From a virus: 39,631 nt of DNA. Positions 1-39,631 of the stretch are shown here, in pieces. Numbering within the stretch: the stretch's first letter is position 1; each line of letters starts with the position of its first letter. The DNA is taken from positions 1-39,631 of IMG/VR virus record IMGVR_UViG_3300043470_001260, one strand, 5' to 3'. Under the pieces are notes generated by a model. The model had not been told where the DNA came from. It saw only the letters and a program-made list of their open reading frames with translations, and searched no databases. A program made the position numbers and the translations under genes.

Positions 1-127
1 AATGTCTTTAAACGCTACCAACTCAATCTATGAATCATTAATCAAAACAGGTGCAGGCTTAAAACTTTCAAACGAAAGAATTTCACTATCAATGCGAGCC
101 ATTACGCAGATGATAGACAAACAAGTG
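1..127. repeat. Terminal direct repeat, left copy
   Basis: These 127 bases are identical to the last 127 bases of the window (39505-39631). The length suits the overlap that a k=127 assembler leaves at the join of a circular contig, so this is most likely an assembly signature and not a biological terminal repeat. Both copies lie inside the tape-measure gene, which reads through the join without a frame change. Confidence 0.95.
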
Positions 128-1591
128 GTAAGTTCTGAAGAGTTAAAGGGTCAATTGGCTGAACACATCCCGGGTGCTTATGGATTAATGGCCAAAGCTG
201 CACAAGATGCAGGAATTTCAACAACAGGCACCACACAAGAACTTGCAAAACTTCTCGAACAAGGGAAAGTTGCTTCAACCGTTGTTTTGCCGTTTTTTGC
301 TAAAAGAATGGAGGAAGCATTTGGCAAAAATGCTGAGCAAAACGTCAACACGCTTTCGGGTTCAGCTAATAGAATGCGAAATGAGTTAACCTACATGATG
401 GATGCCTTGGATAATGGCAAGGTTCTATCATTTTGGGCTACCATGCAAAACGGTATTGCAAACGTATTCAAAGACCTTACTTACTACATCAATCAAGGTT
501 CGTTTAAAGAATTTATCACTCATTTTGGTGTAAATGGTGGACTAACTGGTAATCGTAAGGCCAAGGAATCCATGGTTAAACAGGACTTGGATAGGTTTAA
601 TTCACAAACTCCTGAGAAAAAAACGGCTGAATATCAAAGGTTAAATTCCGAATTGGCTCAGGCCGTTAAAAATTCAAGAGATTTAATAAAAGCAGGCATT
701 GACCCCAATACCGACTTTCTAACAAAAGCAGCAGCAAAGCTAAAACTTTATAGACAAAACCTCGCAGAGGCTAACAAAGAAGGTGCAAAAATACCACCAC
801 CACTCCTGCCAAGCGGCGGCAAAAGTGCTATAGAAGATTACACACTGGCAATGAACCTTTTAGGGATTGAGACAGAGGAAACTCGAAAAAGAATAGCAGA
901 TTTACAAGAACAAACAGAAAAGATTCGTCGAAACGGCTTTACTCCTGAAAAGGCAAAACAAAACGATTCTACTTCTAAAGAAAAAATAAAGCAAAACGGT
1001 ATTGGAGAAGAAGAATTCTTAACAAATATACAAGAAAGATACAAAGCATTAGCCCAAAGAATACAGCCTATTGCAGCAACAGGAATGGAGACTATATCTA
1101 CAATTTTTGGAGATATAACAGCAGAAAACTTTGAAGAAGTAAGGGGTAACATGAATCAGGGGTTTGGAATGCTTGGTGACGCTTTAGCTAATGGTTTTGC
1201 TTCAATTTTTAATAGAGACATCAAATTTGATTTTTCAAAAATCATTGCAGGATTCTTAGCAGCATTAGGCGATATGATGCTAAGGATAGGAGCGGCGGAA
1301 TTAACCGCAGGACTTTTAATGAATCTTTCAAGTCCCGGCTCAGGTGCCACAAAAATGTTAGGCGGTGGCAAAATGTTAGCTTTTGGAGCTGCATTAAAAG
1401 GCGGTGGAATGGCCATGAGTGCAAATAGCAACCTTGGAGCATCGACACAAAGAAATACTGGCGGTGGTGCAAGTAATGGACCAGGCTTTGGTTCGAATGG
1501 TCTTAATATAACTTTTAATCCTGTTGTGTTAGAAGCCCAAGGTTCGGCATTAAAAGGGGCAATTGATGTGGCAAATTATAAATTCGGTTGA
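1..1591 (+). CDS. Tail tape measure protein, C-terminal part (gene continues from 39101)
   Basis: This is the 3' part of a gene that starts at 39101 and crosses the circular join; the complete gene is 39101-39504 plus 1-1591, 1,995 nt, 664 residues. The tape measure sets tail length and is threaded through the tube before DNA ejection. The segment has long amphipathic, charged helices (for example SGSANRMRNELTYMMDAL), a hydrophobic patch (GFLAALGDMMLRIGAAELTA) and a Gly/Ala/Met-rich stretch near the C-terminus, as in tape-measure proteins. It follows the tail chaperone pair, the usual siphovirus position. With the usual rule of about 0.15 nm per residue, 664 residues imply a tail near 100 nm. 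The stop is 3 bases before the next tail gene. Confidence 0.85.
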   Translation, partial: MSLNATNSIYESLIKTGAGLKLSNERISLSMRAITQMIDKQVVSSEELKGQLAEHIPGAYGLMAKAAQDAGISTTGTTQELAKLLEQGKVASTVVLPFFAKRMEEAFGKNAEQNVNTLSGSANRMRNELTYMMDALDNGKVLSFWATMQNGIANVFKDLTYYINQGSFKEFITHFGVNGGLTGNRKAKESMVKQDLDRFNSQTPEKKTAEYQRLNSELAQAVKNSRDLIKAGIDPNTDFLTKAAAKLKLYRQNLAEANKEGAKIPPPLLPSGGKSAIEDYTLAMNLLGIETEETRKRIADLQEQTEKIRRNGFTPEKAKQNDSTSKEKIKQNGIGEEEFLTNIQERYKALAQRIQPIAATGMETISTIFGDITAENFEEVRGNMNQGFGMLGDALANGFASIFNRDIKFDFSKIIAGFLAALGDMMLRIGAAELTAGLLMNLSSPGSGATKMLGGGKMLAFGAALKGGGMAMSANSNLGASTQRNTGGGASNGPGFGSNGLNITFNPVVLEAQGSALKGAIDVANYKFG

Positions 1592-1594
1592 TAA

Positions 1595-4500
1595 ATGGCG
1601 AAATTTCTAAAATTCTTTTTCGAGTACCAATCTTTATTGGGAGAAACCCACCGTGTGGAGATATGGGAGGAAGGAACAACCACCGCCACCATTGAACTTC
1701 AAGCAGGTGCCGAACCATTTGTGACCGAAAACAACAACGATGTAGCCGAAAAATATCTTGGTGGAATAGTGCCAACGGTGGCCACAGTTATGATGTCAGC
1801 CACAGAGACATTTAACAGTTCGTATTTCTCAAAGCAAAAGTACGGTGACTACATTCTGAAATTCAGGGTAAACGGAGCATTGAGGTCAAACGCTATCATT
1901 ACACCGTTTGAAGCTAATGATTTAGACAGAAACGGTGGTTATCCAATAACGCTAAGTGCTGAATGCGGACTTCGAAACCTTAAAAATAAAAAATACACCA
2001 CCACCGGAACAAGGATTAAGTTGATATCGGTTTTAAAGAACTGTTTGGCTCAAATCGGGTTCATTGATAATTTCCCGATTAAGGTAATCGATAATACTAA
2101 ATGCTATGATGGAAGTATTTTTGATGCCGTTCCGACAAAATATTGGGAGGCCTACTGCGATGATATAGACTTTGAAGGGCTAAATTGCTATGAAGTAATA
2201 GACAGAATCCGTAAGCCGTACAATCAAGTTTTCTTTGACCATGTAAACGGTTGTTGGTTTGTTCGTAATGTGGATGAGGTAAGCTCGCACAATAGCACCA
2301 TTACGACCTACAATTGGACTGATTTGTCTTTTACCGAGTTATCTTATAATCGACCAACAAAAGCTTATGTAGATAGGCAAAGCGGTTATTTTGGGCGGAT
2401 GTTTAGCCACCAAAGCGTTGTTGTGAAGAAAGCCAAATCTAATATGCCAATCCGCAACAGTTGGGGCAAGATGGACAACCTTACCGGGTGGACGTTTTCG
2501 GGGGCTGCAGGGCTTTTTTATGTAATAAATGGTGGTCAGCTTTATAATTCAAAGGCAAGTTTTAGTTCAGCAGAAGCCGTAGGGGTTGATCAGAGTTATG
2601 TTCAATCACCGCAGTTTCTATATACACCATTCCAGACCTTTGCTGAAAACGAAAAACTAACAATCGAAGCCGATGTAAAAATGGGCAGCGTTCTTACTAA
2701 CCTAAGAATGCAAATTATCACGGGCTTTAATGGCCCAGGGGGAATACCTAATTTTTTGAGTACAGATGGGAATTGGTATAGCGTTGAAAACGACCAAGTT
2801 CCCGATTATGAAGGTGGTAATTTTTTCGGAAGTCCAATTTATGAGGTTAAACCAAGCGGAGACAAACTAAAAATTGAAATACCAAGGCCACCATACCATG
2901 CCAACAATGAGTTTATAAACCAACTCAATCAGATTGGTAACTTTGGATTTTGGAACAATCCGTTTTTGATGGAAATGTTCCCTGAAAATGCAGAGTATTA
3001 TTTGATTATCAGAATATTTTTTCCTGAAAGGGGAGAATCAGAATCAGCGGGAGCAGGTTCGACAGATGCGGCTTATGGATTATTTATCGACAACATCAAT
3101 ATTAAAGTTGGAAATCTTGATGCCAATATTTCGGAGGGTTTTGAAAGAAAATTCACCTTAGAGGACACCCAAGACCGAGAAACAGATTTAACGGTTGACC
3201 TTGGTATTGGTTGGCCGAGTTATCCAACCGGTACAGATTCATTGTTTAAAACCACCGCTGATAGTTCTTTGGTGAAGTTTTACAGCAAAAGCAATGTGAT
3301 ATCAGGGGAAGCCATTGATGTGTTTGTAAGTAATAGCTATTTAAAGGTACTTGGAAAGCGTTTACAAACCTACCAAGGTACTATTTGGGAATCATTAGGG
3401 TTTGGCGATTTGGTGGGCATTATGGGCGTAAAATACAGGCTTCACAATGCCAAGTATAATGCCAGAATGCACAATACCGAAGTAAAAGCCGTAGAACTTG
3501 CAACCAACACCACATCAACGATAGATGAAGAAACACTACAACCCAATGAGGATGAAAAGCTAATTGAAGAAAAAATTGACCGAGCGGTTAATAGAATTGA
3601 TATTCCAGAATTTAGCAGCGTAAATTTTGCTAAAAAAGTTTTGCCGAGTGGTAAATCTGTAATCATGATGAATCCCGACATGAGGATGGATTCGGCATTT
3701 GCAGATAAATTCTATGCCAAATCGGTAACAGGTGGAATTATCACCACAGAAGCCGAAGATACAGATGAGGATTTTCTTCACATAAAGCCAGCTGCTAACG
3801 GAACTTATGCACTTCAAGAATGGGTTGATGCAACCACTTGGAAAATCAACGGTAATACAGGACTAAGCGGGGTTCAATACATAGGCTTTGGAAACTTAAT
3901 TTATGACGGTGAAGGTGAAATAATAGGCCAAGAGTCGGGCGATTTAGGTATCAAGCTATTTGGCAACGAAATTGCAAGATTTACCGAGCAAGGAAACTTT
4001 GGCGTAGGAATTGCCGAACCATCGGCCGTAATCCATGGTCATGCCAATGTTAGCGGTAATGCTGACGTAGTGTTATTAAAAGCCACCAATCAAGACATCA
4101 ATTATTTTTTTAGTGTATCTGTTAATCCAGACCTTAATCAGATACGAATAAACAATAGTGGTACATTAAGGGTCAGAAACACATGGCAATTTGACGCAAA
4201 CGCACATTTTGCCATTAATGCCACTACAATTGATGCAACTCAAAACGCTCATGTTCCCAATTGGGGTCAGGTGCAAGCCTTGGCAGCAACAGGCATAAAG
4301 TTTGGTGAAGCAGTTAGGAGTATAGCAACCACAAACATAACACTATCAGGTACGCAGACAATTAACGGATATGCCGCTTTGGTAGGTGACAGAATATTAG
4401 TTTCCGGACAAACGACTGCATCCCAAAACGGTGTTTATATTGTATCAAGCGGTGCTTGGACAAGGGCTGCAGATAGTGACACGGATGGAGAATTGAGAAA

Positions 4501-7423
4501 TTATGTATATCCCGTAACATCAGGAACATTCAGCGGTTGGAAGTACAAGAACTCTAACAGTACTGCTATAACCGTAGGCACTACCGCAATCACCTACACC
4601 GTTTATGATAACAATATTGAATCCGATCCGGTGTTTAACGCATGGAGGACTACAACACAAAACAAAAATCTTGTTTACGCAAGTAGCGGAACCGTTGATG
4701 GAGCAATTCCAAGTTTCAGAAGTTTATTAGCTACTGATATACCGACTTTAAACCAAAACACAACGGGTTCGGCTGCAACACTAACCACTGCACGAACAAT
4801 TTCTGCAACAGGTGACGCCACTTGGTCGGTTACTTTTAATGGTGGGGCTAATGTTTCTGCAGCTTTGACCTTAGCTACTATTGCTGATAGTGGTGTAGGT
4901 TCGGCTTTTGTGAAGATAACCCGAAACACAAAAGGATTGATAACAGGAACGCAAGCCGTTTCACAAGCTGACATTGTGAGTGTTTTGGGGGCAAATGCTA
5001 TTACAAATGCAATGCTTAGTGATAGCGGAGTTGCTGCAGGAACTTACAGAAGTGTAACGGTAAATGCCAAAGGAATTGTAACGGCAGCAAGCAATCCGAC
5101 AACGGTTTCGGGGTATGGCATCACGGACTTTTTCGCACAAATAGTTAGTGGCTTTGCAGCAGGGGCAAATTTGACTGTACTTAATACAGATTCTTTGGAA
5201 GTTGCTTTGGAGAAGTTGCAAGGTCAGATAAACGCGAGGATTTCGGGAAATCAAACGATTACGCTAAGTGGTATAATAACGGGTTCGGGAACGACCGCAA
5301 TAACCACATCGATAGCCGATTCAGCTTTAAGCATTGCCAAGACATCAGGATTACAAACAGCATTAGATAGTAAACAAGCCACATTAAGCGGAACAGGATT
5401 AGTATTATCAACTGCTGGAACAATAACTTATGTTACTAACAATTCAGCTAATTGGAATACGGCATTTACCGAAAGAAATAGATGGGATGGCGGGGCGACA
5501 GGATTAGTTGCTGCGACAGGTAGAGCTTCACTTGGTTTGGTGATAGGTACAGACGTTCAAGCTTATGATGCAGACTTGCAAGCCATTGGAGCATTAACAG
5601 GAACAAGTGGAGTATTAAGGAAGACCGCAGCAAATACTTGGTCATTAGATACAAATAGTTATTTAACGGCAAACCAAACCATATCAATAACTGGTGATGC
5701 TACTGGGTCAGGAACTACATCAATAGCTTTGACGCTTGCAAATGTAGCCACCGCAGGAACATATAGGAGCGTTACTATAAACAATAAAGGATTAGTAACA
5801 TCAGGAACTAACCCAACAACTTTAGCAGGTTATGCCATAACGGATGCTTATACTAAAACAGAATCAGACGGAAGATTTGTGGTTTTGGCTGGAAGTTACG
5901 CAAACCCGACATGGATTACATCATTAGCTTGGTCAAAACTTAGCGGAGTACCTGCAACGTTTGCACCATCAGCACACACACACGCAGCATCAGATATTAC
6001 TTCGGGTGTCATTGCAACTGCTCGCTTAGCATCAGGCACGGCATCAGCAACAACTTATTTAAGAGGTGATCAAACTTGGGCGACATTGCCAGCTTTTGTA
6101 AATCAAACGATTACTTTATCAGGCATTGTGACGGGGTCGGGAACTACCGCTATAACTACTGCAATTGCCGACAATGCATTGAGTATAGCCAAAACGTCAG
6201 GACTACAAACGGCTTTAAACTCAAAACAAGCTACTTTAAACGGTACGGGATTTGTTAAGGCATCAGGAACAACGATAAGCTACGACAATACAAGTTATCA
6301 GCCTTTGTTGCCGTCAGGAAATAATGGTCAGTTTTTAGTTCGAAACGCAACTAATCAACTGGACTTTATGAACTTGGTTCTGGAACCGCAAGGATTGTCT
6401 TACAATAAAATTGCGGTTGGCGATAATCAGAATTATTTGAGCGAGCAACAAGGTTTTGAATTTAGAGAAGAAAGTTATATTGCTATTTATAAAGTAGGAA
6501 GCAACCCAATAAAGGCATTTTATGCCGGAATGTACTCTTCTTCAAATAACTCATTCATTACAGCAAGCGGTGGCTCATTGACATTAAAAGCCGATAATGG
6601 TTTCTATCTGGACGGTTTCACAGGGTCAGGGAACAGAATGTTGGCCGTTGATACCTTTGGCCGAATATACCATACTGCTATACCCACAGGAGGTGGTGGT
6701 ACTGCCGTTGGTACATTAGACCAAGTTTTAGCAAACGGAGATTCCTCAAATCGAAATATAATATTAAACTACGGAGGTTATGTTAGTACAGATAAACTTC
6801 AATTTTCTGGAGAATCTTGGAAAATTTACAAAAGGTATGATGGAGGAACAGGTACTGGAGTAGCGGTTAGCACATTAGCAGGCTCAGGCACTCGAATGGT
6901 TGTAGCTGATTCAAATGGTGTTTTATCTACGCAAGCAATCCCAACAGGTGGCGGTTCGGTTGGTACAATTGACCAAGTATTGGCAGCGGGAAATACGGCA
7001 GTTAATAAAACGATGCAAATGCAGGGAGGTCAAATTTCTTTTGCAAACCCAAGCGGTATTTATGTAGGAAATATAAAATGTGAAACAATTAATAATTATT
7101 CATTCCTTTCATTAAAATCAAACCTTGGTGTTGACCTTCAAGTCATTGCTGATAAGCACTTGTTTTTATTAGGCGAAAATGTTGCATTAGGATATAATTT
7201 TACAAATCATACAATATCTATGAATGGAACAGGATATAATTTTGGTTCAAATGCACAAAACTCAGGCTCTGGCCAAAATGCTAATCAATGGGGTCCTAAT
7301 TTTAACTTATCTCAACCAGCAACAGGCGACAGAATTCTCTTTTACTTTGATGGTACAAGGTTTGTGCCATCTCGTGTACGAACTTTTGTTACAGGAGGTA
7401 AAACATATTTAACAATCGACTAA
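1595..7423 (+). CDS. Large tail tip / tail fibre protein
   Basis: A 1,942-residue protein, the largest in the genome, directly after the tape measure where siphoviruses keep distal-tail, tail-hub and fibre genes. The first ~630 residues are non-repetitive and rich in beta-type sequence, and probably form the tail-tip/hub part. From about residue 800 onward it is low in charge and rich in Gly, Ser, Thr and Ala, with degenerate repeats: TITLSGIxTGSGTTAIT twice, GTYRSVT...KGxVT twice, SGxRMxxxDxxGxxxTxAIPTGGG twice, and GTxDQVLAxG twice. This is typical of trimeric fibre shafts. No S74-type chaperone domain is seen at the C-terminus, which ends in GGKTYLTID. It probably carries receptor-binding function. 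The hub assignment of the N-terminus is inferred from position only. Confidence 0.8.
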   Translation: MAKFLKFFFEYQSLLGETHRVEIWEEGTTTATIELQAGAEPFVTENNNDVAEKYLGGIVPTVATVMMSATETFNSSYFSKQKYGDYILKFRVNGALRSNAIITPFEANDLDRNGGYPITLSAECGLRNLKNKKYTTTGTRIKLISVLKNCLAQIGFIDNFPIKVIDNTKCYDGSIFDAVPTKYWEAYCDDIDFEGLNCYEVIDRIRKPYNQVFFDHVNGCWFVRNVDEVSSHNSTITTYNWTDLSFTELSYNRPTKAYVDRQSGYFGRMFSHQSVVVKKAKSNMPIRNSWGKMDNLTGWTFSGAAGLFYVINGGQLYNSKASFSSAEAVGVDQSYVQSPQFLYTPFQTFAENEKLTIEADVKMGSVLTNLRMQIITGFNGPGGIPNFLSTDGNWYSVENDQVPDYEGGNFFGSPIYEVKPSGDKLKIEIPRPPYHANNEFINQLNQIGNFGFWNNPFLMEMFPENAEYYLIIRIFFPERGESESAGAGSTDAAYGLFIDNINIKVGNLDANISEGFERKFTLEDTQDRETDLTVDLGIGWPSYPTGTDSLFKTTADSSLVKFYSKSNVISGEAIDVFVSNSYLKVLGKRLQTYQGTIWESLGFGDLVGIMGVKYRLHNAKYNARMHNTEVKAVELATNTTSTIDEETLQPNEDEKLIEEKIDRAVNRIDIPEFSSVNFAKKVLPSGKSVIMMNPDMRMDSAFADKFYAKSVTGGIITTEAEDTDEDFLHIKPAANGTYALQEWVDATTWKINGNTGLSGVQYIGFGNLIYDGEGEIIGQESGDLGIKLFGNEIARFTEQGNFGVGIAEPSAVIHGHANVSGNADVVLLKATNQDINYFFSVSVNPDLNQIRINNSGTLRVRNTWQFDANAHFAINATTIDATQNAHVPNWGQVQALAATGIKFGEAVRSIATTNITLSGTQTINGYAALVGDRILVSGQTTASQNGVYIVSSGAWTRAADSDTDGELRNYVYPVTSGTFSGWKYKNSNSTAITVGTTAITYTVYDNNIESDPVFNAWRTTTQNKNLVYASSGTVDGAIPSFRSLLATDIPTLNQNTTGSAATLTTARTISATGDATWSVTFNGGANVSAALTLATIADSGVGSAFVKITRNTKGLITGTQAVSQADIVSVLGANAITNAMLSDSGVAAGTYRSVTVNAKGIVTAASNPTTVSGYGITDFFAQIVSGFAAGANLTVLNTDSLEVALEKLQGQINARISGNQTITLSGIITGSGTTAITTSIADSALSIAKTSGLQTALDSKQATLSGTGLVLSTAGTITYVTNNSANWNTAFTERNRWDGGATGLVAATGRASLGLVIGTDVQAYDADLQAIGALTGTSGVLRKTAANTWSLDTNSYLTANQTISITGDATGSGTTSIALTLANVATAGTYRSVTINNKGLVTSGTNPTTLAGYAITDAYTKTESDGRFVVLAGSYANPTWITSLAWSKLSGVPATFAPSAHTHAASDITSGVIATARLASGTASATTYLRGDQTWATLPAFVNQTITLSGIVTGSGTTAITTAIADNALSIAKTSGLQTALNSKQATLNGTGFVKASGTTISYDNTSYQPLLPSGNNGQFLVRNATNQLDFMNLVLEPQGLSYNKIAVGDNQNYLSEQQGFEFREESYIAIYKVGSNPIKAFYAGMYSSSNNSFITASGGSLTLKADNGFYLDGFTGSGNRMLAVDTFGRIYHTAIPTGGGGTAVGTLDQVLANGDSSNRNIILNYGGYVSTDKLQFSGESWKIYKRYDGGTGTGVAVSTLAGSGTRMVVADSNGVLSTQAIPTGGGSVGTIDQVLAAGNTAVNKTMQMQGGQISFANPSGIYVGNIKCETINNYSFLSLKSNLGVDLQVIADKHLFLLGENVALGYNFTNHTISMNGTGYNFGSNAQNSGSGQNANQWGPNFNLSQPATGDRILFYFDGTRFVPSRVRTFVTGGKTYLTID
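5249..5398 (+). repeat. Fibre repeat unit, copy A (pairs with 6101-6250)
   Basis: A 50-codon unit starting NQTITLSGI, at codons 1219-1268 of the tail fibre gene. Aligned without gaps to 6101-6250, 45 of 50 residues are the same. Of those 45 codons 26 differ synonymously, so the two copies have drifted far in DNA while staying alike in protein. Confidence 0.85.
6101..6250 (+). repeat. Fibre repeat unit, copy B (pairs with 5249-5398)
   Basis: Second copy of the 50-codon fibre unit, codons 1503-1552. It differs from copy A at five residues (I/V, S/A, S/N, D/N, S/N) and at 26 synonymous codons. The unit ends in SKQATLNGTG, like SKQATLSGTG in copy A. Confidence 0.85.
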
Positions 7424-7433
7424 TAAAATCAAT

Positions 7434-9212
7434 ATGACACAAATAAGATGCATAAAGCCCATAAATGGCTACGTTTTAAACCAAATCATAACTGTACCAA
7501 CTACGGGGCTTTCTTTTGCTTACAGGAGCATTCCTGGGGGATTGGCAGTAAAAGATTTGGGGCAAGGAAATAGAATTTTGTTTGTGGTAGATGATGCCAT
7601 AGATACGGTTGGAGACAATGTAAGAGTACAAGCACCTGACAGCTTGCATCAGTACTTTAGTTTTGATTTAACTATTCCCGACCCAAACGAGCCGCCTGCA
7701 AATGTGAATTGCTCTTTGGTAACGCTGTTGGAATCTGTACCGCCATCTAAGACCTATGATGATGGAGATAATATATTTAGGCTTGTTCCGGCGAGTTCTG
7801 AAATGGTTTTAGAATTTGCCACCGAGAAGCAAGGAATTACAAAATCTGGGCCGCAGGATATTGTAGGTATAGTTTATTACAGTGTACCAAAAAATGCCGA
7901 TGGGTCATATTCTGTAAGAGTGACAGCCACAGGAAATCAAGAAACGATATTAATCAGGCAAGTAGGTTGCACAAGTACAAATATTAACCCAATAGCAAAT
8001 GATTATTATGGAGGAAGGTTTCATGCCTATGTCACCGATGATGGTGATAGTATAATTAACCCTCCGACTGGAGACAAGTTGTATGTACCTATTGGTGCGT
8101 TTCGTTGGGATGGTTTCTATGATGATTACTTACTTACACCACGTCAAGGCATCGGCGGTGCAACTTATGACCAAGGAATAAACGTAACAAGCGGTATAAG
8201 GTTAGATTTAACAGAATTTGCGAGTGCTAATGTCGTGCCTTTCTTTGGTCAACAAAATCTTCCACCCGAAAACATACCGATTATAACAAGCGTAGTTTAT
8301 AATCCATCCACAGGTCAAAACGACTTGACGCAGACTAATAAAAACGTCACCTGCAAATTTAACCTTACTCCAACTGCGATGGAAAAGGAAATTGGTTATG
8401 CAAAAGAAGCAGGCATTGACTATTGGGCGTTTTTATGGTACAGTCCTTACGATTCACCCGTGGCCGAAGCTGCACACAAGTTTGTTCAGACCGCAAACAA
8501 GCAAGGGTTAAAAATGTGCTATACATCGGGGCCAATTGGATGGAATATAAATCAAAACATTGATTACATGACCGACAAAATGATGCAGGACTATTATCAA
8601 AAAATAGACGGAAAACCACTGTTTTTTATTAGCACTGCATGGCCTCATTTAAGTGCAGTACAGGCTTCATATTCTGCAAAATCGGGAGGTGGACAATTGT
8701 ATATTTGTGAGTTAGGCGGATATAATACTTATCCGATGACACCTCACGATGCATCAAGCATTTATCTTACTGTTGGATTGCGTGAGCCTGCAGATGGACT
8801 TGTCAACCAATTGCCACATTCGAAAATCACAAATGCAGAGATTGCCGAAAGAAATACGTTTATGATTAATTCGGATAAAGACATTATTCCATGCATCACC
8901 ACCGGTGCCGAAAACTATGTTAAAAGAAGTAGTTTGAATAATCCGCCAGTTGACACTTGGACGGCAAAAGCATCAAATGCCGACATGGATGCCAAGCACG
9001 CTGCATTGATTTCTTTTGTCAATTCAAACCCAAGGTGCAAAACAATAGTGTATTACAGTTGGAATGAAAATCATGAATCAGGGAATCCGATATGCCCGAC
9101 ATTAGCAGATGGAACAAGTAGCGTAAATGTGGCGACTATAAATACGGCTGGAGCAACTGCAGGAGTAAATAGAAGCACATTGGATAAAATTAAACAGTAT
9201 TGTAAAAAGTAG
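7434..9212 (+). CDS. Tail-associated protein with possible glycoside-hydrolase-like domain
   Basis: A 592-residue protein following the fibre gene after 10 bases. Residues ~1-190 look like a beta-rich attachment module. From about 190 the sequence recalls TIM-barrel enzymes of the GH99/WbsX-like kind that act on polysaccharides: RFHAYVTDDGD and GAFRWDGFYDDY, then EAGIDYWAFLWY near 324-334, HKFVQTANKQGLKMCY, DGKPLFFI, and close to the C-terminus YYSWNENHESG (about 539), which resembles the conserved WNE signature of that group. Its place after the fibre suggests a receptor-binding protein or capsule/O-antigen depolymerase. No signal peptide is visible, as expected for a virion protein. The family assignment rests on remembered motifs, so the fold is moderately likely and the substrate unknown. 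Confidence 0.55.
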   Translation: MTQIRCIKPINGYVLNQIITVPTTGLSFAYRSIPGGLAVKDLGQGNRILFVVDDAIDTVGDNVRVQAPDSLHQYFSFDLTIPDPNEPPANVNCSLVTLLESVPPSKTYDDGDNIFRLVPASSEMVLEFATEKQGITKSGPQDIVGIVYYSVPKNADGSYSVRVTATGNQETILIRQVGCTSTNINPIANDYYGGRFHAYVTDDGDSIINPPTGDKLYVPIGAFRWDGFYDDYLLTPRQGIGGATYDQGINVTSGIRLDLTEFASANVVPFFGQQNLPPENIPIITSVVYNPSTGQNDLTQTNKNVTCKFNLTPTAMEKEIGYAKEAGIDYWAFLWYSPYDSPVAEAAHKFVQTANKQGLKMCYTSGPIGWNINQNIDYMTDKMMQDYYQKIDGKPLFFISTAWPHLSAVQASYSAKSGGGQLYICELGGYNTYPMTPHDASSIYLTVGLREPADGLVNQLPHSKITNAEIAERNTFMINSDKDIIPCITTGAENYVKRSSLNNPPVDTWTAKASNADMDAKHAALISFVNSNPRCKTIVYYSWNENHESGNPICPTLADGTSSVNVATINTAGATAGVNRSTLDKIKQYCKK

Positions 9213-9238
9213 AAAATTTAATTTTTAAAAAAACAAAT

Positions 9239-9646
9239 ATGAAACAATTGATAATGATTGCATTGATGTTGGTGGGAGTGCCAACCTTTGCACAAGTGGT
9301 GGAGTTTGACAAATCAGATGTAGAAACTTTGAGACAATTGCAATTGCAGTTGTGTTCAGGGAAAACTATGACAACCAAGCAGCTGAAACAATTTGAAACG
9401 ATTAATACCCACGTTCAAGCAACGGCAAAACTTCCAATAGCCGCATTGGATAATGATTTATTAATTGAGTACGCAAATCGACTTTATTTTGATTACATGC
9501 AATATAAACAAAATGAATCAAACGCCAGAAAATTTATTAACATACTAAAGAGATTACACAAAGCCGACCCTTTAGTTATGAATAAAATTGAGAATGGATA
9601 TTTAAGCGATGACCAAAAAAAACAACTACTCAATGAAATTAAATAA
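9239..9646 (+). CDS. Small exported protein, unknown function
   Basis: 135 residues. The N-terminus MKQLIMIALMLVGVPTFAQ is a clear Sec signal peptide (basic start, hydrophobic core, AxA-like cleavage around TFAQ). The mature part is helical and charged, with several Gln-rich heptad-like stretches. I do not recognise a family. An A-rich leader without a Shine-Dalgarno precedes the ATG. It belongs to a run of three overlapping genes for exported or membrane proteins between the tail and lysis modules, so it may act in the periplasm. Confidence 0.65.
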   Translation: MKQLIMIALMLVGVPTFAQVVEFDKSDVETLRQLQLQLCSGKTMTTKQLKQFETINTHVQATAKLPIAALDNDLLIEYANRLYFDYMQYKQNESNARKFINILKRLHKADPLVMNKIENGYLSDDQKKQLLNEIK

Positions 9647-10061
9647 AATCTTATTGACCATATCGTTGATGTTCACGATATGGTCTTGCAAGGCTCAGAC
9701 CGTAATGGTAAGCAATACGACACAAGAATCCAATATTGGGAAATACGTATCAACAATAAACACGTTGCTAACAGGTGCAAAAGTTGACACAGTGGACGTT
9801 TGGTCACCACCACAATTTAGCACGATGACATCAGTAGTGGCCTATTCCATAGAGGGCAAAACTATTGAAATAAGCTACAATAGTGGAACAAGAATTGGTT
9901 TTGTACCAATCGACAGGCTTTATATTAACACCGTAACTTATGACAAAAAAGGGCGAATTGTGGGTGGTTTAAGCAACGTGGTTTTGTCGGGGTCAAAAAT
10001 GGTGGTATTTACAAAGAAATGCGATTTGTGTAAGTTTTCAACAACCAAAGGCGATTTATGA
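9633..10061 (+). CDS. Putative lipoprotein, unknown function
   Basis: 142 residues from ATG 9633. An in-frame ATG at 9609 lies deeper in the previous gene, but 9633 gives a textbook export signal, KLNKILLTISLMFTIWSCKAQ, with a possible lipobox cysteine followed by Lys, as in Bacteroidetes lipoproteins. The start overlaps the preceding gene by 14 bases and the stop overlaps the next start (ATGA at 10058), which suggests translational coupling. The mature part ends with a CDLC pair. Function not recognised. Confidence 0.65.
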   Translation: MKLNKILLTISLMFTIWSCKAQTVMVSNTTQESNIGKYVSTINTLLTGAKVDTVDVWSPPQFSTMTSVVAYSIEGKTIEISYNSGTRIGFVPIDRLYINTVTYDKKGRIVGGLSNVVLSGSKMVVFTKKCDLCKFSTTKGDL

Positions 10062-10855
10062 AATACTTAAAACTATTTGGAAGTAAAACTCCAGCTTTGA
10101 TTATATCATCTGGGGAATACTGTACCATGTATTTTACAGACGGAACCTCAATGATGGCAGGATATACCCAAAAAGAAATTGGGAGACGATATGGTGTAAA
10201 ACTAAAAATGGTTAGAAGAGGTGTTTATGTTGATCCCGAAAAATCTGAGATAACCGAAAAAGGCGTAAAAATCATGAATAGAGAGTATAATTTTAGTCGA
10301 AGAATTGCCAAGTTGTGGGCTATTATAGCAATAGCTTTGTTTTGCGTTGACAGTTATAGTCAAAACATTGCACCAATCGCAGTAAATGACACACTAAGAC
10401 TATGCAACGACATCCCGTCAAGTTTTACTGTAATTTTAAACGATACAGATGCAAACGGTGACAGACTAAAATTAAACTATTTTAGTGAACCCATAAGCGG
10501 GAACTTAGTAAGTGAATCCAACACGGGAAGATTCAGATACGAATTCTTTCCCGGAGTTAATAACCTAACCTTTCAATACAACATAAAAGATTTAAGGTTC
10601 GGAAACATCGGAAGCCTCACAAGCAACATGGCTACGGTAGTCTTAAACGGTTCTGCTCCTTATTTTTACACAGGCACATATTCGGGCAACAACACCCGGG
10701 AATCTTGCAGAAGTATAAATACAACATCGGTAAATATATCAGGCACTACAAGAGAAAAAAATGAGGCTTTTCAACATATTATACTTGATGCACGATATGG
10801 TACGGTAACTATTTCGCCTGATGTTGGGGGTAGTGTAGAATTAAAAATTAAATAG
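10058..10855 (+). CDS. Membrane or exported protein with LytTR-like N-terminus and Ig-like region
   Basis: 265 residues if translated from 10058. Residues ~10-60 (ISSGEYCTMYFTDGTSM ... KMVRRGVYVDPEKSEI) resemble a compact LytTR-type DNA-binding domain. An in-frame ATG at 10274 (codon 73) opens a perfect signal peptide with basic residues, the hydrophobic run LWAIIAIALFC and a SYSQ end. The remainder (APIAVNDTLRLCND ... LNDTDANGDRL) looks like a cadherin/Ig-like beta domain. The gene could make a long inner-membrane form with cytoplasmic LytTR part, a secreted 193-residue form, or both. The 5' ATG overlaps the previous stop, which supports use of the long form. Confidence 0.55.
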   Translation: MKYLKLFGSKTPALIISSGEYCTMYFTDGTSMMAGYTQKEIGRRYGVKLKMVRRGVYVDPEKSEITEKGVKIMNREYNFSRRIAKLWAIIAIALFCVDSYSQNIAPIAVNDTLRLCNDIPSSFTVILNDTDANGDRLKLNYFSEPISGNLVSESNTGRFRYEFFPGVNNLTFQYNIKDLRFGNIGSLTSNMATVVLNGSAPYFYTGTYSGNNTRESCRSINTTSVNISGTTREKNEAFQHIILDARYGTVTISPDVGGSVELKIK

Positions 10856-10918
10856 TTTGTAAACTTTACTTACAATATGTAACATTTATTTATTTATTTT
10901 TACATAAAAAACTAATTT
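10856..10918 (+). promoter_or_regulatory. Intergenic region with TGTAAAC/TTTAC operator-like site
   Basis: A 63-base AT-rich gap. TTTGTAAACTTTACT spans the previous stop and is nearly the same as the operator-like palindrome at 15665-15677. TTTG at 10856-10859 could serve as a -33 element, but the matching -7 box (TANNTTTG) is poor, so promoter activity is uncertain. Confidence 0.35.
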
Positions 10919-11284
10919 ATGCAAAACAAAGACATTCAAATTGTATTTTCAAATGCAAATTTATTGTGTTCGGTAGAAAGTGTTCCCTTTAAAATTGTAA
11001 GGAGGGTTAAGGATTTAGGCAAAATTGCGGAAAGTGTTTATCTCAAACTCAAAGAAATAACGGAGTTAGGAGCAGAGAAAAACACTCCGGAAGAAGAAAT
11101 TGAAGCTGAAAGAAAAGAGTTTTTAGAAAAAGAAGTTGAAGTACAATTTGATAGGTGTTCGCTTCAGTGGTTTGACGATATACCAAACGTGTCCATTCCG
11201 TACACCATGGGCGACAAGGTGGAAAGATTCGCAAATGCTCACGGAATTATAGATTTTCTGATAGAAAAAGGATTTATTGTTTAG
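10919..11284 (+). CDS. Hypothetical protein before endolysin
   Basis: 121 residues, acidic and helical in the middle (NTPEEEIEAERKEFLEKEVE). No signal peptide or membrane segment. It starts after a promoter-like gap and ends 4 bases before the preferred start of the M15 peptidase, so it is likely the first gene of the lysis unit. Not assigned to a family. Confidence 0.6.
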   Translation: MQNKDIQIVFSNANLLCSVESVPFKIVRRVKDLGKIAESVYLKLKEITELGAEKNTPEEEIEAERKEFLEKEVEVQFDRCSLQWFDDIPNVSIPYTMGDKVERFANAHGIIDFLIEKGFIV

Positions 11285-11288
11285 AAAA

Positions 11289-11732
11289 ATGAAAGTAACC
11301 GAAAATTTTACCTTAAAGGAATTTACCGCAAGTCAAACGGCGATAAGGTTGAATGTTGAGGAACAATTCAGTCCTTCAAATGCCATTGTTGACAACCTTA
11401 AAAAATTGTCAACTCACATTTTAGAGCCTTTAAGGGAAATTTTAGGCAAACCCATAACAATCACAAGCGGGTACAGAAGCAAGCGATTAAACAAGTTGAT
11501 TGGCGGAGCGGTGTCAAGTCAGCACATGGAAGGCAAAGCGGTAGACATTCGGGTTAATGGATTCACCACCGAGGAATTGTTTCAAGAAATTTTAAAAACG
11601 GATTTGCCGTTTGACCAATTAATACAAGAATTTGATTCTTGGATTCATGTATCGTTTGACGACAAAAAAAACAGGCGGGAAGCATTAAGAGCAGTAAAAA
11701 AAGGAAGAAGAACTCAATACTTAAAAGCATGA
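11289..11732 (+). CDS. M15-family peptidase, endolysin
   Basis: 147 residues from ATG 11289; a TTG at 11277 would add four residues and is less likely. It matches the M15A-like zinc DD-/LD-endopeptidases that cut peptidoglycan cross-links: FTLKEFTASQTA at the start, SGYRSKRLNKLIGG, then the metal motif SSQHMEGKAVDI (His79, Asp86), and WIHVSF with His120 as the third zinc ligand. The order and spacing (H-x6-D ... H) are intact. There is no signal peptide, so it should need a holin for release. The stop overlaps the next membrane-protein gene (ATGA at 11729). Confidence 0.88.
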   Translation: MKVTENFTLKEFTASQTAIRLNVEEQFSPSNAIVDNLKKLSTHILEPLREILGKPITITSGYRSKRLNKLIGGAVSSQHMEGKAVDIRVNGFTTEELFQEILKTDLPFDQLIQEFDSWIHVSFDDKKNRREALRAVKKGRRTQYLKA

Positions 11733-12124
11733 TACCAAAGGAAAATATTTTAGATTCATTATTCACCTATGCGGCCATATTGCTATCTGGATCATCGGCA
11801 ATAGTTTTCTTTTCGGGCTTTAATGTCTGGCACGGTGTAATCGGGGCGGTAGGTCAATGGCTGTATCTGCTGATGGAGTATGTGAGGTCTCAAAAATCAG
11901 GCATAGAGGTCAAAAGGAAAACATTGTTGTTTTTGATTTCGGTTACCGTACTGGGTGCGGTATTGAGTTATTTAACCACGGGATGGGTGGCTGAAAAAAT
12001 ACATTTTAACGAGTTAATTGTAGGTGTTGGCATTGGTTTCTTCGCTCAGGCACTTCCAGAATTATACGATACGACAGTTGAATTATTTATTGGTCACCTT
12101 AAAAAAAAGTACGGGAATGATTAA
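11729..12124 (+). CDS. Putative holin, multi-pass membrane protein
   Basis: 131 residues with about three hydrophobic segments: FTYAAILLSGSSAIVFFSGF, LFLISVTVLGAVLSYLTTGW and LIVGVGIGFFAQALPELY, and a short basic C-terminus (KKKYGND). It is translationally coupled to the endolysin upstream and overlaps the next gene by 8 bases. Size, topology and position make it the best holin candidate, but the neighbouring 109- and 99-residue membrane proteins are alternatives. Confidence 0.6.
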   Translation: MIPKENILDSLFTYAAILLSGSSAIVFFSGFNVWHGVIGAVGQWLYLLMEYVRSQKSGIEVKRKTLLFLISVTVLGAVLSYLTTGWVAEKIHFNELIVGVGIGFFAQALPELYDTTVELFIGHLKKKYGND

Positions 12125-12335
12125 GTTACTCAAAAAAGAAATGCCGCCATTTATGGTGCTTTTGGCTTTTTTCTTTATATCAATATTGGTGTTATTGGCT
12201 TATTTAAGCTATACACAACACCAGCTAAAACAAAAAGATAGCTATTTCAAAGTTACTTTACAAGAAGCACTAAAACTGGGCGTAGATAAAGATTCTTTGA
12301 AACATAAATTGGCAAAATCTGATACTTTAAAATAA
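12117..12335 (+). CDS. Small single-pass membrane protein of lysis module
   Basis: 72 residues from ATG 12117; the frame is open further upstream inside the previous gene, but this ATG forms a typical short overlap. One N-terminal membrane segment (FMVLLAFFFISILVLLAYLS) is followed by a short charged tail, a topology like an i-spanin or holin accessory. Stop and next start overlap as TAATG. Confidence 0.6.
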   Translation: MIKLLKKEMPPFMVLLAFFFISILVLLAYLSYTQHQLKQKDSYFKVTLQEALKLGVDKDSLKHKLAKSDTLK

Positions 12336-12460
12336 TGTGTGATCAATGTATAAAATGTAAATGCGAAATGGCTAAGAAAGTAAAAGACAAACCAGTTAAA
12401 CCGAAAGAAGAGGTAAAAACACGTGGTGAAAATGGACCAGGCAAACCACCAAAACCATGA
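12335..12460 (+). CDS. Cys-rich 41-residue small protein
   Basis: Starts MCDQCIKCKCEMAKK with cysteines at 2, 5, 8 and 10, and ends in a Lys/Pro/Gly-rich tail (NGPGKPPKP). The ATG overlaps the previous stop (TAATG) and its own stop overlaps the next start (ATGA at 12457), so the frame is held by tight coupling on both sides, the main evidence that it is translated. The Cys cluster could bind metal or form disulphides. Function unknown. Confidence 0.5.
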   Translation: MCDQCIKCKCEMAKKVKDKPVKPKEEVKTRGENGPGKPPKP

Positions 12461-12786
12461 AAGAAAAAAGTTTTGAATTCGGAATATTTTTGTTTTGCGT
12501 ATGGCGGTTGTACTACAACTTTATTGATGTAGTTCCGCAATGGCTCAATGATGCATATTTTGTGATTGAAAGCTTTTTGGTTGTGCTTTTAATTTATTCA
12601 AGCAAAAGAAATAAAGCGTTTAGATTGGTCGGCTTACTTGGCTCAATTGGCAGCAATCTTTATTTTGTGTTGCAGTACATGGACATTTTCGAATTTAATC
12701 AAGTAGGTGCAAAATACTTTGTTCCTTCATTTATAACCGTTGGAATCATAATCGTTGGAACAAAGAAATGGCAGCATTATCGCTAA
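12457..12786 (+). CDS. Multi-pass membrane protein of lysis module
   Basis: 109 residues with three to four hydrophobic stretches (FGIFLFCVWRLYYNFI, AYFVIESFLVVLLIYS, LVGLLGSIGSNLYFVL, FITVGIIIVGTKK). It overlaps the previous gene by 4 bases and the next by 19. Size and topology fit a holin or antiholin; no family recognised. Confidence 0.55.
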   Translation: MKEKSFEFGIFLFCVWRLYYNFIDVVPQWLNDAYFVIESFLVVLLIYSSKRNKAFRLVGLLGSIGSNLYFVLQYMDIFEFNQVGAKYFVPSFITVGIIIVGTKKWQHYR

Positions 12787-13067
12787 AAAGTCTATTTGCC
12801 TATTTTTCAAATATGTTATTGCCTTTTGTAATTTATTTGAACTTGCAAAACACCGCAAAAGACGAAATAAGGGCAAAGGTTGAATTGTTCACATCAAATG
12901 CCAATTTGCTTTATTTCATATTGTTGGCCATGTGGACGATTTTTAATCTGCTGAATTTGTGGGTTAAATTCCAGAAAGAGCAGGAAATGTTAAAAAAGGC
13001 TAAGATTGAAAAGGAATTAAAAGAACTCGAACTTAAAAATAAGAAAAATGAGATTTCCAAGAATTAA
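12768..13067 (+). CDS. Two-pass membrane protein with coiled-coil tail
   Basis: 99 residues: two membrane segments (MLLPFVIYLNLQ and LLYFILLAMWTIFNLLNLWV) followed by a strongly charged Lys/Glu coiled coil (EMLKKAKIEKELKELELKNK). It overlaps its neighbours on both sides by about 20 bases. It may be a holin or a partner of the spanin-like protein that follows. Confidence 0.55.
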   Translation: MAALSLKSLFAYFSNMLLPFVIYLNLQNTAKDEIRAKVELFTSNANLLYFILLAMWTIFNLLNLWVKFQKEQEMLKKAKIEKELKELELKNKKNEISKN

Positions 13068-13473
13068 CATTATGCCTTGGTGGGCAAAAATCGGCTTAAT
13101 TGTGGCCATTGTTTGGTTAGGAATCGCTTTGGTAAACAAAACGATAAGTAACATTAAAACAAGAATTACACACGCTCACGAGGATTATAAATCTATCCAA
13201 GCATCGGACAGTTTAAAAACTTATTTGCTTGGTAATTGCGTAAATTTGTCCGATTCGTTACAAATGCAAAATGCAAATCTGGACGAAAAAATAAAATCTG
13301 ATAGTTTGATGTTTCGAAGTATAAACCAAGCCAATCAAAAAACAATGTTAACGCTAAGCAGGCAAAACGCTGAATATAAGAAAAACGGTGCTTGCTTTGT
13401 TTATGAAAAGGAATGGTTTTTAGGCAAGCGAAAATTGGTTGAAATTAGTTGCGATAGTTTAATCAGGAAATAG
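13048..13473 (+). CDS. Spanin-like membrane-anchored coiled-coil protein
   Basis: 141 residues from ATG 13048 (an in-frame ATG at 13072 would start MPWWAKIG). One N-terminal membrane anchor (IGLIVAIVWLGIALVN) is followed by a periplasmic helical region (SDSLQMQNANLDEKIKSDSL), then a short C-terminal region with two cysteines. This is the layout of an Rz-type inner-membrane spanin. It is last in the lysis unit and is followed by a strong terminator. No separate outer-membrane spanin is obvious; the lipoprotein at 9633 is a distant candidate. Confidence 0.5.
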   Translation: MRFPRINIMPWWAKIGLIVAIVWLGIALVNKTISNIKTRITHAHEDYKSIQASDSLKTYLLGNCVNLSDSLQMQNANLDEKIKSDSLMFRSINQANQKTMLTLSRQNAEYKKNGACFVYEKEWFLGKRKLVEISCDSLIRK

Positions 13474-13492
13474 ATTAGTTTATTGTTAAAGG

Positions 13493-13520
13493 CCTCTCGA
13501 ATTTTCGGGAGGTTTTTTTT
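13493..13520 (+). terminator. Intrinsic terminator of tail/lysis operon
   Basis: CCTCTCGA (13493-13500) pairs with TCGGGAGG (13505-13512), 8 bp with one G-U, loop ATTT, followed by eight T. It sits between the convergent lysis and integrase genes; the T run overlaps the integrase stop codon. Confidence 0.9.
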
Positions 13521-14676
13521 AATTATAAAGCTCGCTCATTGAATCGTCTATTTCATCATCTCGCAAATCTGAAAGGTAATTTTCTGTCATTTTAAAGGTG
13601 CTATGTCCTAAAGCCTTTGAAATATGCCGTTTGTCCATTACTACTTTATCCGCATTTGTGGCAAAAGAATGCCGGGCTACATGGGTAGATATATGTTTTT
13701 CAATACCGCAGGCATGGGCTACAATCCTAAGATTTTTATTCATTAAAGCCACAACAGAATCAATATTTTTGTGGGTAACATCAGGCATAAATCGGTCAAG
13801 TTCGGGAAACACAAAGAAAAGCGATTGGCCTTTATATTTATCAATAATATCTTTAATGCTTTGGCTTAATTTAACGCTCACAATCGCTTTTGTTTTGTGT
13901 TGTACTATATTGATGCGGTCGGGCTTGATATCGTCAATCCTAAGCCGTAAAACATCGGAAACTCTCGAGCCATACAAATAATATTGCATTAGAAAAATAT
14001 CCCGTGCAATCTGAATCTTTTTGCCAAATTTTGACAAGTCAAATTGTGCCAACAGTGTAATTTCCTCAACAGTCAATTTTTCTTTTTTTGATTTATGCTT
14101 TTTGGCGGGGTTTTCAATATCAATTCTTAGGTCAAATTCTTTGTTTGCCCATTTTACAAACGACTTGAAAAACGAAATACGCCTAAAAATACTATTTTGG
14201 TTGTTGCCATTCGCTTTGAGTTTACCAACTATCTTCATTACCAAACCATCGTCAATGTCAGTTACATTTTCAGTATTAAAACACGACTGCAGGAAATAAT
14301 AAAATGATCGATATTTTTCGATCGTGCTTAATTCAAGATTTTGTGAAATGTGTACCAAATATCTATCAAAAGCCGAAACCAAGTTTTCATCATTTAGTTT
14401 CTCATCTTCGAAAACATCAGCAGCTTTAAAGTTTTTGTTTTTGGCCAATAAATCAAAGTACCGTTTTTCGTACTTCTGGAATTCCTCCGAAATTAGAGCG
14501 TTTAAGTTAATGTAAGAACCATGCGAACGCTTAACTTTCTTATTTTTGGAATCCCAATCTTTATCAGGTACTTTGCAAATAGTCTTATAAACCGTTTTGT
14601 CCTTTATAACCCGAACCATCACTGGTCTGGTGCCATCGGTGTATTTTTTGGGGTGCAAGTAAATGGATATTGACAC
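13519..14676 (-). CDS. int: Tyrosine recombinase, phage integrase
   Basis: 385 residues. The N-terminus (SIYLHPKKYTDGTRPVMVRV) is the arm-type DNA-binding domain common in Bacteroidetes integrases, a SAM-like core-binding region covers about 95-190, and the catalytic domain holds all expected residues: Arg238 (YGSRVSD), a Lys near 261-263, HVARHSFA with His332 and Arg335, LGHSTFK with His358, and nucleophile Tyr367 (TENYLSDL). It catalyses site-specific integration, and excision with a directionality factor. It lies next to a candidate attP and is transcribed leftward, convergent with the lysis genes. One of the small HTH proteins at 16121 or 16773 may be the excisionase. Confidence 0.95.
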   Translation of the reverse strand: MSISIYLHPKKYTDGTRPVMVRVIKDKTVYKTICKVPDKDWDSKNKKVKRSHGSYINLNALISEEFQKYEKRYFDLLAKNKNFKAADVFEDEKLNDENLVSAFDRYLVHISQNLELSTIEKYRSFYYFLQSCFNTENVTDIDDGLVMKIVGKLKANGNNQNSIFRRISFFKSFVKWANKEFDLRIDIENPAKKHKSKKEKLTVEEITLLAQFDLSKFGKKIQIARDIFLMQYYLYGSRVSDVLRLRIDDIKPDRINIVQHKTKAIVSVKLSQSIKDIIDKYKGQSLFFVFPELDRFMPDVTHKNIDSVVALMNKNLRIVAHACGIEKHISTHVARHSFATNADKVVMDKRHISKALGHSTFKMTENYLSDLRDDEIDDSMSELYN

Positions 14677-14841
14677 GGTTAAATTATAGTTAAAGAAATA
14701 GACAGTATTTTATATATTCAAATGTCAGTGAAAAAATTTAAAACACCATCAAAAACCGCAACAAAAGTATAAATAAACTATAAATGCCTATATTTGCGGT
14801 GGTTTGTTAGTAATCCTGCTGGGATCACAACAGTAAACAAT
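14677..14841. other. Candidate attP with tRNA 3'-end fragment
   Basis: A 165-base noncoding stretch upstream of the integrase. AATCCTGCTGGGATCA at 14812-14827 reads like a tRNA 3' end: the last two or three bases of a T-loop, T-stem half CCTGC, acceptor half TGGGATC and discriminator A. Phages that insert at tRNA genes carry such a fragment in attP to restore the host gene. A strong terminator hairpin follows 14 bases later, as is common after tRNA genes. A TATATTTG box on the + strand (14789-14796) lies just before the core. The exact crossover and the host tRNA cannot be read from this window. Confidence 0.45.
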
Positions 14842-14878
14842 AAAAACCTGATTTAAAGCGATTTAAGTCAGGTTTTTT
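14842..14878. terminator. Strong bidirectional terminator between repressor and attP
   Basis: AAAAACCTGATTTAAA (14842-14857) pairs with TTTAAGTCAGGTTTTT (14862-14877) through 16 positions with one G-U, closed by a GCGA tetraloop. A runs on the left and T runs on the right let it work in both directions. It can end leftward repressor transcription before it reaches attP and the integrase, and rightward transcription through the attP region. Confidence 0.85.
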
Positions 14879-14912
14879 ATTTTAGTTAAATATTAGTTAA
14901 AAAAAAGGTGAA

Positions 14913-15614
14913 TTACATCACCCTTTTAACTACATGGAAGATTTTTCGAACGTCCGCCAGAGACAAAACAAAATCTGTAAATTCTGGGCTTTTGTTTCTG
15001 CTTTGGCAAGTTATTTCGGCATCCACTTGTTCAATAATATCTTTGACCATTATATTAGTCGTGGTCACAATCACAAAACCATGCTTTGTTTTTCTAAAAC
15101 CGTCTTTCCAAAGGTGCATACCAATTTCACGAGCCAACACAATTGAGCCATCAGGCACGTCATCAATGCCGCCACCGTTCATACTGTCTCCAGAAATTTT
15201 AAAGGCCATGTAGTTTCCTTTACCCAAGTGATCAACTGGGAAAGTCATTCGCTCAAATTCCTCAAATTGCGAAGCGTTTGATTCTGCTAAATGTAGGTAT
15301 TGAGCAAATGCAGGAAAAGGCACCAACGGCACGGTGATAAACAACTGATTGTTTATTTTGTCAAATGTGTTGCCGTTCTTATTTATGTAATAAGCGGAAT
15401 TTTCTTGAACCATACTCATCAGGTCGGAACTTCCGTAAGGCCTGTGCTTTTCCATTTTAAACCTAACCATCGGTTTTTTGGATTCGGGAATTCCTTCTCT
15501 TTCCCACTTGTAAATAGTCGGACGGCTAACATTTAGGAAATCCGCTAATTCGGAAATGTTCATACCAAGTTCGTTCTTGATTACATCTAATGAATCTAAA
15601 TCTTTTATTATCAT
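14913..15614 (-). CDS. CI-type repressor with S24 peptidase domain
   Basis: 233 residues. An N-terminal HTH domain covers about 10-45 (ISELADFLNVSRPTIYKWER). The C-terminal LexA/CI-like S24 domain has nucleophile Ser144 in FKISGDSMNGGG and the general base Lys191 in NIMVKDIIEQ, so the self-cleavage dyad is present. An obvious Ala-Gly cleavage site is not visible in the linker. The gene faces the early operon across a 172-base operator region with TGTAAA/TTTACA palindromes, the expected place for the lysogeny repressor. Induction through RecA-stimulated cleavage is likely from the family; the phage also encodes an antirepressor at 25497. Confidence 0.9.
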   Translation of the reverse strand: MIIKDLDSLDVIKNELGMNISELADFLNVSRPTIYKWEREGIPESKKPMVRFKMEKHRPYGSSDLMSMVQENSAYYINKNGNTFDKINNQLFITVPLVPFPAFAQYLHLAESNASQFEEFERMTFPVDHLGKGNYMAFKISGDSMNGGGIDDVPDGSIVLAREIGMHLWKDGFRKTKHGFVIVTTTNIMVKDIIEQVDAEITCQSRNKSPEFTDFVLSLADVRKIFHVVKRVM

Positions 15615-15637
15615 GACTTTGTAAATTTTTTTGTTAA

Positions 15638-15645
15638 AAAATGTA
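15638..15645 (-). promoter_or_regulatory. Possible repressor promoter -7 box
   Basis: On the minus strand TACATTTT matches TANNTTTG at 7 of 8 positions and lies 24 bases before the repressor ATG. It overlaps the left operator, which would allow autoregulation. No good -33 element was found, so this is tentative. Confidence 0.3.
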
Positions 15646-15659
15646 AATTATTTTTACAT
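15641..15659. promoter_or_regulatory. Operator-like palindrome 1
   Basis: ATGTAAA and TTTACAT form a perfect 7-bp inverted repeat around a 5-base centre (TTATT). It lies 27 bases from the repressor start, between the divergent genes, and is a likely repressor site. Confidence 0.55.
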
Positions 15660-15663
15660 AAAC

Positions 15664-15695
15664 TTGTAAACTTTACAGTTTTAAGTTTATATTTG
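15664..15695 (+). promoter_or_regulatory. Early rightward promoter with operator 2
   Basis: TTG (15664-15666, as -33) and TATATTTG (15688-15695, as -7) are 21 bases apart, the Bacteroidetes sigma-A pattern. The perfect palindrome TGTAAA-C-TTTACA at 15665-15677 covers the -33 element, so a bound repressor would block polymerase. The start of transcription would be around 15700, giving a leader of some 85 bases before the ATG at 15787. Confidence 0.7.
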
Positions 15696-15733
15696 TGTCT
15701 CTTTACAGAAACACGTACAATATTAGTAATATT

Positions 15734-15749
15734 TTACAGAAAACTGTAA
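15734..15749. promoter_or_regulatory. Operator-like palindrome 3
   Basis: TTACAG-AAAA-CTGTAA, a perfect 6-bp inverted repeat, lies downstream of the early promoter in the leader. An isolated half-site TTTACAG at 15712-15718 has the same sequence. A repressor bound here could act as a roadblock. Confidence 0.5.
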
Positions 15750-15786
15750 TAAAAATAAACTTATTAACACAAAAACTATAAAAAAA

Positions 15787-16035
15787 ATGTCGAAAAAAAT
15801 AAGGGAATCCCTTATGGTTGATGCAGATTCGTTGTATCAACTGGTGCAAACTTACAGAGACAGAGAACCCGAGTTTATTGATTTTTTCAAAAACGAAGGT
15901 CTGAGCAATCGGCTTTACTTAAACATCAAATACGGTGTAAATTTTAATCCGGGCAGACGACTACTTTTAGAAACAATGATTCTGGAACTTGGGCTGAAAT
16001 TGGACAAAACCATAAAAAGACACCATGCAAGATGA
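15787..16035 (+). CDS. First early protein, unknown function
   Basis: 82 residues, the first gene after the early promoter. Charged and helical (SLYQLVQTYRDREPEFIDFF) with a basic end (KTIKRHHAR). The part SNRLYLNIKYGVNFNPGRRLL recalls the SGFRTRVSNLKLIYGINFD segment of the protein at 16390, so the two may share a small DNA-binding fold. By position it could be a Cro-like regulator; that is inference. The stop overlaps the next start (ATGA). Confidence 0.6.
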   Translation: MSKKIRESLMVDADSLYQLVQTYRDREPEFIDFFKNEGLSNRLYLNIKYGVNFNPGRRLLLETMILELGLKLDKTIKRHHAR

Positions 16036-16124
16036 AAACAATTGGACTTATACTTTTAGCAATTGCCATTTTATGGTTTTACATTTTATTTTTTGAGGAT
16101 AGGAATAAACATAATATGCCATGA
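16032..16124 (+). CDS. 30-residue membrane microprotein
   Basis: MKTIGLILLAIAILWFYILF followed by a short charged end. One hydrophobic helix fills most of the protein. The ATG overlaps the previous stop and its stop overlaps the next start by 4 bases, so it lies in perfect register in the operon. Function unknown. Confidence 0.5.
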   Translation: MKTIGLILLAIAILWFYILFFEDRNKHNMP

Positions 16125-16393
16125 TGGATGATTTCGTACTAATCAAAAAACTTGATTTTGAGGCTTTTAATGCCTGTATAGGACAATTAAAAGAAGTTTT
16201 ACAGAAACCAAAGGAGCGTGTCATGTCTATTGAGGACGTGGCCGAAATGCTTGATATTGAACTCCAGACCGCCAAGAAGTTCATTAAAAAATACAAAGTG
16301 CCAGCGGTGGTTCTTTCTGAAAAAACCATCAGATATAAAGAATCGGAAATTTGGGAAAAGGTTATAAACGCTAATATTTTAAAAACAAGATGA
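16121..16393 (+). CDS. Small HTH protein, excisionase-like
   Basis: 90 residues. The centre (MSIEDVAEMLDIELQTAKKFIKKYKVPAV) looks like the MerR/excisionase-type HTH, ending in a wing-like segment (LSEKTIRYKESEI). Such proteins act as recombination directionality factors or regulators. It is coupled to both neighbours by 4-base overlaps. Candidate excisionase for the integrase at 13519. Confidence 0.6.
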   Translation: MMDDFVLIKKLDFEAFNACIGQLKEVLQKPKERVMSIEDVAEMLDIELQTAKKFIKKYKVPAVVLSEKTIRYKESEIWEKVINANILKTR

Positions 16394-16680
16394 ACCAATT
16401 AAGCATAAACACCGAATTAAGCAGGCCAACAAACAACTGTCAGGAAGTACTGTATAAGGCAATCCAGACTGGGAGAGTATCACTAATGGATTTTCCGTAC
16501 TTATCAGGATTTAGAACAAGAGTATCAAACCTAAAGTTGATTTACGGAATAAATTTCGATTCAAATGAGCGTATTAAATCGGTCAATAAGCATGGCCGAA
16601 AAATTTCTTATGTAATCCACAAACTACCAGACGAAGAAGTTGAAAAGGCAATTTCAGTTTATAAAAGCATTGTGGAGTGA
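16390..16680 (+). CDS. Small winged-helix-like phage protein
   Basis: 96 residues. The block FPYLSGFRTRVSNLKLIYGI, then HGRKISYVIHKLP, is of the kind found in small winged-helix proteins of Bacteroidetes phages. It probably binds DNA. Last gene of the first early cluster; 92 bases with a palindromic site and a promoter box follow. Confidence 0.55.
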   Translation: MNQLSINTELSRPTNNCQEVLYKAIQTGRVSLMDFPYLSGFRTRVSNLKLIYGINFDSNERIKSVNKHGRKISYVIHKLPDEEVEKAISVYKSIVE

Positions 16681-16736
16681 TTTTGTATCTTGTTTTGTAA
16701 ATAAAATTAACAGTAAGTAATAAAATATTACATAAG

Positions 16737-16769
16737 TTTACAATTTGTAAAGTAAAGTATTTATATTTG
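16737..16769 (+). promoter_or_regulatory. Promoter box with perfect palindrome before the 51-residue HTH gene
   Basis: TTTACAA-T-TTGTAAA (16737-16751) is a perfect 7-bp inverted repeat of the operator type. TATATTTG lies at 16762-16769, and a TTTG at 16744-16747 is only 14 bases before it, shorter than usual. The start codon at 16773 comes 3 bases after the box, so a transcript from this promoter would begin at or next to the ATG and be leaderless. Confidence 0.55.
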
Positions 16770-16772
16770 TCC

Positions 16773-16928
16773 ATGGAAACATTGAAAATTGATAGAACAA
16801 AACTTTTAACGGTTCAGAACTACGCCAAAAAATATGGATTAAGTAGGCCAACTGTTTACACAAAAATCAAGGAAAAGCAACTTGAAAGGATTGATATTGA
16901 TGGAGTCACTTTTATCAAGTTAGCTTAA
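16773..16928 (+). CDS. 51-residue HTH protein, possible excisionase
   Basis: METLKIDRTKLLTVQNYAKK, then a helix-turn-helix (YGLSRPTVYTKIKEKQLERI) and a short wing (IDGVTFIKL), the compact arrangement of MerR/HTH_17-type excisionases and terminase-like DNA binders. It is preceded by its own promoter box and palindrome, unlike the coupled genes around it, so it is probably controlled separately. Together with the 90-residue protein at 16121 it is a candidate directionality factor. Confidence 0.65.
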   Translation: METLKIDRTKLLTVQNYAKKYGLSRPTVYTKIKEKQLERIDIDGVTFIKLA

Positions 16929-16933
16929 TTTTT

Positions 16934-16961
16934 TTTACACTAATTTTTAACTATTTGTAAA
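16934..16961. promoter_or_regulatory. Operator-like spaced inverted repeat before replication gene
   Basis: TTTACA (16934-16939) and TGTAAA (16956-16961) are inverted half-sites 16 bases apart, directly before the ATG at 16962. They match the half-site seen at the early promoters. Confidence 0.35.
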
Positions 16962-17696
16962 ATGGCTAAGGAGTTACCATATTTTAAGTTTGAGCCATCA
17001 AAATGGGATAATGGCAATATTCAGCTTTGCAGTTTTGAAGCTCAGGGAATTTTTATAAATCTATGCTGTATCTATTGGTCAAGGATGGGCGATTTGCCTT
17101 TAAAACTTGCAGAGCAGAAGTTATTCAGAAGCAATGCACATGCATATACAGAACTTATGCAGGAAGAAATTTTTGCAGTAAATGAAGGTAAAATAGTGAT
17201 TACTTTTTTAGACGAACAGTTATCAAATTTTGGCGGATTAAGCGAAACTAAAGCAAAAGCAGCTAAAGCAAGGTGGGATAAAGTACGTGAAAGTCAACAA
17301 GTTAATGCAGATGCATTGCACGTGCAAAGCACAAGCAATGCTATAAGAGAAGAAGAGAGAAGAGAAGAGAAGAAGAAAAAAGAGAAAAGAAAAGAAAATT
17401 CTATTTTTATACCTTTTGATTTTTTGATTTTTCATGGTGCTGAAAAGCAATTAGTCACAGAATGGTTTGCAGTAAGAAAAACCAAAAGCTGCACCAACTC
17501 AAAAACCGCAATGGAAGCTTTTTTAAGTCAGGTTGAAAAATCTAAGCTAAACATAAACGAGGTTTTAAAGAAATGCATAATTAAAAGCTGGGGTGGGTTT
17601 GATCATAAATGGCTAATCAAGGAAGCCCAAGAGCAAACACAAATAATTCCAAAGAAAAACCATAACATTTTTGTACCAGGCGAAAAAATACAGTAA
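16962..17696 (+). CDS. Replication initiator-like protein
   Basis: 244 residues. The N-terminus (YFKFEPSKWDNGNIQLCSFEAQGIFI... in part) matches the winged-helix domain found at the start of DnaD/Lin1244-like phage replication proteins. A charged linker encoded by a 54-base pure purine run (17345-17398) leads to a C-terminal domain (AVRKTKSCTNSKTAMEAFL ... SWGGFDHKWL) typical of phage initiators. It probably binds the origin and loads the DnaB helicase encoded two genes later. In lambda the origin lies inside the initiator gene; the purine tract here is a candidate for the same arrangement. The stop overlaps the next ATG (TAATG). Confidence 0.7.
   Translation: MAKELPYFKFEPSKWDNGNIQLCSFEAQGIFINLCCIYWSRMGDLPLKLAEQKLFRSNAHAYTELMQEEIFAVNEGKIVITFLDEQLSNFGGLSETKAKAAKARWDKVRESQQVNADALHVQSTSNAIREEERREEKKKKEKRKENSIFIPFDFLIFHGAEKQLVTEWFAVRKTKSCTNSKTAMEAFLSQVEKSKLNINEVLKKCIIKSWGGFDHKWLIKEAQEQTQIIPKKNHNIFVPGEKIQ
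17345..17398 (+). other. 54-base homopurine tract, candidate origin element
   Basis: An unbroken run of A and G inside the initiator gene, encoding an Arg/Glu/Lys linker. The strand asymmetry recalls the easily melted region beside the iterons in the lambda origin. No clear iterons were found nearby, so origin function is only a suggestion; it may simply be a coiled linker with biased codons. Confidence 0.35.
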
Positions 17697-18067
17697 TGGA
17701 AATATCAATATACTTTTTGAAAGAAAACAAAGTCATGGTCGGGAAATTAGACATTTCCTTGACGGAAAGAGCAGAGGAAATTTTCAACAACTGCTTAGAG
17801 ATAGTTTCCGACATGGGCGGACTACTGGTATATGTTCGCTCAACCTTGACTTGTTCCAATTGGTGGAAATTGAAGCTATTTGAATTGGATTCGTTAAGCC
17901 TTTCACATTTCTGCGAAAACAAAGCATATATGTCATTTCTGGAAATTAAAGAGACTATTGGCATTGCTGATGCCAAGGACTACCTTTTTGACCTTCTGGA
18001 AGAAAATGAAAATCTATTTAGCAAATACCTAAACAACCTTAAAATCAAAAGAATAAATGAAAAATAA
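17696..18067 (+). CDS. Hypothetical early protein
   Basis: 123 residues lying between the initiator and helicase genes and overlapping both (1 and 11 bases). Mostly helical, with WW and Cys in the middle (TCSNWWKLKLFELDSL) and a charged C-terminus. By position it could be a helicase loader, as lambda P lies between O and later genes, but it shows no ATPase motif and I do not recognise it. Confidence 0.55.
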   Translation: MEISIYFLKENKVMVGKLDISLTERAEEIFNNCLEIVSDMGGLLVYVRSTLTCSNWWKLKLFELDSLSLSHFCENKAYMSFLEIKETIGIADAKDYLFDLLEENENLFSKYLNNLKIKRINEK

Positions 18068-19484
18068 CAAAATCCCAATTTTAGAGAAGTACAAAAACTT
18101 CGCATTGCCGGTAGACGAGAATGCCGAAAAAGCCACAATATGGTATTGCTTAAACGGAAAACAAGAAATTGTTATCGAGTTTATCAAAAACAAAGATTTA
18201 TTCTATAATACTGACTATTCAAACATTTACGAACAAATCCTAAACTGCATAAACAAGGAGATTGAGCCAACGCCATTAAACATTTTAAGGGCTGGATTTA
18301 AAAACCTTGGGAAATTAGCATCGGAGATAAAAAACCTAAAAGAACCATTAAACGATATTTATGGCTCATGCATGAGGGTAATCGAAACCGATATTTCAAG
18401 AAAAGTGATCGTGAAATGTTCGGAAGCTATGGATCTGGTTTATGCCAATAATTCAGAATCTATTTCAGTAGCCGATGATTTGACAAATTTCTCAAACGAA
18501 ATATCCGAATCGCTAAACCACATGAGCAAAATAGACTTTCAAGATTTGATAAAGGAAGTTGTTCAGGAGGTGAAAGAAAGAGTTTTGGACAATTCTAAAG
18601 TAGTTAAAACAAATATTGGCAACATTGACGATGCTTTGGGAGGTTTTGAAGATGGCTCATTGTCGGTAATTGGTGCAAGGCCAAGCATGGGTAAAACGGC
18701 TTTTTTGGTGCAATTAATGTACAACATTGCAGTAATTCAGCAGAAGCCTGTATTGATGTTCAATCTGGAAATGACCAAGCAGGAACTTACAAAGAGAATT
18801 TTGGCACTACACACAAGGTTTTCAAACTTTGAAATCAGACAAGGTTTTGACCGTGACATGGACAAATTCAAGGAGTTTGAGCAAAGGATTAAGACATTAA
18901 CGGCCAACAACATACATATTATAGACAATATCTATGACGGCAACCAGATAGTTTCAAAAACCAAACAAATGGTTAAAAACTCGGGTGTCCGGGTAATGTT
19001 CTTTGATTACTTGCAATTATCAAGCATCAAAGATTCCGGAAACAGAGAGCAGGAAGTAGCCAAAATATCCAAGTCATTAAAGCAGTTGGCTAAGTTTTCA
19101 AAAATACCTGTTGTGGCTTTGTCTCAACTAAATAGACTTGTAGAATCCAGAGGTGGAGAATGTAAACCAAAACTATCAGACATTAGAGAATCAGGCTCAG
19201 TAGAACAAGATGCTGATAATGTCATTTTCCTACACCGCCCAGAGTATTACGGCATTGAATCGGTGGATTACGCATCAACAACAGTCAATTTGCTTGAATT
19301 TATCATTGCTAAGGCCAGAAACGGTGTATTAAAAACGGTACTGCTCGATTACGACCGCAAATACAACCTGATTCGAAATTGGGGCATAGTTGACGAAACA
19401 TTACCACCTACAATTTTTAACAACACACAAAATATAAGCCTATTTGAAAATGAAGTGCCAACCATATCAATAGCCAATTTCTAA
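18057..19484 (+). CDS. dnaB: Replicative DNA helicase, DnaB family
   Basis: 475 residues, the normal DnaB length. The N-terminal helical domain (ENAEKATIWYCLNGKQEIVI) is followed by a linker and the RecA-like motor: Walker A GARPSMGKTA at about 206-215, FNLEMTKQEL, Walker B MFFDYLQL near 310, ALSQLNR and the C-terminal SDIRESGSVEQDADNVIFLHR. It unwinds the fork 5' to 3' as a hexamer. Having its own helicase beside an initiator suggests that the phage fires its own origin and recruits the host polymerase and primase. The stop shares a base with the next ATG. Confidence 0.95.
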   Translation: MKNNKIPILEKYKNFALPVDENAEKATIWYCLNGKQEIVIEFIKNKDLFYNTDYSNIYEQILNCINKEIEPTPLNILRAGFKNLGKLASEIKNLKEPLNDIYGSCMRVIETDISRKVIVKCSEAMDLVYANNSESISVADDLTNFSNEISESLNHMSKIDFQDLIKEVVQEVKERVLDNSKVVKTNIGNIDDALGGFEDGSLSVIGARPSMGKTAFLVQLMYNIAVIQQKPVLMFNLEMTKQELTKRILALHTRFSNFEIRQGFDRDMDKFKEFEQRIKTLTANNIHIIDNIYDGNQIVSKTKQMVKNSGVRVMFFDYLQLSSIKDSGNREQEVAKISKSLKQLAKFSKIPVVALSQLNRLVESRGGECKPKLSDIRESGSVEQDADNVIFLHRPEYYGIESVDYASTTVNLLEFIIAKARNGVLKTVLLDYDRKYNLIRNWGIVDETLPPTIFNNTQNISLFENEVPTISIANF

Positions 19485-19690
19485 TGAAAGATTTAAATCA
19501 AATATTTTGCGAACCCATGAAAATAGGTGAGGTAATTAAAGATTTTGTGACTGACAAATACGAATTGCCATTGAGTGAAATTCCTTATTGGATAGAAAAC
19601 GGATGGAAGTTTGACGAAGTGCAAAGCATCATGTACAAGAAAGGCCGGGAAGCGGTCAATGTTCAACAATTTAAAACAATGCAGTTATGA
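19484..19690 (+). CDS. Hypothetical small early protein
   Basis: 68 residues, mixed helices and charged ends (KIGEVIKDFVTDKYELPLSE). The start uses the last base of the helicase stop (TAATG) and its stop overlaps the next ATG by 4 bases. No family recognised. Confidence 0.5.
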   Translation: MKDLNQIFCEPMKIGEVIKDFVTDKYELPLSEIPYWIENGWKFDEVQSIMYKKGREAVNVQQFKTMQL

Positions 19691-19854
19691 TTTACACCAT
19701 GATTTTAAAAGACAAAACAGTCTTTCACACCAATTGGTACGATTTCGACAATAATTGGAATGATGAATATTGCTTTATGATACTTAACAACATCCGCAGT
19801 CAATATTCCATTGATGGCGAAAATTGGATAGACATTGAAGATGATCACCTTTAA
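19687..19854 (+). CDS. 55-residue acidic small protein
   Basis: Starts MIYTMILKDKTVFHTNWYDF and is rich in Asp, Asn and Trp (DNNWNDEYCFMI; SIDGENWIDIEDDHL). The start is coupled by ATGA to the gene before. The next gene begins 11 bases after it, or overlaps if an earlier ATG is used. The acidity might suggest DNA mimicry, as in many phage inhibitors, but this is only a guess. Confidence 0.5.
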   Translation: MIYTMILKDKTVFHTNWYDFDNNWNDEYCFMILNNIRSQYSIDGENWIDIEDDHL

Positions 19855-19864
19855 AAAAAGCACA

Positions 19865-20200
19865 ATGATTAAAATAAAAATCAAACCCATAAGCCAGAAC
19901 GAAGCCTACAAAGGCCGAAAGTTTAAAACAAGCACTTATCATGCTTATGAGAAACTTTTAACGATGCTGTTGCCAGCCCGGTTAGAAGTTCCAGAAGGTG
20001 GGAAGTTGGAATTTAGAATCAAAGTCGGTTTATCTTCCAAAAATGCCGATGGTGACAATCCGATAAAAAGCACTCAGGACATAATCGCCAAAAAATACAA
20101 GTTCAACGATAAACGGATTTACCGTTGGATAATTGAAAAAATCGACACCGCCAAAGGTGCGGAATTTATAGAATTTGAAATTTTAAACTTAGAACAATGA
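19865..20200 (+). CDS. rusA: RusA-family Holliday junction resolvase
   Basis: 111 residues from ATG 19865; an in-frame ATG at 19841 overlapping the previous gene is possible. RusA signature: N-terminal beta strand IKIKIKPISQNEAYKGRKF, and the acidic catalytic motif NADGDNPIKSTQDII, where the Asp residues of DGDN and the later Asp bind metal; then NDKRIYRWIIEKI. The enzyme cuts Holliday junctions symmetrically and debranches recombining DNA before packaging. The company of RecT and YqaJ in the same early region fits this. Confidence 0.85.
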   Translation: MIKIKIKPISQNEAYKGRKFKTSTYHAYEKLLTMLLPARLEVPEGGKLEFRIKVGLSSKNADGDNPIKSTQDIIAKKYKFNDKRIYRWIIEKIDTAKGAEFIEFEILNLEQ

Positions 20201-20379
20201 AACCATGCCGACAATGTAATTCCGAAACAAACGGCTATTACACCGAAAAATCAAGAACATGCAGGAAATGCACAAGCCAGAAACTAATGAAAGCCCAAAA
20301 AGCAGATGCAGAGCAAAAGGGATTTTCAAATTATTACCAAATGCAGAAATTTAAAGAATTTAACAAAGCAACCAGATGA
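20197..20379 (+). CDS. Small zinc-ribbon-like protein
   Basis: 60 residues with CRQC at 4-7 and CRKC at 22-25, two CxxC knuckles 14 residues apart, followed by a basic/Gln-rich helix (QKLMKAQKADAEQKGF). Such zinc ribbons bind nucleic acid or HNH-like partners. The start overlaps the resolvase stop and the stop overlaps the next start. Confidence 0.6.
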   Translation: MKPCRQCNSETNGYYTEKSRTCRKCTSQKLMKAQKADAEQKGFSNYYQMQKFKEFNKATR

Positions 20380-20579
20380 AAGAAGAAATTATAAACCACC
20401 TAAAAGGCACAAAACAGCTATTGTCAGCATTTCAAATAGCAAGAATCGCAAATGTTACCGAAAAAGAAATTCAGCCCGTTTTGGACGATTTATGTGCAAA
20501 GTCTATTTTGGAAAAACTAAGGTTTCGAACGCCTGGTGCATATTCAAAAATAAACAATTATTACAAAATAAAAAGATGA
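20376..20579 (+). CDS. Small winged-helix protein
   Basis: 67 residues reading as one winged helix: KEEIINHLKGTKQLLSAFQI, ARIANVTEKEIQPVLDDLC, then the wing KLRFRTPGAYSKINNYYKI. It probably regulates phage transcription. Coupled by 4-base overlaps on both sides. Confidence 0.6.
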   Translation: MKEEIINHLKGTKQLLSAFQIARIANVTEKEIQPVLDDLCAKSILEKLRFRTPGAYSKINNYYKIKR

Positions 20580-20779
20580 GCAAACTATCAAAAAACCTCA
20601 AAAAGCTAAGAAATAAATTAGGATTAACTCAGGAGCATTTATCAGCAATGATCGGAATCAAAAGACGGACATATTCAGCCTATGAAGAATACAGAGCCGA
20701 ACCAAACATCAAAACAATAATTGCTTTATCAGTTTTGTTCGCAGTAAGCATTGATGATTTATTAACAAAAGAGTTATGA
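20576..20779 (+). CDS. XRE/Cro-type HTH protein
   Basis: 67 residues from ATG 20576; the frame is open upstream but this ATG fits the operon's overlap pattern. Classic XRE fold: LRNKLGLTQEHLSAMIGIKR, RTYSAYEEYRAEPNIKTII, ALSVLFAVSIDDLL. Likely a second regulator that acts later in the early phase. Confidence 0.75.
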   Translation: MSKLSKNLKKLRNKLGLTQEHLSAMIGIKRRTYSAYEEYRAEPNIKTIIALSVLFAVSIDDLLTKEL

Positions 20780-20988
20780 GATTTATAAATTACAATATTG
20801 GACACGTTTACAAGTATCCGGAGGGAGGAAAGTTTGTTCTTGCAGAAAAAAGAAACTTTACATTTCACTTCAAATGCGGTCACTGGTGTACTGATAATGT
20901 CTTTATTGATCTTATAGACATCACAAAGGGCATAAGAGTAGCCCAAGACACCCAGCTAAATCTGTTTGAAAACCATGCGAATTTATAA
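20776..20988 (+). CDS. Hypothetical small early protein
   Basis: 70 residues, beta-rich with aromatic residues (FINYNIGHVYKYPEGGKFV; FTFHFKCGHWCTDNVFIDL). CGHWC could be a metal site. The ATG overlaps the HTH gene's stop. It is last in its cluster; a new promoter follows. Confidence 0.5.
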   Translation: MRFINYNIGHVYKYPEGGKFVLAEKRNFTFHFKCGHWCTDNVFIDLIDITKGIRVAQDTQLNLFENHANL

Positions 20989-21044
20989 TTTTGCCCTATT
21001 ATGTAAACTTTCTTAACAAAACTTAAATAAATTGTAAAGAAATA

Positions 21045-21099
21045 TTTGCAAGTGTAAAATAAACTACATATATTTGCATCATAGTTTACAAGTTTACAA
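21045..21099 (+). promoter_or_regulatory. Promoter with tandem GTTTACAA sites
   Basis: TTTG (21045-21048), a 20-base spacer, and TATATTTG (21069-21076): the best Bacteroidetes promoter in the window. The start should be near 21081. Two direct GTTTACAA copies follow at 21084-21099, and TGTAAAC at 21002-21008 precedes it; these match the half-site at the repressor region, so this promoter of the recombination operon is probably under the same control. The whole 132-base gap 20989-21120 holds no gene. Confidence 0.75.
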
Positions 21100-21120
21100 A
21101 ACATCAAAACGCAAAATAAG

Positions 21121-21462
21121 ATGAAAAACAACAGGGAGTTATTAGCAGCCGGTGCAGTCCAAATGTTCTTTTGGGCATTGGACGGAGAATTAGACATTCA
21201 AGGCATTGACATTGAAGTATCAAGCACCGAAACGGCCACAATTTTAAAGGCCACAACGCCAGAGTACGGAACACATTATTCAACAATGATTTTGTACACT
21301 GAAAACAGTCGCAAGTTCATGAAAGAGATTCACACCTTTTGCGAACTCATAGACGAAAAGCAAACAGAGATTCGCCAATCAGAAACAGAAATGGACGAAC
21401 GCAGATTCGAGGATTACATTGATGGTCAAATTTCTGAACTCAAAATCAGCAGAATGTCATGA
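21121..21462 (+). CDS. Hypothetical early protein, recombination operon
   Basis: 113 residues, first gene after the promoter at 21045-21076. The N-terminus is hydrophobic-aromatic (LLAAGAVQMFFWALDGELD) and the C-terminal half is an acidic coiled coil (QTEIRQSETEMDERRFEDYI). No recognised family. The stop overlaps the next ATG. Confidence 0.55.
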   Translation: MKNNRELLAAGAVQMFFWALDGELDIQGIDIEVSSTETATILKATTPEYGTHYSTMILYTENSRKFMKEIHTFCELIDEKQTEIRQSETEMDERRFEDYIDGQISELKISRMS

Positions 21463-21563
21463 AGAAGTTTTTTCAAGACCCAGCAGAAAACACAAACCCG
21501 TGGTTTCTGTTGGCATTCTTTCTATTTTCAATCATTTGCCTATTAATCAAGGCATTAATTTAA
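21459..21563 (+). CDS. 34-residue membrane microprotein
   Basis: A polar N-terminus (MKKFFQDPAENTNPW) leads into one membrane helix (FLLAFFLFSIICLLIKALI). The ATG overlaps the preceding stop (ATGA). One of several single-helix microproteins coupled to early genes here. Confidence 0.45.
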   Translation: MKKFFQDPAENTNPWFLLAFFLFSIICLLIKALI

Positions 21564-21577
21564 ACTAATCTAAAAAC

Positions 21578-21916
21578 ATGGAAAATTTAGGAACAAAAGC
21601 ACCTTGGACAGTAGAGAAGCAACTCGAAAAACCAATATTAGTAACCAATGGCAAAATAGAATGGTATCACTCCGTAGCTTATATTAAAGACCAAGACGGA
21701 AGGATTGTAGCAGATGTGAGCTACAGTACGGACCACGAAATGATGGGATGTGGCAGAAACGAAACCATTAAGAAATGGGAGGCAAACTGTTTGTTAATCT
21801 CAAAGGCACCAGAAATGTTGGAAATGTTGCAATCATTAGAAAATGATAACGGGTCAATTCCCGAATTAATGTGGAATAAAATTAAGCAATTGATAAAAGA
21901 AGCTACAGAAATTTAA
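21578..21916 (+). CDS. Conserved phage protein of unknown function
   Basis: 112 residues. The layout TKAPWTVEKQ ... VAYIKDQDGRIVADVSY ... EANCLLISKAPEMLEMLQSL is that of a widespread phage family whose members carry a short beta sheet followed by the NAxLIxxAPEMLExL helix. Its biochemical role is not established. It lies directly before recT. Confidence 0.6.
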   Translation: MENLGTKAPWTVEKQLEKPILVTNGKIEWYHSVAYIKDQDGRIVADVSYSTDHEMMGCGRNETIKKWEANCLLISKAPEMLEMLQSLENDNGSIPELMWNKIKQLIKEATEI

Positions 21917-21937
21917 AACAATCTAATCTATATCAAA

Positions 21938-22828
21938 ATGGAAACTCAATTAGCAACAACAGGAACAAAAGCGGTAAGCCAGTTCCTAAATCAGAAAAAC
22001 GTTCTTGAAAAGTTCGCGGACTTACTTGGAACAAAAGCACAGGGGTTTATTGCAAGTGTTATTTCAAGTGTTAATTCAAGCGATTTGCTGAAAAACGCAA
22101 CGAACGAAAGTATTTATTCAGCGGCTTTAATGGCTGCAACGTTGGATCTACCAGTAAATCAAAACCTTGGGTTTGCCTACTTCATACCGTTCAACAACAG
22201 GAAAACCAACAAGCAGGAGTGCCAATTTCAAATCGGCTACAAAGGTTTCATTCAGTTGGCCATGAGGTCAGGTCAATTCAAAACCATTTCAGCAACTCCG
22301 ATTTATGAGAACCAATTGGTTTCAGAAAATCCGCTTACCGGGTTTGTGTTTGATTTCAGTAAAAAAGGTCAAAACGTTATCGGGTATGCAGCTTATTTCA
22401 GCCTAATAAACGGTTTTGAAAAAACGCTTTATATGAGCGTTGAGGAACTCAAAAAACATGGGGTGGCATATTCCCAAACTTTCAAAAAAGGCTTTGGCCT
22501 ATGGAACGACAACTTCGATGCAATGGCTCAAAAAACGGTCATTAAGTTGCTTTTGTCAAAATATGCACCGCTCTCAATCGAGATGCAAAAGGCACACATT
22601 GCGGACCAGGCAATTATCAGAAATGCCGACACGCTGGAGGTTGACTACATCGACAATCAGCCAGAAACGCCTATAATGATAGACGAAGCCAAGGAACACG
22701 ACCGTATCGTGGACTACATAAACACCGCCAAAACGATTAAAGAACTCGAAGATGTGGAAATACACCTTGACCGTGCGAACGCTACGCAAATGACCATTTT
22801 TAACACCAAAAAACAAACATTAGCATAA
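21938..22828 (+). CDS. recT: RecT-family single-strand annealing protein
   Basis: 296 residues. Matches RecT across its length: KFADLLGTKAQGFIASVISS, SIYSAALMAATLDLPVNQNL, FAYFIPFNN, CQFQIGYKGFIQLAMRSGQF and KTVIKLLLSKYAPLSIEMQ. It anneals the single strands produced by the exonuclease of the next gene, with which it shares one base (stop/start), giving a Red/RecET-type recombination pair used for replication, end repair and genome mosaicism. Confidence 0.93.
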   Translation: METQLATTGTKAVSQFLNQKNVLEKFADLLGTKAQGFIASVISSVNSSDLLKNATNESIYSAALMAATLDLPVNQNLGFAYFIPFNNRKTNKQECQFQIGYKGFIQLAMRSGQFKTISATPIYENQLVSENPLTGFVFDFSKKGQNVIGYAAYFSLINGFEKTLYMSVEELKKHGVAYSQTFKKGFGLWNDNFDAMAQKTVIKLLLSKYAPLSIEMQKAHIADQAIIRNADTLEVDYIDNQPETPIMIDEAKEHDRIVDYINTAKTIKELEDVEIHLDRANATQMTIFNTKKQTLA

Positions 22829-23556
22829 TGAACTTTGATAACCATTTATTCAGAGCATCATCCATCGGTAAGATAATTTCCAAGTCTGGAAAACTTACCG
22901 ATGGTATCAAAACCCACCTTGAAGAGGTATTTATCAGTCAATTGTACGGTGTACAAAAAGACATCACAAGCAAGTACTTTGACAAGGGCATTGCCTGCGA
23001 GCAGGACGGTTTAGATATCCTATCCAAGTGCGTGATCAAGTCTTTTGCCGGAAAGAACAAAGAGGAGTTTTCAAACGATTATGTAAAAGGAACGCCAGAC
23101 TGTTTGCATAAAGACATCGTCTTTGACATCAAAAACGCCTATGATTTATTTAGCTTCGGCAAGGCATCGGCCACATGGGATTATGAATGGCAAGTAAGAG
23201 CTTATCAGTATTTGACCGGTAAAACAAGAGGATATGTCCTGTATTGCCTTTCAGATATGCCAGACTTCTTGTTTGCAGACGAAGAACGTAAATTGTTCTA
23301 CCAAGGAAAGTTTCTAAGCTATGAATCGGAAGACTTTATTCAAGCAAGCCAAGACTTAAAAAGAAAATTGACCTACGACTACATGAAAATTGAGGACAAA
23401 TTCAAACTCTTTGAGGTAGAATGCACCAATCAGCACTTTGAGTTAATGATCGATTCGGTTATGACAGCCCGGAAGTATCTAAACGAATTGCATCAGCAGT
23501 ATTTAGACAGAGTAAAATTCAATAATTCATTAATCACAAACGGATTACCAATATGA
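22828..23556 (+). CDS. YqaJ/RecE-type exonuclease
   Basis: 242 residues. PD-(D/E)XK nuclease of the lambda exonuclease/YqaJ type: SSIGKIISKSGKLTDG at the start, Glu58 in GIACEQDG, Asp91 in KGTPDC, then Asp100-Ile-Lys102 (VFDIKNA), and the helix WQVRAYQYL. It should degrade one strand from duplex ends and hand the other to RecT. The start overlaps recT by one base, consistent with balanced expression. Confidence 0.88.
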   Translation: MNFDNHLFRASSIGKIISKSGKLTDGIKTHLEEVFISQLYGVQKDITSKYFDKGIACEQDGLDILSKCVIKSFAGKNKEEFSNDYVKGTPDCLHKDIVFDIKNAYDLFSFGKASATWDYEWQVRAYQYLTGKTRGYVLYCLSDMPDFLFADEERKLFYQGKFLSYESEDFIQASQDLKRKLTYDYMKIEDKFKLFEVECTNQHFELMIDSVMTARKYLNELHQQYLDRVKFNNSLITNGLPI

Positions 23557-23678
23557 CAAAGGAAGACAAAAACAAAGCAGCTGAAATAATTTTCGATGGG
23601 TGCCTGAAAATTGCTGCATCGTGCATGGTAATATGGGCTATTTTTAGAATGATTCATTATTTTATCAGCAACTTATGA
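23553..23678 (+). CDS. 41-residue membrane microprotein
   Basis: MTKEDKNKAAEIIFDGCLKI, then a hydrophobic helix (AASCMVIWAIFRMIHYFI). It is held by ATGA overlaps with the exonuclease before it and the HTH gene after it. Function unknown. Confidence 0.5.
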   Translation: MTKEDKNKAAEIIFDGCLKIAASCMVIWAIFRMIHYFISNL

Positions 23679-23881
23679 AATACGACAGAGCGAAATTCGG
23701 TGAAAAATTGTACATTGAACGCCGAAGGAAGAAATTAAGCCAGCAAAAAATGGCGGATATTCTTGGAGTAAGCCGTGCTACTTTAAGTAGCTACGAAAAT
23801 GGAAAGTTCGACATGAATATGGAATCATTTTCGAAGCTTTGCAACGAGGTAGGCAAAACACCAAACGAGATATTACTCTAA
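23675..23881 (+). CDS. XRE-type HTH protein
   Basis: 68 residues, a complete XRE fold: IERRRKKLSQQKMADILGVS, RATLSSYENGKFDMN, MESFSKLCNEVGKTPNEILL. Last gene of the recombination operon; the structured RNA region begins directly after its stop. It may repress early genes late in infection. Confidence 0.8.
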   Translation: MKYDRAKFGEKLYIERRRKKLSQQKMADILGVSRATLSSYENGKFDMNMESFSKLCNEVGKTPNEILL

Positions 23882-24403
23882 ACATCAAGTCCGAGAGACC
23901 TTTTTTGCAGACGGTTAATCTCGGACACGATAACAATTTCACCTGAATTTTTTGGGTGCGATTGCAACAAGTCGGAAACGACAATAAAGTTCTTTAAAAG
24001 CATTAACCGCAAACCAAATGCGAAACAATCAGAGGGGGAAATCCGAATAGTTATAGGGCGAAAGTACGCTGATAGCTAATACCAAGTTAGCGAGGTTTCA
24101 AAGTTGGGTGTAACTTTCACGACACTTGGAAATTTCTTTGCGGTTGAAAAAATGGTCAGGTGGCGGATGGAGACGCAGATAGACCACTGAGTATTGGGAC
24201 ATTGTTGGAGTGTTAAGCTATTATACCGCACTATCAAAGGGTTAATGAGATAGAAGAAGGATGTCCTCACCCGTTCGATTCGGGTCTTGACCGCAAAATT
24301 TATTAATCACCAGGCACTAAGGCTTTGAAAGAGTGTCGTGTGTGAAATAAATTTCTTTTTAATATAGGGTTCATGTTGAATTAGGGGAGTTGATAACTCC
24401 CCT
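23882..24403 (+). ncRNA. Putative ~500-nt structured RNA ending in a terminator
   Basis: 522 bases with no convincing gene. Complementary pairs on the + strand: GTCCGAGA 23889-23896 with TCTCGGAC 23919-23926; GTCG-GAAA-CGAC at 23971-23982, a GNRA hairpin; AACCGCAAA 24005-24013 with TTTGCGGTT 24137-24145, 9 bp, on which GAAAT 24038-24042 with ATTTC 24132-24136 stacks; inside it an irregular ~11-bp hairpin 24047-24076, and CCAAGT 24092-24097 with ACTTGG 24124-24129 enclosing AAAGTT 24110-24115 with AACTTT. Then a tRNA-like domain (24154-24293), GGCACT 24313-24318 with AGTGTC 24332-24337, and a terminator. No promoter box is seen, so it may be cut from the end of the recombination operon transcript. 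I do not recognise the class; GOLLD and ROOL phage RNAs are the nearest known idea. Confidence 0.6.
24154..24293 (+). ncRNA. tRNA-like domain with expanded anticodon loop
   Basis: Acceptor GGTCAGG (24154-24160) pairs with CTTGACC (24286-24292) over 7 bp with one G-U. Then T8-G9 and a class II (Leu/Ser) D-arm GCGGATGGAGACGC with G18-G19, a 5-bp anticodon stem GATAG (24178-24182) with CTATC (24231-24235), and a perfect T-arm ACCCG-TTCGATT-CGGGT (24269-24285). G at 24293 would be the discriminator, as in tRNA-Ser. No CCA is encoded. The loop between the anticodon-stem halves is 48 bases instead of 7, and the variable region is 33 bases. It is not an ordinary functional tRNA: a decayed or intron-bearing tRNA, or a tRNA mimic within the larger RNA. 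Confidence 0.55.
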
Positions 24404-24410
24404 TAATTTT
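24384..24410 (+). terminator. Strong intrinsic terminator after the structured RNA
   Basis: GGGGAGTT (24384-24391) pairs with AACTCCCC (24395-24402), loop GAT, followed by TTAATTTT. It ends the early operon/RNA and insulates the lipoprotein gene. A weaker 4-bp hairpin with T run lies at 24344-24360. Confidence 0.85.
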
Positions 24411-24430
24411 CAATATTTAAGCCATTTTAG

Positions 24431-24438
24431 TACATTTA
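24431..24438 (+). promoter_or_regulatory. Possible promoter of the lipoprotein gene
   Basis: TACATTTA matches TANNTTTG at 7 of 8 positions, 20 bases before the ATG and just after the terminator. It contains the TTTACA half-site. A good -33 element is missing. Confidence 0.35.
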
Positions 24439-24458
24439 CAAAAAAAATCTATTTCAAA

Positions 24459-24974
24459 ATGAAAAAATTAATCGTTCTCAGCTTATTCTTGGTCGGATGT
24501 GCCAAGCCGCAGATTTTAACACTAAAAGGCAATTACAATGCCTTTCACCAAAAGGAGATAAACAAACCATTTGATCAGGTTTGGAGCAATGCAATGGATA
24601 TTCTCGCTCAAAAAGGTTTGGCTATAAAAACAATTGACAAAGCGTCTGGTATTATTATATCTGAAAAGATTAATTTCAAAGACACAGCAGTTACAGAAGA
24701 CGCACTCGGGCAGCCATTAAGTCCAACGGCTTACATCGTGACACAAAAAAACATTAATTTCCTTGGAGACACCATGGTGCCGACTTCTGTTATGGGAAGT
24801 TGGAATATCAGAATTAAACAATCAGAAACACCGGGCAAAACATTGGTAAACGTCAATATCGTTGGCCTTGATGCAAAAATAGTTTTTGGGGTGAGTAACA
24901 TACCAGACGCAATATTTCAAGCACAAAGCACGGGAGTATTTGAGAAGGCATTAATTGCAGAACTTGAAAAATAA
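24459..24974 (+). CDS. Lipoprotein, probable lysogenic or exclusion factor
   Basis: 171 residues from ATG 24459 (upstream in-frame starts lie in the terminator). MKKLIVLSLFLVGCAKPQ is a lipoprotein signal with LVGC lipobox. The mature part (NKPFDQVWSNAMDILAQKGL, then TIDKASGIIISEKI) recalls BamC/NlpB-like helix-grip modules in small envelope lipoproteins. The gene stands alone between two terminators, with a possible promoter of its own, as accessory genes expressed from a prophage often do. A role in superinfection exclusion or envelope change is plausible but inferred from arrangement and location. Confidence 0.65.
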   Translation: MKKLIVLSLFLVGCAKPQILTLKGNYNAFHQKEINKPFDQVWSNAMDILAQKGLAIKTIDKASGIIISEKINFKDTAVTEDALGQPLSPTAYIVTQKNINFLGDTMVPTSVMGSWNIRIKQSETPGKTLVNVNIVGLDAKIVFGVSNIPDAIFQAQSTGVFEKALIAELEK

Positions 24975-25048
24975 TCAAAAAAAAGTTTGCAGTTTACATT
25001 TTCGGGTGTAAGTTTGCAATGCAAAAACAAACAAGAGCCAAAAAGCTC

Positions 25049-25070
25049 ACACCCTTACAGGTGTTTTTTT
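25049..25070 (+). terminator. Terminator after the lipoprotein gene
   Basis: ACACC (25049-25053), loop CTTACA, GGTGT (25060-25064), then a T run to 25070. The T tract runs into the next promoter region. Confidence 0.75.
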
Positions 25071-25092
25071 ATTTCTGATACTTCTCTTTTTT

Positions 25093-25218
25093 TATATTTG
25101 AGCGGTGTCCTTATCCCGTAAAAGGTAATCAATCCTTTTGGCCTTGTTTGGTTTTGCGGCGGAATATTGGGCACCGCTTTTATTTTGCCCTTCTTTAAAC
25201 GCAAAAAAAACAAAAAAA
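25093..25218 (+). promoter_or_regulatory. Promoter box and structured leader of the antirepressor unit
   Basis: TATATTTG at 25093-25100 would start transcription near 25105 or slightly earlier; no -33 box is obvious. GCGGTGTCC (25102-25110) pairs with GGGCACCGC (25169-25177) over 9 bp with one G-U, enclosing the hairpin AAAAGG/CCTTTT (25130-25149 area). TTTTATTTT follows directly, so this long stem looks like an attenuator-type terminator. GGGC (25169-25172) can instead pair with GCCC in the downstream TTTTGCCC. The leader may make expression of the small gene and antirepressor conditional. Confidence 0.45.
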
Positions 25219-25500
25219 ATGAAGAATCATCCTTCAGTACGCTTGGACTACAATGACAGTCCAGAAAAAACATTCGAAGAACTTCTTTCTTGCTACCCTC
25301 TCGAAGCAATCGAGGAATCATTATTTATGTGGCTTTCAAGCTATGTAAGTGGTGGTAAGCTTTCAGAAGGAGACATCATCCAAGAACATCATTTGTATTT
25401 CCTAATTCGTAAGGCAATACACCAAACGCAAAGAATCGCCAACGATTTGAGCATTTCGGCCATGGATTTGTCTAAAACCCAAACCACCGCACAAGCATGA
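25219..25500 (+). CDS. Hypothetical protein coupled to antirepressor
   Basis: 93 residues from ATG 25219, which follows an A-rich leader typical of Bacteroidetes starts; the frame is open upstream but would include the leader structure. Helical (SPEKTFEELLSCYPLEAIEE; LYFLIRKAIHQTQRIANDL), no signal peptide. The stop overlaps the antirepressor ATG (ATGA), so the two are made together. Confidence 0.6.
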   Translation: MKNHPSVRLDYNDSPEKTFEELLSCYPLEAIEESLFMWLSSYVSGGKLSEGDIIQEHHLYFLIRKAIHQTQRIANDLSISAMDLSKTQTTAQA

Positions 25501-26267
25501 ACGGCCTGATAAAAATCACCACCAATGAGCAAGGCTCATCGGTGGTTTCTGCAAGGGAACTTTATGAGTATTTAGGTTTCAATGCAAGCCAATGGAAAAG
25601 ATGGTATCAAAAGAATATTGAAAACAATCCATTTGCTTTTGAAGGCACAGATTGGGAGGGATTCGACATTATGTCGAGTTCAAATAATGGCACGGTAACA
25701 AAAGATTTTGCAATCACCACGGATTTTGCCAAAAGGCTAAGCATGATGGCAAGAACAGAAAAAGGAGAGGAAGCCCGAAAGTATTTTATTGAATGTGAGC
25801 AAAAGTTGACTTCTGCAGAACCTCGCAAACTTTCAAACCTCGAAATATTGGAGCTGGCGATGCAAGCGGAGCGGGCAAACATTGAACTACAAAACCTAAA
25901 CAACCGCCTGCAACAACACAATGAGCAACTCCAGCCCAAAGCCGACTATGCCGACAAGGTGCTAAACTCCGAAAGCGGACACGCCACCACCATAATAGCC
26001 AAGGAACTTGGAATGAGTGCAATCGAACTCAATCAAATACTATGTGGCATGGGTATTCAGTACCGCACAAAGTCGCAAGAATGGGTTTTGACCGCCAAAT
26101 ATCAAAATTGCGGATATGTGGAGAGCCGAACACACGCCTATCTATCAAGCGATAAGTTCACCACAAAAACCAAGATTTACTTTGTTTGGACAGAATTAGG
26201 CCGTAAATTCATCCACGAAACAATTAAAAAGCGGTTTGAAACTATTGGACAGGTTAAACTAAACTAA
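25497..26267 (+). CDS. Phage antirepressor, AntA and KilAC domains
   Basis: 256 residues. N-terminal AntA/AntB-type domain: VVSARELYEYLGFNASQWKR, WYQKNIENNPFAF, ITTDFAKRLSMMARTEKGEE, ARKYFIECE. A coiled linker (IELQNLNNRLQQHNEQLQPK) leads to a C-terminal KilAC DNA-binding domain: KADYADKVLNSESGHATTII, AKELGMSAIELNQILCGMGI, and YFVWTELGRKFIHE. Such proteins inactivate CI-type repressors to favour lytic growth. It lies ~10 kb from the repressor, behind its own promoter and foldable leader, directly before the packaging genes. Confidence 0.88.
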   Translation: MNGLIKITTNEQGSSVVSARELYEYLGFNASQWKRWYQKNIENNPFAFEGTDWEGFDIMSSSNNGTVTKDFAITTDFAKRLSMMARTEKGEEARKYFIECEQKLTSAEPRKLSNLEILELAMQAERANIELQNLNNRLQQHNEQLQPKADYADKVLNSESGHATTIIAKELGMSAIELNQILCGMGIQYRTKSQEWVLTAKYQNCGYVESRTHAYLSSDKFTTKTKIYFVWTELGRKFIHETIKKRFETIGQVKLN

Positions 26268-26268
26268 A

Positions 26269-26367
26269 ATGTACCAAAAACCGCAAAAATATTTTTCTGG
26301 ATGGATCATGATTTATGAAGTCATAAAATCCATGGTTCGGAAAATAAAACAAGCTATCTTTGGGTAA
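26269..26367 (+). CDS. Possible 32-residue small protein
   Basis: Starts MYQKPQKYFSGWIMIYEVIK and ends in a basic helix (SMVRKIKQAIFG). It begins one base after the antirepressor stop and ends before a terminator. An amphipathic, basic microprotein; no homology recognised. Start spacing is the main support. Confidence 0.35.
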   Translation: MYQKPQKYFSGWIMIYEVIKSMVRKIKQAIFG

Positions 26368-26410
26368 GATTTTTTCATAGTTTAAATTAAGGTTAAGAAT
26401 GATTAACAAC

Positions 26411-26441
26411 AAAAGGCATTTGGTTTCCATTTGCCTTTTTT
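26411..26441 (+). terminator. Terminator after the antirepressor unit
   Basis: AAAAGGCA (26411-26418) pairs with TGCCTTTT (26431-26438 area); TGG and CCA pair further inside after two T-T mismatches. The hairpin is followed by a T run. Confidence 0.75.
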
Positions 26442-26462
26442 CGTAAACTTTTATTACATTTG
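26430..26462 (+). promoter_or_regulatory. Promoter of the packaging/head operon
   Basis: TTTG (26430-26433), a 21-base spacer, and TACATTTG (26455-26462) form a good Bacteroidetes promoter 38 bases before the terminase small-subunit ATG. The -33 element lies inside the 3' arm of the preceding terminator. GTAAAC and two TTTACAT segments at 26443-26490 again match the phage half-site. Confidence 0.65.
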
Positions 26463-26500
26463 TTTCGTTAATTTACATATTTTTACATAAATATTGAGAT

Positions 26501-26935
26501 ATGGCATTTCATGATGGAAACGATTATTGGAAACTAAGAAACACAAACGGGAGGTGTTGTATTTTTGAGACACCTCAGGAATTGGGCGAAAAGGCTAATG
26601 AGTATTTCGAATGGATACAAAATAATCCACTCATTGAAATTGATTACAAAGGAAAGGATGCCATAAAGGTAGAAATGCCTAAAATGCGTCCTATGACACT
26701 TGAAGGACTTTGTAATTACATTGATATTGCTAAAAGTACATTTCAAGAATACGAGAAAAAAAATGATTTTTCGGCTATCACTACACGGATAAGACAAATT
26801 ATAGAAACCCAACAGTTTGAAGGAGCAGCTTCGGGATTCCTAAACCCAAGCATAATTGCTCGTAAGTTAGGTCTTACAGATAAGACCGAAGTTAAGTTAG
26901 TAGAGGAACAACCATTATTCCCAGATGCAAACTAA
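26501..26935 (+). CDS. Terminase small subunit
   Basis: 144 residues. Features of small terminase subunits: early region (FETPQELGEKANEYFEWIQN), a central DNA-binding helical part (MTLEGLCNYIDIAKSTFQEY), and a C-terminal motif EGAASGFLNPSIIARKLGL, typical of this family. It recognises the phage packaging site and regulates the large subunit, whose gene it overlaps by 11 bases. Confidence 0.82.
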   Translation: MAFHDGNDYWKLRNTNGRCCIFETPQELGEKANEYFEWIQNNPLIEIDYKGKDAIKVEMPKMRPMTLEGLCNYIDIAKSTFQEYEKKNDFSAITTRIRQIIETQQFEGAASGFLNPSIIARKLGLTDKTEVKLVEEQPLFPDAN

Positions 26936-28118
26936 TGAGACAGAGCCATTCAGACGAACAACGGCTATAAACATGATGTTGGCACTTGAAAAGCGTATCA
27001 AAGGCATTCAAGGTGGCACATCAGCAGGCAAGACGTTCGGCATTCTACCAATATTAATCAACAAGGCCATAAAAAACCCTGGTCTTGAAATTTCAGTTGT
27101 GGCTGAATCAGTTCCGCACCTTAAAAGGGGTGCAATGAAGGACTTTAAAAAAATAATGATTAAGACCAAGCGGTGGAATAATTCCGCATGGCACAGTACA
27201 GACAGTATTTATAGGTTTGCCAACGGATCATCGGTTGAGTTTTTTTCAGCAGACAATGACGCTAAATTAAGGGGTGCAAGGCGTGACATATTGTACATGA
27301 ATGAAGCCAACAACATGACACTTCACGCATACAATGAACTCGCATCAAGAACCAAGCAAGACGTTTGGATGGATTGGAATCCGACAAGCCCATTTTGGTT
27401 TCACGAAGAGTTAAAAGGTGATTCCGATGTTGATTTTCTCGTAATCAATTACACACACAACGAAGCGTGTCCACAATCAGCCGTTGATTTTATCCTAAAA
27501 GCCAAAGAAAAAGCCAAGACATCAAAGTTTTGGGATAATTGGTATAAAGTATATGGACTTGGTGAAATTGGAAGTCTGGAGGGCGTTATTTTCTCTAATT
27601 GGTCAATCATTGACACTATACCAAAAGAAGCCGAGATAGTTAATTATGGCCTTGATTTTGGATATACCAACGACCCAACCACCATTATTTATTTAGGAAA
27701 ATGGAATGGTAAGTTGATTCTTGACGAATTATGTTATCAGACCGGAATGGTTAACGCTGATATTGTCAGGAAAGCCAAAGAAACCACAGACGGGTTTACC
27801 TACATCATTGCCGACAGTGCAGAGCCTAAAAGTATTGAAGAAATCAAAAGGGGTGGTATTCGCATCAAAGGAGCGTTAAAAGGCAAAGATTCAATCAATT
27901 TCGGTATTGATACACTCCAACAGTTTGACATACTTGTAACCTCCAGAAGTACAAACCTAATAAAGGAACTCCGAAATTATCAGTGGGATAAAGACAAAGA
28001 AGGCAAAATACTAAACAAACCGATTCATTACTACAATCATTGCATTGATGCCGTTAGGTATGCCGCAGAAAGTTTGGCCACCAAAAAGAAATTTGAATGG
28101 TACGTTATAACCGAATAA
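26925..28118 (+). CDS. Terminase large subunit
   Basis: 397 residues, PBSX-like packaging motor. ATPase: Walker A in GIQGGTSAGKTFG (about 27-38), Walker B ILYMNEANN near 120, then DWNPTSPFWFHEEL. The RNase H-like nuclease begins at NYGLDFGYTNDPTTI near 240, continues with YIIADSAEPKSIEEI and ends HCIDAVRYAAESL, giving the metal-binding Asp residues. It cuts concatemeric DNA and drives it into the prohead. Headful or cos packaging cannot be decided from the sequence alone. Confidence 0.95.
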   Translation: MQTNETEPFRRTTAINMMLALEKRIKGIQGGTSAGKTFGILPILINKAIKNPGLEISVVAESVPHLKRGAMKDFKKIMIKTKRWNNSAWHSTDSIYRFANGSSVEFFSADNDAKLRGARRDILYMNEANNMTLHAYNELASRTKQDVWMDWNPTSPFWFHEELKGDSDVDFLVINYTHNEACPQSAVDFILKAKEKAKTSKFWDNWYKVYGLGEIGSLEGVIFSNWSIIDTIPKEAEIVNYGLDFGYTNDPTTIIYLGKWNGKLILDELCYQTGMVNADIVRKAKETTDGFTYIIADSAEPKSIEEIKRGGIRIKGALKGKDSINFGIDTLQQFDILVTSRSTNLIKELRNYQWDKDKEGKILNKPIHYYNHCIDAVRYAAESLATKKKFEWYVITE

Positions 28119-28129
28119 TATTTGGTTTT

Positions 28130-28162
28130 TTTGCACAGATTAAAAAAAAATACATACTTTTA
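28130..28162 (+). promoter_or_regulatory. Possible weak promoter before portal gene
   Basis: TTTG (28130-28133), 21 bases, then TACTTTTA (28155-28162), a near match to TANNTTTG. It lies in an 86-base gap without any gene; the gap between terminase and portal is otherwise unexplained. Confidence 0.3.
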
Positions 28163-28204
28163 CATCGCCAAATCATACTTCCTGCCTTTCATTAATTCAA
28201 AAGA

Positions 28205-29533
28205 ATGAAAGAGTTGTCTTCCAATCCGTTACAAAACGGAATCTTTGAGTATGTCCGAAATATAGCAATTCCGCTAAATGAGCCGATTTACAAGTATGTC
28301 GATTTGTTTAATACCAATGCCTTGGTTTATACTGCCGTTGACTTTTTGGCCATGAAAGCAAGCCAAGCAAAGCCAATGATTTTTAAAACCAAAGACCGTG
28401 GAGCAGAAAAGGAAATGCGGAAAATGGCCGGTATGTGGAAAGATTCCTATGAGTACAAACAGTACAAGGATGCCAAAACAAAAGGCATAGACGAAATTTA
28501 CTTGGAAGATATCGGCCTTGGTGACGGTGACGAACTGTTAAGGCTCAAACGAATTCTAACAAGGCCAAACGATTTTCAGACGTTCGGTGAAATGCTGCAT
28601 TCGTTGGTGGTGTTCAATCAAACCGTTGGCTGGTCAATGCTTTACGCCAACACCACAAACAAAGGCATTATAGACCTAAATTCAGCACCGACACATGAAA
28701 TAGACATCGAGGGTGGAAGTCCTAAGAACCCGATATTGTCTTACAAGTTCAAAGGGAACTATCAAATCAAACTTGATCCGAAGTTTTGTTTTCCGGTCAG
28801 AACATTTTCGACAAAATACGACCGCATGGGAACACACCTGTACGGTAATTCAAAGGTCAAAATTGCTTATGCGGAAATATTGACCTACATTGAAGCGGTG
28901 GCCAGAGAATATACGGCCTTTAAAACGGGAGATTCTGCCCATATACTTTCACCAAAAGACCCAGAAGCCCAACAGTCAGCAGCAGGTGATAAAGGTTTCT
29001 TTCAGAAAATTATGAATGATATATTTTCGGGTTTAAGGAAAAAAGACCGCCACCAAGCCGTTTTTGTGCCTTATGCCTTAGAACATATCAATCTCGCATC
29101 GGCTTTGAAAGATGCAAACGTCATCGAATCTAAGAAAGCCATTAAAGAAATAGTTGCTGGTGTATTTCATTTGCCTGTTCGGGTGGTGTACAACGACACA
29201 TCAGGCGGAACATATAACAATCTAAAGGAGGACAAAAAAGATGCTCTAAGAAACGGTGTTTTTCCGTTGCTCAATCAATTTGAAGAAACTATGAACGAAC
29301 GAATAATCAAACCTAACTTTGGTTATGAATTTGGATTTGATTACGATTCTTATGAGGAACTAAATCCCGATGTTATTGCCGATATGGAACGTTTGGCCAA
29401 AGTTGATTTTATATCTGATAATGAAAAACGCTCATGGAACGATTTTGAGAAATTGGAAGACGAAAGAGCCAATACACCACAGAAATATTGGGAATCGAAT
29501 ATTGAGCCTATGAACTTTGATGAAAACCTATGA
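28205..29533 (+). CDS. Portal protein
   Basis: 442 residues, usual size for HK97-type portals. Recognisable parts: the early wing region (YKYVDLFNTNALVYTAVDFL), RLKRILTRPNDFQTFGEMLH with the following hydrophobic segment, GVFHLPVRVVYNDTSGGTYN near the stem/crown, and the acidic C-terminus. The dodecameric portal forms the DNA entry vertex and docks terminase. It follows terL and overlaps the MuF-type gene by 4 bases. Confidence 0.9.
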   Translation: MKELSSNPLQNGIFEYVRNIAIPLNEPIYKYVDLFNTNALVYTAVDFLAMKASQAKPMIFKTKDRGAEKEMRKMAGMWKDSYEYKQYKDAKTKGIDEIYLEDIGLGDGDELLRLKRILTRPNDFQTFGEMLHSLVVFNQTVGWSMLYANTTNKGIIDLNSAPTHEIDIEGGSPKNPILSYKFKGNYQIKLDPKFCFPVRTFSTKYDRMGTHLYGNSKVKIAYAEILTYIEAVAREYTAFKTGDSAHILSPKDPEAQQSAAGDKGFFQKIMNDIFSGLRKKDRHQAVFVPYALEHINLASALKDANVIESKKAIKEIVAGVFHLPVRVVYNDTSGGTYNNLKEDKKDALRNGVFPLLNQFEETMNERIIKPNFGYEFGFDYDSYEELNPDVIADMERLAKVDFISDNEKRSWNDFEKLEDERANTPQKYWESNIEPMNFDENL

Positions 29534-30330
29534 CAGTAGAACAACATCAAGCACGAACCGAACGAATCAGGAACATTGCAGAACGAAAAGCTATCACACT
29601 GGTGACTGCATACCTCAAACGTGTGCATTTTGCATTTGAAGCTGGATATAAAAATTCTGGAATTCGTGGTGCCGAAGCTGTCATTGACCAAATCAGGATT
29701 TCGGACGTGGCGGTGATGTATGAGGAAATGTACACTAAAGGCGGTTTGTATGTAGCTCAAAGAGAATTTGAATTCTATGAGAAACAAACCAAGCGTTCTG
29801 GCTTCGATTTCTTCGATGCTATTTGGCAACAGTATATTTTGACGGCCTTACAAAATGCAGAAATAACCAAGCGGATCACTCAGGTAACGGAGCGAACCAA
29901 AATGCTTTATCGGGAATTATTGGCGGAAGCTGCAGGCGGTATTTTGGCACCACGACAAATAGCAAGTTTGTTTGTGTCAAAACGCTTGACGTTGGTAAGG
30001 CACAGGGCGTTAAGAATAGCACGCACCGAAATGACACACGCAGCTGCTTTGGGAACTGAATTTGCAGGAAATCAGATTGAATTGAATATCGGCAAACCGA
30101 TGTATAAAGTCTGGTATCATAACCTTAGCAGGGATTACCGAGACACTCACGCTGCTTTAAATCGAAAGTATGTGCCTAAGTCTGACAAATTCAACGTAAA
30201 CGGCAAAATGATGAAACACCCGGGCGACCCATCAGGCGGAGCGGGCGAAGTCATCAATTGCCGTTGTAAACATACCTACGCTACGGAAGACGTTTTGAAA
30301 GAGATTGGGATTTGGAAAGGTGTATTATAA
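29530..30330 (+). CDS. MuF-type minor head protein
   Basis: 266 residues. The C-terminal ~120 residues carry the Phage_Mu_F pattern: ARTEMTHAAALGTEFAGNQI, KVWYHNLSRDYRDTHAALNR, HPGDPSGGAGEVINCRCKH. The N-terminal half is helical and binds portal in related phages. These proteins are packaged in small numbers and may be ejected with the DNA. The gene ends 6 bases before the convergent leftward cassette, without a visible terminator. Confidence 0.85.
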   Translation: MTVEQHQARTERIRNIAERKAITLVTAYLKRVHFAFEAGYKNSGIRGAEAVIDQIRISDVAVMYEEMYTKGGLYVAQREFEFYEKQTKRSGFDFFDAIWQQYILTALQNAEITKRITQVTERTKMLYRELLAEAAGGILAPRQIASLFVSKRLTLVRHRALRIARTEMTHAAALGTEFAGNQIELNIGKPMYKVWYHNLSRDYRDTHAALNRKYVPKSDKFNVNGKMMKHPGDPSGGAGEVINCRCKHTYATEDVLKEIGIWKGVL

Positions 30331-30336
30331 GTGTTA

Positions 30337-30705
30337 TCATTTCATCCAAGGTTGCTTCTCGTGAGAGAAATTGGTAAACCACAAACCTAAGCTACAATAG
30401 TAAGGCGGTCTGCCATCTTGGAATATATTTTTAATTACGCTACAAAGATAACTTTCCTCATCATCCCAAAAGTAACCTTTATCACCCACTTGTGGTTGTC
30501 TTGGTTCGTTCGGGTTTGTTTCTGATGCATACTTGAAAAAATCCGCACCCCCATCCTTGTCAATGGTAATATAAGGGAATTTATTTTCTGGTTTTTTATA
30601 AATAACTAACCAAAAAAATGCATCTTCTGGCTCATTATCCCAAACCCACATTTCTTTGCCAATCATTTCAATGCCGTACTTTTCTTTAATTTCTTCGTTT
30701 GTCAT
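30337..30705 (-). CDS. Cassette protein 12, hypothetical
   Basis: 122 residues, last gene of the leftward cassette. Rich in Trp, Tyr and Asp (MWVWDNEPEDAFFWLVIYKK; GYFWDDEESYLCSVIKNIF), soluble, no known motif. It stops 6 bases from the stop of the MuF gene coming the other way. Confidence 0.6.
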   Translation of the reverse strand: MTNEEIKEKYGIEMIGKEMWVWDNEPEDAFFWLVIYKKPENKFPYITIDKDGGADFFKYASETNPNEPRQPQVGDKGYFWDDEESYLCSVIKNIFQDGRPPYYCSLGLWFTNFSHEKQPWMK

Positions 30706-30734
30706 AATTTTAACTATTATTGTTTTAGCTCGTA

Positions 30735-30971
30735 TTATTTTAATAATTCCTCAATTTGACTCAAATAAACAAACCCTTCGCAATCTCCGCTTGAATACCT
30801 CACGTTTTGTTTTAGTATCTCGTATGCATCGCTGAGTAGAATCTCCCTTTTCCTTCCAATATCCCATTGCTCTAACTTATCCATCAGTGCTGCAAAATGT
30901 TCATCATCTAATTTTGATATATTGCATAGTAAGAAAAAAATTACTTCTGATTGTGTCTTGGGTTCTAACAT
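30735..30971 (-). CDS. Cassette protein 11, hypothetical
   Basis: 78 residues, helical and acidic (NISKLDDEHFAALMDKLEQW; REILLSDAYEILKQNV). Separate from its neighbours by short AT-rich gaps. No family recognised. Confidence 0.55.
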   Translation of the reverse strand: MLEPKTQSEVIFFLLCNISKLDDEHFAALMDKLEQWDIGRKREILLSDAYEILKQNVRYSSGDCEGFVYLSQIEELLK

Positions 30972-30982
30972 GATTTTTTTAC

Positions 30983-31141
30983 TTAATTATTAGGTATATG
31001 ATTATCACACGCATAATATGTACCTTGATAGGCTCCTACATATTTTCCATTTCTGAATCCATAATTCCAATCTTTGTATTTTTTCACATTTTCAGAATCG
31101 CATAAATGGCATTTCTTTTTAATTTTTAGTTTAATTTCCAT
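30983..31141 (-). CDS. Cassette protein 10, CxxC...CxxH zinc-finger-like
   Basis: 52 residues starting MEIKLKIKKKCHLC. Cys11-x2-Cys14 and Cys45-x2-His48 form a four-ligand zinc site, with aromatic residues between (YKDWNYGFRNGKYVGAY). It fits exactly between its neighbours, starting 2 bases after the previous stop. A small metal-binding protein, possibly a DNA or protein binder. Confidence 0.6.
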   Translation of the reverse strand: MEIKLKIKKKCHLCDSENVKKYKDWNYGFRNGKYVGAYQGTYYACDNHIPNN

Positions 31142-31143
31142 TG

Positions 31144-31326
31144 TTATTTATTTAAAAACAACTTAATATCATACTTGTAAAACTCGCAGAACTCCGCAAC
31201 CGTTGGTTTTCGTTCTGTAAGGCCTTTTCTGGCACGCAGCTTGCAAATTCTTCTGTATGCCTTCATGTATTGCATATTTAGCACCGTTGATGCCATTGTT
31301 GCGGTAATTTCTTGGTTTTCGTTCAT
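31144..31326 (-). CDS. Cassette protein 9, small basic helical protein
   Basis: 60 residues; N-terminal Thr/Met-rich part, then a basic stretch (YRRICKLRARKGLTERKPTV) and aromatic C-terminus (FCEFYKYDIKLFL). The Arg/Lys run and helices suggest nucleic acid binding. The start overlaps the previous gene's stop by 4 bases. Confidence 0.55.
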   Translation of the reverse strand: MNENQEITATMASTVLNMQYMKAYRRICKLRARKGLTERKPTVAEFCEFYKYDIKLFLNK

Positions 31327-31535
31327 TTGTCTTTCGTTCGTTTAATTATTGCCATAATGTTATCTAATGCCTCATTTAATAGCATTTCGTCCTCAACTTG
31401 TAGCTCAAGGGTTTCACAGAACTCGAATATAAGAGTCCAATGGCTTGAACTATCAATATCATTAGTGTTTGCCCAGCCGGCTATCTCGCTGGAGATTTTG
31501 GCTATTAGGTCTTTTTGGTTTTCGCTTGATTTCAT
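31323..31535 (-). CDS. Cassette protein 8, acidic hypothetical
   Basis: 70 residues, acidic and helical (TLELQVEDEMLLNEALDNIM). Its ATG overlaps the previous gene (31532) by 4 bases and its stop overlaps the next start. No motif recognised. Confidence 0.55.
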   Translation of the reverse strand: MKSSENQKDLIAKISSEIAGWANTNDIDSSSHWTLIFEFCETLELQVEDEMLLNEALDNIMAIIKRTKDK

Positions 31536-31762
31536 TTGCTTGTTTTGTTTAATACTTCATCAATAGCTAATTCCATTAATATATTAGCCAATTCTAAGTT
31601 TTGGTGAATATTCCTAAAAAAGCCTATCTCGATCTTTATTTGACCATCAAGTTCCAAAATCACGTCCCTTGCAATTATGCCGACAGTCTGCCCACCTGAT
31701 TTTATATTATGGGACTGGCTATTGGTTCGTACTACCATGTCCATTAAGTCTTTCTTTGTCAT
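31532..31762 (-). CDS. Cassette protein 7, hypothetical
   Basis: 76 residues with a beta-type middle (SGGQTVGIIARDVILELDGQ) and a helical C-terminus (QNLELANILMELAIDEVL). Upstream lies a 22-base element (31789-31810) repeated before the next gene to the right (32034-32055), and an AAACAACAA-type leader. Confidence 0.55.
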   Translation of the reverse strand: MTKKDLMDMVVRTNSQSHNIKSGGQTVGIIARDVILELDGQIKIEIGFFRNIHQNLELANILMELAIDEVLNKTSK

Positions 31763-31788
31763 TATAGTTGTTGTTTGTTGTTTTTTTT

Positions 31789-31810
31789 TATGCGTAAATA
31801 CGGGTGTTAT
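31789..31810 (-). repeat. 22-nt repeated upstream element, copy 1
   Basis: On the + strand TATGCGTAAATACGGGTGTTAT; the copy at 32034-32055 differs by one base. Each lies in the short gap upstream of a leftward gene, so it may be a promoter, a processing site or a protein site for the cassette. Confidence 0.7.
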
Positions 31811-31813
31811 AAG

Positions 31814-32017
31814 CTATTTTAGGAAACCTTGTCCTTTGAGAAATTCTCTTAAAGCATCAACAACTTCTTTATCATTTTCTGCAAGTTTACCTTTCACGAA
31901 AATATCTCCATTTTCACAAAGTTTTAAAATTTCTCTTCCAACATTATCTTGCATAAAAGAGATAGTGTTTTGTTCCTGTGGAACTACTGATGTTAATTTG
32001 ATATTGTCCATTTTCAT
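31814..32017 (-). CDS. Cassette protein 6, small conserved-looking phage protein
   Basis: 67 residues. The C-terminal block ILKLCENGDIFVKGKLAEND, then KEVVDALREFLKGQG, has the look of a small family common in Bacteroidetes phages, with a beta hairpin and a helix. Function unknown. The start has the AAACAACAATGAAA context shared with three other cassette starts. Confidence 0.65.
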   Translation of the reverse strand: MKMDNIKLTSVVPQEQNTISFMQDNVGREILKLCENGDIFVKGKLAENDKEVVDALREFLKGQGFLK

Positions 32018-32033
32018 TGTTGTTTATTGTTTT

Positions 32034-32055
32034 TATGCGTAAATATGGGTGTTAT
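32034..32055 (-). repeat. 22-nt repeated upstream element, copy 2
   Basis: TATGCGTAAATATGGGTGTTAT on the + strand, 21 of 22 bases identical to 31789-31810, about 245 bases away, and again just upstream of a leftward start (ATG at 32017). Confidence 0.7.
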
Positions 32056-32063
32056 TTGCAACC

Positions 32064-32339
32064 TTAAAAAGACTGCAACTCCGATTTGACACTTAACCAA
32101 AAAGCATCCGCCTCTTCTCTTTGGGCTTCATAAAAATATTGGTGTGTAGCACCTACATCATCCCAATCAACATCTGACGGATAGCGTGGGTGTGTTGCTA
32201 TAATTTCATTAACCAATATTAAAGCAGAATCTTTTGCAAGTCTAATTCTAATACCGTCTACAAGCTCATTTACTTGTGATAACGAGATGCCTACAAATTT
32301 TGACATCAACTCGTTTGCTTTTTCTTTAGGATTACTCAT
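32064..32339 (-). CDS. Cassette protein 5, hypothetical
   Basis: 91 residues starting MSNPKEKANELMSKFVGISL. Earlier in-frame ATGs up to 32354 exist, but 32339 gives a standard 8-base overlap with the previous gene. Helical, with a Trp/Asp segment (YPSDVDWDDVGATHQYFYEA). Not recognised. Confidence 0.55.
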   Translation of the reverse strand: MSNPKEKANELMSKFVGISLSQVNELVDGIRIRLAKDSALILVNEIIATHPRYPSDVDWDDVGATHQYFYEAQREEADAFWLSVKSELQSF

Positions 32340-32547
32340 ACAGCACATCATCAAAACCTTTCTTTATATCAAACAAAGTGGAATTGAAATTATAAGAGCA
32401 TACAAAAGGCGGTGTAACCTTTGTAGTCTTAAAATAAATCATTCCGCTTTTTAATCCTTTTCGGGCAAATACTATATAATCAGTACCGCCTTGATTGTAG
32501 GCAACTAATACTTGCCACTTTGTTTTCTTCTCGAATAAATTGAACAT
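32332..32547 (-). CDS. Cassette protein 4, hypothetical
   Basis: 71 residues, beta-rich with aromatic residues (KWQVLVAYNQGGTDYIVFAR; VTPPFVCSYNFNSTLFDI). It follows the 10-codon mini-ORF at 32555-32587. No family recognised. Confidence 0.5.
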   Translation of the reverse strand: MFNLFEKKTKWQVLVAYNQGGTDYIVFARKGLKSGMIYFKTTKVTPPFVCSYNFNSTLFDIKKGFDDVLYE

Positions 32548-32554
32548 TTTGTTT

Positions 32555-32587
32555 TTAAATTAAATCTACTGTTGATACTTTTTTCAT
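32555..32587 (-). CDS. 10-codon mini-ORF, MKKVSTVDLI
   Basis: ATG at 32587-32585 overlaps the stop of the upstream gene as ATGA, and its start context AACAACAATGAAA is the same as at the starts of neighbouring real genes. It ends 7 bases before the next gene. It may be a translation-coupling leader for that gene or a by-product of duplication of the junction sequence. Confidence 0.35.
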   Translation of the reverse strand: MKKVSTVDLI

Positions 32588-32910
32588 TGTTGTTTATTTA
32601 ATTGTTCATTCAAAGAGCCATCAATATCTAGCCTACCTGCAAGAAAACCAAAAGAAAACCAATTATCATCTTTTGTTCTGACAAATGTTATATCAAAGAA
32701 TGTATCAACCTTCACAAAAAAGTCAGTTTCTGGAGCGTAAAGCCAATCGCATTCTTCAACAGCTTCTTTCCACTGAATCAATGTTTCTTCGTCAATATTC
32801 TCAAAAGGTATCACGTCTGTTATAACTACTTCAGCCCTTCTGCTTACTTTAATCTTTCCATCGTCAAAGTAGTGGTAAGTTTTGCCTACTATTGGTATTG
32901 TTTCTTTCAT
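32584..32910 (-). CDS. Cassette protein 3, conserved-looking phage protein
   Basis: 108 residues: IPIVGKTYHYFDDGKIKVSR, VVITDVIPFENIDEETLIQW, and VDTFFDITFVRTKDDNWFSF. The type recalls a small family in gene-dense regions of Bacteroidetes phages; its function is not known. It ends in KQQ-stop, and the stop overlaps the mini-ORF start. Its start overlaps the stop of the gene before, which also ends KQQ. Confidence 0.65.
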   Translation of the reverse strand: MKETIPIVGKTYHYFDDGKIKVSRRAEVVITDVIPFENIDEETLIQWKEAVEECDWLYAPETDFFVKVDTFFDITFVRTKDDNWFSFGFLAGRLDIDGSLNEQLNKQQ

Positions 32911-33332
32911 TGTTGTTTTATAGTTAACTCTTTTCCAGTTAATGCGAAGTACAGATTTTGAAGTTGATGGACGTGCTGAATATATGTTATTGACGAATAA
33001 TATTTAAAAAATCCATTTTCATCTTTAAAAATTCTTATAGAATTATAATTAATAAGTTTTGAATACCAACCGTCAAAAAGGATTTCTTTTCTATATTCAA
33101 ATCCAAACTTCAACAACCATTCTTCGGTTAGTGGGATTGGTATTAAGTAATCTATATCTTCTGTAAATGGATGGAAATACACTTGTATTCCACTTTCTGA
33201 TTTATCTGGCATTCCTTTAATATCGCACTCAATTTTATTACCCCAAAATCTATCAATAGTTAATATTTTATTGCCTCTATCTAGGACAAAATTCCCAATC
33301 CTTAAATCGTTTGCTTTAATTGTTTCTTTCAT
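32907..33332 (-). CDS. Cassette protein 2, conserved-looking phage protein
   Basis: 141 residues. N-terminus TIKANDLRIGNFVLDRGNKI, middle PIPLTEEWLLKFGFE, and C-terminus VHQLQNLYFALTGKEL are the landmarks of a protein type I associate with many Bacteroidetes phages and mobile elements. No activity is established. It probably forms a small beta-barrel plus helix. Start context AAACAACAATGAAAGAAACA is identical to that of the next gene over about 20 bases. Confidence 0.7.
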   Translation of the reverse strand: MKETIKANDLRIGNFVLDRGNKILTIDRFWGNKIECDIKGMPDKSESGIQVYFHPFTEDIDYLIPIPLTEEWLLKFGFEYRKEILFDGWYSKLINYNSIRIFKDENGFFKYYSSITYIQHVHQLQNLYFALTGKELTIKQQ

Positions 33333-33351
33333 TGTTGTTTCTTTTTAAATT

Positions 33352-33711
33352 TCATTTCCACTGTCCATTTTTAAAATGGAAGTCTCTAAAACTTCCAAGG
33401 GCATATACATTGCCAATTCTGTCTTCATTAATCCAGTACACGCAATAATAAAAATTCTTGGTTTCGAACAAATCGGCATTCTCTCCACTATGAAAAACCA
33501 TTATTTTATTTTCCTGCTCCTTTTGTAATCCGCAATATCTTATCGGTTCGTTGAAGTAACCATTTAGCGTTGTAAGTTGGTTTGGTTGAAGAATTTGGCC
33601 TCCAACGGTTATGACTGTTTTGTCAATAAATTCTTCCTCATCCAGACCTACGGTAATTATGCCAATTCCGCCATTTAAGTTATAAATCACCTCCTGAAAT
33701 TGTCCATTCAT
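33352..33711 (-). CDS. Cassette protein 1, hypothetical
   Basis: 119 residues, the promoter-proximal gene of the cassette. Beta-rich and acidic (GIITVGLDEEEFIDKTVITV; YYCVYWINEDRIGNVYALG). No signal or membrane segment. It lies beside the divergent gap to the capsid protease. Confidence 0.6.
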   Translation of the reverse strand: MNGQFQEVIYNLNGGIGIITVGLDEEEFIDKTVITVGGQILQPNQLTTLNGYFNEPIRYCGLQKEQENKIMVFHSGENADLFETKNFYYCVYWINEDRIGNVYALGSFRDFHFKNGQWK

Positions 33712-33843
33712 GCTTTTGTTCTTCTTACATTTATTTACATTTCTTTACAAATATTACACTTATTCGCTGAAAAAGAAAATTAAATTGTAATTTTTTGAAA
33801 ATAAACTTTACACTTAGTTTTTTTTTGTATAAAAATAGGTGGA
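33712..33843. promoter_or_regulatory. Divergent control region between cassette and protease
   Basis: 132 AT-rich bases with no gene. Leftward: AATATTTG (minus strand, around 33747-33754) is a near -7 box before the cassette. It contains several TTTACA/TTACA elements (33725-33765 and around 33809), matching the half-site of the other phage promoters. Rightward: an A/T tract with TATAAAAAT just before ATG 33844 but no good TANNTTTG box, so the rightward promoter is unclear. Confidence 0.4.
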
Positions 33844-34533
33844 ATGATTACGTTGACTAAAGGATTTTCAGGCGGCTTTAAGGATGCATCTGTTAAAGAG
33901 GGCATAGTTACCGGGTATCTAAATGCATATAATGTCAAAGATTCGGACAACGATATTACCGTTAAAGGCTGTTTCCAGAAATCCATAATGGAAAACGGAC
34001 CTTCTGCAAAGAATCGAATCAAATATCTGCAAGACCACGACCCAAGAAAAGGTGTTGGTAAATTCCTAATTCTAAAAGAGGATGATTTCGGGCTGTATTA
34101 TGAAGCCAAAGTTGGAACACATACGCTTGGAGTTGATTATCTCAAAATGGTGGAAGACGGTATCATTACCGAGCATTCAATCGGCTACCGAGTAATGCAA
34201 TGGGAACGTAATGAAGAACTAAAAACCACGTACCTAAAGGAAATCCACCTGTACGAAGGCTCAGGGCTTCAATTTTGGGCGGCCAACGAGTACACGCCAA
34301 TAACGGGCGTAAAGTCAGAATCAGACCTTTTGCAGTTAATGGATGCACTGGAAAAGGCAATCACTTCTGGCACCTACACAGACGAAACATTCAAAGAAAT
34401 TATACTTCCGAAATACGATGCCGTTTCGGAGATCATTCAAAGCAAAATCACTGAGTCGGAGCAAAAGCACGCCACCACTCAGCCGAGGTTAGAGGATATA
34501 AGTCAGGCATTCAAAAATGGTTTTAAATTTTAA
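33844..34533 (+). CDS. HK97-type prohead protease
   Basis: 229 residues. Herpesvirus/HK97-type serine protease: strand KEGIVTGYLNAYNVKDSDND, catalytic His65 in LQDHDPRKGVGK, and Ser112 in ITEHSIGYRV, followed by the HLYEGSGLQFWAAN segment. The C-terminal ~70 residues are helical and may help scaffold assembly. It trims the capsid protein's N-terminal delta domain. It is next to the major capsid gene as usual. Confidence 0.88.
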   Translation: MITLTKGFSGGFKDASVKEGIVTGYLNAYNVKDSDNDITVKGCFQKSIMENGPSAKNRIKYLQDHDPRKGVGKFLILKEDDFGLYYEAKVGTHTLGVDYLKMVEDGIITEHSIGYRVMQWERNEELKTTYLKEIHLYEGSGLQFWAANEYTPITGVKSESDLLQLMDALEKAITSGTYTDETFKEIILPKYDAVSEIIQSKITESEQKHATTQPRLEDISQAFKNGFKF

Positions 34534-34551
34534 TCACAAAACATCATTACA

Positions 34552-35817
34552 ATGTCAATCGAAGTAAAAGACATCAAAGCGGCTGCAGAGGAAGCAATCG
34601 CACCAATAAAGGAGCAGTTTAAAGAGTTGAATTCGCAGCTTGAAAAGCAAAAAGGAGAGTTTGAAGCAATGGTAAAAGACAAGGCTGACACCAAGTCTTT
34701 GAACGATATGCAAGCGGACTTGACCAAGACGGCATCAGCACTTGAAGCTGCAAAAGGTCAATTAGACCGTTTGGAGGGTAGAATGGAGCAAGGCGAAGGA
34801 AAGAAGCAAGAAGGCGGTTTAATGCACGCTTTGAAATCTCAGGTTTTCACAGATGCAAACATTCCAAACATCAAATCAGGACAAAAAATGTCTTTTGAAA
34901 ACATTGATGTAAAGGCGGTTTCTGATATGACAACGGGTTATTCTGCAACAGCGGGCTTGTTGGATATTTTCGCAAACGTGGAATCTGGAATAGCTAAGGC
35001 ACCAAAAGCAAAGCCAACGGTTTTGGATTTCATCAGAACAGGAACAACCAACAACGAAATCTTGAAATGGGTAATCAAAACCTTGACAGAAGGCGGAATT
35101 GGTCAAACGGCTGAGGGCGTTAAATTCAATCAGGTTTCGTACAAATGGGATAAGGAACAAGCGATAGCCAAGAAAACGACCGGTTATTCTAAGATTTCAA
35201 AAGAGCATTTGGACGGTGATTTGCCTTTCGCATTGACTGAAACCATTGCTGAAATGTCAGAAGATTTCTTGATTCAGCTTGGAACTCAAATTCTTTTGGG
35301 TAACAATGCAGGAGAGAATCACAACGGTGTTTATACCCAGGCACCAGCCTTCGCAAAACAAACGGGTGTTGGTACGCTTACAGGCGTAACGATGAGAGAC
35401 GTTCTGGAACACGCTTACCTACAAGTAAGAGTTGCTGGAAAAGGTTCTTTCAGACCAAATGCGGTATTGATGAATCCGGTTGATGTAACTAAGTTGAAAA
35501 CTTTGAAAGATTCAACAGGTCAGTACATCATGCCTTTGTATTTGTCAAATACAGGCTTTGACGTTAACGGTATTCCAATCGTTGAAGACGACAACATGGC
35601 TGCAGGAAACTTCTTGATGGGAGACTTCACGAAGTACGGTTTGTTTGTGTATCGTAACCTTTCAATCCAAACATACGAGCAAAACGAGGACGATGCTTTG
35701 AAAGACTACTTGACCATTGCAGGATCATTGAGAGCCATTTCTCGTTTGAAAACTCCAGAGATTCCAGCGTTTGTGAAAGGTACATTCTCGACTGCAATTA
35801 CTGCTTTACAAGCGTAA
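34552..35817 (+). CDS. Major capsid protein, HK97 fold
   Basis: 421 residues. The first ~90 residues are a coiled-coil delta/scaffold domain (EQFKELNSQLEKQKGEFEAM), removed by the protease; a glycine-rich linker (EQGEGKKQEGGL) marks the likely cut region. The rest matches HK97-type coat proteins: the E-loop-like part (EGGIGQTAEGVKFNQVSYKW), the spine helix (ETIAEMSEDFLIQLGTQILL) and the P-domain strand (NAVLMNPVDVTKLKTLKDST; GIPIVEDDNM). Confidence 0.92.
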   Translation: MSIEVKDIKAAAEEAIAPIKEQFKELNSQLEKQKGEFEAMVKDKADTKSLNDMQADLTKTASALEAAKGQLDRLEGRMEQGEGKKQEGGLMHALKSQVFTDANIPNIKSGQKMSFENIDVKAVSDMTTGYSATAGLLDIFANVESGIAKAPKAKPTVLDFIRTGTTNNEILKWVIKTLTEGGIGQTAEGVKFNQVSYKWDKEQAIAKKTTGYSKISKEHLDGDLPFALTETIAEMSEDFLIQLGTQILLGNNAGENHNGVYTQAPAFAKQTGVGTLTGVTMRDVLEHAYLQVRVAGKGSFRPNAVLMNPVDVTKLKTLKDSTGQYIMPLYLSNTGFDVNGIPIVEDDNMAAGNFLMGDFTKYGLFVYRNLSIQTYEQNEDDALKDYLTIAGSLRAISRLKTPEIPAFVKGTFSTAITALQA

Positions 35818-35821
35818 GAAC

Positions 35822-35977
35822 ATGGAGAAGACATTTAGAGTAAAAACCTCATTTTGTGGAATAGAGGTAGGCACAATTTTAACAAATGTGCCTACCCAAT
35901 ACCAAGCTGAACTGATAGCGGAAGGTTTCATAGAAGAGAAAAAAGACACAAAAACCAAAGAGAAAACAGAAAAGTAA
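35822..35977 (+). CDS. 51-residue protein after capsid gene
   Basis: MEKTFRVKTSFCGIEVGTIL, then a charged Lys/Thr/Glu tail (DTKTKEKTEK). It starts 4 bases after the capsid stop and shares a base with the next ATG (TAATG). Small head genes between coat and connector exist in many HK97-like phages; the start (FRVKTSFCGIEVGT) could be a small decoration or connector-associated domain. Not recognised with certainty. Confidence 0.55.
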   Translation: MEKTFRVKTSFCGIEVGTILTNVPTQYQAELIAEGFIEEKKDTKTKEKTEK

Positions 35978-36498
35978 TGGAGCGTCTAAATTTGGGAAGG
36001 ACAATCGTATTGAGTAACGAAGCATTTGGAACTCCACAAGTTGGAGCGGCCGATGTTAAACAAGTGCTGAATATTTGTTTCAACAGTCACGACCCAAACT
36101 TAGACCACATCTGCAAATCTGTAATTTCGGAAGTTGAGCGGATAACCGAAACGACACTAATAACCGAGAGGGAGGTTAGTGTGATTTGGCAATCATTTTA
36201 TGATGACGAAATCCTGCCGTATTGTCCAATTAAAGCTGAAACAAACGTAACGGTAAAAGACCTTGAAGGGGTTGATTATCCGGTTGCCGATTATCAGTTG
36301 GTCAATAACGGCGGGATTTATCGTCTTGTTGGGGATTTTCCCGATGGTGTCAAACTCACATACACAACTACTCAGGTTATGATCACCGACACGCAGAAGT
36401 TGGCCATTGCCAGAATAGCGGCCGAGGTGTTTAGCAACCCAACTGCCGACATGGGTATGTTGGTTTTAAAACAAGCAAGAATCTTTAGATTTTACTAA
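35977..36498 (+). CDS. Head-tail connector protein (HK97 gp6-like)
   Basis: 173 residues. The central part (DPNLDHICKSVISEVERITE, then TLITEREVSVIWQSFYDDEI, ILPYCPIKAE) is the helix-rich adaptor pattern of HK97 gp6/SPP1 gp15-like connectors, which form a ring under the portal. The C-terminal helix ends in IAAEVFSNPTADMGMLVLKQ. Position after the capsid supports this. Confidence 0.72.
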   Translation: MERLNLGRTIVLSNEAFGTPQVGAADVKQVLNICFNSHDPNLDHICKSVISEVERITETTLITEREVSVIWQSFYDDEILPYCPIKAETNVTVKDLEGVDYPVADYQLVNNGGIYRLVGDFPDGVKLTYTTTQVMITDTQKLAIARIAAEVFSNPTADMGMLVLKQARIFRFY

Positions 36499-36499
36499 A

Positions 36500-36724
36500 A
36501 TGCAAAAAGACGAAGTCAAAAACAAAACGCTTAAAGTTGCACCACAAAACAAGGGCTTGGTTTCACCACATGATGCCGATTGTCCTTATGTTATCTTAAC
36601 TCCTTTTGCCTCGCAAGGAATAGGGTTTGGAAGCCACCTGAGCGTTGATGTGGAATTGTTAGAAAAAGCCATTGCGGAGGAAGATTTAATCAACCGTGGT
36701 TTTGTGAAACTGAAAGAAAACTAA
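36500..36724 (+). CDS. Small head-module protein, unknown
   Basis: 74 residues, PHDADCPYVILTPFASQGIG in the middle and a helical end (VELLEKAIAEEDLINRGFVK). It sits between connector and head-closure genes without overlap. May be a small head-tail joining or decoration protein; not recognised. Confidence 0.5.
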   Translation: MQKDEVKNKTLKVAPQNKGLVSPHDADCPYVILTPFASQGIGFGSHLSVDVELLEKAIAEEDLINRGFVKLKEN

Positions 36725-36727
36725 GAA

Positions 36728-37048
36728 ATGAGACTTTACCCGGAATTAGTACAAGTTTGCATACAAGCAACAACAAAAGATGCAGCCGGTGGCAATAAAT
36801 CCAACGGTGCTGAAACGGTACTTGAAACGGTAAAGGTTAACATTTCGGAGCGGATGCTGAAAAGGACAGATGAAACAGGGAAGTTGGTTTTCAACAAAAT
36901 ATTTGACTTTGAATTATGGGTTAACCCAGCTTATACGCTAACGGTGGCTCATTATTTCAGATACAAAAGTGGAGTTTTGAAAATTAATGCATTGAAGTTG
37001 GACGAACGAAATATAAAATATCATGTCAGCACAGAGGGCATTCAGTAA
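36728..37048 (+). CDS. Head closure / head-tail joining protein
   Basis: 106 residues, beta-rich (TVKVNISERMLKRTDETGKL; IFDFELWVNPAYTLTVAHYF), similar in size and strand pattern to SPP1 gp16/HK97 gp7-like stoppers. It overlaps the gp10-like gene by 26 bases. Assignment relies largely on gene order. Confidence 0.6.
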   Translation: MRLYPELVQVCIQATTKDAAGGNKSNGAETVLETVKVNISERMLKRTDETGKLVFNKIFDFELWVNPAYTLTVAHYFRYKSGVLKINALKLDERNIKYHVSTEGIQ

Positions 37049-37448
37049 TTGGTCAGCCTTCAAGGCTACAAAAGACCGTAAATCAATTGCTTTGAAACAA
37101 GCTATTACTACAAGGATTCTGGAAGCTGGAATGGTTTATGAAAATGATGCCACCAACAATGCACCTCACGACCTTGGTCATCACAAACAAAACATTGGTT
37201 TCAGGCCGATATCGTGGCACACCATCAGAATGTTTGCAAACGCAACTTATGCACCATTTTTGGAGTTTGGCACGGGTGGTTCTGTAAGTGTTCCGAATGG
37301 GTGGCAAGATATAGCGATTAAGTTTAAAGGCAAAGGCAAAAAGAAAATCAACCTTCCAGCAAGGCCACATTTGATTCCGGCATTTTATAAAGCCAAAGAG
37401 TACTTGAAAAAGAAAATAATTGAAGACGTTAAACAAACGCAAAATTGA
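37023..37448 (+). CDS. HK97 gp10-like neck/tail protein
   Basis: 141 residues. The C-terminal signature NATYAPFLEFGTGG followed by LPARPHLIPAFYKAKEYLKK is characteristic of the HK97 gp10 family; the middle has VYENDATNNAPHDLGHHKQN. It joins head to tail tube. The next gene starts with TTG overlapping its stop. Confidence 0.85.
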   Translation: MSAQRAFSNWSAFKATKDRKSIALKQAITTRILEAGMVYENDATNNAPHDLGHHKQNIGFRPISWHTIRMFANATYAPFLEFGTGGSVSVPNGWQDIAIKFKGKGKKKINLPARPHLIPAFYKAKEYLKKKIIEDVKQTQN

Positions 37449-37873
37449 AAGATGCCACATTTTACATATTGACAGAGTTTTATCGCTTGCTGAATGGCGT
37501 TATTTCGGTGCCTGTATTTAGCACTGAAAAAGACACCAACAGTAACGCTTTGAGATATGTAGTTGTTAGCCCTTCATTTGACGAGCAGGAAGGTTCAAAA
37601 GACCGTTTTAACGGAAATTATTATGTAAACATTGACATAAACGACATAGTACCCGACAACGCTCAATCATGGGAAGCCGTTGTGGGTATTTCAAACGAAA
37701 TTCTGGACATTATTTGTCCAAATAGAATGTTAAAGGCACTCGCTGATAGTGCCGACTTTGCGGTTTTGGCTACTCATAACATCAGGTCAAGAAATATGCC
37801 TATTATGAGAACCGACACCGAAATGATCATGCGAAAGGTTTTAGAATTCGAAATTATAATTTCTCAAAAATAA
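37445..37873 (+). CDS. Tail completion / terminator protein
   Basis: 142 residues, starting at TTG 37445 (TTGA overlap with the previous stop); no ATG is available near the N-terminus, so the alternative start codon is the best choice. LTEFYRLLNGVISVPVFSTE, NYYVNIDINDIVPDN and SWEAVVGISNEILDII fit the DUF3168/tail-terminator type that caps the tail tube. Position between gp10 and tail tube agrees. Confidence 0.68.
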   Translation: MKDATFYILTEFYRLLNGVISVPVFSTEKDTNSNALRYVVVSPSFDEQEGSKDRFNGNYYVNIDINDIVPDNAQSWEAVVGISNEILDIICPNRMLKALADSADFAVLATHNIRSRNMPIMRTDTEMIMRKVLEFEIIISQK

Positions 37874-37880
37874 TACTACA

Positions 37881-38354
37881 ATGCCAGAAAAATTAGGTCA
37901 AGTCCAAAGGATAGCATTCAATATGGGTACTACTGCCCTACCGGTTTGGAGACAACTACAAAACGAAATAGAGACGAGCATCGAGCAATCGGCCGACAAA
38001 GAAGAGGTTTCGAGCAAAGACACGGGTACTTCTAAGAAGTATTTAAAGACTTTAAAAGATGCTACGCTGTCATGCAAGGCTTATGATGATTTGACGCCAG
38101 CCACCAATTTCTTGTCCTATAAAGAAATCAACACTATTTTCCAAATGACTGCAGGCTCACCGGGTGGTTCCGCAGGATTGGGCGTAGGAGGTGGAAATTT
38201 TGAAATCAGATTGGTATCAGTTACGACTGGTGACACGATTGAAACATTCACCGGGTTTGTTGATAGCCTTTCAAAGCCAACACCAAACATGGGCAAGATT
38301 GAATTTTCGTTCAATATCCAGCCTGTTTCCGCTATTGTTACAACCACTGTTTAA
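37881..38354 (+). CDS. Major tail tube protein
   Basis: 157 residues. TP901-1/lambda-type tail tube: early strands (QVQRIAFNMGTTALPVW), SSKDTGTSKKYLKTLKDATL, a Gly-rich loop (GSPGGSAGLGVGGG), and FEIRLVSVTTGDTIETFTGF with the closing strand KIEFSFNIQPVS. It stacks in hexameric rings around the tape measure. Located just before the tail chaperone pair, as expected. Confidence 0.85.
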   Translation: MPEKLGQVQRIAFNMGTTALPVWRQLQNEIETSIEQSADKEEVSSKDTGTSKKYLKTLKDATLSCKAYDDLTPATNFLSYKEINTIFQMTAGSPGGSAGLGVGGGNFEIRLVSVTTGDTIETFTGFVDSLSKPTPNMGKIEFSFNIQPVSAIVTTTV

Positions 38355-38359
38355 TTGAT

Positions 38360-38815
38360 ATGTTGAACCAAGCAATAGAACTAAAACACGGTACTTTAAA
38401 GGCACGGTTACTATTTTGTAATCGTGCTTATAGAGATTCAAGACATGAGTTAGGTAATCTCTTTTCAGTTACGGACTTAGAGGATGCCGTTCGTCAGGTG
38501 AATTTCTTAATCTCGTACTTGTATCACTCTTATGTGAGTGCTTGCAAAAACGAGGGTAAATCGGTTGAAATAAACTTCATTGATTTTGATGAAGCCATAA
38601 CCACCGCAGAAGTTCCCGAGACTGAAAGCAACCTAAAAGACATTTTCGACAAAGCAGGAGAAACGATTAAAGTTTATTTCACAGTTGAACTTGACAATGT
38701 AAAAAAAAAGGTAGAGGAGTTCCAAAAGAACAACCCGAACCCAATGATGATGAACTCGAACAACTCTTTTGCGGAGAACTTGGATACCGACCTCACGAAT
38801 TCTGGTACGGATTAA
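38360..38815 (+). CDS. Tail assembly chaperone G
   Basis: 151 residues. Helical with an acidic C-terminus (DNVKKKVEEFQ, then NNPNPMMMNSNN). It occupies the gpG position between tube and tape measure. An A9 run at 38701-38709 near the end of its ordered part forms the slippery heptamer A-AAA-AAG in frame, after which the -1 frame is open to 39108. The unshifted product is the shorter chaperone that binds the tape measure together with the G-T fusion. Confidence 0.8.
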   Translation: MLNQAIELKHGTLKARLLFCNRAYRDSRHELGNLFSVTDLEDAVRQVNFLISYLYHSYVSACKNEGKSVEINFIDFDEAITTAEVPETESNLKDIFDKAGETIKVYFTVELDNVKKKVEEFQKNNPNPMMMNSNNSFAENLDTDLTNSGTD

Positions 38816-39108
38816 ATTGGCGACAAACCAATAACATAATCCAAGGGTATCACAAGAAAATACGTGAGGAAATGGAGCGAAACGCATTTCTCCACCGCAG
38901 AACGGCCACACTAATCTATAATTTCGCCACAAGTTTTGGAGGTGGCAAAATGACCAAAGAAGAGGATTTTTGGCCGTTAGAGATGGACAAGGAGTTTAGA
39001 GAAATATCCTTCGAGCAATACATCGAAGAAAGAAAAAAACAAAACCTCCCAGACGATTATTACAAGGGAATATTTCAAAGCACGTTTAAATTAGAGAGCC
39101 ATGTCTGA
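38360..39108 (+). CDS. Tail assembly chaperone G-T fusion by -1 frameshift
   Basis: Expected fusion product: 38360-38710 joined to 38710-39108, 249 residues. After the slip the protein continues with GRGVPKEQPEPNDDELEQLF, then the T-domain (RPHEFWYGLNWRQTNNIIQG; YHKKIREEMERNAFLHRRTA), which has the FWxL...GYxxRxxxEWER look of known T domains. The -1 frame is open from 38695. An ATG at 38872 inside T is unlikely to be used as a start. The stop overlaps the tape-measure ATG by 8 bases. In lambda the G/GT ratio is set by the same kind of slippage. Confidence 0.75.
38704..38710 (+). promoter_or_regulatory. Slippery heptamer for -1 ribosomal frameshift
   Basis: The zero frame reads GTA AAA AAA AAG at 38699-38710, so AAAAAAG (38704-38710) is in the canonical X-XXY-YYZ phase. 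A -1 shift here opens the T frame, which ends at 39108. The A9 run could also slip transcriptionally. Confidence 0.75.
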
Positions 39109-39631
39109 TGTGTTATATGTAAACCTCGATGCACTTACCACAGAGTACAATAAGAAAATTGATGCTGCCATTGGTAGGCTTGAAAAACTTGGTGACTTTG
39201 CAGAACAAAATACAGACAAAGCCAATAAGTCAGCAAGTAGTTGGGGTAGCAATTTGATAAACATGGCAAAGGGTTTTATTGCCGTTGATTTGGCCAGCCG
39301 AGTAGCCGGTGCAGTAAAACAAGTTTTCCTACTTGAAGAATCATTCAAAACCGCATTAATGCCATTGCAAGGCATAACCGAAAAGAGCGGAAATTTTGGC
39401 AAAGTTTTAGAGTTTAACAAAGAACTTGCAGATAAGTATGGCCAAAGTATATTTGTTTTGGCTGAGGAGTATAAGTCATTGTACGCCACATCATCAACTG
39501 CAGGAATGTCTTTAAACGCTACCAACTCAATCTATGAATCATTAATCAAAACAGGTGCAGGCTTAAAACTTTCAAACGAAAGAATTTCACTATCAATGCG
39601 AGCCATTACGCAGATGATAGACAAACAAGTG
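39101..39631 (+). CDS. Tail tape measure protein, N-terminal part (continues at 1)
   Basis: The true start of the tape-measure gene: ATG 39101, overlapping the T-domain stop by 8 bases. The first residues (MSDVLYVNLDALTTEYNKKI) lead to coiled coil (IDAAIGRLEKLGDFAEQNTD) and the membrane-like segment GFIAVDLASRVAGAVKQVFL, then LEFNKELADKYGQSIFVLAE, typical of tape-measure N-termini. It continues in frame through the circular join into the part at 1-1591. Bases 39505-39631 repeat 1-127. Confidence 0.85.
   Translation, partial: MSDVLYVNLDALTTEYNKKIDAAIGRLEKLGDFAEQNTDKANKSASSWGSNLINMAKGFIAVDLASRVAGAVKQVFLLEESFKTALMPLQGITEKSGNFGKVLEFNKELADKYGQSIFVLAEEYKSLYATSSTAGMSLNATNSIYESLIKTGAGLKLSNERISLSMRAITQMIDKQV
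39505..39631. repeat. Terminal direct repeat, right copy
   Basis: Identical to 1-127 over all 127 bases. Joining the copies gives a circle of about 39,504 bp and restores the tape-measure reading frame across the join. Confidence 0.95.

What the first reader, a model, noticed from the sequence alone, without database searches (positions are those of the whole stretch)
24154..24293. tRNA-like domain with a 48-nt anticodon loop
A 7-bp acceptor stem, a class II D-arm with GG, a perfect 5-bp anticodon stem, a textbook T-arm with TTCGATT and a Ser-like discriminator G are all in the right order, but the anticodon loop is 48 bases and the variable region 33. Either it is an intron-bearing or decaying tRNA, or the phage has built a tRNA mimic into the larger RNA, possibly for RNase P processing, charging or decoy use.
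Basis: partly seen in the sequence, partly recalled or inferred. Interest (0 to 1): 0.75.

Follow-up and report, generated by a model that had tools for sequence, protein, structure and literature searches.

The report
Phage tRNA-like RNAs without anticodon arm
This phage carries a structured RNA whose tail folds like a transfer RNA but lacks the part that reads the genetic code, and it belongs to a large, apparently undescribed family of such non-decoding tRNA-like RNAs in phages, in which a constant tRNA frame holds a different insert each time.

Summary
The tRNA-like element is real: acceptor stem, D-arm, T-arm and discriminator lie exactly at 24154-24293 (0.03 such hits expected per window by chance). 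The "5-bp anticodon stem with a 48-nt loop" is not supported: that stem is chance-level, and an 8-bp arm next to the T-arm folds better. There is no anticodon arm.

Twelve distinct relatives share a ~265-nt, covariation-supported 5' RNA domain. At the same point after it, each carries a tRNA-like element, built on at least three different tRNA backbones. None has a normal anticodon loop; one has lost the whole arm. Over eight homologues acceptor and T-stems pair 96/96, with changes on both sides in 11 of 12 pairs. Decay, introns and attachment sites are therefore excluded or very unlikely.

Acceptor, D- and T-arms and C74 are near-constant; centres are hypervariable, up to seven unrelated centres in one phage. 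Rfam and the papers searched have no such family.

Best reading: a non-decoding tRNA scaffold, processed and protected as a tRNA, carrying a variable RNA payload. Anatomy is shown; processing and function are inferred.

The parts
23885..24147 (+). Conserved 5' RNA domain (~263 nt), closed at its 3' side by an 11-bp long-range helix TTAACCGCAAA 24003-24013 / TTTGCGGTTGA 24137-24147; hairpins 23889-23926, 23934-23964, 23971-23982
   Evidence: 12 distinct homologues; RNAalifold 71 pairs, 8 with changes on both sides; 99.6% of cells paired, covariation above all shuffles and slides; indels of 1, 8 and ~40 nt exclude coding
24148..24153 (+). A-rich leader AAAAAT, ending in U(-1), between the closing helix and the tRNA-like domain
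   Evidence: sequence; -1 is T in most family members
24154..24293 (+). tRNA-like domain, acceptor strand 1 to discriminator G73, followed by C74 at 24294
   Evidence: strict scan, 0.033 expected; pairing conserved in relatives
24154..24160 (+). acceptor 5' strand GGTCAGG (pairs with 24286-24292 CTTGACC)
24163..24176 (+). D-arm GCG-GATGGAGA-CGC with the GG needed for the elbow
24177..24195 (+). 19-nt linker where an anticodon arm would be
24196..24267 (+). long arm 24196-24203/24260-24267 beside the T-arm (class II variable-arm position), part of the element-specific centre
24269..24285 (+). T-arm ACCCG-TTCGATT-CGGGT
24286..24294 (+). acceptor 3' strand CTTGACC, G73, C74
   Evidence: C74 in 242 of 245 family members
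24296..24354 (+). 3' hairpin AAATTTATT/AATAAATTT enclosing GGCACT 24313-24318 / AGTGTC 24332-24337
   Evidence: L009 has GGTACT/AGTACC: one change on both sides, one G-U to G-C
24383..24410 (+). intrinsic-terminator-like hairpin AGGGGAGTTGATAACTCCCCT then TAATTTT

Best explanation
The element is the tRNA-like domain of a phage non-coding RNA and cannot decode. The RNA is read from 23885 to the terminator near 24403: a 5' structured domain, the tRNA-like domain, a 3' hairpin. The tRNA-like domain keeps what enzymes that recognise tRNA shape need (the 12-bp acceptor/T stack, the D/T elbow, U(-1), N73-C74) and lacks the anticodon arm. Inferred: host RNase P cuts at 24153/24154, giving the 5' domain a defined 3' end just after its closing helix, and the tRNA 3' pathway plus CCA addition mature the other end. 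The result is a stable tRNA-like particle whose centre is an exchangeable structured payload. In the wider family the same frame occurs as separate short genes, several per phage with unrelated centres, like natural tRNA-scaffold RNAs. Shown: anatomy, conservation, exchange of domains, absence of an anticodon arm, family, promoter-like boxes for some members. Inferred: processing, CCA addition, stability. Not known: what the 5' domain and the payloads act on.
For: 5' domain conserved and covarying, followed by a tRNA-like element in all 12 distinct relatives. Elements at that point use different tRNA backbones: Leu-like GGTCAGG, class I TCCCGGT/TCCCGAT, GGCTAAG; shared are the acceptor/T stack, elbow motifs, U(-1) in most, and C74, i.e. 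shape rather than one amino-acid identity. 96/96 acceptor and T-stem cells paired, 11/12 pairs with changes on both sides. L009 lacks the whole anticodon arm. Family: 87 of 97 elements found by D-arm, and 73 of 77 with a scorable D-arm of 105 found independently by the 3' half, lack a canonical anticodon arm; 245 distinct elements, C74 in 242, lengths 53-190. Real tRNAs of two Tenacibaculum phages also have C74 without CCA, so the 3' signal is shared. Some centres are shared between phages (L034/L078/L146; L040/L093 and L050/L123/L147, read). L043 has seven elements with near-identical arms and unrelated centres. The Bacteroidota -7 box TAnnTTTG ends 4 nt before several elements.
Against: No transcript, 5' end or 3' end was observed. 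The window itself has no clear promoter before 23885 (one search covers only sigma-70-type sites; no TAnnTTTG seen by reading). The L005-type element has an imperfect acceptor (5 of 7) and L004a has an 8-nt T-loop and no GG in the D-loop. A long arm beside the T-arm is significant over the family (Fisher p = 8e-5) but in only 11 of 69 centres individually, so many centres may be unstructured. No antisense match of the window's centre was found (longest 11 nt, as in shuffles), so a target for the payload is not supported.
Confidence: 0.5

Rival explanations
1. Decoy or trap: the element binds and occupies a tRNA-binding host factor (a synthetase that ignores the anticodon such as LeuRS or SerRS, EF-Tu, RNase P, the CCA enzyme, or a defence toxin that acts on the acceptor end).
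For: The parts such factors bind (acceptor, elbow, C74) are the conserved ones; many members have Leu-like D-arms and A73; several copies per phage would raise dosage.
Against: Backbone and discriminator change (G73/A73; Leu-like, class I) within one RNA family, so no single synthetase fits. A pure decoy needs no hypervariable, partly structured 40-140-nt centre. Anticodon nucleases would need an anticodon loop.
Confidence: 0.25
2. Decaying tRNA genes: remnants of phage tRNAs that lost the anticodon arm.
For: A few copies are imperfect (L004a, L005 type); at least one member in L189 still has a Lys-like anticodon arm, so descent from true tRNAs is likely.
Against: Acceptor 7/7 in 77 of 87 elements without conditioning on it, changes on both sides in 11 of 12 pairs, C74 in 242/245, compensatory changes in some centres. 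Decay would hit acceptor and T-stems too.
Confidence: 0.08
3. Intron-bearing tRNA: the centre holds an intron that is removed to leave a normal anticodon arm.
For: ARAGORN with introns allowed can force fits.
Against: Forced fits give a different, implausible anticodon each time; 19 of 245 members have centres under 24 nt; L009 has no room for an anticodon arm; no group I or II intron is found by Rfam; self-splicing introns of 31-50 nt are not known (own knowledge).
Confidence: 0.03
4. tmRNA-like function: the element acts in ribosome rescue, the centre being a short message.
For: tRNA-like domain with a large insert; ARAGORN in tmRNA mode proposes a weak permuted tmRNA for L004b/L026b only.
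Against: No tmRNA hit for the window; the D-stem is kept, unlike in tmRNA; centres have no common reading frame or tag, and some are about 20 nt.
Confidence: 0.04
5. Integration or recombination leftover (attP or tRNA fragment).
For: The phage has a tyrosine integrase; temperate phages often carry tRNA pieces.
Against: The integrase gene is about 10 kb away (13519-14676); both tRNA halves are present with an insert; the position after the 5' RNA domain is fixed while tRNA type changes; many family phages carry several copies.
Confidence: 0.03

Closest known systems
MALAT1/mascRNA and MEN-beta/menRNA (tRNA-like 3' modules cut by RNase P)
   Same: A long non-coding RNA ends in a tRNA-like module that sets its 3' end by tRNA processing (own knowledge; titles and abstracts).
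   Different: Eukaryotic and nuclear; different sequence; here the module is exchangeable and its anticodon arm is missing or replaced; processing not shown.
GOLLD and ROOL RNAs
   Same: Large structured phage RNAs of unknown function near or containing tRNAs; [quoted passage not shown]
   Different: No Rfam match to either; smaller (~520 nt); the tRNA part here is non-decoding and at the 3' side.
tmRNA
   Same: Acceptor and T-arm of a tRNA with a large insert in place of the anticodon arm.
   Different: D-stem present, no tag frame, no Rfam match, centres not conserved.
Tail tRNA-like structures of plant RNA viruses
   Same: Viral RNA mimicking tRNA shape (reviewed in PMC5723415, listed).
   Different: Those are 3' ends of RNA genomes; these are RNAs encoded by DNA phages, some with a promoter-like box of their own.
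Theta ribozymes next to phage tRNAs (PMC10879173)
   Same: RNA elements tied to maturation of tRNAs in phages, mostly of Bacteroidota, whose tRNAs rarely encode CCA.
   Different: Theta ribozymes flank real tRNAs; they are not tRNA-like.
Canonical phage tRNA genes (RF00005)
   Same: Acceptor, D- and T-arm sequence and C74; some family members score just above the family threshold (33-40 bits, threshold 29).
   Different: No 5-bp/7-nt anticodon arm with U33 in about 98% of members.

Membership tests
tRNA (RF00005) | 7-bp acceptor, T-arm with TTC motif, D-arm with GG | tested here: met
tRNA (RF00005) | 5-bp anticodon stem with 7-nt loop and U33 | tested here: not met
   5 of 245 family members have one
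tRNA (RF00005) | called by standard tools | tested here: not met
   ARAGORN; Rfam for the window
tRNA (RF00005) | aminoacylation and decoding | not testable with these tools
   needs biochemistry
tmRNA (RF00023) | tag reading frame, stemless D-loop, model match | tested here: not met
   D-stem present
GOLLD / ROOL | match to the Rfam covariance models | tested here: not met
   no match up to E = 10 for 23850-24480
MALAT1/mascRNA-like processing module | RNase P cut at the 5' side of the tRNA-like module | not testable with these tools
   only indirect signs: U(-1), acceptor/T stack, elbow
Phage anticodon-arm-less tRNA-like family defined here | [A/G]GTCAGG-type acceptor, Leu-like D-arm, T-arm, C74, no canonical anticodon arm | tested here: met
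   The window differs by G1-C72 and T-stem ACCCG/CGGGT; L034 has the family's 5' half and the window's 3' half, and its centre is shared with family members L078 and L146

The most novel reading that the evidence does not exclude
A new class of phage RNA: natural tRNA-scaffold cassettes. A constant tRNA frame without anticodon arm is processed and stabilised as a tRNA and displays a rapidly changing RNA payload (effector, bait or guide); phages carry arrays of them with different payloads, and in this phage group the cassette also forms the exchangeable 3' end of a larger structured RNA.
Probability: 0.4. Interest if true: 0.9.

Novelty: new variant of a known kind. Interest (0 to 1): 0.78.

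Why it matters
Phage genomes appear to hold a large class of tRNA-like genes that do not decode and that the tRNA caller tested here misses or mislabels: ARAGORN gave about 17 of the fetched elements arbitrary anticodons. If the constant frame is a processing and stability scaffold, these are natural counterparts of the tRNA scaffolds used in biotechnology and a new route by which phages make stable regulatory or anti-defence RNAs. If they are decoys, they point to host factors or defences that act on the tRNA elbow or acceptor rather than the anticodon. Both readings can be tested in a Bacteroidota host.

Tried and rejected
Rfam at gathering and at E <= 10: nothing relevant for the window. 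blastn of the whole RNA against isolate phages and of the 5' domain against plasmids: no match. The genome-contig scan with a 17-mer of the 5' domain gave 6 matches in unrelated bacteria, none with the domain by nhmmer. A pattern with the window's exact D-arm found nothing. ARAGORN with introns or in tmRNA mode gives only forced, inconsistent fits. Antisense search of the window's centre against the phage: chance level. Neighbour genes: no constant partner; terminase large subunit directly downstream in 4 of 38 distinct cases, small subunit upstream in 2 of 47, so a packaging role was considered and not adopted. The AGTCAGG family was not found in isolate phages (no record covered with both arms); 'tRNA-Undet' genes of Tenacibaculum phage pT24 are a different thing. 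A first pair-count alignment held L005-type rows with one base counted twice; it was discarded and redone without them.

Full report
Setting. The window is a 39.6-kb virus contig (IMG/VR record) of a temperate tailed phage: integrase 13519-14676 (-), RecT-like protein, exonuclease, an XRE regulator ending at 23881, then 580 bases without a convincing gene, then a short protein from 24459 (lipoprotein-like by reading), an anti-repressor and the terminase genes. Its large terminase is closest, at 54% identity, to Flavobacterium phages, so the host is probably a member of the Bacteroidota.

The observation. A strict scan for a 7-bp acceptor, a T-arm with TTCRANN loop and a D-arm with GG finds only 24154-24292 in the window; 0.033 such hits are expected by chance. 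The anticodon stem is not: it is found in 18-69% of shuffled centres, competes with a nearby hairpin, and costs 5 kcal/mol against a fold with an 8-bp arm beside the T-arm.

Relatives. Searches with neighbouring genes and with short patterns found 12 distinct copies of a ~265-nt domain just upstream. It contains indels of 1, 8 and about 40 bases, so it is not coding, and its predicted structure has changes on both sides in 8 of 71 pairs (for example GCTAAT/GTTAGC to GCCAGT/GCTGGC), with 99.6% of cells paired. An 11-bp long-range helix closes it directly before the tRNA-like element. This domain matches nothing in Rfam.

What follows the domain changes from phage to phage but is tRNA-like every time. 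The window, L002, L025 and L034 have Leu-like elements with different centres. L004 (identical L024) and L026 have two in tandem, the second with an insert in the D-loop. L009 and L015 have a class I backbone, and L009 lacks the anticodon arm entirely (58 nt). L005, L006, L010 and L019 have a third type with a short anticodon-like hairpin, a base other than U before the putative anticodon, and a weak acceptor. None has a standard anticodon arm. Over eight distinct homologues (one from the distant relative L008), acceptor and T-stems pair in 96 of 96 cells with changes on both sides in 11 of 12 pairs; elements were partly recognised by these arms, so the 100% is somewhat favoured, the double changes less so. 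The flank after the element holds a further hairpin with a compensatory change between the window and L009, then a terminator-like hairpin.

The wider family. Of 97 distinct elements, 87 lack a canonical anticodon arm; 77 of these 87 have 7/7 acceptor pairs although acceptor pairing was not required. The elements that do have one are mainly ordinary tRNAs with other acceptors. A second scan by the 3' half alone gave 105 elements with an AGTCAGG-type partner and 10 without one by the strict rule; 73 of the 77 with a scorable D-arm have no canonical anticodon arm. Pooled, there are 245 distinct elements of 53-190 nt; 5 have an anticodon arm with U33, 19 have centres under 24 nt, 242 have C74. 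C74 without CCA is also seen in the true tRNAs of two Tenacibaculum phages. Both scans fix part of the sequence, so constancy of those parts is by construction; the other half is not.

In several elements the Bacteroidota -7 box TAnnTTTG ends 4 nt before the first base, so these look like transcription units that start about at the first base of the tRNA shape. Other elements follow a covarying hairpin TGAC-(A/G)-GCTCG-GAAAGA-CGAGC-AACAY (15 cases, 0.26 expected).

Centres. They are hypervariable in length and sequence, but some recur in unrelated phages: L034, from the window's own RNA family, shares its centre with L078 and L146 (alignment; by inspection an outer stem and an inner hairpin are kept by compensatory changes). 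By inspection, L040/L093 show GATAAC/GTTATC against GGTAAC/GTTACC in a likely pseudoknot, and L050/L147 show GTCTAA/TTAGAC against GCCTAA/TTAGGT. A long arm beside the T-arm is enriched overall (Fisher p = 8e-5) though individually significant in only 11 of 69. L043 carries seven elements within 5 kb with near-identical arms and unrelated centres.

Interpretation. What stays is what RNase P, the 3' maturation and CCA enzymes and EF-Tu recognise (own knowledge of these enzymes); what is lost is what decodes. Replacement of the backbone at one fixed place argues against a role tied to one amino acid. The most likely mechanism is a non-decoding tRNA scaffold processed by host tRNA enzymes; in the window this would separate the 5' domain from the tRNA-like particle. 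Processing was not observed. The decoy rival uses the same anatomy and needs biochemistry to separate.

Novelty. No Rfam family and none of the papers found describes it (open-licence PMC only, so a description elsewhere cannot be excluded). It is filed as a new variant of tRNA-like RNA, not as a tRNA, since the anticodon arm was tested and not met.

Noticed in passing
L043, L068, L078, L119, L125, L128, L152, L160, L180, L202, L213, L258, directly 5' of tRNA-like elements: Recurrent hairpin TGAC-(A/G)-GCTCG-GAAAGA-CGAGC-AACAY with covarying stem, 15 cases against 0.26 expected; possibly a processing element or small ribozyme.
   Followed up: partly
L072, L101, L106, L117 upstream of tRNA-like elements: A second recurrent leader, ACAACACAGAGGACTTCTCATCCTCAACAT (hairpin GAGG/CCTC).
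   Followed up: no
L008:3380-4190 and L008:6775-6840: A distant relative of the window's phage has its own ~800-nt non-coding region with a 218-nt Leu-like element, and a reduced tRNA-like element just before the small terminase gene.
   Followed up: partly
L004:4170-4320 and L010:6350-6484: The stretch after the first tRNA-like element is similar between these two phages (TAGCAAGG...AGGTTTA...) and may be another structured RNA.
   Followed up: no
L046, L047, L096, L144: tRNA-like element within about 50 bases of the large terminase gene, in some phages between the two terminase genes.
   Followed up: partly
L189, element at 13101 (-): A member with the family acceptor but a standard anticodon arm reading UUU (Lys-like): a possible link to real tRNAs.
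   Followed up: no
L004:4321-4473 and L026:1604-1756: Second element has a ~35-nt insert in the D-loop instead of the anticodon region.
   Followed up: no
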